Shown here: positions 1 to 64,000 of the stretch, piece by piece
How the letters are laid out: the number at the start of each line of letters is the position of its first letter
Position numbering within the stretch: position 1 is the first letter of the stretch
DNA from: an uncultured Acidobacteriia bacterium
GTDB lineage: Bacteria; Acidobacteriota; Terriglobia; Bryobacterales; Bryobacteraceae
DNA: 64,000 nucleotides
Direction of reading: 5' to 3'
Assembly (NCBI GenBank): GCA_903828455.1
Contig: CAIKMJ010000026.1
Coordinates: forward strand, 1-64,000
Made by a program: the position numbers and the translations under genes
Notes under the pieces: model-generated
Told to the model about the DNA's origin: nothing
Databases searched by the model: none
What the model saw: the letters and a program-made list of their open reading frames with translations, nothing else

Positions 1-91
1 ACGGGCCCGGTCTGCGATCTTTTTCTTGCGGAGTCTGCCGTAGCGAGACTTATCACCGTGGAGTGCTGACATGCATCCCGTATCGGCTTGT

Positions 92-137
92 GCGGGGGGG
101 CGGCGGGGGATTGTTTTTGGGGGGGCGGGCGGGGGCG
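92..137 (+). other. G-run cluster with G-quadruplex potential
   Basis: Five runs of G lie on the + strand at 94-100 (7 G), 105-109 (5), 119-125 (7), 127-129 (3) and 131-135 (5), separated by short loops. This satisfies the usual four-run G-quadruplex pattern. It sits 40 bases upstream of the chosen start of the CheX-like gene, so it could affect transcription or translation of that gene. Folding is inferred from sequence only. Confidence 0.5.
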
Positions 138-173
138 ATTAAAGTTGCAGCGCGCCGATGCCGATGGGACATT

Positions 174-800
174 ATGAACCCACTTCCGACAGTTGCGACA
201 CACGACGGGACGCGCGGCGTCGGCGCGGCGCTGCCTATGTATATCGGCGAGGCGATTCGCCGCGCGACGGGGGAGGTGTTCTCCATGATGCTGGGCGAGA
301 GGGTGGAACCGGGCGAGATGACGGTACACAAAGCGGCGCAGCCGGGCCAGCCGGATCCGGAGAGTTATCACCCGGGCGTGGTGGCGGTACTGGGGATGAC
401 CGGCGAGTGGGCGGGTTCGGGGCAGCTTTCGTGCGCGCCGGAGTTTGCGTGCCGGATTGCGTCGTGGATGCTCGGGGACGAATACGCGGTGGTGGACGAA
501 GACGTACTCGATGCGGTGGCCGAGGTGGCGAACATGATTGTGGGGAATGTGAAAAACATGCTGGAGGACCGATTGGGGCCGATGGCGCTGAGCACGCCGA
601 CGATCGTGTTCGGGCCGGAGTTTGCGACGCGGATTGCGGGCAATCCGGACCGGGTGATGGTGCCGTTCCGGTGCGGCGGCGAACGGATGGCCGTGCAGGT
701 GGTACTGGCGCCGAAGCACACGGCGGGCGGGGAAGGGCGGCACGGGCACGGCCACGCTCACGGGCTGGTGCTGAGCGAAGCTGACACGGTGTCGCGGTAA
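174..800 (+). CDS. CheX/CheC-like phosphatase domain protein
   Basis: The 208-residue protein resembles the CheX/CheC/FliY phosphatases that dephosphorylate CheY-type response regulators. It has the family signature D113-x3-E117-x2-N120 in 'LDAVAEVANMIVGN', followed by a proline about 22 residues later (P142). In the family the Glu and Asn of this motif are catalytic. The C-terminus is His- and Gly-rich ('GRHGHGHAHG'), which is not part of the family core and might bind metal. The ATG at 174 is preferred: the longer reading from position 63 adds a Gly/Arg-rich stretch translated from the G-run cluster. The next gene starts 2 bases after the stop, so the two are probably cotranscribed. No chemotaxis or flagellar genes lie nearby, so the partner regulator is unknown. 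Confidence 0.8.
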   Translation: MNPLPTVATHDGTRGVGAALPMYIGEAIRRATGEVFSMMLGERVEPGEMTVHKAAQPGQPDPESYHPGVVAVLGMTGEWAGSGQLSCAPEFACRIASWMLGDEYAVVDEDVLDAVAEVANMIVGNVKNMLEDRLGPMALSTPTIVFGPEFATRIAGNPDRVMVPFRCGGERMAVQVVLAPKHTAGGEGRHGHGHAHGLVLSEADTVSR

Positions 801-802
801 CC

Positions 803-1210
803 ATGATGCGGCGGAAACCCTACGCGCAATTGCCGGGCGTGAGCTTGTCGGTGGATCCGGTGCGGCTGTACGGAAGCGCGGCGGTCAGCCGTGCCGAACC
901 GGCGAAGGCGGAAGCGGCCGGAAGCGCGCCGCCGGCGACGCTGGACGAGGCCGATGCGCTGCGGTTCAGCGGCGAGATTCGGAATCTGGCGGCCATCGTG
1001 GAACGGTACAGACTGGGGACGGATGCCGAAAGCGGCAAGGCCTGCGATTTCGTGGCGGAGAAGCTGGCGGATGCGTCGCGATCGCTCGACCGCGGCGATG
1101 CCGAGAAGAGCTGGCTGCATCTTTACAGCGCGGCGAAGCTGTGTGTGAATTTCGGGATCGAAACAGCGGCCGTGAACGGGGCGCTGGCCAGGATCAACCG
1201 GCTGATTTAG
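803..1210 (+). CDS. Hypothetical protein, helical C-terminal half
   Basis: This 135-residue protein was not recognised. The first ~50 residues are Ala/Pro/Glu-rich and probably disordered. Residues from about 60 to the end look alpha-helical and contain 'DFVAEKLADASRSLDRGD'. There is no signal peptide or membrane segment. It starts 2 bases after the CheX-like gene and is likely in the same transcript. Its 3' end overlaps the convergent glycosyltransferase gene by 17 bases. The coupling suggests a role linked to the CheX-like protein, but that is inference. Confidence 0.65.
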   Translation: MMRRKPYAQLPGVSLSVDPVRLYGSAAVSRAEPAKAEAAGSAPPATLDEADALRFSGEIRNLAAIVERYRLGTDAESGKACDFVAEKLADASRSLDRGDAEKSWLHLYSAAKLCVNFGIETAAVNGALARINRLI

Positions 1211-2405
1211 TCGCGGCGATTTCATCGTAAACGCCGAGGACTTCCTGCGCGGTGCGGGCCCAGCTGAATTTGGCGGCCTGGCGGCGGCCTTTGACGATCA
1301 GCTCCTGGCGGAGATCGTCATTCACGAGCACTTCCGTAATGCCGCGCGCGATATCGAAGACGTTTTCCGGATTCACCATCATGGCGGCGCCGCCGACGAC
1401 TTCCGGCAGAGAGCTGACGGAAGAAGCGATGACGGGAGTGCCGGACGCCATGGCTTCGAGCGGCGGCAGGCCGAAGCCTTCATAGAGCGACGGAAAGACG
1501 AACGCGGTGGCGAGTTCGTGGAAGATCCGCAGGGTATCGAACGGGATGAAGCCGAGGAAGCGGACGCAGTGTTCGACGCGGCTGTGGATGACGGCGCGGC
1601 GGACGTCGGGGTGGCGGCCGATTTCATCGCCGATGATGATGAGGCGGAGGTCGCGGTAACCGCGGTGGTTTTCGAGCTGGCCGCGGGCGACGGCGAAGGC
1701 TTCGATGAGGCGCGGGATGTTCTTCTGCGGGCGGATGGAGCCGGCGTAAAGCAGAAACGGATAGCGAATCTGGTAGCGCTCGAGGATGCGGTGGCGCTGG
1801 CGGGCGGTGGCTTCCGGGCCGGGCGCGGCGGGGCTGGCAGTTGCCGAACCCGGAGTGGCGGAGCGCGAGACGGCGAGCGGGGCGGCGCGGCGTTCGAGAA
1901 AGAGCGGGTCGGGCGCGTTGTAGATGAGCCGGATGCGTTCGGCGGCGGAGGGAACGAGACTGGCGACGTCGCGCTGGGTGGCGCCGGAAACGGTGATGAT
2001 GCGGGCGGCGCGTTCGAGGCCGCGGCGCAGCCGGAAGCCGCGGGCGGCGTGGAGAAGGCCGGAGGCGTCGTCGTAAAAGAGGCTGCCGAGATCGTGGACG
2101 GTGACGGCGTAGGGCGCCGGCATCAGCAGCGGGACGCGGTGGATCGGGATGTGCGTCAGGGCGGGGCGCAATTCGCGGATCAGGCGAGGGAGAAGAAAGT
2201 GGTCCACGCGGTGCCCGTCGGTGTGTTCGTGGGCGACGTGGCGGAAGTTGGCGGGGAGGGCGGAGAATTCGTCGCGGTCGGCCGCCGGGCCGATGAGTAA
2301 ATACTCGTGGTCGCGCTCGGCCTCGGCGAGAGCGCGCAGCAGGTTGCGGATGTAGGTGCCGACGCCGAAATCGCGCACGCGGCGCACGTCGATGGCGATC
2401 TTCAC
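1194..2405 (-). CDS. GT4-family glycosyltransferase
   Basis: The 403-residue protein is a GT-B fold, GT4-type retaining glycosyltransferase. The N-terminal domain begins 'MKIAIDVRRVRDFGVGTYIR', and the sugar-nucleotide-binding C-terminal domain begins near 'FLLYAGSIRPQKN'. The E-x7-E motif appears as 'EGFGLPPLE' and is followed by 'GTPVIASSVSSLPEV', typical of the family. A low-complexity Ala/Ser/Pro linker of about 28 residues separates the two domains, which is unusual. Donor and acceptor cannot be read from the sequence; polysaccharide or glycan assembly in the cytoplasm is the likely role. It is a single gene between a convergent gene and glyA. Confidence 0.9.
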   Translation of the reverse strand: MKIAIDVRRVRDFGVGTYIRNLLRALAEAERDHEYLLIGPAADRDEFSALPANFRHVAHEHTDGHRVDHFLLPRLIRELRPALTHIPIHRVPLLMPAPYAVTVHDLGSLFYDDASGLLHAARGFRLRRGLERAARIITVSGATQRDVASLVPSAAERIRLIYNAPDPLFLERRAAPLAVSRSATPGSATASPAAPGPEATARQRHRILERYQIRYPFLLYAGSIRPQKNIPRLIEAFAVARGQLENHRGYRDLRLIIIGDEIGRHPDVRRAVIHSRVEHCVRFLGFIPFDTLRIFHELATAFVFPSLYEGFGLPPLEAMASGTPVIASSVSSLPEVVGGAAMMVNPENVFDIARGITEVLVNDDLRQELIVKGRRQAAKFSWARTAQEVLGVYDEIAATKSAG

Positions 2406-2498
2406 TGGCCTGATTCTACCGGAATCGATTCTACAGGATCGGGAAGCGGCCGCGGGGCCGGCGGGCGGCCCCGGGGTGCAATCCGCGGAATGGGCTGC

Positions 2499-3782
2499 TT
2501 AGCGCGCGGCGAGCTTCCAGTCGTAGAGCGGAAAACGCGAGGTGAGCTTTTCGACGCCGGCGCGGACGGAGGCGATGGTTTGTTCCAGCTTCTCCGGCCC
2601 GGCGGGGATCGCCTGCAGGACTTCGGCGATGAGCGCGGCGACGGTGCGCATTTCCTCGGGCCCGAAGCCGCGCGTGGTGGCGGCGGGAGAGCCGAGGCGG
2701 ATGCCGCTGGGGTTGAGCGGCGGATTGGAGTCGAACGGGATGCCGTTTTTGTTGACGGTGATGCGGGCGCGGTCGAGCGACTGTTCGGCCTCTTTGCCGC
2801 GAACGCCTTTCGAGAAGACGTCGACCAGCATGAGGTGAGTATCGGTGCCGCCGGAGACGACGCGGAAGCCTTCGGCGATCATGCCTTCGGCGAGGGCGAC
2901 GGCGTTGGCGCGGACGCGCTTCTGGTAGGCGACGAAATCGGGCTGCAGGGCTTCGAGGAAGCAGACGGCCTTGGCGGCGATGACGTGGACGAGCGGGCCG
3001 CCCTGGACGCCGGGGAAGACGTTGCGGTCGATGGAGGCGCCGTATTTTTCCTTTGCCAGGATGATGCCGGAGCGCGGACCGCGCAGGGTTTTGTGGGTGG
3101 TGGAGGTGACGATATCGGCGAGCGGGCAGGGGTTGGGATGGAGGCCCGAAGCGACGAGGCCGGAGAAGTGGGCCATATCGACAAGCAGGAGGGCGCCGAC
3201 TGAATCGCAGATCTCGCGGAAGCGGGGGAAGTCCCATTCACGGCTGTAGGCGCTGCCGCCGGCGATGATCATTTTCGGCTTGTGTTCGGCGGCGAGGGCG
3301 GCCATCTGATCGAAATCGATGCGCTCGTCGTCTTTGCGGACCTGGTAGCCGACGATGTTGTAAGTCTTGCCGGAGAAGTTGAGTTTGTGGCCGTGGGTGA
3401 GGTGGCCGCCGTGGGCGAGGTCGAGGCCCATGACGGTATCGCCGGGCTGGAGGACGGCGGAGAAGGCGGCCTGGTTGGCCTGGGAGCCGGAGTGGGGCTG
3501 GACGTTGACGTACTCGGCGCCGAAGAGTTGTTTGGCGCGGTCGCGGGCGAGGTTTTCAACTTCGTCGGCGTATTCGCAGCCGCCGTAGTAGCGCTTGCCG
3601 GGGTAGCCTTCGGCGTACTTGTTGGTGAAGACGCTGGAGGTGGCCTCCATGACGGCTTCGGAGGTGAAGTTTTCGCTGGCGATCAGCTCGATCTGGCCGT
3701 CCTGGCGGCGGACCTCCTTCTGGATGAGGTCATAGATGGCGGGATCGACTTCGGCGAGGGGCCGGGAAATAGGGAGTGACAT
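2499..3782 (-). CDS. glyA: Serine hydroxymethyltransferase
   Basis: GlyA interconverts serine and glycine using tetrahydrofolate and PLP, supplying one-carbon units. The 427-residue protein has the usual family length. It carries '[16 protein letters not shown]' near the N-terminus, the substrate-site region '[20 protein letters not shown]', and the PLP-lysine segment '[15 protein letters not shown]'. The start is placed at ATG 3782 ('[13 protein letters not shown]') because the 8 extra residues of the longer reading are not conserved in the family. It is divergent from the VapBC-type pair. Functionally it pairs with the glycine cleavage operon at 18.5-22.8 kb. Confidence 0.97.
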
Positions 3783-3859
3783 GAAATTGAAGTTGAATTT
3801 TATCATCAGCAGGGGCGGGGGCGCCGGCTCGGGCAGGAGGGCTGGAATTGCTGTATTGT

Positions 3860-3875
3860 GGAACCAGAAGGTTCC
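3860..3875 (+). promoter_or_regulatory. Inverted repeat before the toxin-antitoxin pair
   Basis: The perfect inverted repeat GGAACC-AGAA-GGTTCC ends 2 bases before the antitoxin ATG at 3878. A -10-like TATTGT lies at 3854-3859, so the palindrome would cover the transcription start. The spacer and right arm also supply AGAAGG, a plausible ribosome binding site. Toxin-antitoxin operons are typically autorepressed by the antitoxin or complex at such palindromes, so this is a candidate operator. No good -35 box was seen. Confidence 0.55.
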
Positions 3876-3877
3876 GC

Positions 3878-4141
3878 ATGAATCTCACGATTGAGCTTTC
3901 CGATCTGCAGGCGGCGGCGCTGCGGGCGCAGGCCGAGGCGCAGGGCCTGACGGTGGAGCGGTGGTTCCAGAAAATCGCCGAGGATCATTTGTCTGCAGAC
4001 TCGCTGGCGCACCTGCAGAGCACCAACCCCGAAGAATGGGCGCGGCGCTTCCACGAGTGGGCCGAAGCGCATGACCGGACAACGCCGCTGCTCAGCGATG
4101 AGGCGACCGGGCGGGATAGTTTGTATCCGGATCGCGCATAA
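3878..4141 (+). CDS. VapB-type antitoxin, ribbon-helix-helix-like
   Basis: This 87-residue protein begins '[19 protein letters not shown]', a short beta strand followed by helices as in ribbon-helix-helix DNA-binding antitoxins. The acidic C-terminal half ('[17 protein letters not shown]') would be the toxin-binding tail. It lies 24 bases upstream of a PIN-domain toxin gene in the same direction, the usual antitoxin-toxin order. The start at 3878 is chosen because it follows an AGAAGG ribosome binding site and restores the RHH start; the longer reading from 3848 adds residues from the promoter. Family assignment rests on pattern and context. Confidence 0.7.
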
Positions 4142-4165
4142 CGTACAAAGCTGCCTCGGGGATTC

Positions 4166-4612
4166 ATGCTGATCGACACCAGCGTTCTCATCCGGACTCT
4201 GCAGCCGCATCATCCGCAGTACGCTGCCGCCGAGCGGGCCGTCCGGCGATTGCCGGAACGGGGGCGGAAGCTTCACGTGGCGGCGCAAAACCTGATCGAG
4301 CTGTGGGTGGTGGCGACAAGGCCGCGCGGGGAAAACGGACTCGGCATGACGACGGGCGAGGCTGCTGCCGAGGTGCTGCGGGTGCGCAATCTGTTCTACT
4401 TCCTTAACGATACCCCGGCCATCTACGCGGCTTGGGAAGCGCTGGTGGTTCGGCATGGAGTCTCCGGGAAGCCAGCTCACGATGCGCGACTGGTGGCGGC
4501 GATGCAGGTTCATGGACTAACGTCAGTCCTGACGTTCGACCGAACGGGATTTTCGCGGTTCCCCGGCGTCGACGTGATGGATCCGTCACAGGTGGAAGCA
4601 GAAGAGAATTAG
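4166..4612 (+). CDS. VapC-type PIN-domain ribonuclease toxin
   Basis: The 148-residue protein is a PIN-domain nuclease. The four acidic residues that bind metal are present: D4 in 'MLIDTSVLIR', E45 in 'NLIELWVV', D106 in 'AHDARLVAA' and D125 in 'LTFDRTGF'. VapC toxins cleave specific RNAs, often tRNA or rRNA, and are neutralised by the cognate VapB. All catalytic residues are intact, so the toxin is probably active. The target RNA cannot be predicted. It follows the antitoxin gene by 24 bases and is probably cotranscribed with it. Confidence 0.88.
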   Translation: MLIDTSVLIRTLQPHHPQYAAAERAVRRLPERGRKLHVAAQNLIELWVVATRPRGENGLGMTTGEAAAEVLRVRNLFYFLNDTPAIYAAWEALVVRHGVSGKPAHDARLVAAMQVHGLTSVLTFDRTGFSRFPGVDVMDPSQVEAEEN

Positions 4613-4688
4613 CCGCGGTGCGCAATGCTGACACGCGCCAGGCGGGATCACTTCGAACGGGTGCTTTGAGGGCTGGGCGGCCGTCACA

Positions 4689-5147
4689 TCGTCCCGATTT
4701 CCGACGCTCATATCGGATTCCCCACGAATAGCCAATGCACCCTGCAGTCGGGTACCAGGCGATGCCAAGAAAGGCGAACGCCTCAATGTCTGGCGGGCCG
4801 AACAAATTCACGAATGCGAGGGCCCGGCCCCGGACGAGCCCCCGGGTTAAGACGACGTCGGCAAGCCATGTAGCAATCAAAGCGACGCGCAATATCCATA
4901 TCAGAGTGCCGGATACGGCGAATCAGTCAAACCTGGTTTGTATGAGGCGACCAGCCCAAAAGGCGGGCACCAGACTACAGCCGACTTTGCCGACGGCCTG
5001 CATGAAAGTTCCGAACGGGCCAGCCGGCGTAAGTAGTTCGCACGCTGCTAAGGAGAAGCGGGCCCAAATCATCGCAGCAATAATTACTCCAATTTGCTGT
5101 AAAAAGAACGCAAAAAAATCGGGTTCGTCGATCTCCGTCGAAAACAT
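4689..5147 (-). pseudogene. Small membrane protein locus interrupted by in-frame TGA
   Basis: This ~620-base gap between vapC and the DinB gene is AT-richer than its surroundings. On the minus strand, ATG 5147 opens a 74-residue frame with two hydrophobic segments ('IGVIIAAMIWARFSLAA', 'VGCSLVPAFWAGRLIQ') that ends at TGA 4925-4923. The same frame then resumes with two more segments ('ILRVALIATWLADVVL', 'AFAFLGIAWYPTAGCIG') to about 4689. Read through, this would be a four-helix membrane protein of about 150 residues. The simplest explanation is a decaying gene with a nonsense mutation. The family was not recognised, and a genuine 74-residue protein remains possible. Beyond 4689 the frame loses protein-like character. 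Confidence 0.4.
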
Positions 5148-5230
5148 CGGAATCCAGTTTTATCGGTTCGATCGACTGCCCGGGCCGGTGCCGCCCCGAC
5201 TTTCGAAAATCGCAGGCATCGCGCGGGGCG

Positions 5231-5788
5231 CTACGCCGAGGCGCGGGCGAGTTTGGCGGCGGCGATCATGCCGCCGACGTGGCGCTGGCCGTGTTCGGCG
5301 ATGTGGGTGGCGATACCGATGACGGTGGTCTGCAGCTTCTTGCGGCCGATTTCGCGGATTTCGCCGAAGCGGGCGGGGTCAATGCCGCGGACGAGGGCGT
5401 CGTAGCGGTCCATGGCGGCGTTGACGAGGGCGATGAGGTCGGCGGCGGATTCGGGGCTTTCGGAGGGGATGCCTTCGGCCTTCATGACGGCGATTTGTTC
5501 GGCGGTGAGCTGGTTGCCTTCGAGGTAGGTGCCGAGACGGTCGGTGGCGCCGGCGAGGTGGCGGGCGTGGAAGCCGGCAGAGGTCATGCCGTGGGGTTTG
5601 GCCCAGATTTCGGCGGGGCTGAGGTGGCCGATGGCGGCGGCGACGTCTTCACGGATTTGTTCGGAGGCGCGGAGGAGATGGCCGGTGACGGGATGGAGCC
5701 CCTCGGCTACGCCCCGCATCCAGGGTTCGGGCTGAGGCGCGGGCGTGGGTTCGGGTCGGGCGGAGGGCTGTGCGTTTTGATCGGTCAT
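5231..5788 (-). CDS. DinB/YfiT-fold metalloprotein
   Basis: This 185-residue protein has the four-helix DinB/YfiT architecture. A histidine motif lies in helix 2 ('GFHARHLAGATDRL') and another in the last helix ('THIAEHGQRHVGGM'), matching the divalent-metal triad of the fold. Family members include thiol-dependent transferases using bacillithiol, mycothiol or glutathione, but most are uncharacterised. The first ~22 residues are Pro/Glu-rich and probably disordered. There is no signal peptide, so it should be cytoplasmic. It stands alone between the decayed locus and an exported methyltransferase. Substrate unknown. Confidence 0.82.
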   Translation of the reverse strand: MTDQNAQPSARPEPTPAPQPEPWMRGVAEGLHPVTGHLLRASEQIREDVAAAIGHLSPAEIWAKPHGMTSAGFHARHLAGATDRLGTYLEGNQLTAEQIAVMKAEGIPSESPESAADLIALVNAAMDRYDALVRGIDPARFGEIREIGRKKLQTTVIGIATHIAEHGQRHVGGMIAAAKLARASA

Positions 5789-5828
5789 TCGTACATCATG
5801 ACACTGTGGCTTTGGGCCGTGGAATTTG

Positions 5829-6398
5829 TCACCGGATGTACAGGAAGAGCTTGTGGGCGCGGCCTTCTTCGTCGGGGATAGTCTCCGATTTTACGGGGAC
5901 CCAGGTGCCGATTTCGTAATCGTGGGCGACGACGCGGGTGCCCTTTTTGAGCTGGCCTTCGAGCATGGCCTGAATCTGCGGCAGGGCCTTCGGCAGGAGG
6001 TAGACGGTGATGAGATTGGCCTGCGAGTAGTTCTGCTTCATGACGTCGCCGAAGATGATGCGGGCGGTGCCGGTGAGGCCGAGCGATTTGATTTTGGCCG
6101 AGCTTTGGCGGACGAGGTTCTGGTCGAGTTCGACGCCGGTGGCGTCGGCGTGATATTTGCCGGCGGCCATGATGACGATGCGGCCGTCGCCGCTGCCGAG
6201 GTCGAACATCTTCTCGCCGGCTTTGAGGGCGCCGAGCTGGAGCATGCGGTCGACGATGGAATCCGGGGTGGGGTAGTAGGGGCCGAGGCTTTCGCCGGTG
6301 GGGACTGAGGCGGGCGCGGCGTTCTGCTGCGCGAAGGCCGCAAGCGACAAGGCGGCGAGAGCGAAGGCGGCCGGGAACAGGGGACGGCGGTGGAGCAT
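5829..6398 (-). CDS. Exported class I SAM-dependent methyltransferase
   Basis: The 189-residue protein starts with a clear signal peptide ('MLHRRPLFPAAFALAALS', cleavage near 'AFAQ'). It then carries a class I methyltransferase fold: motif I 'KMFDLGSGDGRIVI', an acidic residue after strand 2 ('ATGVELDQNLV'), and 'IIFGDVMKQNYSQANLITVY' as motifs III-IV. This arrangement resembles small lysine methyltransferases of the FAM173/ATPSCKMT group. SAM is normally absent outside the cytoplasm, so a cleaved signal peptide is odd; the segment may instead be a membrane anchor. ATG 6398 is taken, with a TTG 3 bases upstream as an alternative. Target unknown. Confidence 0.8.
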   Translation of the reverse strand: MLHRRPLFPAAFALAALSLAAFAQQNAAPASVPTGESLGPYYPTPDSIVDRMLQLGALKAGEKMFDLGSGDGRIVIMAAGKYHADATGVELDQNLVRQSSAKIKSLGLTGTARIIFGDVMKQNYSQANLITVYLLPKALPQIQAMLEGQLKKGTRVVAHDYEIGTWVPVKSETIPDEEGRAHKLFLYIR

Positions 6399-6470
6399 CA
6401 AATTACTCTATTACAGGCGGGCGCGGGCGGGGTGTGACAGGGCGGCGCGGGCTGGGTTCTAATTGAAGAG

Positions 6471-7409
6471 ATGTCGTTTCCTGTAAAGGCATTCCGATTT
6501 GCGTTTTCGTTTATTGCCGCGGTGTCACTGGCGCCGGCGCTGAGTTTTGCCGCGGCGCCGCATGAGGTCTACAACGCGCAGCAGGCGTACGCGTACACGG
6601 CGAAGGTGGCCGGGTTCGGCGAGCGCTGGCCGGGTTCGCCGGGCCACCAGAAGACGGAAGAGCTGATCCGCCAGGTGCTGAAGAAAGACGGCGCGGTGGT
6701 GGCCGGGGACGACTTCACGGCGTCGACGCCGCGCGGCATGGTGGCGGTACACAACATCATCGGCAAGTTCAATGTGACGGCCGATCCGAAGCAGCCGGTA
6801 TTCATTCTGGCGGGCCACTACGACACGCTGTTCAAGCCGGGATTTATCGGCGCAAATGACGGCGCATCGAGCACGGCGATTCTGCTGGCGTTTGCCGATG
6901 CGCTGGCCGGGCAGAAGACGAAGATGCAGATCTGGCTGGTGTGGACGGATCTGGAAGAAGCGATCAAGGACTTCGACGCGAACGATGGTCTGTACGGCAG
7001 CCGGCATCTGGCGCGCAAACTAATGACCGATGGCACGGCGGCGCGGGTGCGCGGGTTTTTTCTGCTCGACATGATCGGCGATAAAGACCTGGGGGTGGCG
7101 CGCGAGACGGGGTCGACGCGCTGGCTGCAGGATTACATTGAGCGGGCGGCGCAGCAGCTGGGATACGGACAATATTTTTTCCAGTACGAGATGGGGATTA
7201 TCGACGACCACGCGCCGTTTCTGCAGGCGGGTATTGCGGCGGTGGATGTGGTGGATGCGATGTACGGGCGCATGGGGCCCGGGCTTGACGGGATGGGCGA
7301 GTTCCACCATGCGAACACGGACACGATGGAGAAGATTTCGGCGAAGAGTCTGGAGATTGTGGGGCGGACGATTCTGCTGACGGTGGAGCTGCTGGATAAG
7401 CAGAGCTGA
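6471..7409 (+). CDS. Secreted M28-family zinc peptidase / glutaminyl cyclase-like
   Basis: The 312-residue protein has a signal peptide ending near 'APALSFAAAPHE' and an M28 peptidase domain. Metal ligands are visible: His-Asp in 'LAGHYDTLF', Asp in 'IGANDGASSTAILLAFADAL', Glu in 'WTDLEEAI', Asp in 'FLLDMIGDKDL', and a late His in 'GEFHHANTDTMEKI'. M28 enzymes are di-zinc aminopeptidases; the related glutaminyl-peptide cyclotransferases share the fold and have similar length. The sequence does not separate the two activities. It probably acts in the periplasm. A DinB-family gene follows 4 bases after the stop. Confidence 0.88.
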   Translation: MSFPVKAFRFAFSFIAAVSLAPALSFAAAPHEVYNAQQAYAYTAKVAGFGERWPGSPGHQKTEELIRQVLKKDGAVVAGDDFTASTPRGMVAVHNIIGKFNVTADPKQPVFILAGHYDTLFKPGFIGANDGASSTAILLAFADALAGQKTKMQIWLVWTDLEEAIKDFDANDGLYGSRHLARKLMTDGTAARVRGFFLLDMIGDKDLGVARETGSTRWLQDYIERAAQQLGYGQYFFQYEMGIIDDHAPFLQAGIAAVDVVDAMYGRMGPGLDGMGEFHHANTDTMEKISAKSLEIVGRTILLTVELLDKQS

Positions 7410-7413
7410 GCGC

Positions 7414-7959
7414 ATGCCCGAAGACGTTGCATTGCGGATCCGGCGGACGGGCGAGGAGAGGGCGCGCTTGATCGCGCTGGTGGAGGGTCTGCGGGCCGGG
7501 CAGGCGGAGTATAAACCGGCGGCGGAAGTGTGGTCGGTGAATGAGAATTTAGAGCATCTGGTGCTGGCCGAGGTGTCGGGGACGAGCAAGATCTGGGCGG
7601 CGGCGGAGGGCGTGCGGAACGGGAGGCCGGTATGGTCGGGCGAGCACACCAATCGTGGATTGTCGATTGAGGATGTGATTGCGCGGACGTGGAGGCCGAA
7701 GGAAGCGGCACCGCCGATCGCGACACCGCATATCGGAGGGCCGCTGGCGTACTGGGTGGAGTATCTGAAGCTTTCGCAGGGGTTGCTGGAGCGGCTGGAA
7801 ACGGTGCTGAGCGGACTCGATGCGGAAGCGGTGGTGTTTCCGCATTTTTTGAGCGGGCCGCTGGATGCGCTGCAGCGGATCGAATTCCTGCGGTTTCATC
7901 TGGCGCGGCACAGGGCGCAGATTGAAGCGCTGATGGGGCAGCCCGGGTTTCCGCGATGA
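7414..7959 (+). CDS. DinB_2-family protein
   Basis: This 181-residue protein has DinB-superfamily features: 'WSVNENLEHLVLAEVSG' supplies the first metal histidine, and 'FLRFHLARHRAQIEALM' is the characteristic C-terminal H-x3-H helix. It is probably a metal-dependent cytoplasmic protein of unknown substrate. It begins 4 bases after the M28 peptidase gene, and its stop overlaps the start of the next reading frame by 4 bases (ATGA), so all three are probably one transcript. It is distinct in sequence from the DinB protein at 5231-5788. Confidence 0.82.
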   Translation: MPEDVALRIRRTGEERARLIALVEGLRAGQAEYKPAAEVWSVNENLEHLVLAEVSGTSKIWAAAEGVRNGRPVWSGEHTNRGLSIEDVIARTWRPKEAAPPIATPHIGGPLAYWVEYLKLSQGLLERLETVLSGLDAEAVVFPHFLSGPLDALQRIEFLRFHLARHRAQIEALMGQPGFPR

Positions 7960-8461
7960 CGGCAGGCGCCAGGACCGCAGACGCCAGGACGGAAGACGCC
8001 AGGACGGAAGACCCAGTGACGGAAGACGGGGTGACGGCTGGCTGGAAACCCTTTCGGGAACCGTTGCGTGTGACGGCGCTGCGCACCGGGGCCATCGCGA
8101 TGGCGATTGGCGCCGTGCTGGCCGGATTCCGGGGCGGGGTGGCGGCTGGCCGATGGCGACGCTGCTGGCATTGTGGCCGGCATTCGGCGGCCATTGGGTG
8201 GAAGTGTGGTACCTGAACGGGCTGCGTCCGCGCCTGCGGGGCGGGCGCCGGGCGCAGGTTGCCGCCCGCATGGGGTTGTGGTTCGCCGCTGGCATAGCGA
8301 TCGCTTTCGCGATGCGATTGACATCGGCGGCTGCCGGACTTCAGCCGTTGCGATGGCTGGCGTGGCGGGTCGGCGGAGCGGCGTTTATCGGCATCGAACT
8401 GGCGGCGCATCTGGTGCTGCAAATGCGCGGCCTGCCGAGCTTTTACAACGGGCGCGGGTAG
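7956..8461 (+). pseudogene. Frameshifted small membrane protein gene
   Basis: Two overlapping frames appear to be one broken gene. Frame one starts at ATG 7956 and encodes a repeat-rich N-terminus followed by 'LRVTALRTGAIAMAIGAVLA', a first membrane segment. The protein-like reading then moves to another frame around 8130-8150 and continues with 'WPMATLLALWPAFGGHWVEV', 'AARMGLWFAAGIAIAFAM' and 'AFIGIELAAHLVLQM', ending at 8461. The shift falls in a G-rich stretch. It could be a true mutation or an assembly error; a second gene starting at ATG 8153 is less likely because the first transmembrane part would be lost. The family was not recognised. Confidence 0.6.
7965..8024 (+). repeat. 15-bp tandem repeat, four copies
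   Basis: Units at 7965-7979, 7980-7994, 7995-8009 and 8010-8024; the second and third are identical (gacgccaggacggaa) and the outer two diverge. They encode a repeated ARTED-like pentapeptide at the N-terminus of the frameshifted membrane gene. Such in-frame repeats can change copy number by slippage. Confidence 0.85.
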
Positions 8462-8565
8462 GGGAGCCGACGCAGGCGGAGATTTTTTTCGTCCGCGCGG
8501 GGGCCAGGCTATACTAATTGAAGCCCCCGGCACGTGCCAGGGCACGGCGCTTTGGTTTCAGCGGT

Positions 8566-8594
8566 TTGACAATGCGCTTGCAGATGCGTTAGCC
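8566..8594 (+). promoter_or_regulatory. Candidate promoter for rplM-rpsI
   Basis: A perfect -35 box TTGACA at 8566-8571 is followed after 17 bases by a weak -10 (TTAGCC, 8589-8594), leaving a leader of about 40 bases before rplM. A second -10-like TATACT at 8510-8515 lies further upstream and could mark another promoter. Assigned by eye. Confidence 0.4.
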
Positions 8595-8638
8595 TCGATT
8601 GGTAAACTCGCAATCATAGACGGAGTGGTGTGTTCAAA

Positions 8639-9082
8639 ATGAGTACGGTGTTCCCGTCCAAACCGGGGATTGAAAGACAGTGGCACGTAATCGATGCCAA
8701 CGATGTGGTTCTCGGCAAACTGGCGTCGCACGCGGCGCGGCTGCTGATGGGCAAGCACAAGGCGTCGTGGACGCCGTTTCTCGACACGGGCGATCATGTG
8801 ATCGTGATCAACGCGTCGAAGGTGAAGCTCACCGGTAAGAAAGACGCGCAGAAGGTGTACCGGCATTTCACCGGTTATCCGGGCGGCCTGGTGGAAACCG
8901 GCGCGGCGAAGGTTCGTCTGACGCGGCCCCAGCGCATGGTGGAAGAAGCGATTTCGGGCATGCTGCCGAAGACGAAGCTCGGCAAGCAGATGTACCGGAA
9001 GCTGAAAGTTTATGCCGGCGACAAGCATCCGCACGTGGCGCAGAAGCCGGTCGATCTGGTCATCGAAAGAAAGGCAAGCTGA
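8639..9082 (+). CDS. rplM: 50S ribosomal protein L13
   Basis: L13 binds 23S rRNA early in large-subunit assembly. The 147-residue product contains '[19 protein letters not shown]', '[18 protein letters not shown]', and the characteristic '[19 protein letters not shown]' with '[11 protein letters not shown]'. Length and motifs fit the family. The ATG at 8639 gives the standard N-terminus; an in-frame GTG at 8630 adds three residues. It is followed after one base by rpsI, the usual L13-S9 pair. Confidence 0.97.
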
Positions 9083-9083
9083 G

Positions 9084-9488
9084 TTGGCTTTAAGAAAGAT
9101 TGAACAGTATCTGGGAACCGGCCGCCGCAAACGCAGCGTGGCTCGTGTGTTCCTGCGGCCCGGGGGTTCGGGCAAGATTACGGTGAATGGCCGCGAGCTG
9201 GAAAATTATTTCCCGACCGAAGCGCTGCGCATGCCCGCACGGGTGCCGCTGCAGACGGTGGAAATGACGGACCGTTTCGACATTCTCATCCTGGCGCATG
9301 GCGGCGGAGTGGCGGGGCAGGCGGGAGCTGTGAAGCTCGGCATCGCCCGCGCACTGATTCAGTTCAACGCCGAACTGCGGGGCGCGCTGAAAAAAGCGGG
9401 CCTGCTGACGCGCGACGCGCGTGAGCACGAACGGAAGAAGTACGGGCAGAAGGGCGCCCGGAAGCGCTTCCAGTTCTCCAAGCGCTAG
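9084..9488 (+). CDS. rpsI: 30S ribosomal protein S9
   Basis: S9 is a small-subunit protein whose C-terminal tail reaches the P-site tRNA. The 134-residue product has '[19 protein letters not shown]' at the N-terminus, and the expected basic tail '[17 protein letters not shown]' ending in the conserved Ser-Lys-Arg. The start is TTG 9084, one base after the rplM stop; longer readings run into the rplM coding region. Translation is probably coupled to rplM. A strong terminator follows at 9508. Confidence 0.97.
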
Positions 9489-9507
9489 AACAGGCTTTTT
9501 ATTGCGG

Positions 9508-9545
9508 TCGGGGCGCAGGTATTTTACTTGCGCCCCGAAGTTTTG
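9508..9545 (+). terminator. Rho-independent terminator after rpsI
   Basis: A 13-bp stem with one G-T pair (9508-9520 with 9526-9538) encloses the loop ATTTT, and TTTT follows at 9541-9544. It should end the rplM-rpsI transcript and separate it from rpsB. Confidence 0.9.
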
Positions 9546-9683
9546 TGTCCGGACGTATTTGGGCTGGCTGCGGCGGGCCCGGGACGGGGGACTCGGTAGT
9601 GGTGCCGGTACTTGTTGTGCGCAAATCTCGCTTTGGATCGCGCGGCGGCGGGGAACGGCGGAAGAAAGACCAAGGAGTCGTTT

Positions 9684-10598
<915 letters not shown>

Positions 10599-10657
10599 GT
10601 TTGCGGGTCTGACGTTCCGGCAAAGCCGCCGGTTTATAGTAATAAGTTGCGCTCAGC

Positions 10658-10711
10658 GGGGTTCGGGGCCTGTCAGGGGATTGAAATAAATCCTCCGGCA
10701 GGCCGAACCCC
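10658..10711 (+). promoter_or_regulatory. Long two-part hairpin between rpsB and tsf
   Basis: The outer arms 10658-10672 and 10699-10711 pair over 13 bp with a two-base G bulge. The inner arms 10676-10682 and 10689-10695 add 7 bp including one G-T pair, around the loop GAAATA. No T-tract follows, so it is not a standard terminator. It could attenuate or process the rpsB-tsf transcript, or be a binding site. tsf starts 43 bases downstream. Confidence 0.6.
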
Positions 10712-10753
10712 ACAAGTGTGTCTCCGGTACGAAAGCGGGAGTAAATCAGGATC

Positions 10754-11368
10754 ATGGCCGAAATTACAGCAAGCTTAGTGAAAGAACTCCGGGAACGGAC
10801 CGGAGCGGGAATGATGGAGTGCAAGAGCGCTCTGGCGGAAGCCAAGGGCGACCTGGCGGAAGCGGAAGTTGTGCTGCGCAAGCGCGGCATCGCGTCGGCG
10901 GGTAAAAAATCGTCGCGCACTACCAAGCAGGGCAGCGTCGGCAGCTACATTCATGCGGGCGCGCAGCTCGGCGTGCTGGTGGAAGTGAACTGCGAAAGCG
11001 ACTTTGTGGCGCGCACGGAAGATTTCCAGGAACTGGTTCGCGACATTGCGATGCACATTGCGGCGGCCGATCCGCAGTTCGTTCGGCGCGAAGACGTGGA
11101 TCAGGCGGCGCTCGACAAGGAAAAAGACATTCAGCGCGGCCGCGCCCTGAACGAAGGCAAGCCGGCCAACATCGTCGATAAGATCGTGGAAGGCCGGATG
11201 TCGAAGTACTACGAAGAAGTCTGCCTTTACGAACAGCCGTTCGTGAAGGAAAACACGATCACGATCGAACAGCTGATCAAGACGAAGATCGCCAAACTGG
11301 GCGAAAATATTTCGGTGTCGCGGTTTGCGCGGTTCAAAGTGGGCGACGCAACCGAGACCGGCGCGTAA
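10754..11368 (+). CDS. tsf: Elongation factor Ts
   Basis: EF-Ts exchanges GDP for GTP on EF-Tu. The 204-residue protein is the short form of the family (E. coli has about 283). It contains the N-terminal domain motif 'RERTGAGMMECKSALAEAKG' and the core 'EVNCESDFVARTEDFQELV', which holds the conserved Asp-Phe contact with EF-Tu. It retains 'EEVCLYEQPFVKE' near the C-terminus but lacks one core subdomain, as in Thermus-type EF-Ts. It lies downstream of rpsB and 16 bases upstream of pyrH. Confidence 0.97.
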   Translation: MAEITASLVKELRERTGAGMMECKSALAEAKGDLAEAEVVLRKRGIASAGKKSSRTTKQGSVGSYIHAGAQLGVLVEVNCESDFVARTEDFQELVRDIAMHIAAADPQFVRREDVDQAALDKEKDIQRGRALNEGKPANIVDKIVEGRMSKYYEEVCLYEQPFVKENTITIEQLIKTKIAKLGENISVSRFARFKVGDATETGA

Positions 11369-11384
11369 GCTATAAAGCGCTGCC

Positions 11385-12092
11385 ATGGCCCGGTACGAGC
11401 GCATTCTTCTGAAACTGAGCGGCGAGGCGATGGCCGGGCCGCAGTCCTTCGGTATTGATCCGGACCGCGTGAAGGCGCTGGCCGCCGAGATTGCTTCGGT
11501 CGCGGCGCAGGGCGTGCAGGTGGGGCTGGTGGTGGGCGGCGGAAACATCTTCCGCGGCATCGCGCTGGCGGCCCGCAAGATGGACCGGGTGACCGGCGAT
11601 CACATGGGCATGCTGGCGACGGTGATCAATGCGCTGGCGATGCAGGATGCGCTGGAGCAGATTGGCGCGCACACGCGGGTGATGAGCGCCATCCAGATGC
11701 ATCAGGTGGCCGAGCCTTACATCCGGCGGCGGGCGATGCGGCACCTCGAAAAGGGACGCATCGTGATTTTCGCGGCGGGCACGTCCAATCCGTACTTTTC
11801 GACCGATACGGCGGCGACGCTGCGGGCGCTGGAGATTCGCGCGCAGGTGATCGCGAAGGCGACCAAGGTGGACGGGGTCTACGACAAAGACCCGATGAAG
11901 CACCCGGACGCGGTGATGTACAAGCGGATCGGGTACACCGAGGTGCTGACGCAGTCGCTGGGCGTGATGGATGCGACCTCGATTGCGATGTGCCGCGACA
12001 ACAAGCTGCCGATTCTGGTATTTAATCTCAACACGCAGGGCAATATAATGCGAATGGTATCCGGCGAAGAGGTCGGGACCATTATTGGCTAA
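11385..12092 (+). CDS. pyrH: UMP kinase
   Basis: PyrH phosphorylates UMP to UDP with ATP and is the bacterial hexameric enzyme of the amino acid kinase fold. The 235-residue protein starts '[18 protein letters not shown]' and has the glycine-rich '[13 protein letters not shown]', '[18 protein letters not shown]', and '[15 protein letters not shown]', which are family hallmarks. It is the third gene of the conserved rpsB-tsf-pyrH-frr order and has the standard length. Confidence 0.97.
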
Positions 12093-12119
12093 GAACTGAT
12101 ATTGGCTGAGAACTGACTT

Positions 12120-12686
12120 ATGGAAACCGTCAAAGAGATCGAAGCAAGCGCGAAGCAGCGCATGGACAAGGCTCTGGCCGATCTGCAGCACGCCATGGCG
12201 ACCATCCGGACCGGACGCGCGTCCATCCACCTGCTGGACAACGTGCGGGTGGATTATTACGGGACGCCGACGCCGGTGAATCAGGTGGCAAACCTGCATG
12301 TGCCGGAACCGGGTCTGATTACGATCCAGCCGTGGGATGCGTCGCAGATTGCGCCGATCGAAAAGGCCATCCGCGCCGCCGAGCTGGGCGTGAATCCGGC
12401 CAATGACGGCAAGGTGATCCGCATTCCGATTCCGCCGCTGAACGAAGAGCGCCGCAAGGAGCTGGTGAAGAAGCTGCACGGCGTGGCCGAAGATCACCGG
12501 GTGGCGATCCGCAATATCCGTCGCGATTCGAACGATCACATCAAGCGCCTGGCGAAGGACAAGAAGATCAACGAAGACGACGATCGCCGCGCGCATGACG
12601 AGATGCAGAAGCTGACCGACAGCTACATGGCGAAGCTCGATCAGGCGGCGAAGACGAAGGAAAAAGAGATTCTCGAGATCCGGTAA
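12120..12686 (+). CDS. frr: Ribosome recycling factor
   Basis: RRF splits post-termination ribosomes together with EF-G. The 188-residue protein has the expected 'TIRTGRASIHLLDNVRVDYYG' hinge region, 'PLNQ'-like 'TPVNQVANLHVPEPGLI', and the Arg/Lys-rich 'PPLNEERRKELVKKLHGVAE' and 'VAIRNIRRDSNDHIKRLAKD' helices. It ends the translation cluster 27 bases after pyrH. Confidence 0.97.
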   Translation: METVKEIEASAKQRMDKALADLQHAMATIRTGRASIHLLDNVRVDYYGTPTPVNQVANLHVPEPGLITIQPWDASQIAPIEKAIRAAELGVNPANDGKVIRIPIPPLNEERRKELVKKLHGVAEDHRVAIRNIRRDSNDHIKRLAKDKKINEDDDRRAHDEMQKLTDSYMAKLDQAAKTKEKEILEIR

Positions 12687-12710
12687 GGCCGGATTTCACT
12701 GCCGCGGCGT

Positions 12711-13049
12711 TCAATCCGAAGGATTCGGATCGGCGGCACCGAGCGCCGCCGGGTCAAGCAGATGCATCGGGGTGTAGTCTTCGCGCTTCCACGGCGTCAT
12801 GGGGGAGAACTCCAGTTCAACGCGGCAGCCGAATTCATGCGGCTCCACCGCTACCGCTTCACCCCAGTAAGAATGCCCGCCGGCGCGGAGGCGGAGGCGC
12901 ACGCCCTTCTGCAGCGGCGAGATTGTCCCGGGTTCTTCGCACTCGATGACCGCGCCGCCGGTCCAGATTTCCTCCAAATTGGCGACTGCGCGGCTCTGTC
13001 CGATCTCGATGAAGATCAGTTCGGAGCAGAGGTAACGGGGCGCGTTCAT
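12711..13049 (-). CDS. PilZ-like domain protein
   Basis: The 112-residue protein has the beta-barrel pattern of PilZ domains, including 'AVANLEEIWTGGAVIECEEP' (compare the D/N-x-S-x2-G motif), 'VRLRLRAGGHSYWGEAVAVE', and 'GCRVELEFSPMTPWK'. The N-terminal R-x3-R motif that contacts cyclic di-GMP is not evident, so it may be a non-binding PilZ relative. It is convergent with frr and divergent from thrB. Its function is unknown; regulation of surface structures is the common theme of the family. Confidence 0.6.
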   Translation of the reverse strand: MNAPRYLCSELIFIEIGQSRAVANLEEIWTGGAVIECEEPGTISPLQKGVRLRLRAGGHSYWGEAVAVEPHEFGCRVELEFSPMTPWKREDYTPMHLLDPAALGAADPNPSD

Positions 13050-13136
13050 ATAAATTTACAGATTCTCATCGGCCCGGCGAAGCAATTCGGGAGCGAAAGA
13101 TTGAAAAAGCCTGCGCGCGAATAGGATAATGACGAG

Positions 13137-14036
13137 TTGAGCACTTACAGCACCCTGCGCGTCCCCGGGTCGAGCGCCAACCTTGGACCTGGCTTCGACG
13201 CGCTTGGCCTCGCCCTTAAAGTTTATCTGGAATGCCGCTTCGCCGCGAGCGAGAAGCTGACGATCCGGGTGACGGGGCGGGATGCCGACCATATTCCGGC
13301 GACGGAAGAGAATCTGATCTGGAAGACGGCGCAGGCGGTGGCGGCGCGCGCGCATCTGGCGCTGCCGGCCGTGGATCTGACGATCCATAACGATATCCCG
13401 ATCGGCAAAGGGCTGGGGTCGAGCGCGGCGGCGATTACGGCGGGCGTGGTGATTGCCGAGCGGCTGCTGGGGCTGCGCTGGACGGCGTCGCGGATTCTGG
13501 ACGAGGCGGCGCGCATGGAAGGCCATCCGGACAATGTGGCGGCTTCGGTGCTGGGCGCGGTGGTGGTTTGCGCCATGGAACCTGGCGGGACGACGCGGGC
13601 TATCCGGCTCGACCTGCCGGAGCGCATCGACGTGGCGGTGGTTTATCCGAACTATGCGGTGCTGACCAGGCAGGCGCGCGCGGTACTGCCCGAGTGCTAC
13701 TCGCTGCCGGATGTGGTCTACAACATTCAGCGGGCGGCGGTGCTGGTGGCGGCGCTGGCGACCGGCGACACGTCGGTGTTTCCGGCGGCGCTCGACGACA
13801 AACTGCACCAGCCGTACCGGGCACAGCTGATGCCGGGGCTGAACGAGATTTTGCGGCTGCGGCGGCCGGGGCTGCTGGGTTGCGCACTGAGCGGCGCCGG
13901 GCCGGCGGTGCTGGTGTTCCACGAACGCGGCGCCGGCGAAGTGTGCGAGCTGGTGCGCAACGTGTTCGCCATGCACGGCTGCACGAGCGAAGTGATTCAC
14001 TCGGGCTTTTCGCGTACTGGCTACGAGCTGGTTTAG
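13137..14036 (+). CDS. thrB: Homoserine kinase
   Basis: ThrB phosphorylates homoserine, the step before threonine synthase. The 299-residue GHMP-kinase protein has 'LRVPGSSANLGPGFDALGLA' at the N-terminus, the ATP-binding loop 'DIPIGKGLGSSAAAITAGV', and the C-terminal 'GCALSGAGPAVLVF'. Start is TTG 13137. Its 3' end overlaps the convergent manA gene by 4 bases. No thrC or hom is in the window. Confidence 0.95.
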   Translation: MSTYSTLRVPGSSANLGPGFDALGLALKVYLECRFAASEKLTIRVTGRDADHIPATEENLIWKTAQAVAARAHLALPAVDLTIHNDIPIGKGLGSSAAAITAGVVIAERLLGLRWTASRILDEAARMEGHPDNVAASVLGAVVVCAMEPGGTTRAIRLDLPERIDVAVVYPNYAVLTRQARAVLPECYSLPDVVYNIQRAAVLVAALATGDTSVFPAALDDKLHQPYRAQLMPGLNEILRLRRPGLLGCALSGAGPAVLVFHERGAGEVCELVRNVFAMHGCTSEVIHSGFSRTGYELV

Positions 14037-14866
14037 CGCCCTTCCGGTTCGGACGTAATCAGAAATACGGCGGACGGGCTTTCGATCTCCACGCCTTCGC
14101 CGGCTGCCACTTCCCAGGCCTGTCCCGCCGCAAACGGCAGACCGCCGATTTTTCCCGTACCTTCGAGCGCCACGCAGAGCATGTTGTGGCTGCGCGCCGG
14201 AATGGCGGCCTGACCCGTCACCACTACGCGCTCGGTGCGGAAGTACGGGCATTCCACCAGAAGTTCGCGTCCCTCGCCGAGAGGCTGCGGCTGTTGGGCG
14301 GCGCCGCCGGGAGTGAGCCGGGAGACGGCGACGGAGTCGTCGAGGTGCAACGGGCGCGGCTGGCCGTCTTTTTCGAGGCGATGGTAGTCGAAGAGCCGGT
14401 AGGTGACGTCGGAGAGTTGCTGGACTTCGCAGATGGTGAGTCCGCCGCCGATGGCATGGATGGTGCCGGCGGGGATGAAATAAGTTTCGCCGGGACGGAC
14501 GGGGATCCAGTGGAGCAGGTCGACGATTTCGCCCGATACGGCGGCGGCGCGCAGATGCTGCGGGGTGACAGCTTCGCGCAGACCGAAGGCGATCCTGGCA
14601 TCGGGTTCGGCGCGCAGGATGTGCCACATTTCGGTCTTGCCGCGGGAGTTGTGTTTCGCCGCCGCGTAGTCATCGGCAGGGTGAACCTGAACCGAAAGGT
14701 TAGCAGAGGTAAACAGGAGTTTTACCAAAAGGGGCACGGAATCCGAAGCCGAAAACCAGACTTCGCCGATGGTTTCCTTGTTCGGATTCCGATGCCAGGG
14801 TTCTGTCTCCGCCTTACCCCAGATCCGGTAGTACGGGGTCGAGGGGAGAAGGACGGGAGCGGCCAT
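14033..14866 (-). CDS. manA: Type I mannose-6-phosphate isomerase
   Basis: The enzyme interconverts mannose 6-phosphate and fructose 6-phosphate and uses zinc. The 277-residue product carries the metal-site motifs of the type I family: 'LSVQVHPADDYAAAKH', 'KTEMWHILRAEPDARIAFG', and the conserved 'ETYFIPAGTIHAIGGGLTIC' with 'YRLFDYHRLEKDG'. It is shorter than E. coli ManA, like many small cupin-type members. It supplies mannose precursors for glycans, consistent with the glycosyltransferases elsewhere in the window. It lies 14 bases downstream of the aminotransferase gene and may be cotranscribed with it. Confidence 0.92.
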   Translation of the reverse strand: MAAPVLLPSTPYYRIWGKAETEPWHRNPNKETIGEVWFSASDSVPLLVKLLFTSANLSVQVHPADDYAAAKHNSRGKTEMWHILRAEPDARIAFGLREAVTPQHLRAAAVSGEIVDLLHWIPVRPGETYFIPAGTIHAIGGGLTICEVQQLSDVTYRLFDYHRLEKDGQPRPLHLDDSVAVSRLTPGGAAQQPQPLGEGRELLVECPYFRTERVVVTGQAAIPARSHNMLCVALEGTGKIGGLPFAAGQAWEVAAGEGVEIESPSAVFLITSEPEGR

Positions 14867-14880
14867 GGTGGCTTGCGTCC

Positions 14881-16083
14881 TTAGCCGAGCGACTCGATGA
14901 ACTTGTGGATGCGGTCGAGGCCGCGTTCCAGTTCGGTCATCGAAGTGGCGTAGGAGAGGCGGACGTGATCGTCGGTGCCGAAGGCTTCACCGGGCACGAC
15001 GGCGACGTTAGCTTCCTTGAGCAGGCGGTCGGCGAATTCGAGCGGCGACTTCATGCCGCCCTTTTCGAAGGCCTTGCGCACATTGGGGTAGGCGTAGAAG
15101 GCGCCGGCGGGCAGGGAGCATTCGACGCCGGGAATCTGGCGCAGGCGGGGGACGACGAAATCGCGGCGGCGGCGGTATTCGGCGAGCATCTGCGGCACCG
15201 AATCCTGCGGGCCGTTGAGGGCTTCGACGGCGGCCTTCTGCGCGATGGACGTGGGGTTCGACGTCGAATGGCTTTGCAGCTTGCCCATGGCGTTGATGAT
15301 GTATTCGGGAGCGAGGCCGTAGCCGATGCGCCAGCCGGTCATCGCGTACGTCTTGGAGACGGTTCCGGCGACGAGCACGGTGGACCTGGCGCCGCTGAGC
15401 GAGGCGACCGACCAGGGCTTGGCGTCATAGAGGAAGTGCGAGTAGCACTCGTCGGTGAGCAGGAAGATGCCGCGCTTTGCGGTGATGTGATAGAGCTTTT
15501 CGAATTCGGCGTCTTCCATCACGGCGCCCGAAGGATTGCTGGGCGAGTTGATGATGACGATCTTCGTCTTCGGCGTGATGTACGCCTCGACCATGGCGGC
15601 GGTGAGGCGGAAGCCTTCCTTTTCATCCGTGGGGACGAAGACGCACTTGCCGCCGGCGTAGTTGACGATGTCCTTATAGGTGACCCAGTAGGGCACGGGG
15701 ATGATGACTTCGTCGCCGGGGTTGACAAGCGCCTGGGTGTAGTTGAAGAGCACGTGTTTGCCGCCGACGGTGACGATGCACTCGGAGGGCTTGTAATCGG
15801 TGCCGAATTCGGCCTTGTGGCGGTTCACCGCGGCCTGCTTCATTTCGGCGGTGCCGCCGGCGGGCGTGTACTTGGTGAAGTTGCCTTCAATGGCGCGGAT
15901 GGCGGCCTGCTTGATGTTATCCGGGGTGGGGAAGTCGGGCTCGCCGGCGCTGAAGTCGACGACGTCGATGCCTTCGCGGCGCAGCTTTTCGGCATCGGCC
16001 ATGACCTTCATGGTCGAAGAGACGCTGATGAGAGCGATGCGGTCGGAGGTGGTGAGTGTAGGTTGTGTCACTGTCGTTGTCAT
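14881..16083 (-). CDS. aspC: Class I aspartate-type aminotransferase
   Basis: A PLP-dependent fold-type I aminotransferase of 400 residues. Visible motifs include 'DVVDFSAGEPDFPTPDNIKQ', 'KYTPAGGTAEMKQAA', 'IIINSPSNPSGAVMEDAEF'-type Asn-Pro-Ser-Gly, the PLP-lysine segment 'VSKTYAMTGWRIGYGLAP', and the C-terminal carboxylate Arg in 'DDHVRLSYATSM'. These match the subgroup Ib aspartate aminotransferases; prephenate or broader specificity cannot be excluded. It would make aspartate, feeding threonine synthesis. It is transcribed with coaD upstream and manA downstream on the minus strand. Confidence 0.92.
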   Translation of the reverse strand: MTTTVTQPTLTTSDRIALISVSSTMKVMADAEKLRREGIDVVDFSAGEPDFPTPDNIKQAAIRAIEGNFTKYTPAGGTAEMKQAAVNRHKAEFGTDYKPSECIVTVGGKHVLFNYTQALVNPGDEVIIPVPYWVTYKDIVNYAGGKCVFVPTDEKEGFRLTAAMVEAYITPKTKIVIINSPSNPSGAVMEDAEFEKLYHITAKRGIFLLTDECYSHFLYDAKPWSVASLSGARSTVLVAGTVSKTYAMTGWRIGYGLAPEYIINAMGKLQSHSTSNPTSIAQKAAVEALNGPQDSVPQMLAEYRRRRDFVVPRLRQIPGVECSLPAGAFYAYPNVRKAFEKGGMKSPLEFADRLLKEANVAVVPGEAFGTDDHVRLSYATSMTELERGLDRIHKFIESLG

Positions 16084-16117
16084 TCCGTTTGAGTTTGTGG
16101 GCCGATTGAATCTGTGG

Positions 16118-16642
16118 TTATAACTTCGCGGTTTCGTTTGCCACGGGCTGGGCGAGGCGCGCGCGCAGGCGGAGTTCCACCGAGGGCGGCACCAGTCCGG
16201 TAATGTCGCCGCCGAGGCGGAAGACTTCCTTCACCAGACGAGAGCTGATGAAAGAGTACTGCTCGCCGGCGAGCAGAAAAATGGTTTCCAGTTCCGGCTG
16301 CAGGCGGCGGTTCATGAGGGCCATCTGCAGTTCCTTTTCATAATCCGAAATCGCGCGGATGCCGCGGACGATGACGCGCGCCTGTTTGCGCATGGCGTAA
16401 TCGGCGAGCAGGCCGCCGAAGTTGTCGATTTCGACGTTGGGGCAGTGCGAGGTGACGTCGCGCAACATTTCTGTGCGTTCTTCGACGCTGAAGAGCGGAG
16501 ATTTCGATTCGTTGCGCAGGATGGCGACGATGAGGCGGTCGCAGAAACGCGAACCGCGTTCGATCACGTCGAGATGGCCGCTGGTGATCGGATCGAACGA
16601 CCCGGGGTAGATGGCGACCACGCCTGCATGGTTTTGTGACAT
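16118..16642 (-). CDS. coaD: Phosphopantetheine adenylyltransferase
   Basis: CoaD transfers AMP from ATP to 4'-phosphopantetheine, the penultimate step of coenzyme A synthesis. The 174-residue protein has the nucleotidyltransferase motif 'AIYPGSFDPITSGHLDVIER', with the T/H-x-G-H signature, then 'RGIRAISDYEKELQMALMNR' and 'YSFISSRLVKEVFRLGGD', all diagnostic. It is the first gene of the minus-strand group coaD-aspC-manA; its promoter must lie in the 16643-16943 gap. Confidence 0.97.
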   Translation of the reverse strand: MSQNHAGVVAIYPGSFDPITSGHLDVIERGSRFCDRLIVAILRNESKSPLFSVEERTEMLRDVTSHCPNVEIDNFGGLLADYAMRKQARVIVRGIRAISDYEKELQMALMNRRLQPELETIFLLAGEQYSFISSRLVKEVFRLGGDITGLVPPSVELRLRARLAQPVANETAKL

Positions 16643-16943
16643 GGCTTGTTTCGTCGTGGAATCTTCAGCCTGAAAAGACGTTGATCTCTGATTTTAGCGG
16701 ATCGCATCGGGCGGACAAAGAGACGCCCGCGCCGAACCGCCGCGGAATGGGCGCGGCGTGGAACGGAAGCGAAGTCCGGCTCGTCTATAAAGATGTAGAT
16801 TTCTTCATATGTTTCAAAAACTTCACCCACAAGTGTGGTGCAACAGCCACGAACGGGGCTACGTCTTTCGGAAATAATTTCTTTTGTTTTTAATAGTTTA
16901 GACGGAATTTGATCCGCAGGACTCGGACAAAAGCCCGATTCCT
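16643..16943. other. Divergent intergenic region
   Basis: This 301-base gap separates coaD (minus) from the ATP-grasp-like gene (plus) and must contain both promoters. The half next to the plus gene is AT-rich (about 16790-16930). I saw no reliable gene, clear terminator or known RNA in it, and no confident -35/-10 pair. Confidence 0.5.
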
Positions 16944-18425
16944 GTGTCATACTACCCAACAGAAACGGAACGTAGCTCTTTAAAAATGACGCAGTTAGAC
17001 GAAGCGATTTCCAGATATCACCGGATACTGGAATCGGCACCCTACCGCGATTTGCAGTGGGTCAAAAATCTCCAGGACGAGATGGAAGCACGGCAGCTTT
17101 CGGCGGGCGGTCGTCTCCTCTGTCCGTTTCTGCGGCCGAATTTCGTCACACAGAAACAGTACGACAATCTTGTGAAGACCGGCGAGGCGCTGATTTCAGC
17201 GATCGACCGGATGCTGCATCTGGCGCTGGCGTCACCTCAGCTTCTGACGCGAATGCAGCTTCTTCCTGCCGAGAAGATGCTGGCGGCGATCGACCCCGGC
17301 TACGAATTGTCGGAGGTCTCGGCCCAGCTCGATCTGCAGATCCAGAACGGCTCCCTGCATGTCATGCAGTATAACTCCGACGCGTTGACGGGCGCGGCGT
17401 GGTCGGAGGGACTTTCCGATCTCTTCTTCGATTGTCCGCCGGTGAAGGAATTCCGGCGGCGTTACAACCTGACGCGGGTGGGCGGCAAGAAGCACTTCCT
17501 GCATGCGCTGATGAAGGCCTATAAGATGTTCGCCACGCGCGCCGCTCACGCGGCGAACGGCAACGGCAACGGTAACGGGCATGCGGCGGTTCCGGGTGCG
17601 GTGGTTCCGGCGAAGAAGCCAAACATTGCGATTCTGGAATTCCGCGATCCGACGGGCCGCAGCGAATACGAAATCTACCGCGACTACTTCCGCCACGAAG
17701 GCTACCAGACGGAAATTCTGACGCCGGATCAGCTGGAGTACCGCAACGGCGTGCTGCGTTCCACCAGCGGGCCGAAGCCGGGCATGGAGATCAACCTGAT
17801 CTACCGCCGCATCAGTGCGCATGAGTTCCTGCTGCGCTTCACGCTGAACCATCCGCTGGTGCAGGCGTACCGGGACCGCGCGGTCTGCATCGTGAACAGC
17901 TTCCGTTCCGAGCTTTCGCACAAGAAAGCGATGTTCGCGTTGCTGACCGACGACACGCTGACGGCGAAGTTCCCGATCCTCGAACGCAAGGCGATCAAAG
18001 AGCATCTGCCGTGGACGCGCGTGGTGAAGGCCGGCAAGACGACGGGGCGCGAGGGCGTGATCGACGACATGCTCGATTACATCCGCAAGAACCGCGAGAC
18101 GCTGGTGCTGCGGCCCAACGACGACTACGGCGATCTGCAGACGTATGTTGGCTACGAACACGACGAGGCCTCGTGGAACCGCGCGGTGCGCGAGTCCCAG
18201 CTTTCGCCGTACGTGGTGCAGGAAAGCGTGAAGCCGGTGCGGACGCTGTTCCCGCTGATGACCTACGGGCATCTGGAGTTCAAGGAGATGCAGGTGGACG
18301 TGCAGCCACAGGCGTTCCTCGGCAAGGTGGCCGGTTGTTCCAGCTACGTGTCGCAGTCCGGGCCGGGGAATTATTCGCCGGCCGCGGGATTTGCGCCGAC
18401 GTTCATTATCGATCCGAAAAATTAG
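16944..18425 (+). CDS. Circularly permuted ATP-grasp-like protein
   Basis: The 493-residue protein is cytoplasmic and has no signal peptide. The C-terminal half resembles circularly permuted ATP-grasp/glutathionylspermidine-synthase-type proteins: 'MEINLIYRRISAHEFLLRF', 'VCIVNSFRSELSHKKAMFAL', 'RETLVLRPNDDYGDLQTYVG' (a Lys/Arg-Pro-Asn segment) and 'SPYVVQESVKPVRTLFP'. An Asn/Gly-rich linker ('HAANGNGNGNGHAAVPG') separates it from an N-terminal half with 'DALTGAAWSEGLSDLFFDCP'. ATP-grasp enzymes join a carboxylate to an amine or thiol. Substrates are unknown and no partner gene is adjacent. An internal ATG 43 bases in is an alternative start. Confidence 0.6.
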   Translation: MSYYPTETERSSLKMTQLDEAISRYHRILESAPYRDLQWVKNLQDEMEARQLSAGGRLLCPFLRPNFVTQKQYDNLVKTGEALISAIDRMLHLALASPQLLTRMQLLPAEKMLAAIDPGYELSEVSAQLDLQIQNGSLHVMQYNSDALTGAAWSEGLSDLFFDCPPVKEFRRRYNLTRVGGKKHFLHALMKAYKMFATRAAHAANGNGNGNGHAAVPGAVVPAKKPNIAILEFRDPTGRSEYEIYRDYFRHEGYQTEILTPDQLEYRNGVLRSTSGPKPGMEINLIYRRISAHEFLLRFTLNHPLVQAYRDRAVCIVNSFRSELSHKKAMFALLTDDTLTAKFPILERKAIKEHLPWTRVVKAGKTTGREGVIDDMLDYIRKNRETLVLRPNDDYGDLQTYVGYEHDEASWNRAVRESQLSPYVVQESVKPVRTLFPLMTYGHLEFKEMQVDVQPQAFLGKVAGCSSYVSQSGPGNYSPAAGFAPTFIIDPKN

Positions 18426-18468
18426 ACGGCTGGCTGATCATGCCGCGGGCTCCGGATGGAACCCGCGA

Positions 18469-18513
18469 TGTGAACAGTTGACGGTGTGAACAGTTGACGG
18501 TGTGAACAGCTGA
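18469..18513. repeat. 16-bp tandem repeat
   Basis: Two identical units (tgtgaacagttgacgg at 18469-18484 and 18485-18500) and a partial third (18501-18513) lie in the convergent gap between the ATP-grasp-like gene and gcvPB. No function is apparent. Confidence 0.9.
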
Positions 18514-18546
18514 ATCAATCGCGCGCCGCTCCGCCCGCGCCGCGCG

Positions 18547-20019
18547 TTACTTCCAGCGCAAAATCGGCTTGCGGGCCGCTGTTACCTCATCCACGCGCCT
18601 GGTCCGCGTCATGTGCGGAGCGTTCTTCAGTGTCTCCGGTTGCTCGTCCACTTCCTTCGCGATGGAGATCATCGCGTCGATAAACAGATCGAGTTCGTCC
18701 TTCGACTCGGTTTCGGTGGGCTCGATCATGAGCGCGCCGTGGACGATCAGCGGGAAGCTCACGGTGTAGGGATGGAAGCCGTAATCGATGAGCCGCTTGG
18801 CGATGTCGCCGGTGCGCACGCCCTTCGCCGCCTGCCGGTCGTCGCTGAACACCACTTCGTGCATGTTCGGGCGGTCGTAGGGCAGATCGAAAAAGTCGCG
18901 CAGTTTGTGCCGGATGTAATTGGCGTTGAGCACCGCATCCACCGTGGCATTGCGCAGGCCGGGGCCGCCGTGCGCGAGGATGTAGGCGAGGGCCCGCACC
19001 ATCACGCCGAAGTTGCCGTAGAAAGCCTTGACCTTGCCGATGGAGCCGGGCCGGTCGAAGTCCCACGCCAGCGCGTCTTTCATGCGCTTCAGCCGCGGCA
19101 CCGGAAGATACGGTTCCAGATGTTTCGCCACGGCGACCGGGCCGCCGCCCGGACCGCCGCCGCCGTGCGGAGTGGAGAACGTCTTATGCAGGTTGATGTG
19201 CATGACGTCCACGCCGAAGTCGCCGGGGCGCGCGACGCCCACGAGGGCGTTCATGTTGGCGCCGTCCATGTAAATCATGGCGCCTTTGGAGTGCAGAATT
19301 TCCGCCGCCTGCGCGATGTTGGATTCGAAAACGCCGAGCGTGTTGGGATTGGTCACCATGAGCGCGGCGACGTCGTCATCCACCAGACCCGCCAGGTGTT
19401 CAATGTCGATCATGCCCTGATCGTTCGAGGCCACGTTCTGCACCGAGTAGCCGGCAATGCCGGCGGTGGCGGGGTTGGTGCCATGCGCCGAATCCGGCAC
19501 CAGAATCTTCTTCCGCGGATTGCCGCGCGCTTCGAGCGCCGCGCGGACCAGCAGGATGCCGGTGAGTTCGCCATGCGCGCCGGCGGCGGGCTGCAGCGTG
19601 ACGGCGTCGAGGCCGGTGATCTCGCACAGCGCCGCTTCGAGCCGCCCGATGACTTCCATAGCGCCCTGCGAGAGGCTTTCCGGCTGATACGGATGCGCCC
19701 ACGCGAGGCCTTCGATGCGGGCCACCGCTTCGTTGATACGAGGGTTGTACTTCATGGTGCACGAGCCCAGCGGATACATGCCGAGATCGATCGCGTAATT
19801 CCATGTGGAAAGCCGCGTGAAGTGGCGGATCACTTCCACTTCGCTGACTTCGGGAAAGCCTTCGATTTCCGCACGCACGCTGGCCGCGCCGAGCGCCGCC
19901 GCAGCGTCAACGGCGGGGACATCGAGATCGGGCAGCTGATAGCCGATCTTGCCCGGCGAACTGCGCTCGAAGATGAGACTTTCGTTCTGCGAAAGATGCT
20001 GCCGAACTTTGCGAATCAT
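18547..20019 (-). CDS. gcvPB: Glycine dehydrogenase subunit 2
   Basis: Together with GcvPA this forms the two-subunit P-protein that decarboxylates glycine in the glycine cleavage system. The 490-residue subunit contains the PLP site in '[20 protein letters not shown]' and the conserved '[20 protein letters not shown]', plus '[19 protein letters not shown]'. The start ATG 20019 follows a GGAGGTGA ribosome binding site and overlaps the gcvPA stop by 4 bases (ATGA), so translation is coupled. It is the last gene of the operon. Confidence 0.96.
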
Positions 20020-21326
20020 GCCATCACCTCCGCGAGCGCATCCATGTCGGCGCGCTTGGTCATTTCCGTGGCGCACAGCAGCACGGCGTTGCCGAGTTCG
20101 GGATAAAACTTTGCGAGCGGCAGGCCGCCGATGATTTTCTTTTCGAGGAGCTGCGCGTTGATCTCTTCCACAGGCTTTGCGGGCACTGCCGCGAACTCAT
20201 TGAAGTACGGGCCGCTGAACAGCGGCTTCACCTTCGAGCCGAGATAATGCGCCTTGGCGAGGTTCTGTTCGGCCAGTTCGCGCAGTCCGCGTTTGCCGTA
20301 GAGTTCCATGTAGACCGTGGCCATCAGCGCAATGAGCGCCTGGTTGGTGCAGATGTTGGACGTCGCCTTTTCGCGGCGGATATGCTGCTCGCGCGTGGCC
20401 AGAGTCAGACAGAAGGCGCGGTTGCCTTCCGAGTCCTTCGATTCGCCGACCAGACGGCCGGGCAGCTGACGCACGTACTTTTCCTTCGCGGCCATGATGC
20501 CGGCAAAGGGCCCGCCGTAGCTGGGCGAAATGGCGAAACTTTGCAGCTCGCCGGCCACGATGTCGGCATCGCGCGGCGGTTCCAGAATGCCGAGCGACGC
20601 GGCTTCGGTGAAGGTGAAGACCAGCAGCGCGCCGGCCGCATGGGCCATCGCCGCGGCCTTCTTCGCATCCTCCACGATGCCGAAGAAGTTTGGCGACTGG
20701 ATGATGACACAGGCGGTCTCTTTATCCAGCCTGCTTTCGAGGTCGGCAAAATCGATCTGCCCGGTCGCGCGGTCGAAGCCGAACTCCTCAATCTGCATGC
20801 CCTGATTGCGCGCGTAGGTGGCGAGCACTTCGCGATATTCGGGGTGCGCGGAGCGCGCCACCAGCGCTTTGTGGCGGCCAGTGATGCGTTCGGCCATCAT
20901 GGCGGCTTCGGGAATAGCCGTTGAGCCGTCGTACATCGATGCGTTGGCGACGTCCATGCCGGTGAGCTGGCAGACCATGGTCTGGAATTCGAAGATCGTC
21001 ATCAGGGTACCCTGCGAGATCTCCGACTGGTACGGTGTGTAGGACGTCAGGAACTCGCCGCGAGAGACAACCGTATCGACCACCACGGGCCGGTAGTGAT
21101 TGTAAACGCCGGCGCCGAGAAAGCTGGCGTAGCCGTTGGCGTTCTGCGCCGCGAGGGACTTGAAGTAATCGACGATTTCGTATTCGGAGATGCCGTCGGC
21201 GAGCGCGAGCGGCCGCTGGAGGCGGGCCTCGGCGGGAATCTGCGAAAACAGCTCGTCGGCGGAGGCGAGCCCGCAGGCCGCGAGCATCTCCTTCCGCTCG
21301 GAGTCAGACTTCGGAAGGTATCTCAA
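20016..21326 (-). CDS. gcvPA: Glycine dehydrogenase subunit 1
   Basis: GcvPA is the structural partner of the PLP-binding GcvPB in the split P-protein. The 436-residue reading carries '[18 protein letters not shown]', '[20 protein letters not shown]', '[20 protein letters not shown]' and '[20 protein letters not shown]', all typical. The start is placed at TTG 21326 because the family begins with this Arg-Tyr-Leu-Pro segment; it lies 2 bases after the gcvH stop. The longer reading would run far into gcvH. Confidence 0.94.
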
Positions 21327-21328
21327 CT

Positions 21329-21715
21329 TTAGTGTTCCGCCCCGATGTAGGATTCGTAGTCGGCCGCGTTCATGAGATTGCCGAGATCGGTGCCGTCGGC
21401 CACTTTGACGCGGATCAGCCACGCCGCGCCGTGCGGATCTTCATTCAGCTTTTCGGGAGCCGTTGCGAGGTCGTCGTTGGCGGCGATCACTTCGCCGGCG
21501 ACGGGCGCGTAAATATCGGACACGGCCTTGACGGATTCGACCGAGCCGAACGACTGGCCGGTCTGCACCGTGGCGCCGGGCTTCGGCAGGTCGACATAGA
21601 CGATGTCGCCCAGTTCACTCTGCGCGTGATCCGTGATGCCAACCGTGGCGATCCCGTTTTCGAGGTGGACCCACTCGTGTTCCTTCGTGTATCGGTACGT
21701 TTCGGGGTAACTCAT
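21329..21715 (-). CDS. gcvH: Glycine cleavage H protein
   Basis: GcvH is the lipoyl carrier that shuttles the aminomethyl group between P, T and L proteins. The 128-residue protein has the lipoylated lysine in '[20 protein letters not shown]' and the N-terminal '[20 protein letters not shown]', exactly as in the family. It sits between gcvT (4 bases upstream) and gcvPA. The lipoate ligase or synthase is not in the window. Confidence 0.97.
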
Positions 21716-21719
21716 CTGT

Positions 21720-22829
21720 TCAGCGGTTCCTCTTGTAGAAAGGTGTGGGCACGGTTTCCGCTTCCACCGGCTGGTCGCGGATGATGATTTCTATTTTCTC
21801 GCCCGGCTGCGCGTGGGCGATGGGCAGGTAGCAAAGTCCGATGTTTTTGCCGAGCGTGGGGGCGGGCGATCCGCTGGTGACCCAGCCGGCGGGCTCGCCT
21901 GCGATGGTCACTTTGTAGCCGTCACGGCCGATGCCGCGGCCGCGCATTTCAAAGCCGGCGAGGCGGCGCGTCAGGCCGGTTTCGAGCTGCTTTTGCAGGG
22001 CCGCGCGTCCGATGAATTCGCCTTTATCGAGCTTGACGATCCAGGCGAGGTCGGCTTCGAGCGGCGTGATGTCGGCGCCGATTTCGTGCCCGTAAAGCGC
22101 CATCTTCGCTTCGAGCCGCAGGGTGTTGCGCGCGCCGAGGCCGCAGGGCTTGATGCCGCTGGCCGCGCCTGCCGCGAGGATGGCGTTCCAGACTTCGACC
22201 GCACGGTCCGGCGCAATATAGATTTCGAAGCCGTCTTCACCGGTGTAGCCGGTACGCGCCATGCGGGCCGGGACGCCGGCGAACACGCCATCGGCGAACC
22301 AGTAGTAGCGGATGGCGGCGAGCGCGGTTTCGGTCAGCTGCTGCGCGACTTCGAGCGCCTTCGGCCCCTGAATGGCCAGCTGCGCGTACCTTGGACTCGC
22401 ATATTCGAGTTCGCAATCGAAGCCCTTTGCCTGATGCGCGGCGCGGATGTGCTCGTAATCCTTTTCCTGATTGCCGGCGTTGACGCAGAGGAAGAAATGT
22501 TCGGCGCTCACCTTGTGGACAAGAATGTCGTCGACGAAGCCGCCGGTTTCGTAGAGCAGGCCCGAGTAGTGTGCCTGGCCGTCCCTGAGCTTTGCGACAG
22601 CGTTGGTGGTGACGTAATCGACGAGGCGTGCGGCTTCGCGGCCGCGAACCTCGATTTCGCCCATGTGGCTCACGTCGAAAAGGCCCACGGCTTTGCGGAC
22701 GGTGTGGTGCTCATCGAGCAGGCCCGAGTACTGCACGGGCATGTCCCAGCCGCCGAAGTCCACCATCTTTGCGCCGAGGGCGCGGTGGGTTTGATTGAGC
22801 GGAGTGCGCAGCAGCGCCGTTGCGTCCAT
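21720..22829 (-). CDS. gcvT: Aminomethyltransferase (glycine cleavage T protein)
   Basis: GcvT releases ammonia from the H-protein-bound aminomethyl group and makes 5,10-methylene-tetrahydrofolate. The 369-residue product has 'KMVDFGGWDMPVQYSGLLDE', 'VGLFDVSHMGEIEVRG', the folate-site 'ARTGYTGEDGFEIYIAP' and 'GLGARNTLRLEAKMALYGHE'. Its ATG directly abuts the TAA of the upstream small secreted protein gene. The order gcvT-H-PA-PB is the standard one. Confidence 0.97.
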   Translation of the reverse strand: MDATALLRTPLNQTHRALGAKMVDFGGWDMPVQYSGLLDEHHTVRKAVGLFDVSHMGEIEVRGREAARLVDYVTTNAVAKLRDGQAHYSGLLYETGGFVDDILVHKVSAEHFFLCVNAGNQEKDYEHIRAAHQAKGFDCELEYASPRYAQLAIQGPKALEVAQQLTETALAAIRYYWFADGVFAGVPARMARTGYTGEDGFEIYIAPDRAVEVWNAILAAGAASGIKPCGLGARNTLRLEAKMALYGHEIGADITPLEADLAWIVKLDKGEFIGRAALQKQLETGLTRRLAGFEMRGRGIGRDGYKVTIAGEPAGWVTSGSPAPTLGKNIGLCYLPIAHAQPGEKIEIIIRDQPVEAETVPTPFYKRNR

Positions 22830-23180
22830 TTATTTGTTGGTATCCAGTGTCGCGGGTTGCAGTGCAGCGGAGTTGGCCGGCGCGCCGTCGAGAAGAGTCA
22901 TGGAGACGACTTTCAGTTTATTCCCGCTTTGCGGATGGCCCTGAATTGCGACCGTGCGGCCGAGGTAGCGGGCCGAGGTTTTCTGATCGCTGAGCAGCCA
23001 GCCGTCGGTCGCGGTCTGCAGCGTGTACTTCGGAGTTTTGCTGACCGGGCACTGGGTGGCGCACAGGCCGTCGGCACAGCGGTTGTCGCGGATGACGCCG
23101 GTGAAGGTGGTGTCCGGCGCGCGGCCCGCGGCCACGGATGCGGTCGCGCACACGGCGAAAACGACGGCAAACCTGTTCAT
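22830..23180 (-). CDS. Small secreted protein with conserved-looking cysteines
   Basis: The 116-residue protein has a signal peptide ('MNRFAVVFAVCATASVAAG') and a short mature domain with three cysteines in 'DNRCADGLCATQCPVSK', followed by beta-rich sequence ('KYTLQTATDGWLLSD', 'RYLGRTVAIQG', 'NKLKVVSMTLLDG') suggestive of an OB-fold. The cysteine spacing could bind metal or form disulfides. Its TAA is immediately followed by the gcvT ATG, so it leads the glycine cleavage transcript. A functional link to glycine metabolism is not obvious. Family not identified. Confidence 0.7.
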   Translation of the reverse strand: MNRFAVVFAVCATASVAAGRAPDTTFTGVIRDNRCADGLCATQCPVSKTPKYTLQTATDGWLLSDQKTSARYLGRTVAIQGHPQSGNKLKVVSMTLLDGAPANSAALQPATLDTNK

Positions 23181-23287
23181 GAATGTTTATTGTAACGCCG
23201 GGTTGCGGCACGGCGCCGGGACTGACAGGTGCGCCGACAGGGACTGCCCGGTGCGGGACACCCGCGCGCCGCTACAATGGAACTTCC

Positions 23288-24625
23288 GTGGAAAAAACCT
23301 TCTACATCGAAACTTTTGGCTGCCAGATGAACGCCCACGACTCGGAGAAGGTCGCGGGCACGCTCATCGCGCAGGGGTACCGTCAGGTGCCGACGGTCGA
23401 AGAAGCCGGCTACGTTTTTTACAACACCTGCAGCATTCGCGATAAAGCGGAACAGAAGGTCTTCAACCGGCTGCAGCCGTTCAAGCGCCATCACGAGGGA
23501 AAAGTGTTCGCCGTGATCGGCTGTGTGGCGCAGCAGGAAGGCGAAAAGATTTTCGAGCGCGCGCCGCACGTGAGTCTGGTGGCCGGTTCGGCCAGTTACA
23601 CGAAGCTGCCGGAGATGCTGGTGCAGCTCGAAACGGGCAACAAGCGCGTCACCGGCCTGAGTCTCGATACGGAAGACACGTTCGATACGCCGTTCACGCG
23701 CCGCGACAATCCGCACCGCGCCTACATCACCATCATTGAAGGCTGCGACAAGAAATGCGCCTACTGCGTGGTGCCGTTCACGCGCGGGCCGGAGCGCAGC
23801 CGCACCAGCGCCAGCGTGCTGGAAGAAGCGCGGCGCCTTGCCGACTCCGGCTACACCGAAATTCAGCTGCTGGGGCAGAACGTCAACAGTTACCGCGATC
23901 CTTCGGCGGCTGGCTGGGACTTTGCCGATCTTCTGGATGCCGTGGGCGGCGTGCCCGGCATTCGCCGCGTGCGCTTCACTACGTCGCACCCGCGCGATTT
24001 CGTCAAGCGCATTATCGACGCCATCGACGCCAATCCGAACCTCTGCAATCACGTGCATCTGCCGGTGCAGTCCGGCTCGACGCGCGTGCTGGGCGCGATG
24101 CAGCGGCTCTATACGCGCGAAAAATACATGGAGCGGATTGCGTGGATGAAGGCCGCGCGGCGGCCCATCGCGATCACCAGCGACATTATCGTGGGCTTCC
24201 CGGGCGAGACCGAGCAGGAGTTCCAGGAGACGCTGGATCTGCTCGACGCCGTGCAGTACGATTCGATCTTCAGCTTCAAGTACTCGCCGCGGCCCAACAC
24301 GCCGGCCCTCGGGCTGCCGGATCAGATCTCCGAGGAAGAAAAGACGCGGCGCCTCACCATGGTGCAGGAGAAGCAGCGCGCGATTCAGATCCGCCTGAAC
24401 GCGGATCTGGTGGGCCAGGTGGAGGAAGTCAACGTGGAAGGGCGCAACGACGCGCTGGGCCTGTGGCTGGGCCGCACGTCGCGCAACCGCACGCTGGGCT
24501 TCCTGCATCCGAACGGCGAGCCGAAGGTCGGCGAGTATCTCGATATCCGCGTGACGCGCGGCGGCCCGAATGCGCTGGTGGGCGAAGCGCTGCCGGCCGG
24601 CGGCAATCGTTCCGGCGTCAACTAG
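23288..24625 (+). CDS. miaB: tRNA-2-methylthio-N6-dimethylallyladenosine synthase
   Basis: MiaB is a radical SAM methylthiotransferase modifying A37 of tRNAs that read UNN codons. The 445-residue protein has the N-terminal UPF0004 cysteines ('ETFGCQMNAHDSEK', 'FYNTCSIRDKAEQ', 'VIGCVAQQEGE'), the radical SAM triad 'EGCDKKCAYCVVPFTRG', and a C-terminal TRAM domain ('QVEEVNVEGR...GEYLDIRVTRGG'). GTG 23288 gives the family N-terminus 'VEKTFYIETFG'. A TACAAT -10-like box at 23273-23278 would put the transcript start only a few bases before the GTG. Its 3' end overlaps the convergent nsrR gene by 4 bases. Confidence 0.96.
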   Translation: MEKTFYIETFGCQMNAHDSEKVAGTLIAQGYRQVPTVEEAGYVFYNTCSIRDKAEQKVFNRLQPFKRHHEGKVFAVIGCVAQQEGEKIFERAPHVSLVAGSASYTKLPEMLVQLETGNKRVTGLSLDTEDTFDTPFTRRDNPHRAYITIIEGCDKKCAYCVVPFTRGPERSRTSASVLEEARRLADSGYTEIQLLGQNVNSYRDPSAAGWDFADLLDAVGGVPGIRRVRFTTSHPRDFVKRIIDAIDANPNLCNHVHLPVQSGSTRVLGAMQRLYTREKYMERIAWMKAARRPIAITSDIIVGFPGETEQEFQETLDLLDAVQYDSIFSFKYSPRPNTPALGLPDQISEEEKTRRLTMVQEKQRAIQIRLNADLVGQVEEVNVEGRNDALGLWLGRTSRNRTLGFLHPNGEPKVGEYLDIRVTRGGPNALVGEALPAGGNRSGVN

Positions 24626-25134
24626 CGCCGTGCGGCGGCGCGGAGGCGGCGTTTTTTCGGTTCCGGCGTTGGGGTTGCCTGTTTTGTCGCCGGCGCGACC
24701 TGGTATAACGCTTTCGCGATGTTTTCGCGCTGGCGGCCGGTCGCCAAATCGGCCAGCGTGTGGCGGTCCAGATCGTCCAGAAACGCCGCCAGTGCATCCC
24801 GCAGGCAGGCTTTCAGGCTACAGGCGCGGATGATGGGACACGTGTTGGTGCCGGGATCGAAGCATTCCACCAGCGCCAGGTTGGGCTCCACGTCGCGAAC
24901 CACCTGGCCGAGCCGGATCTGCCCCGCGTCGCGCGCCAGTTCCACGCCGCCCGAGCGGCCGGCCGTCACCTTCACGTAGCCGCGGGCTTCGAGCGTCTGC
25001 ACCACACGCACCAGATGATGCCGGGAGATCGCATAGGCGCGGCTGATGCTTGCCGTGGAGGCTGTTTCGCCGGGATGCGCGGCGAGGTAGATGAGAACGC
25101 GAAATGAGTAATCGGCGTGAAGGCTCAGGCGCAT
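24622..25134 (-). CDS. nsrR: NsrR-type nitric-oxide-sensing Rrf2 regulator
   Basis: The 170-residue Rrf2-family repressor has a winged helix ('SISRAYAISRHHLVRVVQTL', 'KVTAGRSGGVELARD') and three cysteines at C91, C99 and C105 ('ECFDPGTNTCPIIRACSLKA'), the NsrR iron-sulfur cluster pattern. Asp8 in 'MRLSLHADYS' matches the fourth cluster ligand known from Streptomyces NsrR. NO attacks the cluster and relieves repression. It is the third gene of haemoglobin-reductase-nsrR, 30 bases after the reductase, and an NsrR-type operator precedes the operon, so it is probably autoregulated. The Lys/Arg-rich C-terminal tail is unusual. Confidence 0.9.
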   Translation of the reverse strand: MRLSLHADYSFRVLIYLAAHPGETASTASISRAYAISRHHLVRVVQTLEARGYVKVTAGRSGGVELARDAGQIRLGQVVRDVEPNLALVECFDPGTNTCPIIRACSLKACLRDALAAFLDDLDRHTLADLATGRQRENIAKALYQVAPATKQATPTPEPKKRRLRAAARR

Positions 25135-25164
25135 CTGGTTCGATTACAGCACAGCGAACCTGAC

Positions 25165-26139
25165 TCAAAGCGCGGCCGGAAGGAACGCATCGGCGCAGAT
25201 ATCGTTCAGTGCCATCCCGCTCAGAAACAGCTTCCGTTTCAGGTTCTGGACGAGGGCGGGATCGCCGCACACGAAGCCGCGCCAGCCGCCGAGACCTGGC
25301 AACTGGCCGGCCACGATCCGGTCGATGGGGCCGACGTCTACGCCCGCCGCGCCATCGCCATCGAGAACCGTTGGAACATACGTGAAGTTCGCGTGAGCGG
25401 CGGCCAGCGCAGCCAGTTCTTCCCGCAGATAAAGCCCATCCACCGTACGGGCGCCATGAAAGAGACGGAGCGGCCCGCGATGCCCGGCGCGGAGCGCGTC
25501 GCGCACGATGCCCCGAAGCGGGGCGAGACCGGTGCCCGTGCCGATCAGGACAACCGGCTGATCTTCCCTTCCGGACACGTAAAAACACTCGCCGGACGGG
25601 CCCTGTAAGACCACCTTGTCGCCGAGCCTGGCCTCGTGAGCCAGCCATCCGCTCATGCGTCCGCCCGGGATGAGCCGGACGTGAAGTTCGAGCTCGGCTT
25701 CTTCCGGAAGGCTGGCGATGGAGTAGCTGCGCGCGAGGCCCGAATCCCGGATGAGCGTGAGGTATTGGCCGGCGCGATACGGAAATTGCGCCGTGCAGGT
25801 CAGGCCGACCCGCAATACGTCAGCGGCCAGTTTGCCGAGCGAAGAGATGGTCGCCGCGACGCGAGCATCGCTGCCCGCCTCCGCCACGGTCAGCGGGCCT
25901 TCCGGACGGCAAATACAGGCGAGGAAGTAGCCGCCGGCTTTCCACGAGTCCTTCAGTCCCGCCTGCGCGGCCGCGGGGATTTCACCTTCCACCGCGCGCA
26001 GCATGCAGGAGCCGCAACTGCCCGCCCGGCACGCATGAGCCACCGGAACGCCCTGGCGCAGCAGGCCGTCCAGCACGGATTCGCCCTCCCGCAGTTCGCA
26101 GCGGGCGTCGCCAAAGCGGATGACGGGCGTCAGCGGCAA
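25165..26139 (-). CDS. 2Fe-2S ferredoxin / FAD / NAD(P)H reductase
   Basis: This 324-residue fusion has an N-terminal plant-type 2Fe-2S domain with C37-x4-C42-x2-C45-x29-C75 ('HACRAGSCGSCMLRAV', 'YFLACICRPEG'). A ferredoxin-NADP-reductase-like FAD domain follows ('YRAGQYLTLIRDSGLARSYS'), then an NAD domain ('VVLIGTGTGLAPLRGIVRDA', 'GFVCGDPALVQNLKRKLFL'). Such modules pass electrons from NAD(P)H to an oxygenase or haem partner. The TTG start at 26139 overlaps the truncated haemoglobin stop by 10 bases, so the natural partner is that haemoglobin. Together they would be a split equivalent of flavohaemoglobin Hmp, which turns NO into nitrate. Confidence 0.88.
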   Translation of the reverse strand: MPLTPVIRFGDARCELREGESVLDGLLRQGVPVAHACRAGSCGSCMLRAVEGEIPAAAQAGLKDSWKAGGYFLACICRPEGPLTVAEAGSDARVAATISSLGKLAADVLRVGLTCTAQFPYRAGQYLTLIRDSGLARSYSIASLPEEAELELHVRLIPGGRMSGWLAHEARLGDKVVLQGPSGECFYVSGREDQPVVLIGTGTGLAPLRGIVRDALRAGHRGPLRLFHGARTVDGLYLREELAALAAAHANFTYVPTVLDGDGAAGVDVGPIDRIVAGQLPGLGGWRGFVCGDPALVQNLKRKLFLSGMALNDICADAFLPAAL

Positions 26140-26510
26140 AGGACGTCGTTGCGTGTGGATTCGGCGATGGCCGCCACCTGCTGGATCAGGTTTTCGGCGA
26201 CGCCCATGTCGCGAAGCGTGGCGCCGAGCAGTTCGATGATGGCATCGACGTGGGAATCGTTCAGCCCGCGTGACACCAGATGCGCATGGCCGTTCCGCAT
26301 GTCCTTGCCGGTGTAGTTGTGCGGGCCGCCGAAGGCCATGGTCAGGAACGCTTTCTGCTTCACGCGCTGGCGGTCCATGTCGACGCCGTCGAAGTAGCCG
26401 GCCACCCGGTCGTCGTTCAGGACCCGGCGGTAAAAATTGTCGACGGCGGCTTCCACGGCGGCGGCGCCGCCGAGCTGGTCATAGAGAGTCGGGAGATTGC
26501 AGTTAGGCAT
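26130..26510 (-). CDS. Group I truncated haemoglobin
   Basis: The 126-residue protein is a truncated 2-on-2 globin. It begins 'MPNCNLPTLYDQLGGAAAVE', contains a B10 tyrosine (Y27 in 'NFYRRVLND'), a CD1 phenylalanine (F40 in 'AGYFDGVDM') and the proximal histidine in 'GKDMRNGHAHLVSRGL' (H75). Group I proteins with Tyr-B10 oxidise NO with bound oxygen. The start is set at ATG 26510: the upstream in-frame ATG 26519 lies before the predicted transcription start and inside the NsrR operator. The transcript would be essentially leaderless. First gene of the haemoglobin-reductase-nsrR operon. Confidence 0.92.
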   Translation of the reverse strand: MPNCNLPTLYDQLGGAAAVEAAVDNFYRRVLNDDRVAGYFDGVDMDRQRVKQKAFLTMAFGGPHNYTGKDMRNGHAHLVSRGLNDSHVDAIIELLGATLRDMGVAENLIQQVAAIAESTRNDVLCR

Positions 26511-26513
26511 AAC

Positions 26514-26530
26514 ATGCATATAGTATGCAT
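26514..26530 (-). promoter_or_regulatory. NsrR-type operator
   Basis: ATGCAT, 5 bases, ATGCAT. This reproduces the spacing of the two ATGCAT/ATACAT half-sites of the E. coli-type NsrR consensus. It overlaps the -10 box of the haemoglobin promoter, a position suited to repression, and the operon encodes an NsrR homologue. Confidence 0.8.
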
Positions 26531-26548
26531 AATTTATTCGGCTGTCAA
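26520..26548 (-). promoter_or_regulatory. Promoter of the haemoglobin-reductase-nsrR operon
   Basis: On the minus strand a perfect TTGACA (26548-26543), a 17-base spacer and TACTAT (26525-26520) form a near-consensus sigma-70-type promoter. Transcription should begin about 26512-26513, leaving only 2-3 bases before ATG 26510. The NsrR operator covers the -10. Confidence 0.82.
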
Positions 26549-26633
26549 TCCGGCGCGGAAACGCGGGGAATATTGTGGCGGCGGGCGGGCTGCGCGGTGC
26601 GGCCGCGAATTCCCGTTGTGCTGTAATGAAGTC

Positions 26634-27122
26634 ATGGAAGTCGAGATGAAGATTCGCGGCCTGATGATGGACCCGGTGACCAACATGCCGATCGTCATCC
26701 TGAAGGACGTGGCCAGCGCGCATGTCCTCCCCATCTGGGTGGGAATCTACGAGGCCAATGCGATTGCGCTGGAGATCGAGAAAGTTTCCACGCCGCGCCC
26801 GATGACGCACGATCTCATCAAGACGCTGCTGCTGGGGCTGGACGCGGGGATTCAGAAGGTCGTCGTCAACGAACTGAAGGAAGACACGTTTTTTGCGGTG
26901 ATCTGGGTGCGGCGGGACGGCGAGCTGATCTCGGTGGATTCGCGCCCGAGCGATGCGCTGGCTCTCGCGCTGCGGCTGGACTGCCCGATCTACGTGGACG
27001 ATTCCGTGCTGAAGAGTTCCAAACTTTCGAGCACCGTGGCCGACAAAGTCAACAACAACCAGGAACTGCGCCGCTATCTGGAAAGCCTTGGCGACGAAGA
27101 CCTGGGCCGCTACAAGATGTAA
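26634..27122 (+). CDS. Bifunctional nuclease (BFN/DUF151) family protein
   Basis: The 162-residue protein belongs to the DUF151/BFN family: 'MEVEMKIRGLMMDPVTNMPI', 'LPIWVGIYEANAIALEIEKV', 'PRPMTHDLIKTLLLGLDAGI', and the key 'ISVDSRPSDALALALRLDCP'. Plant members show RNase/DNase activity; bacterial members are widespread and largely uncharacterised, though some are linked to stress. Position 26634 gives the family N-terminus. It is divergent from the haemoglobin operon with about 120 bases between starts. An additional C-terminal tail 'NNNQELRRYLESLGDED' is present. Confidence 0.85.
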   Translation: MEVEMKIRGLMMDPVTNMPIVILKDVASAHVLPIWVGIYEANAIALEIEKVSTPRPMTHDLIKTLLLGLDAGIQKVVVNELKEDTFFAVIWVRRDGELISVDSRPSDALALALRLDCPIYVDDSVLKSSKLSSTVADKVNNNQELRRYLESLGDEDLGRYKM

Positions 27123-27132
27123 GCGCGCCCTG

Positions 27133-28326
27133 CTATTTTTGCGGGGTTCCCCACAACAGCCAGACCACGTAGGCGAGCACAATCGAGCCCACGGCGAGCG
27201 AGATCGACATGACGCGGAAACGCGCGCGCCGGCGGGCAATGAGGGCGGCTTCGCGGCGCTCGAACCAGTCCCGCAGGATGATGGTGAGCCCGTCGCGGGC
27301 CACTTCGTAGCGCATCGTGTTGCCGGTCCAGACGGTGCGCAGGATCTCTTTTTCCACCAAGTTCGGCAGCAGCGTGAGCGCGAAGCGGGCCAGCTTTCCG
27401 GCGTATTCGGTGAGTCCCTTTTGGGTGACGGCGAAACGCTGGTTGTCCGCCGAAATCAGGTTGTTGAACCAGCGGAACAGCAGATCCTGCTGGTTGGTGC
27501 CGAGTTCGTTCAGGATATAGTCGAACGATTCCAGCACCACGCGGTCCGCGCCGCCGAAGTTCTGAATGGTGGCGAGGCGAATGCGGTGCGACCTGGTGCG
27601 GTATTCGGCTTCGCAGAGACGGACGAGCGCAATCGAAAGAAAAAAAGGATGCACCGTGCCTTCCTGGCGGGCGATCACCGGTTCCTGCAGCAGGTCGGCA
27701 ACGGCCGCCGGTTCGATCTCCATCGACCGCGAGGTGGCGACCAGTTTCGCCATCTCCGCGCCGGCTTCAGGGGTGAGGGGCTGCAACTGGATGTGATAGC
27801 CAAGCAGATTGGGGACATGCTGGCGAAGGCGCTCAAACGCCGGTATGGCGTGCGCCTGGATGCCGATCACGGCGCAGCCTTCGCGTTCGGCAATCATGCG
27901 GCCGAGATCGGCGTCGAACAGGTCGGACTGGTGCGTTCCGGCCTGGCAACGAAGGTAATCTTCAAACTGGTCGAGCAGAATGGCGACGCGGCGGCCCGTG
28001 CGCATCCGGATGAACTGGAGCATATCGGCCAGCGGATCGCCCTGTGCGAAGAACTGGGGATCGGCCTGGTCGCGGACCGCCTGCGCGATGGCTTCGAGGA
28101 AATCGGTATTGAAGGAATTTTCCTGCCAGGCGCGGTACATCACGGTGACATAGCCGGCGCGCTGCAATGCCGGCACAAGGCCGGCGGCAAACAGCGAAGT
28201 CACGCCGAGACCGGGTTCGGAACTGACCACGGTGTGGCGCTCGGCGAGGCAGTTGGACAGCACCTCCGCGATCACGTCTTCGCGGCCGCAAAGCATGACC
28301 TCATTAACTGTCGTGAGTGGCTTCAA
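27133..28326 (-). CDS. nSTAND-like NTPase-fold protein with C-terminal membrane anchor
   Basis: The 397-residue protein has the layout of an nSTAND1-type NTPase domain: 'LCGREDVIAEVL', a P-loop region 'SSEPGLGVTSLFAAGLVPAL' (residues 35-54) and a Walker B-like 'VAILLDQFEDYL' (about 114-125). The P-loop lysine is replaced by Val42, so ATP binding or hydrolysis is doubtful. A winged-helix-like region follows ('YILNELGTNQQDLLFRWFNN'). The protein ends in one hydrophobic segment ('VMSISLAVGSIVLAYVVWLL') with a very short tail, suggesting a membrane anchor. No effector domain or WD/TPR sensor is present. Start TTG 28326 is uncertain; ATG 28296 is possible. Confidence 0.65.
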   Translation of the reverse strand: MKPLTTVNEVMLCGREDVIAEVLSNCLAERHTVVSSEPGLGVTSLFAAGLVPALQRAGYVTVMYRAWQENSFNTDFLEAIAQAVRDQADPQFFAQGDPLADMLQFIRMRTGRRVAILLDQFEDYLRCQAGTHQSDLFDADLGRMIAEREGCAVIGIQAHAIPAFERLRQHVPNLLGYHIQLQPLTPEAGAEMAKLVATSRSMEIEPAAVADLLQEPVIARQEGTVHPFFLSIALVRLCEAEYRTRSHRIRLATIQNFGGADRVVLESFDYILNELGTNQQDLLFRWFNNLISADNQRFAVTQKGLTEYAGKLARFALTLLPNLVEKEILRTVWTGNTMRYEVARDGLTIILRDWFERREAALIARRRARFRVMSISLAVGSIVLAYVVWLLWGTPQK

Positions 28327-28387
28327 TTGTCACAAAATGTACCATATTCGGGTCGTTCCGGTCCGATTGCCGCCAAACGTCGCGGCG

Positions 28388-31300
28388 TCACGGAAGCGGA
28401 AGCCAGTAATCGCGCGGATAAAGCTTGTAGACGCGCTCGTTTTCGCGGCTGCGGACGTCGCTTTCCATGGCGGCAAACTGCTTGTCGTTGCCGATGATGA
28501 AATAGACCGCGCCGGCGTTGTTTTTGGCCGCGGAGCCATAGCCCGGCAGCAGCCTGCTGTGTACGGTATCGATGCGCCGGAAGATCTCGTCCGCGAGGCT
28601 GGGCTCGCGCCGCAGATTCAGAATCGCCTCGCGGAAACGCCTTACTTTTTCGGGCGGCACGCCGTCGGCGAGATCGGCGGCGATGGCCTCGGCGCGCGCC
28701 TCGTAGCTGCCGGATGCGTTGGACTCCTGGAAGGCCATGGCGATGGTGTAATCGGCCAGCTTCGGGTCGCGCGTTCCCTTCTTAATGACGTCGATGGCGA
28801 AGTGCAGGGTCTGCGGAATTTCCGGCATGCGTTCGGCGTAATATCCGGACCAGCCATCGCGAATGTTGCCCCGCATGCCGTTGCTGTAGGCGAGGCCGGC
28901 GGTGATTGTTTTGGTGAAGATGCCGTGCGCGCCGTAGCCAGCGAAAACGCGAGAGGCGAGGAAGTCGAGTTGCGCGTCGCGGCCGGTCTGGTCGTAGGCA
29001 ATCGACGGCACGATGGACGCCATCACGCCGCCGGTGAGGTTTGCGTCGTACAGGCCGACGAAGTGGGGCGTTGCGGTATCGCCCTGATGCTGGCGAAGCC
29101 GCTCATCGATGACCCGCTCCGCAGCGTATTGCGCCGGGGCCGGGGAGCCGCTCCGCAGCGTGCTCAGCAGCGTTTCGAGCGGGGCGTTCAGCTGCGCCAG
29201 ATTCGCCTTTGAACCTACCTGCCAGGCGCGCGCGCCGCCTGCGAGCAGAAGGCCGCGGCGCAGCGAGTCGAGCCGCGCCAGCGTCTGCTCCGGCCCGGCG
29301 GCGAGGTCGGCGGCAATGCGGCCGCAGAGAAACTTCCAGTCGTCCCGCAGGCTGGCGTCCGGCAGATCGGGCAGCAACTGGCTGAGATCCTGAGCGACGT
29401 CCCTGAGAACGCCGCCTTCGGTCTTCAGGCTCGCGAGCAGCGCCGTCATCTGTTCGCGTGTGGTCGCGCGGTCGCCCAGTTCGCGGATGCGCGTGGTGAG
29501 CGCGGCGCGGTCTTCCGCGCCCGTGTCGCTCAGCATCCAGCGCAGCCGGTCGGCGTTGAAGGCGCGCGTCAGGAAAGATGTCGTTGTGAGATAGAGCGGA
29601 TTGCTCTGCTTCCAGTACGAGAGGACGGGGTTCATCACCCAGCTCTCTTCCGAACCCTGCATGGTGGCCCGCAGGCGCGCCAGTTGCTGGGCCACCACAT
29701 CCCGAATGCGCGGCAGATTTTCCGGACGCCAGTCGGGATGCTCCAGAACGAGCGCCATCCACTCGATGGCCCGCCGGCTTTCGGCTGCGTCGTTGCCCGC
29801 GCCGCGCACCACCAGTTCGGCGCGATCCGTGCGGACGTTGTTGGCAAAGCGGGCGTCGAGGCTGAGGATCTCCCGGCGCAGCGTCTCCTCCATCTGCTCG
29901 TATGGCATGGGCCGGCCGTCCGCGATTACGCCGGATTGCGTCAGCAGCACCGGCAACAGGGAGAGCAGCGGCAGGTCGGCTTCGGCCACGCCGTCGAGCC
30001 GCAGGGCGAGGCCGGTTGTCGCGCTCGTCATGTTGTCGAATACGGAAGTGACCAGCGGCACGCCGCCCGCCGTCTTCGTTGCCGTGTACTCCAGTTGTTC
30101 GTCCAGAGTAAGCGGCGGGGCTTCGAGGAACGGGCGCGCTGCCGCCTCGCTCGCCAGTTGGTCCAGATGCGTGCTTTCGGCGTCGTAGTCTTTTTCGTAG
30201 AGCCGGATGGCCTGCTGCGCGTCGGCGGTCCGGTAGGTGGATTCGAGCCGCTTCACTTCGGCGTCAACGCGGGCGGCAGTTTCCTGCTGTTGCTTTTTCA
30301 GCGCGGCGGCGTTGGGCCGCGTGGCGATGGCGAACGGTTCGGTGTCCGTCAGATGCCACTTCGGCAGCAGCTCACGCCAGATGTTGCGGTTGGCCGCCAG
30401 CAGTTTGTCAGCGGCGTCGATGTCCGGCTTTTGCGTCACCGATTTGTGGAAGCCCGGTTCGCGATTCAGATGGTAGAGTTGCTCCATCCACGCCGAACCG
30501 CCGCCGCGCGACCCGAAGCCCGGCGGTGAATTGACCAGCTTGGCCAGCGACCGCTTTTGCTCGACCAGACGCGAGCGCGCCTGGCGATTGAACTCGGCCA
30601 GCTCCGGCGAACCGTCCGGCAGCGCGGCGATGCGTTTCAGTTCGTCCGTCACCAGCGTGCGGATGGCGCGCGTCTTTTCTTCCGTTAAATTGGCGACGGC
30701 GACCTCCTGCAGCCCGATGATGACCGGAAAGCCCTGGTCCTGCTGCAGGTAGCCGAAGATGCTCTCGGCGCCGATGTCCATCTTCCGCGTCGTGCTGTTG
30801 ATGAACAGCTTGTAGAGATTCGTGGTTGCGCCGCCGGCGAAGTTATCGAGGAACAGATTCAGCAGCAGCGTGTCGCGCGCATCCAGTTTGCGGCTGGCGG
30901 GCCAGGCGATGCCCACGTAGCCCGGCTGCTGCTCGTTTTCGAACGGGAAATCGACCACGCGCACCGTACCGGCTGCGGCGGGCGCGGGGCGGGGAAGCGT
31001 GTCTTCGCTCTCCGGCTTGCGGTTGATCTTCGCCGGTTCCAGTTCGGTCAGGATCTTATCGAAATGCGCCAGCCGTGCCGCGACCGTTTCGCCCTTCGGC
31101 AGCGACACCACCGAGCCCATGTTGCCCAGAAAATAGTGCCGCTCGTGAAACGTGCGGATATCGGCCGGAACCATGTCGCGGATGCCGGCGGGCTCGCCGC
31201 CCGAGTTGTAGGCGAGCGGATGCTTCGCGCCGTAAAGATCGCGCCCGATCTGTTTGAACAGCACCCACTCGGGCTTGTTCATGGAGCTCGTCATTTCGTT

Positions 31301-31864
31301 GTAGACGGTGCCCTTTTCTTCGAGCCGCGCCTCGTGAGTCGCCGGATTTTCCGACACGCCGAAGTTGCGCACCTCGCGGCGGATCTCTTCATCGGTGTAA
31401 TCGGCGTGCAGCAGCGCATCGAGCTGCAGTTTGAATTCGTCGTAGAAGACAGGGAGGCCGGCACGCGTGTTGAACGAATAGCACGTGCGCCACTGCATGG
31501 TGAAGGCGGTGGCCTCGGTCAGCGTCATGGTCTGGCTGGCGGCCCAGGCGCGGCCCATGTTGCCTTTGCCCATCAGCAGATGCTCCTGCGTGTGCGGTTC
31601 GCCTTTGTCGCCGGCGGGAAACGAATTCACCCAGTTGAAGGCCTGCGGGACGGATTGTACTTCGATCAGATCGAGCGTGAAGCCGGTAGCCCGATGGACA
31701 AAGCGCGCGCCGAAGGGCTGGTCTGCATCGTTCAGGTAGACGGCCGCGGCGCGGAAGCCGTGGCTCGCCATGCCGCTCGTCACGTCGCGGAAGGCCGCGG
31801 GTTCCGCGCCCCAAAGGACGCCGCAGGTCAGCAATAAGCCAAAGTAACGGAATTGTCGCCGCAT
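28388..31864 (-). CDS. Exported M16-family (presequence-protease-like) metalloprotease
   Basis: A 1158-residue zinc protease of the pitrilysin/PreP type. After a signal peptide ('FGLLLTCGVLWGAEPAAF') the inverted zinc motif H91-T-Q-E94-H95 appears in 'GEPHTQEHLLMGKGNMG', with a later glutamate in 'TDEEIRREVRNFG'. The remaining length fits four M16 subdomains forming one clamshell. Such enzymes degrade short peptides; export suggests periplasmic peptide clearance. Start ATG 31864 (GTG 31867 possible). It is divergent from the S9 peptidase, with only about 32 bases between starts, so the two promoters must overlap. Confidence 0.9.
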   Translation of the reverse strand: MRRQFRYFGLLLTCGVLWGAEPAAFRDVTSGMASHGFRAAAVYLNDADQPFGARFVHRATGFTLDLIEVQSVPQAFNWVNSFPAGDKGEPHTQEHLLMGKGNMGRAWAASQTMTLTEATAFTMQWRTCYSFNTRAGLPVFYDEFKLQLDALLHADYTDEEIRREVRNFGVSENPATHEARLEEKGTVYNEMTSSMNKPEWVLFKQIGRDLYGAKHPLAYNSGGEPAGIRDMVPADIRTFHERHYFLGNMGSVVSLPKGETVAARLAHFDKILTELEPAKINRKPESEDTLPRPAPAAAGTVRVVDFPFENEQQPGYVGIAWPASRKLDARDTLLLNLFLDNFAGGATTNLYKLFINSTTRKMDIGAESIFGYLQQDQGFPVIIGLQEVAVANLTEEKTRAIRTLVTDELKRIAALPDGSPELAEFNRQARSRLVEQKRSLAKLVNSPPGFGSRGGGSAWMEQLYHLNREPGFHKSVTQKPDIDAADKLLAANRNIWRELLPKWHLTDTEPFAIATRPNAAALKKQQQETAARVDAEVKRLESTYRTADAQQAIRLYEKDYDAESTHLDQLASEAAARPFLEAPPLTLDEQLEYTATKTAGGVPLVTSVFDNMTSATTGLALRLDGVAEADLPLLSLLPVLLTQSGVIADGRPMPYEQMEETLRREILSLDARFANNVRTDRAELVVRGAGNDAAESRRAIEWMALVLEHPDWRPENLPRIRDVVAQQLARLRATMQGSEESWVMNPVLSYWKQSNPLYLTTTSFLTRAFNADRLRWMLSDTGAEDRAALTTRIRELGDRATTREQMTALLASLKTEGGVLRDVAQDLSQLLPDLPDASLRDDWKFLCGRIAADLAAGPEQTLARLDSLRRGLLLAGGARAWQVGSKANLAQLNAPLETLLSTLRSGSPAPAQYAAERVIDERLRQHQGDTATPHFVGLYDANLTGGVMASIVPSIAYDQTGRDAQLDFLASRVFAGYGAHGIFTKTITAGLAYSNGMRGNIRDGWSGYYAERMPEIPQTLHFAIDVIKKGTRDPKLADYTIAMAFQESNASGSYEARAEAIAADLADGVPPEKVRRFREAILNLRREPSLADEIFRRIDTVHSRLLPGYGSAAKNNAGAVYFIIGNDKQFAAMESDVRSRENERVYKLYPRDYWLPLP

Positions 31865-31899
31865 CACGATGCACCTATTGTCGCTAAAATCATTTAGTC

Positions 31900-33990
31900 G
31901 TGAAGATTCTGGCAGGCATATTTTTGGCGCTGACGCTGCGAGCCGCCGCGCCGCCGTTCACGCTCGATCAGCTGTTATCGGCACCGTTTCCCTCCGAACT
32001 GGTAGCTGCGCCGCGTGGCGAAGCCTTTGCGTGGATCAGCTACGATCGCGGCATCCGCAACGTATGGGTCGCGCGCGGTCCCGGGTTCACGCCGGTTGCG
32101 GCGACGAACTTCACCGCCGACGATGGCCAGGACATTACCGAACTCACCTGGAAGCCGGACGGCACGGCGTTATTCTTCACGCGCGGCACCGGGCCCAATT
32201 CGCGCGGGGAGTTCGCCAACCCGACGAGCAGTCCCGATGGCGGCCAGCAGTCGCTGTGGATGGCCAATATTGCAAACGGAAATGCCGCGGCGAAGACCGG
32301 ACCGGCGGAACTCGCCAGTGGTCATTCGCCCTCGGTGGCGCCGGACGGTTCGGCCGTTGCGTACCTTTCGAACGGTCTGGTCTGGATCACGCCGCTCGCG
32401 GACGGCGCCGCGCAGGCGCGCCTCATCGTGCGCGGTTCGTCGAAGGACCTGGCATGGTCGCCCGATTCGAAACAGCTCGCGTTCATCAGCGATCGCGGCG
32501 ATCATGCGCTGGTGGCCGTTTACAGCGTACGCGACAACTCGCTGCGGTATCTCGATCCGTCAGTCGATATGGATCAATCGCCGGTGTGGTCGCCGGATGG
32601 CTCGCAGGTTGCTTTCATTCGGACGCCGGCCGCGGTGGATGCGAAAGCGTGGGGAGCGAAGCCAGCGGGGCAGCCGTGGTCGATTCGCATCGTCGATGCC
32701 GCCACTGGCAAGGCGCGCGAACTCTGGCGCGCGCGGGAAGGCGTTGGGTCGGTCTTCTGGCCGGTGGACGCGCGTGCGCAGCTGACCTGGAGCGCATCCG
32801 GCCGCATTGTGTTTCCGTGGGAAGGCGACGGCTGGCTGCATCTTTACTCAATTCCGGCTACAGATTCAGTTCCGGCGACAGGCGGCAACGCCGTGCTGCT
32901 GACGCCTGGCGACTTCGAAGTGGAAGACGTCACTGCCTCGGCGGACGGCAAATCGCTCGTGTATTCGTGCAATCAGGATGACATCGATCGCCGTCACCTC
33001 TGGCGTGTCGCCTCCGATGGCGGCAAGCCGGAGCGGCTGAGCACCGGCGACGGCATCGAATGGTCGCCTGCCGTCTCGCCTGCGGGGCGCATCGCCGCGC
33101 TGCGTTCCGATGCGAAGATGCCGGAGCGTCCGGCCATTCTGGACGGCGCGAAACTGCGCGATCTCACGCCCGTGGCCGCCACGTTCCCGGCCAGCGCGCT
33201 CGTCGAGCCGCAGCCTGTGCTCTTCACCTCGCCCGACGGCGCGCGCATCCACGCGCAGTTGTTTTCTCCCGCCGCCGCGCCGACTGCCGCGCGCAGGCCG
33301 GCCGTCATCTTCGTGCACGGAGGAGCGCGCCGCCAGATGCTGCTCGGCTGGCACAACATGTTCTACTACCGCGAAATGTACGCCTTCAATCAGTACCTTG
33401 CGGCGCAGGGTTACGTGGTGCTTTCGGTGAACTATCGGGCGGGCATCGGCTACGGGCTGGCCTTCCGCGAAACGCCCGGCTACGGCGCCACCGGAGCGGT
33501 GGAATACAACGATGTGCTCGGCGCGGCTGCCTACCTGCGTTCGCGCGCGGATGTGGATCCCGCGCGCATCGGCATCTGGGGCGGGTCCTACGGCGGCTAC
33601 CTGACCGCTCTCGCCCTCGCGCGCAATTCGGATCTGTTCGCGGCCGGCGTGGATTTCCACGGCGTGCACGACTGGAATCTGGAAATCACCAATACCGTTC
33701 CAGAGAGCGACCCCGCGCGCCGCCAGCAGGTCACGCGCACCGCATTCGACTCGTCGCCGCTGGCCTCCATGGAAAAATGGCGCTCGCCCGTGCTTCTCGT
33801 CCAGGGCGACGACGACCGCAATGTCGCTTTCGCCAACAGCACCCGCCTCACCGAGGCGTTGCGCAAACGGGGCGTGCCGTTCGAGCAAATCATCTATCCC
33901 GATGAGACGCACGACTTCCTTCTCGATGCCCACTGGCTGGCTGCCTTCCGCGCCGCGGCCGGCTTTCTGGCGAAATACCTCCGGCCGTAA
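31900..33990 (+). CDS. Exported S9-family prolyl oligopeptidase
   Basis: The 696-residue serine peptidase has a signal peptide ('MKILAGIFLALTLRAAAPP'), a beta-propeller with repeated Trp-Ser-Pro-Asp segments ('AWSPDSKQLAFISDRG', 'VWSPDGSQVAFIRTPA'), and a C-terminal alpha/beta-hydrolase domain. The nucleophile serine lies in 'GIWGGSYGGYLTALAL', the aspartate in 'VQGDDDRNVAFA' and the histidine in 'YPDETHDFLLDAHW'. It probably acts on peptides in the periplasm, alongside the divergent M16 protease. GTG start at 31900, with a TAAAAT -10-like box at 31885-31890. Confidence 0.93.
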   Translation: MKILAGIFLALTLRAAAPPFTLDQLLSAPFPSELVAAPRGEAFAWISYDRGIRNVWVARGPGFTPVAATNFTADDGQDITELTWKPDGTALFFTRGTGPNSRGEFANPTSSPDGGQQSLWMANIANGNAAAKTGPAELASGHSPSVAPDGSAVAYLSNGLVWITPLADGAAQARLIVRGSSKDLAWSPDSKQLAFISDRGDHALVAVYSVRDNSLRYLDPSVDMDQSPVWSPDGSQVAFIRTPAAVDAKAWGAKPAGQPWSIRIVDAATGKARELWRAREGVGSVFWPVDARAQLTWSASGRIVFPWEGDGWLHLYSIPATDSVPATGGNAVLLTPGDFEVEDVTASADGKSLVYSCNQDDIDRRHLWRVASDGGKPERLSTGDGIEWSPAVSPAGRIAALRSDAKMPERPAILDGAKLRDLTPVAATFPASALVEPQPVLFTSPDGARIHAQLFSPAAAPTAARRPAVIFVHGGARRQMLLGWHNMFYYREMYAFNQYLAAQGYVVLSVNYRAGIGYGLAFRETPGYGATGAVEYNDVLGAAAYLRSRADVDPARIGIWGGSYGGYLTALALARNSDLFAAGVDFHGVHDWNLEITNTVPESDPARRQQVTRTAFDSSPLASMEKWRSPVLLVQGDDDRNVAFANSTRLTEALRKRGVPFEQIIYPDETHDFLLDAHWLAAFRAAAGFLAKYLRP

Positions 33991-34047
33991 CACAATATTT
34001 CATTGACGGCCGCCGCTCCGAGTCAATATGATGGCTTACGCCAGCGA

Positions 34048-34374
34048 ATGCCGATAGCGAAATCCGATTTCGAATACCGCGACCTCTATTCAGGCCTCAT
34101 CCGCCTGCATATTCTTCACCACGCGGTCGAAGGGCCGGTCTTCGGGCTGGAGATGGCGGCGGAACTGGGCCGGCACGGTTATCGAATCAGTCTTGGTACC
34201 CTTTATCCGCTGCTGCACGGGATGGAAAAGAAGGGCTATCTGCGGTCTGCCGAGGTTCGCGCAGGGCAGGTGAGCCGCAAGGTTTACCGGGCCACGCCGC
34301 TCGGAAAGAAAGCACTGAAGGCAATGAAAGTTAAAGTGAGCGAACTGTTTGGAGAGATGAATGAAGCAAGGTAA
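34048..34374 (+). CDS. PadR-family transcriptional regulator
   Basis: The 108-residue protein is a PadR winged-helix regulator: 'RLHILHHAVEGPVFGLEMAA', 'GYRISLGTLYPLLHGMEKKG' (the recognition segment) and 'VSRKVYRATPLGKKALKAMK'. PadR proteins repress nearby genes and respond to small ligands or have little effector domain, as here. ATG 34048 is preferred over the longer reading from 34003. Its 3' end overlaps the next gene by 14 bases, which suggests that it controls or is coexpressed with the downstream outer-membrane and membrane protein genes. Confidence 0.88.
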   Translation: MPIAKSDFEYRDLYSGLIRLHILHHAVEGPVFGLEMAAELGRHGYRISLGTLYPLLHGMEKKGYLRSAEVRAGQVSRKVYRATPLGKKALKAMKVKVSELFGEMNEAR

Positions 34375-35236
34375 CCGAAAGCATCACGCTGCTCTGTCGC
34401 AGATCATTCGTGTGGTGGCCGCGCTGGGCTGCCTTTCCGGCGCCGCGCTGGCGGGCCCGCCGTTTCAGACGGACGATCCCGAGCCGATCGAATACAAACA
34501 CTACGAGTTCTACACCTTCGGCACGGTGGACCGCACGCCGGATGAAATCGATACCAACGGTCCGGCCGTGGAATTTAACTGGGGTGCATTGCCCAACACG
34601 CATCTGCACATCATCTTTCCGGCGGCGGCCATTGTTCCGACCAGCGACCCCACGGCAAAACGCCAGTTCGGCGTCGGCGACACCGAACTCGGCATTAAGT
34701 ACAAGTTCATTCAGGAAACCGACAGCCACCCGATGGTCGGTACCTTTGTCATGTTCGAAATGCCCACCGGCAACTCCAGCAAGGGACTCGGCGTCGGCAA
34801 GGCGTGGTACAAAGTGCCGCTTTGGGCGCAGAAGAGCTGGGGCCCGTGGACGACCTACGGCGGCGGCGGCGAAACGTTCGTCTCCGGTCCCGGTTATCGC
34901 AATTATCCTTTCGCCGGCTGGCTGGTGCAGCGCGACCTTGGCAAGAAGGTAACGCTTGCCACCGAGGCGTTCTTTCACGGTCCGGAAGGCATCGGGACAC
35001 CGCTCAACCGGCCCACCACGATGATCGACTTCGGCGGCTACTACAAATTCCGCGACCCGGGTTTTCAGCTGCTCTTCTGCTACGGCCACAGTGTGGTGGG
35101 ACAGTCGGAAACCTACGGCTACCTCGGTCTGTACTGGACGTGGGGCAAGGATGCCGACGGCGGTAAGCCGGGCGACAAGCCCGTCGCGGGCATCGCGTTC
35201 AATCCCGCGTCGCCTCCGGGTCTGATGGGCCACTAA
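34361..35236 (+). CDS. Outer-membrane beta-barrel protein, MetA/phenol-degradation type
   Basis: The 291-residue exported protein has a signal peptide ending near 'GAALAGPPFQ' and many alternating aromatic beta strands ('HYEFYTFGTVDRT', 'HLHIIFPAAAIVP', 'DTELGIKYKFIQET', 'GYLGLYWTWGKD'). The opening 'PPFQTDDPEPIEYKHYEFY' is characteristic of a group of putative outer-membrane transporters related to the MetA phenol-degradation family. The substrate is unknown. It overlaps the PadR gene and precedes two inner-membrane proteins, so the three may form a PadR-regulated uptake or efflux unit. Confidence 0.65.
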   Translation: MKQGNRKHHAALSQIIRVVAALGCLSGAALAGPPFQTDDPEPIEYKHYEFYTFGTVDRTPDEIDTNGPAVEFNWGALPNTHLHIIFPAAAIVPTSDPTAKRQFGVGDTELGIKYKFIQETDSHPMVGTFVMFEMPTGNSSKGLGVGKAWYKVPLWAQKSWGPWTTYGGGGETFVSGPGYRNYPFAGWLVQRDLGKKVTLATEAFFHGPEGIGTPLNRPTTMIDFGGYYKFRDPGFQLLFCYGHSVVGQSETYGYLGLYWTWGKDADGGKPGDKPVAGIAFNPASPPGLMGH

Positions 35237-35275
35237 GCCTGACCGGCCAGTGGAAACGAATCGAAAGGAAATCCG

Positions 35276-35764
35276 ATGAACATAACCGCCAGCGATCTGA
35301 TACTTCTGGCCCATGCCGGCTTCGGCGTCACGGGATGCCTGGCCGCGCTGTGGGTGATTGTGGAAACGCTCAATGCGAGCTCGTCGAACGCGGCCCGCAT
35401 CCGCTCCGCGGCTCTGCTGACCGCCGTCTGCATTGCCGCCGCCTGGATCTTCGGCGGCTACTGGTACGTGCACTTTTACGCGCCGGAAAAGGCGCTGATC
35501 CTCAAAGGGCCGTGGCCGTTCGCGCACGATATTTTCATGGAGACCAAGGAACACCTGTTCTTCATTACGGGCATCCTGGCGTTTCTGTTGCCGATCGCCA
35601 CGCGTGACGCACTGCATTCCAATGCCGTGGCGCGCCGCCTGGTGCTGGCGGTGGCGTCGCTGATTGTGGTGACGGGTCTGGTGGTGGAGGGCGCCGGCGC
35701 GGTGATCGGTCACGGCGTCAAAATCGCGCTGCTACGCGGCGGCGCACAGGGAGGCACGAAATGA
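35276..35764 (+). CDS. Four-helix inner-membrane protein
   Basis: The 162-residue protein has about four hydrophobic helices ('LILLAHAGFGVTGCLAALWV', 'ALLTAVCIAAAWIFGGYWYV', 'HLFFITGILAFLLPIA', 'LVLAVASLIVVTGLVVEG'). Histidines lie in or beside helices (in 'LLAHAGF', 'YWYVHFYAPE', 'WPFAHDIFMETKEHLFF'), which could bind haem or metal as in small cytochrome-like membrane proteins; that is inference. It overlaps the next gene by 4 bases (ATGA) and follows the outer-membrane protein gene by 39 bases. Family not identified. Confidence 0.7.
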   Translation: MNITASDLILLAHAGFGVTGCLAALWVIVETLNASSSNAARIRSAALLTAVCIAAAWIFGGYWYVHFYAPEKALILKGPWPFAHDIFMETKEHLFFITGILAFLLPIATRDALHSNAVARRLVLAVASLIVVTGLVVEGAGAVIGHGVKIALLRGGAQGGTK

Positions 35765-36087
35765 ATCCGGGTAACGCTTCGCAGAATAAGCTTTCGCCGG
35801 CAACGGCAGGCTATGTGATGGCCGCAACCGTCGCGGTCCTGTTCAACACGGTGCTCGCGTGGATCAAAGATTCCTCGCCGGCGCTGAACAATTTCATGAA
35901 GTCGCTCACGGGCCATCACTGGACCACGCACGGTCTCGCCGACCTGATCCTGTTCCTCGTCCTCGGCATGGTCTTTTCGAAGTCGGGGATGGCGGAAAAG
36001 ATGGATTCCGGCCGCCTGATTACGGCGCTGATTGCCGCCACCGCGGTTGCCGCGCTCGGACTGGGCCTCTGGTTCGCGTTTGTATAG
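35761..36087 (+). CDS. Three-helix inner-membrane protein
   Basis: The 108-residue protein has three predicted hydrophobic segments ('GYVMAATVAVLFNTVLAWI', 'LADLILFLVLGMVFSK', 'ALIAATAVAALGLGLWFAFV') and two histidines in 'LTGHHWTTHGL'. It starts within the stop of the preceding membrane gene (ATGA overlap), so the two are translationally coupled and probably form a complex. No family or function was recognised. Confidence 0.7.
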   Translation: MNPGNASQNKLSPATAGYVMAATVAVLFNTVLAWIKDSSPALNNFMKSLTGHHWTTHGLADLILFLVLGMVFSKSGMAEKMDSGRLITALIAATAVAALGLGLWFAFV

Positions 36088-36128
36088 GCGAGGGGCGCGC
36101 TCGGTCACCTGCCCGATATAATCGGACA

Positions 36129-36635
36129 GTGAATCTCCGCGCCATTTTCCTCGCCGCATTTGCCGCCGCGCTGCTGCTCGCCGGCTGCTCGAAAAACATC
36201 GATACGCCCGAAGCCATCAAGGCCGGCGTCATTAAGGACCTCACGAAGAAGATGGACGTGCAGAGCATGGACGTCACCGTGCAGTCCGTTGCATTTCGCG
36301 GCAAGGAGGCCGATGCGTCGGTCATCTTCGCGCCGAAGGGTCTGCCCGCCGGCCAGGGCATGATGATGAAGTACCTGATGGTGCGCGAAGGCGACGAATG
36401 GAAGATCAAGTCGCGTTCGCTCGATGGCGATGCGGCCCACATGCAGCAGCAGTCCGGCGGCGGTTCGCTGCCGGCGGGCCATCCTGGCATGGGCGGCGGC
36501 GCGCCCGGCGCAGCAACCGGCGGCACGGCATTGCCTCCCGGCCATCCCGCAATGCCCGGCGGCGCTTCGGGCGGAGCACCCACCGTCGGCCCTGGCGGCG
36601 TTCCCATGCCCGCCGCACCCGCTTCGAAGCAATGA
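36129..36635 (+). CDS. Putative lipoprotein with Gly/Pro-rich tail
   Basis: The 168-residue protein has a lipobox ('AAFAAALLLAGCSKN', Cys at about residue 20) and is therefore probably lipid-anchored. The mature domain ('KAGVIKDLTKKMDVQSMDVT', 'MKYLMVREGDEWKIKSRSL') resembles small NTF2-like or DUF4878-type folds. The last ~70 residues are a low-complexity Gly/Ala/Pro tail with repeated 'PGHP'-like units ('AGHPGMGGGAPG', 'PPGHPAMPGGASGG'). GTG 36129 is the chosen start. It overlaps the flavoprotein gene by 4 bases. Confidence 0.75.
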   Translation: MNLRAIFLAAFAAALLLAGCSKNIDTPEAIKAGVIKDLTKKMDVQSMDVTVQSVAFRGKEADASVIFAPKGLPAGQGMMMKYLMVREGDEWKIKSRSLDGDAAHMQQQSGGGSLPAGHPGMGGGAPGAATGGTALPPGHPAMPGGASGGAPTVGPGGVPMPAAPASKQ

Positions 36636-37777
36636 AGGTCGCCATCCTCGGCGGAGGCCCGTCCGGCGCATTTGCCGCCGCGCGCCTCGCCGCCGCCGGT
36701 GTTTCGACCACAGTCTTCGACGAAAAGCTCGCCTGGGAAAAGCCCTGCGGCGGCGGACTCACCTGGAAAGCGTATTCGCAGTACCCGTTTCTGGCGGAAA
36801 GCGCTGCGCCGCGCAAAGTCGTCCACGAAACCGTGCTGGCCGCGCCGCGCTCCAAACCCGTCACGTTGCGGCTCGATCAGCCGCTGCTCATCTATTCACG
36901 CTTCGATCTCAACGGCCTTCTGCTGAGCCGCGCCGAGCAGGCCGGGGCGCAGATTGAAAAAACGCGCGTGCTCGGCATCGACAGGAACCCGACCGGCTGG
37001 ACCCTGCGAACCAAAGGCGGCACGTTCGATGCCGACCGCTGCATCCTCGCCACCGGCGCGCGCAATCCGCTGCGCGGCTACGGCACCGAGTTGACGCCGG
37101 CCGACACCATGTCCGCCCTCGGCTATTACGTGCCGGCCGATCGCGAGCGAATCGATATTCAGTTTCTTCCCGGTCTCGAAGGCTACATCTGGGTCTTCCC
37201 GCGTTGCGGACACCTTTCGGTCGGCATCTGCGGCAAGGGCGAACCGGCGTCGCTCCTGCGCGTGCGGCTCGAAAAATATATGGATGAGCAGGGTATCCCG
37301 CGCCGCGATGCCACGTTTTACAGCCATCTGCTGCCCGCGCTCGACACTCCCGCCTGGCAGCGCAATCGCGTGGCGGGCGACGGCTGGCTGGCAGTCGGCG
37401 ACGCCGCCGGTCTGGTCGACCCCATCACCGGCGAAGGCCTCTACTACGCGATGCGTTCCGGCGATCTCGCCGCCGACGCGCTGCTCGGTTCCCCGGCCGA
37501 CCCCGCCGCCGAGTACCGCAAAAACCTCCGCCGCGATTTCGTGGCCGATCTGGAATTCGGCTCCCGCCTCGCGCCGCGCATTTTCCACGGCCGCTTTCTG
37601 CTCGGCGCCGTCACGGACCGCATGGTGCAGTTCACGCGCCTGAGCCCGAAATTCCGCCACATCATGCAGGATCTGTTTGCCGGCACGCAGCCGTACATCG
37701 GGCTCAAGCGGCGGCTCATGCGGAATCTCAACGGCAGTCTCGTGGAAATCGTCAGTAACCTGGGCCGCGCGGCGTGA
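36632..37777 (+). CDS. FAD-dependent oxidoreductase, geranylgeranyl-reductase type
   Basis: The 381-residue flavoprotein has the dinucleotide motif 'MKVAILGGGPSGAFAAARLA', 'KPCGGGLTWKAYSQYPFL' (the P-x-Y/C-G-G-G feature of geranylgeranyl-reductase-like enzymes), the middle 'DADRCILATGARNPLRG', and the FAD-phosphate 'GWLAVGDAAGLVDPITGEGL'. Family members reduce isoprenoid double bonds or hydroxylate substrates. Start ATG 36632 overlaps the lipoprotein stop, and the gene overlaps the BtuF-like gene by 4 bases. Substrate unknown. Confidence 0.82.
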   Translation: MKVAILGGGPSGAFAAARLAAAGVSTTVFDEKLAWEKPCGGGLTWKAYSQYPFLAESAAPRKVVHETVLAAPRSKPVTLRLDQPLLIYSRFDLNGLLLSRAEQAGAQIEKTRVLGIDRNPTGWTLRTKGGTFDADRCILATGARNPLRGYGTELTPADTMSALGYYVPADRERIDIQFLPGLEGYIWVFPRCGHLSVGICGKGEPASLLRVRLEKYMDEQGIPRRDATFYSHLLPALDTPAWQRNRVAGDGWLAVGDAAGLVDPITGEGLYYAMRSGDLAADALLGSPADPAAEYRKNLRRDFVADLEFGSRLAPRIFHGRFLLGAVTDRMVQFTRLSPKFRHIMQDLFAGTQPYIGLKRRLMRNLNGSLVEIVSNLGRAA

Positions 37778-38658
37778 GAATCGTTTCCCTGCTCGCCAGC
37801 GCGACTGAGATGGTCTGCGCGCTCGGCGCGGGCGACTGGCTCGTGGGCCGCTCGCACGAATGCGATAACCCGCCGCGGGTGCGCGCGCTGCCGGCCTGCA
37901 GTGAGCCCGCCTTCGACGTTGCGGTTTCGAGCGGCGCCATCGATGCCGAAGTGCGCCGCCGCATCCGCGCTCGCGAGCCGCTCTACATCATTCACACCGA
38001 ACGGATCCGCCAACTGCGGCCCGATCTGGTGATCACGCAGTCGCACTGCGACGTCTGCGCGGTGACGCCGGAAAATGTCCACGGCATCGAAGCCGCTCAA
38101 CTGGCGTTGGCCGCCGGTTCCGTCGAAGGCATCTTCGATGACATTGTTCGCGTGGCGCAAGCGCTCGGGTTAGCCGAACGGGGCCGCGAACTCGTGGAAG
38201 CCGAGCGTCGCCGCCTCGATGCCGTTCGCGCGCGCACCGCCGCTCTGCCCCGCCCAGGTGTCGTGCTGCTCGAATGGACCGATCCGCTCTTCGCCATGGG
38301 CAACTGGGGACCGGAGCTGGTGGAAATCGCCGGCGGCGATCTGCGGATTGGCCGCAAGGGCGAATACTCGGCCGCCATTGACGCGGAGCAACTGCGCGCC
38401 GCCGACCCGGAGTGCATCGTCGTCGCCCCGTGCGGCTTCAATCTGGCGCGTGCGCTTGCGGAGAAGGCCGTGCTGGAACAGCTTCCGTGGTGGCGCGAAT
38501 TGCGTGCCGTCCGCAACGGGCGCGTCGCCTTCGCCGACGGCAACCTCTACTTCAATCGCTCCGGCATGACCGTTTCGCGCACCGCTGAGATTCTTGCGGA
38601 TATTTTGCACGGCGGCAGCGCCGAGGCCGGCGTCTGGCAGTGGATGCCGCAATGCTGA
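37774..38658 (+). CDS. BtuF-like cobalamin-binding protein without signal peptide
   Basis: The 294-residue protein matches the periplasmic-binding-protein fold of BtuF: 'MRIVSLLASATEMVCALGAG', 'LVGRSHECDNPPRVRALPAC', 'LRPDLVITQSHCDVCAVTPE', 'PGVVLLEWTDPLFAMGNWGP' and 'GRVAFADGNLYFNRSGMTVS'. It has no signal peptide or lipobox, so it is probably cytoplasmic, unlike classical BtuF. GTG 37774 overlaps the upstream stop by 4 bases. The following DUF71 gene is one of the families proposed to act in bacterial B12 salvage, supporting a corrinoid-related role. Confidence 0.8.
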   Translation: MRIVSLLASATEMVCALGAGDWLVGRSHECDNPPRVRALPACSEPAFDVAVSSGAIDAEVRRRIRAREPLYIIHTERIRQLRPDLVITQSHCDVCAVTPENVHGIEAAQLALAAGSVEGIFDDIVRVAQALGLAERGRELVEAERRRLDAVRARTAALPRPGVVLLEWTDPLFAMGNWGPELVEIAGGDLRIGRKGEYSAAIDAEQLRAADPECIVVAPCGFNLARALAEKAVLEQLPWWRELRAVRNGRVAFADGNLYFNRSGMTVSRTAEILADILHGGSAEAGVWQWMPQC

Positions 38659-39371
38659 AGCGCGTGCTTCTTTCCTGGAGCAGCGGCAAGGACAGCGCCT
38701 GGGCCCTGCATCTGTTGCGTCAGCAGAAGGACGTCGAGGTCGTCGCGCTGCTCACGACTTTCAACTCGGCCGCCAATCGCGTCGCTATGCACGCCGTCCG
38801 CCGCGAACTGGTGGAACTGCAGGCCGAGCGCGCCGGTCTCCTCCTTTGGGCCGTCGAGCTGCCGTGGCCCTGTTCCAACGCCGATTACGAAGACCGCATG
38901 CGTGCCGTCTGCGCCCGCGCCGTCGCGGAGGGAATCGATGCCGTGGCCTTCGGCGATCTTTTCCTCGAAGACATTCGCGCCTATCGCGTCAAGCAGCTCG
39001 AAGGCACGGGTCTCGAACCGCTCTTCCCCGTCTGGGGGATTCCCACCGCCGATTTGGCTCGCCAGATGATCGCAGCCGGCGTCCGCGCCAGAATCACGTG
39101 CGTCGATTCTTCGAAGCTCAGTTGCTCGTTCTCCGGCCGCGACTTCGATGCGGCCTTCCTCGCCTCGCTGCCGCCTGGCATCGACCATTGCGGCGAAAAC
39201 GGCGAGTTCCACACGTTCGTCTACGAATCGCCCGCTTTCTCTGCGCCAATCCGCATCCGGACGGGTGAACAGGTGGAACGCGACGGCTTCGTTTTTACTG
39301 ACGTCAACTTTACGGACGTCGACCCAGCCGGCCTTACGCTGGATCCCGGAACTGAATCGGGAACTAAATAA
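38652..39371 (+). CDS. DUF71/COG2102 PP-loop ATPase (diphthine-ammonia-ligase-like)
   Basis: The 239-residue protein has the PP-loop 'LLSWSSGKDSAWALHLLRQ' at the N-terminus, 'VAFGDLFLEDIRAYRVKQLE', and the C-terminal 'FDAAFLASLPPGIDHCGENGEFHT'-type segment with Gly-Glu-Asn-Gly-Glu. Eukaryotic and archaeal members amidate diphthine; bacteria lack diphthamide, and comparative genomics has proposed that bacterial members act in B12 salvage. It begins inside the end of the BtuF-like gene (7-base overlap), which fits that idea. Start ATG 38652 gives the family N-terminus. The 3' end overlaps the convergent porin gene by 8 bases. Confidence 0.85.
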   Translation: MLKRVLLSWSSGKDSAWALHLLRQQKDVEVVALLTTFNSAANRVAMHAVRRELVELQAERAGLLLWAVELPWPCSNADYEDRMRAVCARAVAEGIDAVAFGDLFLEDIRAYRVKQLEGTGLEPLFPVWGIPTADLARQMIAAGVRARITCVDSSKLSCSFSGRDFDAAFLASLPPGIDHCGENGEFHTFVYESPAFSAPIRIRTGEQVERDGFVFTDVNFTDVDPAGLTLDPGTESGTK

Positions 39372-40785
39372 AGTTCAGCTGGAAGCGGAACAGCAAAACC
39401 CGTTCCGCGATCCGGTTGCCGCCCGGCGTGCCGCCCTCAAACGACGTCACTGCGTAGTCGGCCGACAGCCGGACAATCCGGTTCATATACCAGTTCACGC
39501 CCCCGACCCATTCGCGCGAAGAGCGCGGCGTCGCGGTCGGCACGGCGAAGCCGTAGCGCGTAATCGTATGGTCGGCGCTGAACTCACCGGTTCGCAGCGC
39601 CAGTTCCACCGCGCCCCAGCCGTGATGCAGCGGATCGAACGTGCGCCGCGGCGTCAGGTTGCCATAGTTCTTCCGCTCCCCGGTCAGAAGGTAGGTCGCC
39701 TCGCCTTGCCATGCGCGGAACGCCACGTCGCGCCGCACCGTGCCTTTTTGCAGACCTTCTTCGGTGAGCCCGTATTCCGCCAGAAGTCCGAAGGGCCCCA
39801 GATAGTAGTAAGCCTGCGGAGCCAGCCGTGTGCGGTGCCCCGCCTCGATTACGCCGGAAGCGAAAGTGAAAAACGTATTCTGCCCCATCGTTTTAAAAGC
39901 GGGCAGTGCCAGCCCGTCCACGCTGCCGCCCGACGCGCCCAGCCCCGCGCCCAGCCCCGCGAGCAGGCTCCTGCGGTTCGGCGCGAACGGGGTAATGAAG
40001 ATGCGGCCGGCGTAGTCGCGGTGGCTGCTCGGCGAGGCGTCGGCGAGGCTGTTATCCGGAACTCCGTTGAACACGCCCGCCTGCCAGCTGATGCGGTTTT
40101 CCAGCAGATCGCCAGCCAGCTGATAACCGATGTCGCGGCTCGGCACCAGCAGCGTCGGCAGACCGCGCTCGAGGAATGCCGTATCGTCGTCCGATTGCAG
40201 ACGTTCCAGCCCCACCGGCGGCTTGAATTTCCCCACCCGCAGATTGACATGCGGGAAGTAGTTGAACTGCATGTACGCTTCGTTCACCACCGTCGTTCCC
40301 AGCCCGAAGTCCGTCCGGAAGTAATAATCCACGAACTTATAGACCGTTCCCGAAACGGTGGGCCGAAGCCGCCGCACCAGCATCTGGTCGGTCAGGGCCG
40401 CCGCGCCCCTGCCGGTGAATGTACGGTTGTCCACCTGAACATCGGCGCCAATCTTCATCCGGAAATCTCCGTCTGCGGACTGGATGGAGAAGCCGCTGGT
40501 ATCGGCCGTCACCACCGCCGGCTGCGACTTCGGCGTGACCCCGGCAGGGTTCGGTTCCGGCAACGTTGCCGCGGTGGCGGAACTGCCCGCGGCCTGGCTG
40601 CGCGCCTCATTCGCGTCCGCGATTCGCATGCGCTGCTCCAGTTCGTCGAGCCGCCGCCGCAGTTCCTGCATCTCCTGCCGCATAGCGGCGCGGTCGTCGG
40701 CCGGCGTGGCCGGCGTCTGGGCCCGGACATTTGCGGGCAGCGTGGCAAGCAAAACGGCCACCGTGGGCCAAAGCATCGGTTTCAT
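39364..40785 (-). CDS. OprO/OprP-family outer-membrane porin
   Basis: The 473-residue exported protein has a signal peptide ('MKPMLWPTVAVLLATLPAN', cleavage near 'VRAQTP'), then a short coiled coil ('MRQEMQELRRRLDELEQRMR') that may trimerise or bind peptidoglycan, and a long beta-barrel domain ('RLRPTVSGTVYKFVDYYFRT', 'AYMQFNYFPHVNLRVGKFKP'), as in phosphate-selective porins. The final residue is Ile rather than the common aromatic residue. Specificity cannot be read from the sequence. ATG 40785 starts at the signal peptide; ATG 40806 is an alternative. It is convergent with the DUF71 gene. Confidence 0.85.
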   Translation of the reverse strand: MKPMLWPTVAVLLATLPANVRAQTPATPADDRAAMRQEMQELRRRLDELEQRMRIADANEARSQAAGSSATAATLPEPNPAGVTPKSQPAVVTADTSGFSIQSADGDFRMKIGADVQVDNRTFTGRGAAALTDQMLVRRLRPTVSGTVYKFVDYYFRTDFGLGTTVVNEAYMQFNYFPHVNLRVGKFKPPVGLERLQSDDDTAFLERGLPTLLVPSRDIGYQLAGDLLENRISWQAGVFNGVPDNSLADASPSSHRDYAGRIFITPFAPNRRSLLAGLGAGLGASGGSVDGLALPAFKTMGQNTFFTFASGVIEAGHRTRLAPQAYYYLGPFGLLAEYGLTEEGLQKGTVRRDVAFRAWQGEATYLLTGERKNYGNLTPRRTFDPLHHGWGAVELALRTGEFSADHTITRYGFAVPTATPRSSREWVGGVNWYMNRIVRLSADYAVTSFEGGTPGGNRIAERVLLFRFQLNFI

Positions 40786-41163
40786 CGATTTCCGGATGGA
40801 CTGCATTTCGAGTTGAGCGGTTGTTTTGTCAGGCCGGAGGGCTCGGACCAAAATGAACCATCTTCCAATTTCGCATAGCAGCACTCCCGGATATCCTTTC
40901 CCGGATGCCGTGGAATGCGCCTCCCGCAGTTATTGCCTGGGCGCTCATGAACCGCGATTCCGCACTTTGGCACCAAAAGTGGGCAAATCATGCGTTCGTC
41001 ACTCGTAGTAGCAGGCTGCCGGATAGCCAATTTTGGCCGTATTGTGTCACCCCGACACACCAGCGGGCAGAGTTGCCACAATTTAAGCCGGTTTTGTTCC
41101 CGATAGATAAATAAAATCAATCACTTGGGGCTTCCGAAAGCGGCGGTCGATTTGCTATCCTGA

Positions 41164-41320
41164 CTAACGAATCGTTAGAAGTAACTCAACCTGCCCTCTG
41201 CTGCAACTCGACGGCGATTGGGATGACGAGATCGAGGCAAAAGGCTTTCGGGAGTCTTAGCCGTAATCAATCGACTCGTTATCCTCCGCTTGGTGGTTGC
41301 AGCAGTAGGGGTTTTTTATT
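41164..41320 (+). ncRNA. Candidate rod-shaped structured RNA with T-tract
   Basis: This stretch lies in the ~500-base gap between the porin and MFS genes (40886-41392), which otherwise holds no gene. It begins with a perfect palindrome CTAACGA-A-TCGTTAG (41164-41178). A long-range stem pairs 41194-41207 with 41296-41311 (CTGCTGCAAC with GTTGCAGCAG plus flanking C/G pairs). Inside, GGATGACGAG pairs with CTCGTTATCC over 10 bp including one G-T. A small apical hairpin (AAGGCT with AGTCTT, loop TTCGGG) caps the rod. TTTTTTATTTT follows at 41312-41322. The shape fits a stand-alone small RNA with its own terminator, or a leader of the MFS gene. No known class was confirmed; 6S-like and Acido-1 RNA should be compared. 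Confidence 0.5.
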
Positions 41321-41392
41321 TTAGGCCGCCAGTTGCGCGGCGCAACACTCTGCGCGATTCCCCTTCCACACTGTACACTCGTTGTGCCCCCT

Positions 41393-42622
41393 GTGAGTTC
41401 TATCGGAACAACTGAGCCGGCCTCGCGCCAAAGCAGTGCCGCTTCACGCTGGGCCGCCGTCTCCTTCTTTGCGCTGGCCTCGGCGTGGAATTATCTGGAC
41501 CGCCTCACGCTCTCCGCCGCCGCCCCGCGCATCCGCGCCGAATTCCATCTCACCAACACCGACTACGGATGGCTGCTCTCCGCCTTCGCGCTCGCCTACG
41601 CCCTGGCGTCTCCCGTCATGGGCTGGTTTCTCGACCGCCTCGGTCTCGAACGTGGCATCTGCTGGGCCGTCGGCCTCTGGTCGCTCGCCACGGCGTTCTG
41701 CGGCTGGTCGCGCAGCCTCGGGCAACTGGTCGCCTCGCGCGTCTTTCTCGGCATCTGGGAATCGGTCGGCGTCCCGGCGGCGGGCAAGATCAACGCCATC
41801 TATCTGGAGCCGAAAGACCGCGCGATCGGCGCCGCCATGACGCAGGTGGGGTTGAGCATCGGCGGCATCGGCGCGCCGCTTCTCGTCGCGTCGATGGCCG
41901 GCTGGCGCAGCCCGTTCTTCGTCTGCGCCGCGCTCGGCCTCGGCTGGATTCCCGTGTGGCTCGCGGTGCGCCGCCGCGTGCAGCCGTACGCCGTCGTCGC
42001 GCCGCAAAGCGCCAGCCTGCGCGGAGCCATGGAACTGCTGCGCGAACCGCGCCTCCTTCGCCTCGTGGCGGCCAACATTCTCTGGATGGGAATCTACACC
42101 CTCTGGTCGAACTGGACAACGCTCTACCTCGTCCACCAGTACAACCTCACGACGGCCCAGGCCGCGGCCTACGCCTGGTTCCCGCCGCTTGCCTCCACGC
42201 TCGGCGCCTTCGCCGGCGGCTGGATTTCGCGGCGCGCCATCGTGCGCGGCTCGGCCAACGTTCCGGCGCGCGTGCTGGGGACGCTTGTCAGCGCCGCCGG
42301 CTGCCTCGTGACCCTCGCGGCCCCCGCCATGCCCACCGCGCTGCTGGCGACCGCTGTGATCGCAGCCAGCTACTTCTGGGCCACGGCCGGCAGCGTGAAT
42401 CTCTACACCATCCCAGTCGACATCTGGGGCGGGGAGCGGGCCGGTATGGCCATCTCCGCCCTCGTCTTCGCCTACGGGCTGCTGCAGACGGCTATCTCGC
42501 CGCTCATCGGCTTTCTCGTCGATCATTACGGCTACACGCCCGTCTGCTGGCTCGTGGCGCTGCCCCCGCTGGCCGGCTGGTGGCTGCTGCGGAAAATGGG
42601 AAGCGAGAAGATAGCAGCGTGA
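41393..42622 (+). CDS. MFS transporter, organic-anion/hexuronate-like
   Basis: The 409-residue integral membrane protein has 12 predicted helices. It carries the MFS loop 'SPVMGWFLDRLGLERGICWA' between helices 2 and 3, and 'LDRLTLSAAAPRIRAEFHLT' after helix 1, as in the anion:cation symporter (ExuT/phthalate permease) group. 'ASRVFLGIWESVGVPAAGKI' matches the helix 4 motif of that group. The substrate is likely an organic acid or sugar acid, by family. GTG 41393 is taken as the start; the frame is open to 41333. Its stop overlaps the start of the HicB-like gene by 4 bases. Confidence 0.88.
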   Translation: MSSIGTTEPASRQSSAASRWAAVSFFALASAWNYLDRLTLSAAAPRIRAEFHLTNTDYGWLLSAFALAYALASPVMGWFLDRLGLERGICWAVGLWSLATAFCGWSRSLGQLVASRVFLGIWESVGVPAAGKINAIYLEPKDRAIGAAMTQVGLSIGGIGAPLLVASMAGWRSPFFVCAALGLGWIPVWLAVRRRVQPYAVVAPQSASLRGAMELLREPRLLRLVAANILWMGIYTLWSNWTTLYLVHQYNLTTAQAAAYAWFPPLASTLGAFAGGWISRRAIVRGSANVPARVLGTLVSAAGCLVTLAAPAMPTALLATAVIAASYFWATAGSVNLYTIPVDIWGGERAGMAISALVFAYGLLQTAISPLIGFLVDHYGYTPVCWLVALPPLAGWWLLRKMGSEKIAA

Positions 42623-42819
42623 CCAGACGTTATCCAGTCATCATCGAGCAAACTGCGACGGGCTACTCCGCCTACTCGCCGGGCGTCGCCGGATGCGCTG
42701 CCGCCGGCGACACCGAAGCCGAAACCCGGCGCAATTTCGAGGACGCGCTCTCGGCCCACTTCGAAGCCATGCGGGAAGTCGGCGAGCCGATCCCGGAAAC
42801 GCATGATTTTCTTGATTGA
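42619..42819 (+). CDS. HicB-like small protein
   Basis: The 66-residue protein ('RRYPVIIEQTATGYSAYSPG', 'GCAAAGDTEAETRRNFEDAL') matches the partial RNase H-like fold of HicB antitoxins and solo HicB-family proteins. No HicA toxin gene is adjacent and the DNA-binding tail of full HicB is missing. GTG 42619 overlaps the MFS stop (GTGA), so it is translationally coupled to the transporter. It may be an orphan regulator rather than part of an active toxin-antitoxin pair. Confidence 0.75.
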   Translation: MTRRYPVIIEQTATGYSAYSPGVAGCAAAGDTEAETRRNFEDALSAHFEAMREVGEPIPETHDFLD

Positions 42820-42907
42820 GTAATCATGGTTCGCGCCGGCGGAAGGGGTGTCCGTTGGCGTTAGACGCAAATTTGGGCGGCCCTGCTCGGCGATATACTC
42901 GGAAACG

Positions 42908-43729
42908 ATGATTCGGATAGACTCGACCGCAAGAATATTGGCATTTGCGCTCATATCAGTCTTGCGTCTTTCGGCGGAGCAATTCGATTTGAAGATACCG
43001 GCGGGAGTGATTCATGTCGAGAGCACGATAACTGTTGATGGAAATGGACACCCTCACTGGGTGGCCACGGCGACAAACGTCAGTAATCTTCCGATTCAAT
43101 CGGCTAAGATCTGTTTCACATCCCCCTCTTACCGAAAGAATTGCCTCTTCTGGATGGAGAACCCAGATCAACGGGAGTGGGCTGCTGGCGAGACTCTCAC
43201 GGCAGAGTTGTCCAGCAAGGTTAAAATTGCCGGGCCGACGCACTTCGCAAGTCTGTCCAAAATCCTGCAAGCCGTCGCACCCGAACCATCGCGATTTGCA
43301 GGCATAACGCGAATATATGTTGAGCAAATTGACGGAAGCTATGGACCGATGGCGCGGCAGCAATTGATGGCCGGGATAGCGAACACGCAACGTTTTCAGG
43401 CAGTCGATACCCCGGAATTAGCCGACGCGGTGGTGCGAGGAATGTACAACGTTGAGGTTGACGCCACAAGGACCGAATCGAACCGGAAGGGTGGCGTCGT
43501 CGCGCTGGGTTCAGCGACTGCGGCGGAAAGCACGGGATTGGCTTCCGGGGTCGGATTCGCCACCGGTAAATCCACATCCATCACAGAACAGGTTAAATCT
43601 CAGACTGCGACGTTTCGGCTGGTCACACCGCAGGGAATTATTCTCTGGGGATGGGATGATTCTAAGCCTTGTACTACGCAGCGAACGAAGTGTGCGGTTG
43701 ACGATTTGGTAAGTTCCGCATCTCGGTAG
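42908..43729 (+). CDS. Secreted protein of unknown function, lower GC
   Basis: The 273-residue protein has a signal peptide ('ILAFALISVLRLSAEQFD'). Its first domain is immunoglobulin/FxLyD-like ('HWVATATNVSNLPIQSAKIC'). The second ('RIYVEQIDGSYGPMARQQLM', 'RFQAVDTPELADAVVRGMYN', 'TATFRLVTPQGIILWGWDDS') resembles domains seen in acidobacterial CsgG/LpoB-like secreted proteins. A Gly/Ser/Ala stretch ('ATAAESTGLASGVGFATGKS') lies between strands. Its base composition is less GC-rich than its neighbours, which may indicate transfer. ATG 42908 follows GGAAAC. Function unknown. Confidence 0.7.
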   Translation: MIRIDSTARILAFALISVLRLSAEQFDLKIPAGVIHVESTITVDGNGHPHWVATATNVSNLPIQSAKICFTSPSYRKNCLFWMENPDQREWAAGETLTAELSSKVKIAGPTHFASLSKILQAVAPEPSRFAGITRIYVEQIDGSYGPMARQQLMAGIANTQRFQAVDTPELADAVVRGMYNVEVDATRTESNRKGGVVALGSATAAESTGLASGVGFATGKSTSITEQVKSQTATFRLVTPQGIILWGWDDSKPCTTQRTKCAVDDLVSSASR

Positions 43730-43889
43730 CGCACATCAAGTACCAGCTAAGTTGCAATCTCACGGCGTTGCTCGCTCTTCGTTGCGTCATTGCAGCGCCC
43801 GGTTCCGTGACTAAAAGATCGTCCCCAACCAGGGCTCTCTGGCTCACTGTTAAAATAAACCTTTCCACCTTTATTTCTCAGGAGGCCTG

Positions 43890-45131
<1,242 letters not shown>

Positions 45132-45151
45132 CGCCCCGCAGCGCCGAATAA

Positions 45152-45595
45152 ATGCCACGCTATTTCACTCTGGATGAAGCCCGCGCCGCGCTGCCCGTGG
45201 TGGGCCGCTCCATCCGCGAGGCCGTGCAGGCGCGCCAGTTATACCGCGAAGCCGACACTCTCATCCGCGACCTCGCCCAGCGCATCCTCATGGCCGGCGG
45301 CATGCACGTCGATAACGTCCGCACTGAGGCCTGGAAGGCGCAGCTCGATGGCAGCGCCTCAACGCTGAAGAGTGCCATGGAGCGCATCGAGCAGCTGGGC
45401 GTCCTTGTGAAGGATCTCGACACCGGCCTCGTCGATTTCCCCACGCTGTTCAAAGGCGAAGAAGTCTATCTCTGCTGGCGCATGGATGAAGCCGATATCA
45501 GCCACTGGCACGGCATCAATGAAGGTTTCGCCGGCCGCCGGGAAATCGACAGCAACTTCGTCGATAACCACAGCGGCGGGCCGTCTTTCGACTAG
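45152..45595 (+). CDS. DUF2203-family protein
   Basis: The 147-residue protein matches DUF2203: it opens 'MPRYFTLDEARAALPVVG', has a helical middle ('RIEQLGVLVKDLDTGLVDFP') and ends with the characteristic 'EVYLCWRMDEADISHWHGIN' and 'AGRREID' segment. The family is common in Acidobacteria, Chloroflexi and Firmicutes and has no established role. It is cytoplasmic and probably cotranscribed with ispG, though a link to isoprenoid synthesis is not established. Confidence 0.88.
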   Translation: MPRYFTLDEARAALPVVGRSIREAVQARQLYREADTLIRDLAQRILMAGGMHVDNVRTEAWKAQLDGSASTLKSAMERIEQLGVLVKDLDTGLVDFPTLFKGEEVYLCWRMDEADISHWHGINEGFAGRREIDSNFVDNHSGGPSFD

Positions 45596-45837
45596 CCCCG
45601 TTTCCATAACGACGGCCACGTCCGCCCACGGCAGCCCCGCGGCCGCCTTCTGGTTCGGCGCGCCATCTCCTTTGCCTCGCCCTTGCCCTTCTGCTTGTCC
45701 GGGATGCACGCGAAGCAGGCCTCTTCCCGCCTGGTGCCGCTCAGCGCCTTCGTTCCGGCGCGTGGAACGAACGTGAAGCCGTCTTGCGCCAGGCGTGAAG
45801 GCGAAGGTTCATCGCTACATGGATCCTCTGCCGCCGG

Positions 45838-47601
45838 CTACTTCCAAGTCACGCCGCGAACATCCGTCATGGCGCCGCCGAAGATTCCGCCATCGAGCTG
45901 CCCGCCCTTGGTGAGCGGCGCCGTGAAGGAACTGGCGTCACCCGCGCTGACCGAGAGCGTCCCGAGGCCTCCCGCCGTTGTGCTGCCAGTCACGGATGCC
46001 GGTAACGACTGCACAATGGAGGCCGGTACGGTCAGCGTCTGTGCGGTGGCTGGTGAATAACAAATAAACTCGGCGAGTGCGCTGTTTTGCGGATTGATGG
46101 CGTCGATGACGGTAGAGCTCCCCGCGATGGCGAGAATCGTATTCGGGCCTCCGCCGGTCCAGTTAATCGTCAGCGCGCCGCGCGTCACATTCTGTCCGTC
46201 GAACTGGCTGGCATTGGTCCATGTCACCACCGGAACGTTCGAAGACACCTTAAACGCGCCTACATCGGCGCCCCCGTTACCCGAAAGCGTCCACGTGCCG
46301 TTGGCGAGGAACGGTGTTAGCCCTCCGGCGCCGTAGCCCCCGCCCTTCAGCGCCAGCAGCGTCTGTGTCGGCCCCGGGCCCGTAAGGCTCAGCGTTGATC
46401 CGGCGTCCAGAAGTTTTGCGTAGTTGAACCCGGAAAGGCTCGCCGTCGCCGACGCAGCAGGTGCTCCCGCCAGCAAATTGACGCTGTAGCAGCCGGTCTG
46501 TCCGTGCTGTGAAGTGGAGCCGTTATTGTTCGCCGCCTGGAGCGAGGCGACAAACACGTCGTTCGCCGTGCCATTGAAGAATGCCGCGCCCGCCCCGTCC
46601 GCCGTAAGGCCGAAGCCGAGTCCGATGCGCGCGGCGAGCGCGAGGCCCACATTGACCGTGCCGCCGTTGTCGAGTTGCGCCATCGCCGCCGCGGAAAGCC
46701 CCATCGGATGATTGCAGACCGGCGTGCTGCCCGAAGCGATCGACATAGTCGCCTGATTTCCCGGCGCGTTCCCCGTGACAATCGTCAGCGGAACGTAGCA
46801 GCCCCCCGACACGCTCGTCCCGGCATCCGGGCGAGAAGCCGCGTCCGGATAATATCCGCTTCGGCCGGCCTCTCCGGCGATTACGGTGGCGGGCAACTGG
46901 AAGTTGATCTGATCGAGGCCGGGATAAAACGAACGGCCGGCGTACGAAGGCGTCAGAATCTGCCCGCCCACGTTGATGGTGACGTTGGTGGCGAAACTCG
47001 CCACCGTTGGCGTGACATTATCGGCCGTGCTCACCGCGCCGAGGCCCGTTCCGTAAAGAATCAGTGTCTGCCCGGCAACCGCGGCCGCTGCCAGTCCGTT
47101 GGTCTTCACCGTTCCATCGGAATAGTAATTCTGCATCACCGCGGGGCCCGAGCCGCCGCTGTTTTTCGTAATGATGCCGAAGCTCGATTTCACGATGGAG
47201 ATCGCCTGTCCGTTGCTCGTCTGGCCGTTATAAGTGACCGTGACCGTCGCATTGCCCACCGGTACAGCGGATGGTATGACGACCGAAAGTTGTCCCGCGT
47301 ACGTGTAGATCGGATACGCGTCATAGCCGGTCGATCCCGACGTGACTTTGACGGACGTGCCGGCAAGCGTCGCCGCCAGAGGCGGGGGCGGGGCACTGAC
47401 CAGCGCCGCCGGTCCCAGGTTCTTGCCGAAGATCACGGCAATCGAGCCCTGCGCGATCTGCACATTGCCTCCCGTACTGGCGGGCCCGGCGTAGCTGGCC
47501 GCGTTCAGAACTCCGTTGGCTGTGATGGATGGCGCCTGCGCCAGGATGAGAGCCGGAAAAAACGCGGCGAATAAACACTGCCGGACAACATGAGCATTCA
47601 C
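45838..47601 (-). CDS. Secreted TIGR03437 (Solibacter-type) domain protein
   Basis: The 587-residue exported protein has a signal peptide ('QCLFAAFFPALILAQAPS'). The N-terminal half matches the TIGR03437 beta-sandwich: 'ANGVLNAASYAGPASTGGNV', 'GSIAVIFGKNLGPAALVSAP', 'QTLILYGTGLGAVSTAD', 'GLDQINFQLPATV'. This domain is highly expanded in Solibacter/Bryobacterales and has unknown function. The C-terminal half is Gly/Ser/Asn-rich beta sequence ('LLALKGGGYGAGGLTPFLAN') without a recognised match. GTG 47601 is preceded by AAAGGG. A good promoter lies about 95 bases upstream. Confidence 0.85.
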   Translation of the reverse strand: MNAHVVRQCLFAAFFPALILAQAPSITANGVLNAASYAGPASTGGNVQIAQGSIAVIFGKNLGPAALVSAPPPPLAATLAGTSVKVTSGSTGYDAYPIYTYAGQLSVVIPSAVPVGNATVTVTYNGQTSNGQAISIVKSSFGIITKNSGGSGPAVMQNYYSDGTVKTNGLAAAAVAGQTLILYGTGLGAVSTADNVTPTVASFATNVTINVGGQILTPSYAGRSFYPGLDQINFQLPATVIAGEAGRSGYYPDAASRPDAGTSVSGGCYVPLTIVTGNAPGNQATMSIASGSTPVCNHPMGLSAAAMAQLDNGGTVNVGLALAARIGLGFGLTADGAGAAFFNGTANDVFVASLQAANNNGSTSQHGQTGCYSVNLLAGAPAASATASLSGFNYAKLLDAGSTLSLTGPGPTQTLLALKGGGYGAGGLTPFLANGTWTLSGNGGADVGAFKVSSNVPVVTWTNASQFDGQNVTRGALTINWTGGGPNTILAIAGSSTVIDAINPQNSALAEFICYSPATAQTLTVPASIVQSLPASVTGSTTAGGLGTLSVSAGDASSFTAPLTKGGQLDGGIFGGAMTDVRGVTWK

Positions 47602-47697
47602 ATGAACCCTTTGGCGGACAGGATGCCGGGGAATCGCGTCCCCCGGATAAAACCGTGGCCTCCCGTACGATTCAGGTGCGAACCCCAGGCGAACTCA

Positions 47698-47726
47698 ATA
47701 TTGTCGTATCGCCTGTGCGGTGTCAA
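47698..47726 (-). promoter_or_regulatory. Promoter of the TIGR03437 protein gene
   Basis: In the 318-base gap 47602-47919, the minus strand shows TTGACA (47726-47721), 17 bases, then CAATAT (47703-47698). The leader of about 90 bases contains a hairpin (CCGGGG at 47626-47631 with CCCCGG at 47641-47646, 9-base loop). No known riboswitch was recognised. Nothing else was seen in this gap except the region before the GGDEF-EAL start. Confidence 0.6.
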
Positions 47727-47919
47727 GAAGTAATACAACGGCACGCGGCAATTGCCCCCCTGTTCTCCGCCGCGCCGCCCCGGCCGATACCCTTCCGCCC
47801 CCGCGGCCCTCCATCACCGTAATATTTACGGGTACCGAGCCCGCTCAACCCTATAGTTCCGCGCGCGGCTTGCCGATCTCACTGGCAGGCATGCTATCCC
47901 CGTCATCCACCGGAGTCGC

Positions 47920-50388
47920 TTGAGTAACAGGGCTGTCCCCGCCGGCCGTGCGCCGGATCATCGGCCGCCTGCCGCTTCTGCCTGGTCCACGGTCTTGCTG
48001 GCAGGTGCGGCGGTGCTTGCGTGCCTGACCTTTTTGTCCGGAATCCATTCGGTCCAGGATCTGTATCGGGCGCTGACCGGCGTAAGGTCGATCTACGAGG
48101 TCGATGCGAAGGCGCTCAGCGTGGAAGGCGAACTGCAGTTTCGCATTCAGGAAAGCCGGCGCTGTTTTCTTGAGCTTCTGGTGGCCGCCGGCACCGAAGA
48201 GGAGCGGCTCAGCAAGGTGGCGCAGGCGCGGGAGGCCGACGCCCAGGTCAGCCTGCTGACCGGTCAGGCGACGGTGCTCACCCGTGATGGCGCCCATTTC
48301 GGGCAGTTCACCCGCGCGTGGGAGGACTATCTCGAAACCCGCGACGATATGATCGCGCTCTCCCTGCAGTCGCACGTGCCGGAGGCGCTGGCGATCGAGC
48401 GGGCCGCCGGCCGGGTTGCTTTCGACCGCGCGGCCGAGGCACTGCGACAGGGCAAGCGTCGCCTCGAGGCATCGTCGCAGCAGAAGGTGCAGACGGCCTG
48501 GCAGACCATGCGGCGCGCCTGCCTCGAAGTCGTTGCGCTGCTGGTAGTGTCGTTGCTTCTCGTGGTCGCCCTGCTGGCCGGTGCCACCGGCAGGCGGCGC
48601 ATGCTGCGGGAACTGCATGCGGCGTTCGGCGTGATCCATGAGAGCGAAACCCGCTTCCGGAATGTGTTTGAAAGCGCCTCGGTCGGAATCGTCGTCCTCG
48701 ATTGTTCCCTGCGGATCGTTTCGGTCAATCGTGCGATCAGCGAGATGTCCGGGCATTCTTCCTACGCAGTGACGGGCTGGCCCCTCGCCCGGCTGCTCCC
48801 GCTGGATGAGGACGGTGACGGCGCCGCGGCCCTCGCCGAACTTCTGCAGGGCCGCAGGTCCTGGTATCGCACCGAAAGCAGAATTCTTGGCAAAGCCGGC
48901 GAGACCGGCTGGATCCGTGCCAGCGCCTCGCTGGTCGGTTCTCCGGAGGAGCCGGCCGGCATCGTGCTGCTGTGCGAGGACATTCTGGAGCAAAAGCTGG
49001 CCCGCGAGCAGCTCGGTTATCAGGCGACGCACGATTCGCTCACCGGCCTCTGGAACCGCAGTCATTTCGAAGCGGTGCTCGCAGCCGATCTGCTGGCGGC
49101 GCCGGGCTCTGTCTCGCTGCTCTATATCGATCTCGACGGCTTCAAACTGGTGAACGACACGCTGGGCCACGCCGTTGGCGACGAACTGCTGCGGGCGGTG
49201 AGCAACCGTTTGCGGGACTGCGCCACGCAGAACGACAACGTGGCTCGCGTCGGCGGCGATGAATTTATTGTGCTGTGCCGCCGGGAGCAGGCGTGCTCCG
49301 AACCGTCGGCGTCCGCTCCGGAGGCGCAGCTTGCGGCCGGAATTCTGCGGGCGCTGCGCGAGCCGTTCCCAATTCGCGGGCAGGCCGTTACGGTTGGCGC
49401 CAGCATCGGCATCAGCCGCAGCCCCGAAGACGGCAGCACGGCAGCCGAGCTGATCCAGAATGCCGATACCGCCATGTACGAAGCCAAGCGCAGCCGCAAC
49501 GAAGGATTCTTCTACTTCGATGCCCGTATGCGCGAAGCCGCCCTCCGGCGCGCCCGCGTGGAAGCCTGCCTGCGCGGCGCCGTCGAGCGCGGCGAATTCA
49601 AAGTCGTTTTTCAGCCGCTTTACGATATTCACAGCGGCGCCCTGGTGCGTTTTGAAGCGCTGTGCCGGTGGCTGCATCCGGAACTCGGCCAGGTGCCTCC
49701 CGGCGAATTTATCCCCATCGCGGAGGAGACCGGCTCCATCGCCTCCATCGGGGAATGGGTCCTACGCGAGGCCTGCCGCCAGGCGCGCATCTGGCAGGGC
49801 GCCAATGCCGGTATCGGCGTCGCGGTCAACGTCTCGGCGGTCCAGTTCTCGAACCGCTACTTTGTGGAACTGGTTACCGAGTACCTCTCGGCCGAGCAAC
49901 TGCCCGCGTATCTGCTCGAACTGGAACTCACCGAAACCGCCGTCCTGCGCGACCGCGACGACGCGATCGAAAAAATGCGCCGTCTGCGAGCGATGGGAAT
50001 CCGGATCTCGCTCGATGACTTCGGCACCGGTTTCTCCTCGCTGAGTTCGCTTCAGTACCTGCCGGTCGATCGCCTGAAGATCGATCGCTCATTCACTACC
50101 ACGCTCGAAGACGGTCCGGCTTCCACTTCAATGGTTCAGTCCCTCGTCGCCATGAGCCGCACGCTCGGCCTGCGCGTCACGCTTGAAGGCATCGAGACCC
50201 GCCGCCAGATGGAGATCGCCCGCGAACTCGGTTGCCATGAAGCGCAGGGTTACTTCCTCGGCCGGCCGGAAAGCGGCGAAGATGCGCTGCGTCGTGTGTT
50301 GAAGGAAAATTCGCCCCCGCCCGCCGACCTGCTCCCGCCCCTTCCGCTCACGAGTCTGCCGGATTCGTCGCGGGCGGTACTCCGCTGA
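47920..50388 (+). CDS. PAS-GGDEF-EAL cyclic-di-GMP enzyme with membrane anchor
   Basis: The 822-residue signalling protein has an N-terminal helix ('WSTVLLAGAAVLACLTFLSG') and a second near residue 215 ('EVVALLVVSLLLVVALLAGA') bounding a periplasmic helical sensor domain. A PAS domain ('ASVGIVVLDCSLRIVSVNRA'), a GGDEF domain with intact 'RVGGDEFIVLCR' (about residue 446) and an EAL domain ('VRFEALCRWLHPELG', 'LDDFGTGFSSLSSLQYLPVD', 'EGIETRRQMEIARELG') follow. Both catalytic motifs are intact, so both synthesis and hydrolysis are possible. The RxxD inhibitory site before GGDEF reads TQND and is lost. TTG 47920 follows GGAG. Confidence 0.93.
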   Translation: MSNRAVPAGRAPDHRPPAASAWSTVLLAGAAVLACLTFLSGIHSVQDLYRALTGVRSIYEVDAKALSVEGELQFRIQESRRCFLELLVAAGTEEERLSKVAQAREADAQVSLLTGQATVLTRDGAHFGQFTRAWEDYLETRDDMIALSLQSHVPEALAIERAAGRVAFDRAAEALRQGKRRLEASSQQKVQTAWQTMRRACLEVVALLVVSLLLVVALLAGATGRRRMLRELHAAFGVIHESETRFRNVFESASVGIVVLDCSLRIVSVNRAISEMSGHSSYAVTGWPLARLLPLDEDGDGAAALAELLQGRRSWYRTESRILGKAGETGWIRASASLVGSPEEPAGIVLLCEDILEQKLAREQLGYQATHDSLTGLWNRSHFEAVLAADLLAAPGSVSLLYIDLDGFKLVNDTLGHAVGDELLRAVSNRLRDCATQNDNVARVGGDEFIVLCRREQACSEPSASAPEAQLAAGILRALREPFPIRGQAVTVGASIGISRSPEDGSTAAELIQNADTAMYEAKRSRNEGFFYFDARMREAALRRARVEACLRGAVERGEFKVVFQPLYDIHSGALVRFEALCRWLHPELGQVPPGEFIPIAEETGSIASIGEWVLREACRQARIWQGANAGIGVAVNVSAVQFSNRYFVELVTEYLSAEQLPAYLLELELTETAVLRDRDDAIEKMRRLRAMGIRISLDDFGTGFSSLSSLQYLPVDRLKIDRSFTTTLEDGPASTSMVQSLVAMSRTLGLRVTLEGIETRRQMEIARELGCHEAQGYFLGRPESGEDALRRVLKENSPPPADLLPPLPLTSLPDSSRAVLR

Positions 50389-50409
50389 TCGTTTTCCGGT
50401 TCATCCGCC

Positions 50410-50865
50410 TCACGCCGCGCGCGGTGGCACCGGTGGCGGCAGCGGCGGCCTGCGGAAGCCCGTCCAGTCTTCGCAAACCACGATGGAATTGGCCGGGTTC
50501 CGCGGCAGAAACTTCACCAGCACCGGCCCCAGCACCGACATCCGCTCGCCCGGCACGCGCGCCAGCACGGCGCTGATATCCTGCGACACCGTGTAGCCCA
50601 CGCCCGCCACCGAGTACGAATACAGCAGATTCACCCCGTCCAGATCCAGCACTTCCCCGTCGCCGATCTTGCCCGTCGTGTGAATCAGCACCCGCCGCTG
50701 CCGCTCCACCTCTTCCGGCGTCGGCCGCCTGCGGAACCGCAGGTAGACCGCGACGCCGCCGGCAATCGCCACCACCCCCGCCAGTATCCCCACCGGCCAC
50801 GGATTGCCCCGCAGCGCGTCCAGCCCAACCGAGACCGCGCGCCCGGCCGTAACTCCATCCATCAT
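50410..50865 (-). CDS. Membrane-anchored hypothetical protein
   Basis: The 151-residue protein has one transmembrane helix ('PVGILAGVVAIAGGVAVYLR') followed by a cytoplasmic or periplasmic beta-rich domain with 'LLYSYSVAGVGYTVSQDISA', a pattern seen in DUF3592-type domains. The C-terminus is proline-rich ('FRRPPLPPPVPPRAA'). It begins 17 bases after the transaldolase stop and is probably cotranscribed with it. No function is known. Confidence 0.65.
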   Translation of the reverse strand: MMDGVTAGRAVSVGLDALRGNPWPVGILAGVVAIAGGVAVYLRFRRRPTPEEVERQRRVLIHTTGKIGDGEVLDLDGVNLLYSYSVAGVGYTVSQDISAVLARVPGERMSVLGPVLVKFLPRNPANSIVVCEDWTGFRRPPLPPPVPPRAA

Positions 50866-50882
50866 CGATCCGCAGGCCGCCG

Positions 50883-51545
50883 CTATCGCGCAGCCGGTTG
50901 CGTGCCGAACGCCTTGCCGTAATCCTTCAGGAACTGGTCCAGCCCCTTATCCGTCAGCGGGTGGTTGAACAGTTGCTCCATCACCTTCAGCGGCATCGTG
51001 CCAATTTGCGCGCCCGCCAGCGCCGACTCGATTACATGCGTCGGCCCCCGCAGCGACGCCGCCAGCACCTGCGTCGAAAAATCGTAGTTCTCGTAAATCG
51101 CCACAATCTGCCGGATCAGGTCCATCCCGTTGTGCCCGATATCGTCCAGCCGCCCCACGAACGGGCTGATGAAATATGCCCCGGCCTTGGCCGCAATCAG
51201 CGCCTGCGCCGGCGAAAAGCACAGCGTCACGTTCACGCGGATGCCTTCCTTGCTCAGCGCCGCGCAGGCCGCAATCCCGTCCTTAATCAGCGGCAGCTTC
51301 ACCACAATGTTCTTGTGGATCTTCGCCAGTTCCCGCCCTTCGGCAATCATTGCCGCCGTCTCGGTCGACAGCACTTCAGCGCTGATCGGCCCGTCCACAA
51401 TGTCGCAGATCGCCGCCACCTGTTCCTTCAGCGGCCTGCCTTCCCTGGCAATCAGACTCGGGTTGGTGGTGACTCCGTCCACAATGCCCCAGCTGGCTCC
51501 CTTGCGGATTTCATCCAGATTCGCGGTGTCGAGGAAGAATTTCAT
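50883..51545 (-). CDS. fsa: TalC/FSA-type transaldolase
   Basis: The 220-residue class I aldolase belongs to the small transaldolase/fructose-6-phosphate aldolase family. It has '[20 protein letters not shown]', '[16 protein letters not shown]', the Schiff-base lysine region '[20 protein letters not shown]' and '[20 protein letters not shown]', '[11 protein letters not shown]'. Most members of this length act as transaldolases in the pentose phosphate pathway; true FSA activity cannot be excluded. Cytoplasmic. The gene begins about 95 bases before the 20-bp tandem repeat region. Confidence 0.92.
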
Positions 51546-51640
51546 GTGCGCTCTTGTCCTTCCAGAAAGTATAGCGGCCCGTCCGGTTCAGAACACGGAA
51601 TCGGGGGCAAAACACAGCGCTGGCGTTTAAAAATGCGGGC

Positions 51641-51720
51641 CGGGGTTAAAAACGAGAAGCCGGGGTTAAAAACGAGAAGCCGGGGTTAAAAACGAGAAGC
51701 CGGGGTTAAAAACGAGAAGC
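51641..51720. repeat. 20-bp tandem repeat, four exact copies
   Basis: The unit cggggttaaaaacgagaagc occurs head to tail at 51641-51660, 51661-51680, 51681-51700 and 51701-51720 without change. Degenerate copies flank it (about 51621-51640 and 51721-51740). It lies between the transaldolase gene start and the terminator of the first lysine-rich protein gene. There are no spacers, so it is not a CRISPR array. Exact identity suggests recent expansion. Confidence 0.95.
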
Positions 51721-51774
51721 AGGGATTCAACAACGATAGGCAGGGCGGGGAACTGCGGAGGCAAAACAAACAGC

Positions 51775-51818
51775 AGGGAAAACGACGGGCTGGCCGAACC
51801 CGTTGGCCGGCCAGCCCG
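51775..51818 (-). terminator. Terminator of lysine-rich protein gene 1
   Basis: A perfect 11-bp stem (CGGGCTGGCCG with CGGCCAGCCCG; 51786-51796 and 51808-51818) lies just after the stop codon on the minus strand, followed by a short T-rich stretch. Confidence 0.8.
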
Positions 51819-51823
51819 CGGAA

Positions 51824-51976
51824 TTACTTCTGGGCGGCCGTGTCCTTCTTAACCTTCTTCTTGCCGCCACCCTTTTTGGCCTTCTTCTTGGTGGTCGAGT
51901 CGCCCTGGGCGAACGTGAACGAGACGCTGCCGATTGCCAGACCGAGGCCGAGCGTTGCGATAAGAATCTTTTTCAT
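51824..51976 (-). CDS. Small secreted lysine-rich protein, paralogue 1
   Basis: A 50-residue protein with a strong signal peptide, 'MKKILIATLGLGLAIGSVS', ending in 'FTFAQG'. The mature ~26 residues are extremely basic ('KKKAKKGGGKKKVKKDTAAQ'). It was not recognised as a known family. It has an upstream AGGAG ribosome binding site and a 5' leader hairpin (52000-52018). It is the most divergent of three tandem paralogues (with 52241-52393 and 52671-52820). A secreted polycation could bind nucleic acid, polysaccharide, phospholipid or metal-phosphate surfaces; this is inference. Confidence 0.85.
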   Translation of the reverse strand: MKKILIATLGLGLAIGSVSFTFAQGDSTTKKKAKKGGGKKKVKKDTAAQK

Positions 51977-51999
51977 GCGGATGGTTTCTCCTGAATGTC

Positions 52000-52018
52000 T
52001 GACGGCGTTCTGCCGTCA
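52000..52018 (-). promoter_or_regulatory. 5' leader hairpin of paralogue 1
   Basis: TGACGGC-AGAAC-GCCGTCA, a perfect 7-bp stem with a 5-base loop, lies between a -10-like TATCAT (52029-52024) and the AGGAG ribosome binding site. Equivalent hairpins with the AGAxY loop precede paralogues 2 and 3. Confidence 0.75.
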
Positions 52019-52187
52019 CCTGGATGATATCCATCCTCACATGAACCTGCCCTTAAACTTTGATTAAGTCTCTTTAATCTAACGAACGGGCCAGCGTAAA
52101 TTCATGAAAAAAAGCCGGATTGCCGGACCGCGGCGGGAGAGAACCGTGAATGCGGGGAAAGGCGGAGAAAGAAATACTGCCAGCGGG

Positions 52188-52234
52188 GGAAAAGAAATGG
52201 GCCAGTCTACCCGGTTCCCCGGGTCGACCGGCCC
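52188..52234 (-). terminator. Terminator of lysine-rich protein gene 2
   Basis: A 16-bp stem with one mismatch (52199-52214 with 52219-52234), 4-base loop, directly downstream of the stop codon, followed on the minus strand by a T-rich run (the complement of the A-rich 52190-52197). Confidence 0.85.
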
Positions 52235-52240
52235 GGAGAA

Positions 52241-52393
52241 CTACTTGGTTTCGGCGGTGTCCTTCTTGCCCTTCTTGCCTTCGCCCTTCTTGCCGCCTTC
52301 CTTCTTTGCGGTGTCGCCGCCCTGGGCGAACGTGAACGAGATCGTGCCGAGAGCGATGCCGAGGCCGAGGGTCGCGATGAGGATCTTTTTCAT
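52241..52393 (-). CDS. Small secreted lysine-rich protein, paralogue 2
   Basis: A 50-residue protein, 'MKKILIATLGLGIALGTIS' plus 'FTFAQGG', then a basic/acidic Lys-Glu-Gly mature part ('KKEGGKKGEGKKGKKDTAET'). It is nearly identical to paralogue 3 (one residue longer) and similar to paralogue 1. It has a TATCAT -10-like box (52449-52444), a leader hairpin, an AGGAG ribosome binding site and its own terminator, so it is a monocistronic unit. It was missed by length-limited gene finding but all elements support a real gene. Confidence 0.88.
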   Translation of the reverse strand: MKKILIATLGLGIALGTISFTFAQGGDTAKKEGGKKGEGKKGKKDTAETK

Positions 52394-52419
52394 GTGAGTT
52401 TGTTTTCTCCTAAAAATTT

Positions 52420-52438
52420 TGACTGCGGTCTGCCGTCA
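52420..52438 (-). promoter_or_regulatory. 5' leader hairpin of paralogue 2
   Basis: TGACGGC-AGACC-GCAGTCA forms 6 of 7 pairs in the same place as the hairpin of paralogue 1, immediately upstream of AAAATTTTTAGGAGAAAA and the start codon. Confidence 0.7.
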
Positions 52439-52617
52439 ATTGAATGATATCCGAACCCACATGAACCGCTCCTTAAGGCGCGATTAAATGCGATTAATTT
52501 GCAAAAGTATTTTCGCCTGTTGAAACTAAAGGCCTTGGAGGGTTTAACTGGCGCCGGTGGCCGGCAGAAAAACAAACGGAAGGGAGAGAAACGGGAAAGG
52601 AAGGAAAAAACCGGCGG

Positions 52618-52664
52618 GAAAAAGAAAAGGGCCAGCTGACCCGGTTTCCCAGGTCGGCCAGCCC
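52618..52664 (-). terminator. Terminator of lysine-rich protein gene 3
   Basis: A 16-bp stem with one mismatch and several G-T pairs (52629-52644 with 52649-52664), tetraloop GAAA on the minus strand, followed by a T-rich run. It closely resembles the terminator of paralogue 2, so the whole unit was duplicated. Confidence 0.88.
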
Positions 52665-52670
52665 AGGAAA

Positions 52671-52820
52671 CTACTTGGTTTCGGCGGTGTCCTTCTTGCC
52701 CTTCTTGCCTTCGCCCTTCTTGCCGCCTTCCTTCTTTGCGTCGTCGCCCTGGGCGAACGTGAACGAGATGGTGCCGAGAGCGATGCCGAGGCCGAGGGTG
52801 GCGATGAGAATCTTTTTCAT
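52671..52820 (-). CDS. Small secreted lysine-rich protein, paralogue 3
   Basis: A 49-residue protein, 'MKKILIATLGLGIALGTIS' plus 'FTFAQGD', then 'KKEGGKKGEGKKGKKDTAET'. The start ATG 52820 follows AGGAGAAAACAAACTCGC; longer readings would run into its leader. Compared with paralogue 2 it lacks one residue after the cleavage site. The signal peptide is more conserved than the tail of paralogue 1, implying that export matters. Unknown family. Confidence 0.88.
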   Translation of the reverse strand: MKKILIATLGLGIALGTISFTFAQGDDAKKEGGKKGEGKKGKKDTAETK

Positions 52821-52847
52821 GCGAGTTTGTTTTCTCCTAAAAATTTT

Positions 52848-52864
52848 GACGACAGTCTGCCGCC
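52848..52864 (-). promoter_or_regulatory. 5' leader hairpin of paralogue 3
   Basis: GGCGGC-AGACT-GTCGTC forms a 6-bp stem with two G-T pairs; the base changes relative to paralogue 1 keep the pairing. A TATCAT -10-like box lies at 52876-52871. Confidence 0.7.
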
Positions 52865-53008
52865 TTAAGTATGATATCCGAACCTCTTCCACAACACCCC
52901 AGGATTCGTAATTAAATTCACTTAATAAACTGCAGTTCATTGATGTGAGTAATTAGAATCAACAGTTTACGTATTTTCCCGCCGCGCCCCGTGGTAGCCT
53001 CCAGGCAA

Positions 53009-53275
53009 ATGAAGAAGCCTGACCTCGCCGACGCCATCGCCCGCCTGCGCCGCCTGCCAAAGGCCGCCGCCGCCGACCAGGTAGATCGCGCTATCCATCA
53101 GATTATAAAGGCATTGCGCCATGGACACCCCGCCCGGCTCCCCGGTCTCGGCACGCTCGAACCCGGCCACACCTGGACTTTCCGCCCGGAAAAGCCCAAA
53201 CCGGCCGCCGCTGCTCCGATGAAAGCGCCCGCCCCTGCAGCCTCGCGCCCGTCCCGTTCCGGAGGCCCGAAATGA
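53009..53275 (+). CDS. HU/IHF-like DNA-binding protein with basic tail
   Basis: The 88-residue protein resembles the HU/IHF family: 'MKKPDLADAIARLRRLPKAA' matches the HU N-terminal helices, and 'HPARLPGLGTLEPGHTWTF' matches the beta segment with its Gly-x-Gly-Thr-x-Glu motif. The usual DNA-bending arm sequence is missing or replaced by a Lys/Ala/Pro-rich tail ('PEKPKPAAAAPMKAPAPAAS'). It likely binds DNA, perhaps as a dimer with its neighbour. Its stop overlaps the start of the TIR-fusion gene by 4 bases (ATGA), so the two are translationally coupled. Confidence 0.75.
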   Translation: MKKPDLADAIARLRRLPKAAAADQVDRAIHQIIKALRHGHPARLPGLGTLEPGHTWTFRPEKPKPAAAAPMKAPAPAASRPSRSGGPK

Positions 53276-53892
53276 ACCGCCGCCGCTCCGTTTCGCGCTC
53301 CGAATCGGCCCCGTTCGAACCGGTCACAGTGGAACTCGATACAGCGGAACTTGCGCGCCTCATCCGCCGCCAGCTCCGCCACTCCCGCGCCGTCGAAATC
53401 GACGGCCTCGGCACCTTCGAACGTACTCCCGGCGGCGCAGTCTCTTTCCACGACTCCGCACGCCCCCGCATCTTCATCGCCTACGCCGTCGAAGACGCCC
53501 CTGCCGCCCTCCGCCTCAACGACTCCCTCGCCTCCCGCGGCTACTCCTCATGGCTCGACCGCCGCAAACTCCTCCCGGGCCAGAACTGGCCCCGCCGCAT
53601 CGAAGACGCCATCTCCCGCTCCGACTTCTTCATCGCCTGCTTCTCCCGCCACTCCGTCAAAAAACGCGGCGGCTTCCAGGCCGAAATCCGCTACGCCCTC
53701 GACTGCGCCCGCCGAGTCCCGCTCGACGACGTCTTCCTCATCCCCGTCCGCCTCGACGATTGCCCCGTCCCCGCCCGCATCTGCCGCGAAACCCAGTACG
53801 TCGATCTCTTCCCCGACTGGGACGCCGGCTTCGCCCGCATCGCCGGCATCGTCGACGCCCAGCACGCCGGCCGGCCCCGCGGCCCGGCCTGA
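53272..53892 (+). CDS. HU-like-TIR domain fusion protein
   Basis: The 206-residue protein has an N-terminal HU-like segment (about residues 18-60, 'ELDTAELARLIRRQLRHSRA', 'VEIDGLGTFERTPGGAVSFH') and a TIR domain (about 64-180). TIR landmarks are 'PRIFIAYAVEDAPAALRLND', 'GYSSWLDRRKLLPGQNWPRR', 'SDFFIACFSRHSVKKRGGFQ' and the candidate NADase glutamate E138 in 'FQAEIRYALDCARR'. Bacterial TIR proteins commonly cleave NAD+ or make signalling nucleotides in anti-phage defence. The preceding HU-like gene shares the Gly-Leu-Gly-Thr-x-Glu motif and overlaps it by 4 bases. Function is unproven. Confidence 0.82.
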   Translation: MNRRRSVSRSESAPFEPVTVELDTAELARLIRRQLRHSRAVEIDGLGTFERTPGGAVSFHDSARPRIFIAYAVEDAPAALRLNDSLASRGYSSWLDRRKLLPGQNWPRRIEDAISRSDFFIACFSRHSVKKRGGFQAEIRYALDCARRVPLDDVFLIPVRLDDCPVPARICRETQYVDLFPDWDAGFARIAGIVDAQHAGRPRGPA

Positions 53893-53953
53893 AATGCCGC
53901 GCCGCCTTGCACCGCCCCGCTTGGGTTCGTTTTTTCGAGTGCGCCGCTCCGCC

Positions 53954-53989
53954 GGTGTTACTTGAGGTGTTACTTAGGGAGTTACTTAA
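53954..53989. repeat. 12-bp tandem repeat at the tadG-like gene end
   Basis: Three imperfect units (ggtgttacttga, ggtgttacttag, ggagttacttaa) span the stop codon of the minus-strand TadG-like gene, so its end repeats an AAG-TAA pattern. No function is apparent. Confidence 0.8.
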
Positions 53990-55283
53990 TCAGCGTCGCC
54001 GAAGACTTCGTCAATCCCGTGTAGGTTCCGGACGTGTCGTTCTGGATCGTGCTGCTGCCGCTGACCACGATCGTCTTGGCGATGAACGCGGCGTAAAACG
54101 CCGTGCTCGTGGCGCCGGTGAAGTTGAATGCCGTCGTCGGAAAGTAATAGGTCCCGGTGATCAGCCCGGTCCCCGAATTCGCAATGACGTTTGCCGACGC
54201 ATAAGTCTGCGACCGGTCCTGAAAAAAGACAATTCCCTGGTAGGTCCCCGAACTGGGCGCCGACAAAGTGGCGATCGCACTGCCCTGAATGGAAATTGGC
54301 GCAATCGTATACGAACCGCTCGCCGTGTTGTAAAACATGACGTGAGTTCCGTTGAGAGTTCCCGAGTTGCTAACCGTGAGCCCGCCGCCGTTCAGAATAT
54401 AGTTGCCGGGATTCAGATTGAGCGTTGCCGCGCCGGTAACCGTGATGCCGCCGCAATAGACACCCGGGCTTACGGTCGCTGAGTTGGCGTTGCCGATCGA
54501 ATAATTCGTGTGATCGCATCCCGAGTAACTCGGCGCCGGCAGCGAGGCCAGCGGATCGGCCACCGCGGTCGCGCCGGTTGTTGCCGTAGGCGATACCGTG
54601 GAAGTTCCGCCCAGGGATACGCTCCCCACCACCTTGATGAAGTTTCCGCTCACGTGCGACGAACCGGTCACATACAACGCCGTCGTGCTCGACGAGTTCA
54701 CATACACCCCGCATCCCGACGCCGTGATCGACGACGAACCTGTCACCGACACCGCCTGCGCAATATTGCCCGTGCCGATTTGATAAATGCACGACGTGCT
54801 CGGAATGCTCGTCACGCCCGCGATCGCCGACGCCTGAATCGACGCAATCTTGTACCCCACGCCGAACAGAAACAAATTAGGCGCGGAAGTCGAAACGTTC
54901 GCCTGAACCCACATGCTCGGGCTGTTACCCGTCACGCCCGGCGGTGTTGTGTTGTTCTCCACCATCGTCGCCGTGAATGTCGGCGGCGAATCCACCGTCG
55001 TATAGAGGCAACCGGCCTGCAGTGAAGTGGTCGGAGGATAAACTCCCGCGCACGTGTAAGTCGTCCCGCAGCTGATTGTGCTGCAGTTGTCCCCGTTGGC
55101 CTTGGCGTATACCGCCGCTGCCGACGCCGCCGCATCCGCCGCCGTCTGCACGCGCGTCTTCAGGAAGTAGGCCCACCCCAGATCTACTGAAAGCCCCATG
55201 GCCGCGAACAGAAAAATCAGACTGAGGCTCACCGCCAGCAGCGCCTGCCCGCCGCGACGCCCGGAATGTTTCGCGCTCTGCAT
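53982..55283 (-). CDS. TadG-like secreted/pilus-associated protein
   Basis: The 433-residue protein begins with a Tad-type prepilin-like N-terminus ('RRGGQALLAVSLSLIFLFAA', 'MGLSVDLGWAYFLKTRVQTA', 'ADAAASAAAVYAKANGD'), the Flp-pilus-assembly TadE/F/G signature. The remainder is Ser/Thr/Gly-rich repetitive beta sequence ('ASGCGVYVNSSSTTALYVTG', 'GAATLNLNPGNYILNGGGLT'). The single N-terminal helix would anchor it in the inner membrane. The start ATG 55283 overlaps the upstream TadE-like stop by one base. No TadA/B/C or Flp gene is in the window. Confidence 0.85.
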   Translation of the reverse strand: MQSAKHSGRRGGQALLAVSLSLIFLFAAMGLSVDLGWAYFLKTRVQTAADAAASAAAVYAKANGDNCSTISCGTTYTCAGVYPPTTSLQAGCLYTTVDSPPTFTATMVENNTTPPGVTGNSPSMWVQANVSTSAPNLFLFGVGYKIASIQASAIAGVTSIPSTSCIYQIGTGNIAQAVSVTGSSSITASGCGVYVNSSSTTALYVTGSSHVSGNFIKVVGSVSLGGTSTVSPTATTGATAVADPLASLPAPSYSGCDHTNYSIGNANSATVSPGVYCGGITVTGAATLNLNPGNYILNGGGLTVSNSGTLNGTHVMFYNTASGSYTIAPISIQGSAIATLSAPSSGTYQGIVFFQDRSQTYASANVIANSGTGLITGTYYFPTTAFNFTGATSTAFYAAFIAKTIVVSGSSTIQNDTSGTYTGLTKSSATLIK

Positions 55284-55789
55284 CAGAACAGAATCCTTTG
55301 CCGCGATTTTGCGCCCACCGTGAAGTCATTCGGGGGATCCGAATTAGGCGGCCAGAAGATCGCCACCGGGTTCTTCAGAATGTAAGTCGCGCTGATGGTG
55401 ACGTCGTTGCCCACCGCATTGTAGGACGCGTTCGGAAACTGAGTTGACGTGCCCGTGCAACTGCTCGCCGGGTTGCAGGTCGTCGTGCCGCTCCCGTCTG
55501 TCATCTTCAGAATCACGCTGCCGCTGCTCAGCGCCATTCCGGCGCCAACGAAGAACGTAGCCACGTTACCCACCGTGATCGTGCAGCTGTTGCTGTTCGC
55601 GGTACACGTCGCGCCATGCAGCGTCACGTACCGCGCCGTCGCCTCCGTCGCAAAGGCAAGATTGTGGAACTCCCACATATCGATCGAGATCGCCACAATG
55701 GAAATCGTCATGAACGTCAGCGGAATGCCCAGCAGCGTAAATTCGATCAGCGCATTCCCTCTTCGCCCGTTTGCTCTGCGCAGTCGCAT
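55283..55789 (-). CDS. TadE-like pseudopilin
   Basis: The 168-residue protein has the TadE motif 'RRGNALIEFTLLGIPLTFMT', whose Glu is the conserved prepilin residue after the processing site, followed by a hydrophobic helix ('ISIVAISIDMWEFHNLAFAT', 'EATARYVTLHG'). The C-terminal part is a short beta domain with cysteines ('TCTANSNSCTITVGN', 'CNPASSCTGTSTQ'). It lies between the other TadE-like gene (4 bases) and tadG-like. It should be a minor pilin or pilus assembly subunit. Confidence 0.88.
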   Translation of the reverse strand: MRLRRANGRRGNALIEFTLLGIPLTFMTISIVAISIDMWEFHNLAFATEATARYVTLHGATCTANSNSCTITVGNVATFFVGAGMALSSGSVILKMTDGSGTTTCNPASSCTGTSTQFPNASYNAVGNDVTISATYILKNPVAIFWPPNSDPPNDFTVGAKSRQRILF

Positions 55790-55793
55790 GCCG

Positions 55794-56264
55794 TCAGCTC
55801 CGCTGCCGCATCTTCACCGTGCGGTTAATCGTGAGTGTTCCGGGCAGGATGCCCGGAATCGGAATCAGCTGCGGCGTCAGATACACCACCGTCACCGCGG
55901 TCGCTGTGTTGCCGTCCGGTCCCGTGACCGAAGAAGCGGTCACCGCCACCGGCGCCGAAGTCGTAACCGTTGTGCCGGTCCCGCATGTCGAAAGTCCCGA
56001 CCCCACGTTCGGCAGGTAGCGGAACTGGTCGAGCGCGTAGCTGCACGCCGTCGTCGCGTCTGTCAGCGTGCTGGAGCTGGACGAACAATAAGTCGCCCCC
56101 ACGCTTGCCGCGGTCTGCGACGCAATCAGCGAATACGCGAAGAACCCGTAATCGTACGCGCCCACGAAAAGAAAGATGTACCAGGGAATCAGTAATGAGA
56201 ACTCAATGACGTTGCTTCCGCTGCGCCGGCCGACGTGGCGGCGCGGTATACGCGAATCGGTCAT
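55794..56264 (-). CDS. TadE-like pseudopilin
   Basis: The 156-residue protein has 'RRSGSNVIEFSLLIPWYIFL', a TadE-type processing motif and helix, followed by 'GFFAYSLIASQTAASVGATY' and a small beta domain with cysteines ('CSSSSSTLTDATTACSYALD', 'GSGLSTCGTGTTVTTS'). It is the first gene of the three-gene minus-strand group TadE-TadE-TadG. The C-terminus is basic ('GTLTINRTVKMRQRS'). Confidence 0.87.
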   Translation of the reverse strand: MTDSRIPRRHVGRRSGSNVIEFSLLIPWYIFLFVGAYDYGFFAYSLIASQTAASVGATYCSSSSSTLTDATTACSYALDQFRYLPNVGSGLSTCGTGTTVTTSAPVAVTASSVTGPDGNTATAVTVVYLTPQLIPIPGILPGTLTINRTVKMRQRS

Positions 56265-56348
56265 ATAGATCTATCCTGTCTGACGAACGGCCATCGCACA
56301 ACCTCTGCAATGGTTGTGCCGCCGGTACTCCCATCGGTTAACCAGCGC

Positions 56349-57050
56349 CTACCTGCCAGGCGTCTGATTTCCGACTTTCCGCAGCAGCGGAATCGCCGCC
56401 AGCCCCGTGATGAAAAGCAGCATCGAAGCCGGCTCAGGCGCATTTCCCTGGCCCCCGCCTCCGGTGCCGGTCGTGTTCAGCACCAGCTGCACCTGCGCCG
56501 GATCGCCGCTCACCGTGGAGAAGATCGCTTCGTTGGCCGTCCCCGGAGCGGTCTGCTGCAGACTCGTCAGACGGCCGCCCAGTTCGAACGTGCCTCCTGC
56601 GTTGTTGTTCAGCGCCGTGATCGCCGCCGCATCCAGCGTAATGGTCACCGTCTGGGCGTTTTCCGCCGCGCTGTAGACCTGCGTGCCGTAAACAGTGCCC
56701 GTCCCCAGATCGGCGAAGTCCTGCGCGGCGACACTCGTCAGCTGCAGAGTTTCGGAAGTCGTCTGGTACGGAATATAAGTGCCCGAAGCAACCTGGATGG
56801 TTGCCGACGTGATGGTTCCGCTGACCGTCGAAAGATCGAAACTAAACCAGTCCCGAAGCTCCGCCCCGGCGTTGTACGAAAAGTCGATGCCCGTGTAATA
56901 GCTGTTCGCGCCCGATGTCCCGTTGGATGTGCCCGTGCTGGTAATCCAGCCGCGATTTGCGGTGCTGAGCGTAAACGTGTCGGCAAGCGCGGGAATACAG
57001 GACAGTAAGATTGCAGTCAGAACGGCGAAAAAGAGATTGATGCGTTTCAA
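56349..57050 (-). CDS. PEP-CTERM sorting-domain protein
   Basis: The 233-residue exported protein has a signal peptide ('LFFAVLTAILLSCIPALAD'), a Ser/Thr/Gly-rich beta domain ('WFSFDLSTVSGTITSATIQV', 'AQTVTITLDAAAITALNN'), and a C-terminal PEP-CTERM signal 'APEPASMLLFITGLAAIPLL' followed by Arg-Lys. The signal is recognised by exosortase EpsH-type enzymes linked to exopolysaccharide production. TTG 57050 follows a GGAGG ribosome binding site. No exosortase is in the window. Confidence 0.9.
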   Translation of the reverse strand: MKRINLFFAVLTAILLSCIPALADTFTLSTANRGWITSTGTSNGTSGANSYYTGIDFSYNAGAELRDWFSFDLSTVSGTITSATIQVASGTYIPYQTTSETLQLTSVAAQDFADLGTGTVYGTQVYSAAENAQTVTITLDAAAITALNNNAGGTFELGGRLTSLQQTAPGTANEAIFSTVSGDPAQVQLVLNTTGTGGGGQGNAPEPASMLLFITGLAAIPLLRKVGNQTPGR

Positions 57051-57254
57051 GTGAACCTCCGCCTACAAGGTGCATAGTACGCAAAGTACCGGCGAAAGTT
57101 GAGACTGTCTTTGGTTGAAAGATTTCGTCTCCCGTTTGACAACCGGGAGCGCGGTCCGTTCGTTAACCATGGTTGAGTTAACGACAGTTGATTAATATTG
57201 ATTGTTGGAGAAACAGCTGCTTTCAGGCGGCCCTCCATTGGGAGAACATCGCGC

Positions 57255-59336
57255 ATGTCCCGCACTACCGGCAGGCCGAAGAGCGCGGCGGCACGCGCGC
57301 AGCATCCCGTGCGCGGCGCTGTCGCCCCGGATTGCAACTCGCCCGCCGCGGCCACCCGCCGGTTGTCGCTCGACTGGGCCGTCTGTCTCGCCCTCGTCCT
57401 ATCCGTCTTCGCCGCCTACGCTCCGGTTGCCGGCTTCGACTTTATTAGTTACGACGACCCGCTGTATGTCACGGCAAATCCTCACGTGCAGTCCGGGCTC
57501 ACGCCCGACGGTATCCGCTGGGCCCTCACCGCCGTCGTATCCAAAAACTGGATGCCGGTCACGCTGCTCTCGCACATGCTCGATGTCCAGCTGTTCGGCA
57601 TGCGCAGCGGGATGCACCACCTTGTCAACGTCGCGATCCACGGGCTGGCGGCGGTGTTCCTCTTTCTGTGCCTCCGCCGTGCCGCCGGCTCGCGCGGCCT
57701 GAGCGCATTCGTCGCCTTCGTCTTCGCGCTGCACCCGCTGCATGTCGGCTCGGTCGCCTGGATCGCCGAACGCAAGGACGTTCTCAGTGCCTTCTTCTGG
57801 TTCGTCGCCCTCTTCGGATACCTGCGCTATACCGAGCGGCCCTCCCCGCGCCGGTATCTGGCGATGGCGTTTCCCTTCTGCCTCGGCCTGCTGTCGAAGC
57901 CGATGCTGGTCACCTTTCCCTTTACGCTCTGGTTGCTCGACCTGTGGCCGCTGCGCCGCCCCGGGTGGCCGCGAACCTTCGTGGAGAAACTCCCGCTGTT
58001 CGCGCTGTCGGCCGCTGCTTCTGTGGTCACGTATCTCGTGCAAGGCTCGTCCGGCGCCATGTACTCGGTCCCGCCCATGCTGCGCACCGAAAACGCAATC
58101 GTGTCGTACGTCACTTACATCGCGCAGACGCTCTGGCCCGTGCGGCTGGCATTCTTCTATCCGTACCCGCAGTCGATCCCCGCGTGGCAGCCGGTCGCCG
58201 CCTTCGCCGTTATCGTTGCGATTTCGTTTTTCACCGCACGCGCATGGCGGAGCCGCCCCTGGCTCACCGTCGGCTGGTTCTGGTATCTGATCACTCTGCT
58301 GCCGGTCATCGGCTTCGTGCAGGTCGGGATGCAGGCTCATGCGGATCGTTACATGTACATCCCGATGATCGGCTTGTTGCTCCTCCTCGCCCGGAGCGCG
58401 CAGGAAGCGAGCGTCAGGTGGCCCGCCGCATCGCGTCTCATCGCCGTGGCGGGCATCGCGGCCTGTGTCTGCTGCCTCGCGCTCGCGCGGGTTCAGACGG
58501 CTTACTGGCAGAACAGCGAAACGCTGTACCGGCGTGCCATAGAAGTGACGGAGAACGACGTCACGCGGAACAATCTGGTGGCCGAATACAATCTGGCGCA
58601 ATACCTGACTTCTCTGCAGCGCTACGCCGACGCCGTCCCTCACTTCGAAGCGGCGCTGCGCATCCGGCCGGATTACGCCGAAGCTCACAGCGGTCTCGGC
58701 ATCGCGATGATGAGCCTCGGCGACAGTGCCGGCGCTGTCCCGCATCTGCTGGCCGCAGTTGTCGCGCGGCCCGGCGACGCCGCCGCGCAGGGCAACCTCG
58801 CTGTGGCTTTGAGCACTCGCGGCGACTATGCAGCCGCCATCCCTCACTTCGAAGCCGCTCTGCGCGCCCGTCCCGACGACGCCGGTGCCCACACCAATCT
58901 CGGCATGGCGATGATGAGCCTCGCCGATTACACCGGAGCGATTCCGCATTTTGCAGCCGCGCTTCGCGCCACCCCGGACCATGCTGTCGCGCACTACGGC
59001 TTCGGCGTGTCTCTGTTCAGCAGCGGCGATTATGCGGCCGCACTGCCGCATTTGGAAGCCGCCATCCGTGCCAGACCCGACTATCTGGCCGCCCATTACT
59101 ATCGGGGCCTGGCGCTCTCGATGACCGCCGCCCGCGCTGCCGATGCCATCGCGTCCTTTCAGGCCGCACTGCCGGTGAATCCTGACGACCCCGCAGCCCA
59201 CGCCGGCTACGGCGGCCTGCTCGCAGGTCTTGGCCGGACGCAGGAGGCGATCGTACAACTCGAAGCCTCGCAGCGCCTCCGCCCCAATCCGGTGATTGCC
59301 AATATGCTCGCCCGTTTGCGCGGGGGAAAACCGTAG
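57255..59336 (+). CDS. Multi-pass membrane TPR protein, TMTC-like
   Basis: The 693-residue protein has an N-terminal membrane domain of ~10 helices with GT-C glycosyltransferase-like features ('GFDFISYDDPLYVTANPHVQ', 'KNWMPVTLLSHMLDVQLFGM', 'HPLHVGSVAWIAERKDVLSA', 'LLSKPMLVTFPFTLWLLDLW'). At least six tetratricopeptide repeats follow ('AVPHFEAALRIRPDYAEAHS', 'AIPHFEAALRARPDDAGAHT'). This architecture is shared with eukaryotic TMTC O-mannosyltransferases and many bacterial TPR membrane proteins. Glycosylation of exported proteins is a plausible role. ATG 57255 follows GGAGA with 9-base spacing. Confidence 0.8.
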   Translation: MSRTTGRPKSAAARAQHPVRGAVAPDCNSPAAATRRLSLDWAVCLALVLSVFAAYAPVAGFDFISYDDPLYVTANPHVQSGLTPDGIRWALTAVVSKNWMPVTLLSHMLDVQLFGMRSGMHHLVNVAIHGLAAVFLFLCLRRAAGSRGLSAFVAFVFALHPLHVGSVAWIAERKDVLSAFFWFVALFGYLRYTERPSPRRYLAMAFPFCLGLLSKPMLVTFPFTLWLLDLWPLRRPGWPRTFVEKLPLFALSAAASVVTYLVQGSSGAMYSVPPMLRTENAIVSYVTYIAQTLWPVRLAFFYPYPQSIPAWQPVAAFAVIVAISFFTARAWRSRPWLTVGWFWYLITLLPVIGFVQVGMQAHADRYMYIPMIGLLLLLARSAQEASVRWPAASRLIAVAGIAACVCCLALARVQTAYWQNSETLYRRAIEVTENDVTRNNLVAEYNLAQYLTSLQRYADAVPHFEAALRIRPDYAEAHSGLGIAMMSLGDSAGAVPHLLAAVVARPGDAAAQGNLAVALSTRGDYAAAIPHFEAALRARPDDAGAHTNLGMAMMSLADYTGAIPHFAAALRATPDHAVAHYGFGVSLFSSGDYAAALPHLEAAIRARPDYLAAHYYRGLALSMTAARAADAIASFQAALPVNPDDPAAHAGYGGLLAGLGRTQEAIVQLEASQRLRPNPVIANMLARLRGGKP

Positions 59337-59497
59337 CGTTCCCGGCATTGGCTGCAACGCCGGGTCGTTCCCATCACTCGCGAATTTATATTTCCCTTTC
59401 CCTCAATAACTTCGCTCCTTGCGTTGCGTAACTTCATCCGCGCGCGTGCTACTTCTGTGTCCGACAGCAATGTCTCGATAGAAAGGAACTTACTACT

Positions 59498-60268
59498 GTG
59501 GCCACTGCCAAACAGATAGCAGCCAACCGCGCCAACGCGAAAAAATCCACCGGCCCCCGCACGCTCGCCGGCAAACTCATCACCCGGCTCAACGCCTTGA
59601 AGGACGGCCTCACCGGCCAGCTCCTCGTCATCGCTCCCGAAGAGCGCGAAACCTACAACGCCTTCTCGCAAAAGCTCACCGCTTCGCTCAACCCCATCGG
59701 CATCGAGGAACTCCACGTCGCCGCCCGCATCGTTCGCGATACCTGGCGTCTGCATCGCATCGCCGCCATTGAAGAGACCGCCTACGCATTCGGCCTGCTC
59801 GAAAACGAAGCCGACTCCGGCAGCATCCTCGCCAGGGTTGTTGTCGACGCCCCCACGGCCGCCGCCGCCCGCGAAATCCACGTTGCCGTTTCCAACGCCC
59901 TTACCTTCGAGGCGCGCGCCCGCGATTTCGATCGCGCCTCCGGCATCGAAGCCCGTCTTCGCCGCGGACTTCATAAGGACTACGCTCTCCTCCACCACCT
60001 CCAGAAGGAGCGCAACCGTCCTCACACCACCTTCGTTCGCTCAACCCGGAAGCCCGACCAGTATTTCGATGCCGCCTCCGCAACGGGCGTCTCCGGCCAG
60101 GATTCCGCCGCTGGCACCGGCAGACGCGATCCGGTCGACAAAATTGGCTCTGTTTTGCAGAATTCTTCGCGCCCCGATCAAGCCGCCGCAATGACTCCGC
60201 TGCGTGGAACTTTGCCTCGTCCATACGGCGCTCCGTGGATAGATTCCGAGCCTTCCGCCGCGCTCTAG
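59498..60268 (+). CDS. Conserved hypothetical protein ('AANRANAKKSTGPRT' family)
   Basis: The 256-residue protein opens 'ATAKQIAANRANAKKSTGPR' and 'TLAGKLITRLNALKDGL', the hallmark of a widespread but uncharacterised family in Acidobacteria and Planctomycetes. The middle is helical ('RIVRDTWRLHRIAAIEETAY') and the C-terminal third is low-complexity. The basic N-terminus may bind nucleic acid. GTG 59498 gives the family start. Such genes often occur in many copies per genome, but only one lies here. Function unknown. Confidence 0.8.
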   Translation: MATAKQIAANRANAKKSTGPRTLAGKLITRLNALKDGLTGQLLVIAPEERETYNAFSQKLTASLNPIGIEELHVAARIVRDTWRLHRIAAIEETAYAFGLLENEADSGSILARVVVDAPTAAAAREIHVAVSNALTFEARARDFDRASGIEARLRRGLHKDYALLHHLQKERNRPHTTFVRSTRKPDQYFDAASATGVSGQDSAAGTGRRDPVDKIGSVLQNSSRPDQAAAMTPLRGTLPRPYGAPWIDSEPSAAL

Positions 60269-60373
60269 CGCTTCGGACCCTGTTGATCCGCCCTCATCGC
60301 CAACCGCATGGCCCCGTCAACACCACACGTGTGTCTCCGCTCGCCAATCGCAATATGCTAGCGTCGGCAATGC

Positions 60374-61363
60374 ATGGCTGATATCTCGACTCACGACCTC
60401 GCCCTTCGCCTCGGCCTCCCGTTACGCGGCGACCCCGCTCGTCTCCTCACCGGCGCCTCGCTTCTCGAAGAGGCCGGCCCCTCCGATGTCGCCTTCGCCG
60501 GCGCGCCCAAATTCTTCCCCGCCGCCGCCGCTTCCCGGGCCGGCTGCATCATCGCGCTTGCCGATTTCGAACCCGCCCCTGGCCAGTCCGTCATCGTCTC
60601 GCCGCAGCCCCGCGCCCATTTCGCGATGGCACTTTCGATCCTCTATCCCGCGCCCGCCGCGCAAGCCGGCATCCACACTACCGCCCTCGTCGATCCCTCC
60701 GCCTCTATCGACCCCACCGCCGAAATCGGTCCCTTCGTCCGCATCGCGGCCGGTGCCAGGATAGGCGCGCGCGTCCGCCTCGCCGAAGGCTGCTCCATCG
60801 GCGCATCTGTCAGCATTGGCGATGACACCGTTTTCTATCCGCGTGTCACCGTATACGAACGCGTTCACATCGGCGCGCGCTGCATCTTTCACGCCAATGC
60901 TGTCATCGGCGCCGATGGCTTCGGCTTTGAGATGGCCGCCGGTGCTTATCGCAAAGTTCCGCAGGTCGGCACCGTTGAAATTGGCGACGACGTGGAAATC
61001 GGCGCCGGCACCTGCATCGACCGCGCCACGCTCGGCGTCACCGTCATCGGCAACGGCGCCAAGCTCGACAACATGGTCCACATTGCGCACAACTGCCGCA
61101 TCGGTTCGCACGTCGTCATCGCCGCGCAGACCGGCCTCGCCGGCGGTGTCTCGGTTGGAGACTACGCCGTCGTCGGCGGCCAGGTCGGTGTCGGCGACAA
61201 AGCCCGCATCGAATCGCGCGCCATCGTCGGCTCCGGCGCCGGCATCCTCACGTCGAAGATTGTGCGCGCCGGCGAACCCGTCTGGGGCACTCCCGCGCGC
61301 CCGCTGCGCCAGTACCTCGCTCAGCTCGCCACGCTGTCGCGGCTCTCAAAGAAGAAGCACTGA
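60374..61363 (+). CDS. lpxD: UDP-3-O-(3-hydroxyacyl)glucosamine N-acyltransferase
   Basis: LpxD adds the second acyl chain in lipid A synthesis, using acyl-ACP. The 329-residue protein has an N-terminal uridine-binding domain ('GASLLEEAGPSDVAFAGAPK') and a left-handed beta-helix of hexapeptide repeats ('VDPSASIDPTAEIGPFVRIA', 'IGDDVEIGAGTCIDRATLG', 'KLDNMVHIAHNCRIGSHVVI'). The catalytic histidine lies in that last segment, and the C-terminus carries 'GEPVWGTPARPLRQYLAQLA'. It shows that the organism makes lipid A. No other lpx gene is in the window. Confidence 0.95.
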   Translation: MADISTHDLALRLGLPLRGDPARLLTGASLLEEAGPSDVAFAGAPKFFPAAAASRAGCIIALADFEPAPGQSVIVSPQPRAHFAMALSILYPAPAAQAGIHTTALVDPSASIDPTAEIGPFVRIAAGARIGARVRLAEGCSIGASVSIGDDTVFYPRVTVYERVHIGARCIFHANAVIGADGFGFEMAAGAYRKVPQVGTVEIGDDVEIGAGTCIDRATLGVTVIGNGAKLDNMVHIAHNCRIGSHVVIAAQTGLAGGVSVGDYAVVGGQVGVGDKARIESRAIVGSGAGILTSKIVRAGEPVWGTPARPLRQYLAQLATLSRLSKKKH

Positions 61364-61365
61364 TC

Positions 61366-62709
61366 TTATGCCGGCGAACCGGAATCGGGCAGCGCGCGCA
61401 GTTGCTCCCGGTTCACGCTTTGCACGAATCTTTGCTGCTCGGCGGCTGTGGCATCGAACGTCACATCCCCGATCTCGATGCCGCCCGTCCGCATTCGCCC
61501 GCTGCGCACGTACTCGATCAGCTCCGCCGCCGTGCCATCGAACAACGGATGCGGCCTTGCCTTCCCGGTGTGCACCCCGCCACGCACCCCGCCACGGAGA
61601 AAATGCAACAGCGGATTCGCCGCCGCGGCAGCCCTCTCCTCCACGCTGCATCCGGCAAGATAAAACTCCGGCTCGAACATCCGGTGCGGCTTCCGCCCTT
61701 CCGCCGCTCCATGCGTCAGGTAGTGCTGCAGCGGGTCGATTCCCGCCGCCCGCACATCCGCGTTGCGCTCCAGATAGAACGCCGCATCGAACAGCGGCGC
61801 AATCTCCGCGCCTTGCCTGCGTCGCGCCAGCCAGCCGTCCTTCTTCGCCGCCGTCACCTGCGCCACCGTCACCTGCGCCGCCGCCACCTGCGCCTTCGCA
61901 ACCGCGCCCCGCTTCACGCGCTGCCGCAATTCATCGAGCTGCGCCGCGCCATCCGGCACCATATGGAACCGCCGCATCACTTCGGCCCGCGCCGCTTCCA
62001 GCAGTTCGTAGTCGAGCGCATTCATCTCCACCAGCCGCTCGAACACACCCGGCTCGCATTCGCCGCGCAGTCCGGCCATGCGCTCGGCCAGCGTGCTGTC
62101 GAGTCCTTTCGATACATTCACCGGCGGCAGAGCGCAGTCGAGCCCAGGAAACGCCGCCCGCAGAAAGTACTCGCCCGCTACTACGCTTGCATCGAACAGA
62201 TCGACGACGCCTGGAAACGACGCCTCTTCGATCCGCCGCTTTGCCACCGCCAGATCGGCCCGCGTCGGCTCATCCGAATCGCCCGCCTGGGCCAGAAGGT
62301 TCACCTGCACGTTCATCGCATGCAGCGCGTGTTCCGTCACCATGCCCCGAATGAATTCGCCCGGCGTCGCCCGGTTCGCGAGGTCGCTGATCGGATCGCC
62401 CGCCGCCGGCCGTTTGCGGAAGTAGTCGTACATTGACCGCACCCGGTCCACCGGATCGCGCAGAAAGCAGATGTCGAAGAACAGCGTGCCCGGCCTCAGC
62501 GGCAGCGGATGCCGGATCTGATGACTGGAAAACGCCTGCAGGCGCGGCTGCTCTTCGATCAGCGAGGCCACCTGGTCGGCGTCCACCGTGCCGCTCCGCT
62601 CGTCTGTGTCGTACAGGCAGAGGCGCTCGCCAAAGCTGCGGTCGAGCATCTCGATCACCGTCGAACCGGCGTTCTTCAGAATGTGGTAATGGAGGATGAC
62701 GAAGCGCAT
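61366..62709 (-). CDS. Sulfotransferase-like protein with glycan-associated C-terminal repeats
   Basis: The 447-residue protein has a sulfotransferase fold: 5'-phosphosulfate loop 'ILHYHILKNAGSTVIEMLDR' and the 3'-phosphate region 'FLRDPVDRVRSMYDYFRKRP'. The C-terminal part contains repeats seen in surface-glycan glycosyltransferases ('FDAAFYLERNADVRAAGIDP', 'LQHYLTHGAAEGRKPHRMFE', 'FEPEFYLAGCSVEERAAAAA'). A short tandem 'AKAQVAAAQVTVAQVTAAKK' joins the halves. It overlaps the upstream glycosyltransferase gene by 34 bases and is probably part of an exopolysaccharide cluster that extends beyond the window. Confidence 0.78.
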   Translation of the reverse strand: MRFVILHYHILKNAGSTVIEMLDRSFGERLCLYDTDERSGTVDADQVASLIEEQPRLQAFSSHQIRHPLPLRPGTLFFDICFLRDPVDRVRSMYDYFRKRPAAGDPISDLANRATPGEFIRGMVTEHALHAMNVQVNLLAQAGDSDEPTRADLAVAKRRIEEASFPGVVDLFDASVVAGEYFLRAAFPGLDCALPPVNVSKGLDSTLAERMAGLRGECEPGVFERLVEMNALDYELLEAARAEVMRRFHMVPDGAAQLDELRQRVKRGAVAKAQVAAAQVTVAQVTAAKKDGWLARRRQGAEIAPLFDAAFYLERNADVRAAGIDPLQHYLTHGAAEGRKPHRMFEPEFYLAGCSVEERAAAAANPLLHFLRGGVRGGVHTGKARPHPLFDGTAAELIEYVRSGRMRTGGIEIGDVTFDATAAEQQRFVQSVNREQLRALPDSGSPA

Positions 62710-64000
62710 TCCCGATATAGCTCAGCCTGCCGGGCCGCAATCGCGTCCCATCCGTATTCTCTCTCGGCGGTGCGGCGCGCGCTGCGTTCCAGCCGCCGCC
62801 GTTCGGCCGCGTCGTCGAACAGCCGGTTGATCGCCGCCGCCATCTCGCTGCCGGTCGAGGTAAGAACGAAGTCCTCGCCGGCCGTGAGGTCGAGCCCGTT
62901 GACGCCCGCCGCCGTGCTCACCACGGCCTTGCCCATCGCCATCGCCTCCAGTACTTTGATGTTGGTGCCGGCCGACGCAACCAGCGGCACCACGACAGCC
63001 GCGGCCCGTTCATACGCCGGCCGCACGTCGGAGACAAAGCCTTCGACCTCGATGCCCGGCTGCGCCAGATCAGGATGAACGCGGTCGCGATAGAAGTCCA
63101 GATAATACTCGTGCCGCGCGCCGCTGATCACGTGGAGCGTCGCGCCCGCGAGTGCCGGCCACACTTCGCGAAGGAAGAAGCCAAGCGCCATCAGGTTCGG
63201 CAGATGCGCGAAAGATCCGATGAACAGCACGCGGCGCGGCTCCGGTTCACGCAATGACGGGCGGAAGCGTTCGAGATCCACGCCGTTGGCCAGCGTCACC
63301 GGCTCGCCCCTGCTGCCTGTGACTGCCACCAGCCGCCGGTCCTTCTCCGACATGAGCACCACCCGGTCCACGCGCTGCCATGCGTCGTGTTCGAAGCGGC
63401 GCCACAGCGCCAGTTGGCGCCGCACTTCCCACGCTTCGCCGCCGGTGGCAGTCGTCAGCATCTGCTGATACAGATCGAGCGTGACGTCGTGCTCAATGAG
63501 CAGCGTGCGAGCCGGCGCGCAGTCCGCCGCGTACTGCGCCATCTGCGTGAACTCCAGTTGCGCCACCGCGGGCTGCCACTTGCGGACCGCGCCGCGCAGC
63601 GCGTCATGGAACGCCGGCGAATCGAACTCTTCCACCGTATCGGGCCGGCCGCGCGACGGGAGTTCGTGAGTGCCTTCGCGCCGCACCAGGATCACCTCGG
63701 CGCAGATCGCAAGCAACTCCGCGGGCGGCGCTGCGATCTCGTCGGTGAAACAGATCAGGATCAGATCGAATTCGCGCGCGGCGCGCAGCATCAGGTTGTA
63801 CATCCGCACAGCGCCGCCATGCGACAGCGGAAACGGCAGATAAGGGCTGGCCACGAGCACCCGCGGCCGTGCTGCTGCCGGTCGTCCAATAAACACGCTG
63901 ACAGCCGGCGCGGCCGGTGCCGGCGCGCTGACTTCAGCCGCGGGCCGCGCCGCGAACAACGCGCGCACGAAGTTGCCGGTGCGCCAGAGGCAGTGCCGCA
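62676..64000 (-). CDS. GT4-family glycosyltransferase, 5' end outside window
   Basis: The visible ~441 residues form a GT-B, GT4-type domain: 'RPRVLVASPYLPFPLSHGGA', 'TLANGVDLERFRPSLREPEP', 'RRVLFIGSFAHLPNLMALGF' and 'GTNIKVLEAMAMGKAVVSTA'. The reading frame stays open to the window edge with protein-like sequence ('LWRTGNFVRALFAARP'), so the real start lies beyond 64000 and the protein may be a multidomain glycosyltransferase. An Ala/Pro-rich linker precedes the domain. It overlaps the sulfotransferase gene by 34 bases. Confidence 0.88.
   Translation of the reverse strand, partial: RHCLWRTGNFVRALFAARPAAEVSAPAPAAPAVSVFIGRPAAARPRVLVASPYLPFPLSHGGAVRMYNLMLRAAREFDLILICFTDEIAAPPAELLAICAEVILVRREGTHELPSRGRPDTVEEFDSPAFHDALRGAVRKWQPAVAQLEFTQMAQYAADCAPARTLLIEHDVTLDLYQQMLTTATGGEAWEVRRQLALWRRFEHDAWQRVDRVVLMSEKDRRLVAVTGSRGEPVTLANGVDLERFRPSLREPEPRRVLFIGSFAHLPNLMALGFFLREVWPALAGATLHVISGARHEYYLDFYRDRVHPDLAQPGIEVEGFVSDVRPAYERAAAVVVPLVASAGTNIKVLEAMAMGKAVVSTAAGVNGLDLTAGEDFVLTSTGSEMAAAINRLFDDAAERRRLERSARRTAEREYGWDAIAARQAELYRECASSSSITTF

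Follow-up and report, generated by a model that had tools for sequence, protein, structure and literature searches.

A near-core gene pair of Bryobacteraceae encoding an HU-like protein and a putatively HU-gated TIR protein

Introduction

Most of what is known about TIR enzymes of bacteria comes from defence systems. Among solved structures, the TIR domains closest to the one described here, by both profile and fold, are those of SPARTA. A study of a TIR-APAZ/Ago complex names E77A as the catalytic mutant and mentions that self-association switches on other TIR systems (PMC10474274). A different precedent is NatR-NatT, described as a core-genome toxin-antitoxin pair of another bacterium, the toxin of which depletes NAD and NADP (PMC11535050). 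On the side of DNA-binding proteins, the closest known families are HU/IHF (Pfam Bac_DNA_binding) and the HU-CCDC81-like (PF18175) and HU-HIG (PF18291) domains; the Pfam descriptions of the latter two name fusions to wHTH, Ig and glycine-rich parts, not to TIR.

Here we describe a pair of genes located in a 64,000-nt stretch of DNA from an uncultured member of Bryobacteraceae (contig CAIKMJ010000026.1; hereafter, the window). The first gene encodes a small HU-like protein, HU1, and the second encodes HU-TIR, in which a TIR domain is fused to half of an HU domain. The pair resembles SPARTA in being a two-gene unit with TIR on one of the proteins, and the glutamate at the catalytic position of the SPARTA TIR domain is aligned with that of HU-TIR. 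Unlike SPARTA, HU-TIR has no room for APAZ, since only 16 of its 206 residues lie beyond the TIR match; it gives no APAZ match and carries an HU-type part in its place. No short Argonaute was found among the eight window neighbours or the 115 neighbour representatives, the latter predicted with a crude gene caller. Models of Thoeris ThsB match HU-TIR weakly (best E 0.0017), the constant partner being HU1, and no ThsA was detected among the same eight window neighbours and 115 representatives. The pair, near-core in its family, resembles the core-genome pair NatR-NatT in this respect, but the passages describing the latter name no HU or TIR part (PMC11535050). With HU/IHF, the pair shares helices 1-2, the first strands and the GFG/GLG turn; however, the beta-arm and helix 3 are absent from HU1, and in HU-TIR helix 1 and a portion of helix 2 are missing as well. 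PF18175 matches all 73 HU1 proteins and 39 of the 74 HU-TIR proteins at E<=1, although the window proteins themselves stay below the curated cut-offs of PF18175 and PF18291.

A literature search by title and start of abstract brought up no named HU-TIR pair, in agreement with the remark in the preliminary description of this locus that the combination was not a recognised one; an earlier mention is possible, for instance in a 2017 paper on HU clades. Reduced HU folds and TIR enzymes are both known, and what was new to the search is a putatively split, armless HU module linked to a near-core TIR protein.

Materials and methods

Loci (L) and genomes (G) are referred to by number. L001-L088 and L131-L210 were pooled, L002, L089 and L090 being left out and L091-L130 unused; the pool holds 167 loci, 135 of which are distinct once copies of the same DNA are removed. 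L025, L031, L061, L086 and L087 are counted within the 135. Family set A1 excluded L002, L025, L031, L089 and L090 as partial or TIR-only, L061 and L086 because of an interrupted reading frame within the match, L087 because of a deletion, and eight near-copies; family set A2 had the same exclusions and, in addition, L030. The 238 nearest neighbours of the pair were reduced to 119 cluster representatives, of which 115 were scanned, genes being predicted with a crude codon-score caller. Coevolution was analysed by mean-field DCA on 129 HU1/HU-TIR pairs, and dN/dS was computed for 45 locus pairs that were 75-99% alike, leaving out saturated dS. Trees of rpoB and HU-TIR were compared for 23 of 29 genomes, the rest lacking either an rpoB stretch fit for use or an HU-TIR that could be aligned. 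Upstream words were searched in the 250 nt before HU1 of 128 distinct loci.

Results and discussion

HU-type parts of the two proteins

HU1 (ORF1, 53009-53275, forward strand, 88 aa) and HU-TIR (ORF2, 53272-53892, forward strand, 206 aa) constitute a real and old gene pair, which confirms the initial observation together with its coordinates and the ATGA overlap (53272-53275). HU1 is matched by Pfam Bac_DNA_binding with 26.5 bits (cut-off 22.4), residues 1-54 aligning with model positions 1-54 of 90. The best match of the HU1 family profile is the solved HU 1hue (E 6.6e-11), over residues 1-57 only. These matches bear out the assignment of ORF1 as HU-like. The predicted structure of HU1 is weak (mean pLDDT 62), with helices 3-14 and 18-37 followed by a short sheet of strands 42-44, 48-51 and 57-60; at this low confidence, no helix is seen after residue 37 and nothing past 57-60. 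With Foldseek, this model reached its best HU match at only E 3.6e-3, which, like the weakness of the model, counts against an explanation based on an HU module.

The HU layout includes a DNA-wrapping arm and a third helix. Since the HU match stops at position 54-57 of 90 and the model is empty beyond the sheet, HU1 appears to be devoid of both; indeed, the long beta-arm and C-terminal helix 3 that characterize the HU family have no counterpart in HU1-type proteins, the median length of which is 69 aa. Their basic character is clear, with a median net charge of +7 over 129 proteins. The 88-aa HU1 of the window has a long basic and proline-containing tail that is atypical of the family; the basic tail pointed out previously is therefore present in this protein but unusual among its relatives. 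The proposal that the pair comprises a nucleoid-type DNA-binding sensor holds only in part: the basic character of HU1-type proteins fits it, whereas the lack of the beta-arm and helix 3 weakens it. Ordinary HU genes of the window's genome are separate, three full genes and a contig-edge piece scoring 49.6-110.6 bits against 25.3 for HU1.

The HU-like segment that had been noted in ORF2 covers residues 24-60 (53341-53451, forward strand). In the window protein alone it is below every Pfam cut-off, whereas across the family HU-CCDC81_bac_2 matches 39 of 74 members at E<=1, the best at 1.3e-5. The HU-TIR model is good (mean pLDDT 87), with the half-HU and TIR parts both predicted confidently: a single helix (24-37) and strands 40-43, 47-51 and 57-60 precede a full TIR domain. 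VIA-align rows for this model list no HU match, but they cover mostly residues 62-201 and hence are uninformative on the half-HU. Alignment of the HU1 and HU-TIR family profiles with hhalign (probability 96%, E 2.5e-9, 41 columns) indicates that the two HU parts have a common ancestry, in accordance with the duplication suggested earlier. The two share the GLG of the previously proposed GLGTxE motif, but its T and E are not conserved; the family-wide motif is GLG-x-F, the counterpart of GFGTF in HU. Overall, the fold families of both proteins are well supported by profile comparison. Structure prediction without any HU-like fold had been named as an outcome that would speak against the pair's interpretation; the sequence matches indicate the opposite, the ORF1 model being weak.

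TIR domain and its conserved glutamate

The TIR domain assigned to ORF2 is clear: Pfam TIR_2 matches residues 67-190 (53470-53841, forward strand) with 98.7 bits against a cut-off of 28. The best fold match of this part is to SPARTA TIR domains (8ifl_A, Z 17.9, 1.9 A over 129 residues); rows within 1 of each other count as equal, which applies to those listed next. The profile alignment, counted by hand, places Glu138 (codon 53683-53685, forward strand) opposite Glu77 of the TIR protein of CrtSPARTA. Glu138 is glutamate in all 135 distinct loci, which were fetched as good matches, so that weak or broken copies are under-represented among them. D96, G103, W106, F135, P150, P158, R160, C164, P167 and P181 are likewise invariant in the 135 loci, while the mean identity of alignment columns in the HU-TIR family is 50%. 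The residue singled out at the outset as a candidate catalytic glutamate is thus retained, and its loss in homologues, which would have undermined that idea, is not seen in any of these loci. HU-TIR accordingly displays both the fold of TIR NADases and a glutamate at their catalytic position, and we infer from these alignments that it may cleave NAD+ through Glu138.

Two loci contain altered copies of the gene. In L086, the frame of HU-TIR is broken between the half-HU and TIR parts, and in L087, a deletion spans their junction; either may represent decay or an assembly error. The surveyed genomes also encode other TIR proteins with a similar TIR domain and different fusion partners (L215-L226), which by eye are kinase-like, NTPase-like, phosphoesterase-like and formylglycine-enzyme-like. 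No match to the HU1 profile was found beside these proteins in the 12 stretches examined, several of which are cut by contig ends.

Distribution, inheritance and selection

The HU-TIR family is found in 118 of 150 sampled Bryobacteraceae genomes at E<=1e-60, with one such copy in each. At E<=1e-10, the profile matches 132 of the 150 genomes. Among the 14 genomes that lie between the two thresholds, G027, G160 and G162 have partial or split copies; of the remainder with positions listed, G026, G065 and G105 are matched over the TIR part only. The other 18 genomes are without a match, and 12 of them belong to the 109 that are >=90% complete and <=5% contaminated, which counts against the explanation we prefer below. 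In the order sample, 184 of 250 genomes match at E<=1e-25, and all 184 belong to the window's family. In the class sample of 299 genomes, 57 match at 1e-40, 56 of them within the family and a single one (G271) outside. The latter carries the only full HU-TIR pair outside the family in that sample (L151); its protein is 82% identical to that of the family locus L199, suggesting transfer or a mis-binned contig. A set of 59 relative loci comes from Bryobacterales, Solibacter and other Acidobacteria, with the exception of L090, a TIR-only Anaerolinea locus.

Codon comparison gives median dN/dS values of 0.10 (43 pairs of HU-TIR) and 0.12 (41 pairs of HU1), which demonstrates, at that level, purifying selection on both genes. 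Given these low values and the recurrence in 184 of 250 order genomes, the HU-TIR family is not a product of chance. The HU-TIR and rpoB trees broadly agree: their distances correlate at 0.78, a value reached in none of 5000 permutations, and 5 of 20 splits are common to both trees, whereas 500 shuffles of the labels never gave more than 2. Furthermore, in the HU-TIR tree, 11 genomes of other genera group apart from 12 of the window's genus with a support of 97. The exact rpoB topology is nevertheless rejected by the HU-TIR alignment (AU p 4.8e-5), so that some transfer is possible. We thus discarded exact vertical descent; the conflicts may be due to the short protein, to partial rpoB in some genomes or to transfer. 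Inheritance of the pair appears to be largely vertical, with the chromosome.

Pairing of HU1 with HU-TIR

HU1 lies upstream of HU-TIR in all 133 loci that could be checked, 129 of them recognized by tblastn and four by profile (E 7e-17 to 5.7e-10); L031 and L146 are at contig edges. In 109 of 128 loci, the start codon assigned to HU-TIR comes before the HU1 stop is complete, a figure that leans upwards because the start nearest to the HU1 stop was chosen. In 24 genomes that lack a good copy of HU-TIR, a number that leaves out G015, a contig-edge fragment, no HU1-profile match exceeds 36.3 bits among the candidates considered, up to 150 in some genomes. Of six genomes with HU-TIR, five give HU1-profile scores of 73.6-98.1 and one, G025, in which HU1 is reduced, scores 29.3. 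By these profile scores, HU1 and HU-TIR appear to be absent together.

In six loci (L030, L152, L154, L155, L156 and L175), HU1 is reduced to helices 1-2, the sheet and its GLG turn having been lost, and in all six the sheet of HU-TIR is retained. Moreover, G47 of HU-TIR, the second glycine of the GLG turn, is kept in 133 of 135 loci, the other two having gaps. What is always kept is therefore helices 1-2 of HU1 and the sheet of HU-TIR, which we read as one HU-type module extending across two proteins. In L030, HU-TIR seems by eye to have a longer HU-like helical part. DCA revealed no excess of couplings between HU1 and the half-HU in the 129 pairs: 6 of the top 20 (4.6 expected), 9 of the top 50 (11.5 expected) and 29 of the top 100 (23.1 expected). 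HU1/HU-TIR heterodimers are plausible, but this test gave no signal for them.

Genomic context

Downstream of the pair, on the same strand, uvrC is found in 50 of the 135 distinct loci (49 of the 131 with enough flank). Upstream, rrf2/cysK is present in 21 loci (of 127 with enough flank), and 3 loci have both uvrC and rrf2/cysK. A putative secreted protein is encoded upstream in 17 of the 135, and none of these neighbours is present in 50. In the window's genus, rrf2 lies upstream in 11 of the 16 loci listed. The window itself contains neither uvrC nor cysK, and its only relative of rrf2 is distant (25 kb away, 33% identity); here the pair sits between Tad-like genes and, at its opposite flank, the peptide genes with a transaldolase. 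Exclusively housekeeping surroundings of homologues, without TIR activity, had been put forward as an argument against a defence or DNA-sensing role. Such surroundings are seen in part: they apply to 71 of the 135 loci (uvrC or rrf2/cysK), less the 3 counted twice.

PADLOC gave no match in the eight nearest ORFs of the window. Among the 115 neighbour representatives its matches were scattered, with 22 models hit by one member each and mad2 by two; some E-values are strong (2.6e-37, 3e-34), but no model recurs beyond two, in a scan run without a random-gene control. For single loci this test is weak because of the crude gene caller and because at least one large cluster contains antisense uvrC stretches. 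The Pfam assignments of the neighbours, for the first 25 of 181 families, are a mixture of metabolic, transport and surface proteins. One of two patterns was matched by 20 stretches of viral contigs, none of which was confirmed as a relative; phage records gave no match. Plasmids yielded 27 matching records; none of these matches spans 80% of the query, and the best ten of the 27 start at residue 52 or later.

We therefore rejected a mobile or defence-island setting: the pair is near-core, has no confirmed relative in the viral contigs and phage records searched and lies among housekeeping or mixed neighbours. Rather than being patchy, it occurs in most family genomes and in one genome outside. 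A defence-island setting is not supported, given one near-core copy per genome in a single family and no PADLOC match in the eight nearest window ORFs. This non-mobile distribution argues for a physiological or damage-response switch over a mobile anti-phage cassette.

LexA-box patterns upstream of HU1 occurred in 0, 1 and 2 of 128 loci, compared with 0.1, 0.5 and 0.8 in shuffled sequences; with no clear excess, SOS control of HU1 was rejected. Between HU1 and the divergent gene, the word ATTAAAATC is present in 31 of 128 loci (at most 5 in shuffles) and CGGTCACA in 20 of 128 (at most 10 in shuffles). TTCTTCAT and TCTCCTT look as though they belong to the translation start of the peptide gene and its ribosome-binding site. 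The conserved words are possibly parts of a shared promoter or operator.

Possible mechanism and alternatives

The reading that we favour, tentatively and somewhat short of an even chance, is that the two proteins form a unit in which a largely vertically kept TIR NAD+ enzyme is gated by one HU-type module distributed over both. HU1, with helices 1-2 and its sheet, and the half-HU of HU-TIR would join via the HU fold, and the joined parts would make an armless HU-type module carrying the TIR enzyme. Through its basic surface, HU1 would keep the enzyme dispersed or anchored, probably to DNA or to some other nucleic acid, although the missing arms count against classical DNA bending of the HU type. 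A change of state, such as DNA damage, an altered nucleoid, infection or other stress, would then cluster the TIR domains, which would cleave NAD+ through Glu138, so that the cell is stalled or killed or a nucleotide signal is produced. No trigger gene was found. The unit would be inherited largely with the chromosome and serve a near-core function of the family. Such a pattern may favour a physiological or damage-response switch, with a fixed defence function as an alternative.

The nearest rival is a toxin-antitoxin-like arrangement. HU1 would act as an antitoxin that binds the half-HU and silences the TIR enzyme, loss of HU1 would free the toxin, and DNA would not be directly involved, except perhaps in autoregulation. 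Mobility and a patchy distribution are common among toxin-antitoxin genes, whereas the present pair is near-core in one family, and we regard this arrangement as unlikely, although several features fit it. Indeed, the small basic protein is encoded first, in an operon where it overlaps the enzyme gene, as expected of an antitoxin, and the strict pairing and joint absence of HU1 and HU-TIR are in line with it; moreover, NatR-NatT provides a core-genome, NAD-depleting precedent (PMC11535050).

An anti-phage function, with the HU part sensing phage DNA and TIR depleting NAD+, we consider less probable still. Its attraction is that the TIR lineage and Glu138 resemble those of defence-system TIRs; in addition, HU-type domains have reportedly been proposed, in a 2017 paper on HU clades, to act in mobile-element conflicts. 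The near-core presence in one family argues against it, as do the PADLOC results for the eight nearby window ORFs and the 115 neighbour representatives, the lack of a confirmed viral or phage relative and the partial plasmid matches. Finally, many TIR domains serve as scaffolds, but that this one is non-enzymatic, with residues kept for structural reasons, is improbable given the alignment of Glu138 with the catalytic Glu77 and its invariance, together with that of nearby residues, in columns that are on average 50% identical.

Returning to the HU-gated enzyme, a stronger version of it would make the pair a chromosomal, largely vertical TIR NAD+ enzyme whose switch is a histone-like module split across two proteins, reading the state of the cell's own DNA and responding either by depleting NAD+ or with a nucleotide signal; this would be a core function throughout the family. 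In this full form the proposal is doubtful. Its occurrence in most sampled family members, at a quiet site of the chromosome, hints at an inherited, built-in switch and not at a mobile antiviral cassette. With its catalytic position intact, the TIR protein is maintained by purifying selection in roughly four in five of the sampled family genomes and has a constant partner wherever this can be checked; it points to a core role for bacterial TIR enzymes, and the pair points to the reduced HU fold as a possible protein-coupling module. As both genes are small and readily expressed, the pair offers a direct test of whether TIR enzymes serve ordinary physiology.

Neighbouring genes

The gene divergent from HU1 encodes a secreted-looking, Lys-rich peptide of 49 aa (52671-52820, reverse strand) and is regarded as context outside the unit. 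It is the nearest of three tandem copies, the others being at 52241-52393 and 51824-51976 on the same strand, with products of about 50 aa each. By eye, the peptides follow the pattern MKK...FAQ with a K-rich tail, and a terminator-like stretch follows each gene. None of five peptide proteins has a Pfam match above the cut-off. The peptide family was found in 46 of the 72 genomes given, at 1-4 places each, with one weak match outside Bryobacteraceae.

A divergent peptide gene adjoins the HU1/HU-TIR pair in 68 of the 123 loci with enough flank, 64 of the 68 peptides having themselves built the profile that counted them. The peptide was rejected as a third component, since it occurs without the pair, sometimes still before rrf2-cysK; it appears to be an old neighbour and not a part. 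In L227, L233, L236, L238 and L241, a peptide gene lies ahead of rrf2-cysK in the same orientation, including in genomes without a good HU-TIR. In L227 and L233, the pair is absent and the peptide-rrf2-cysK genes remain. Judging by this gene order, peptide-rrf2-cysK is an old unit.

On its other side, the window pair is convergent with three consecutive ORFs (53982-56264, reverse strand). The first of these matches Pfam Tad (TadE/G-like, E 2.6e-8), and the second and third have no Pfam match. Further away, a PAS-GGDEF-EAL protein with a four-helix sensory part is encoded at 47920-50388 on the forward strand.
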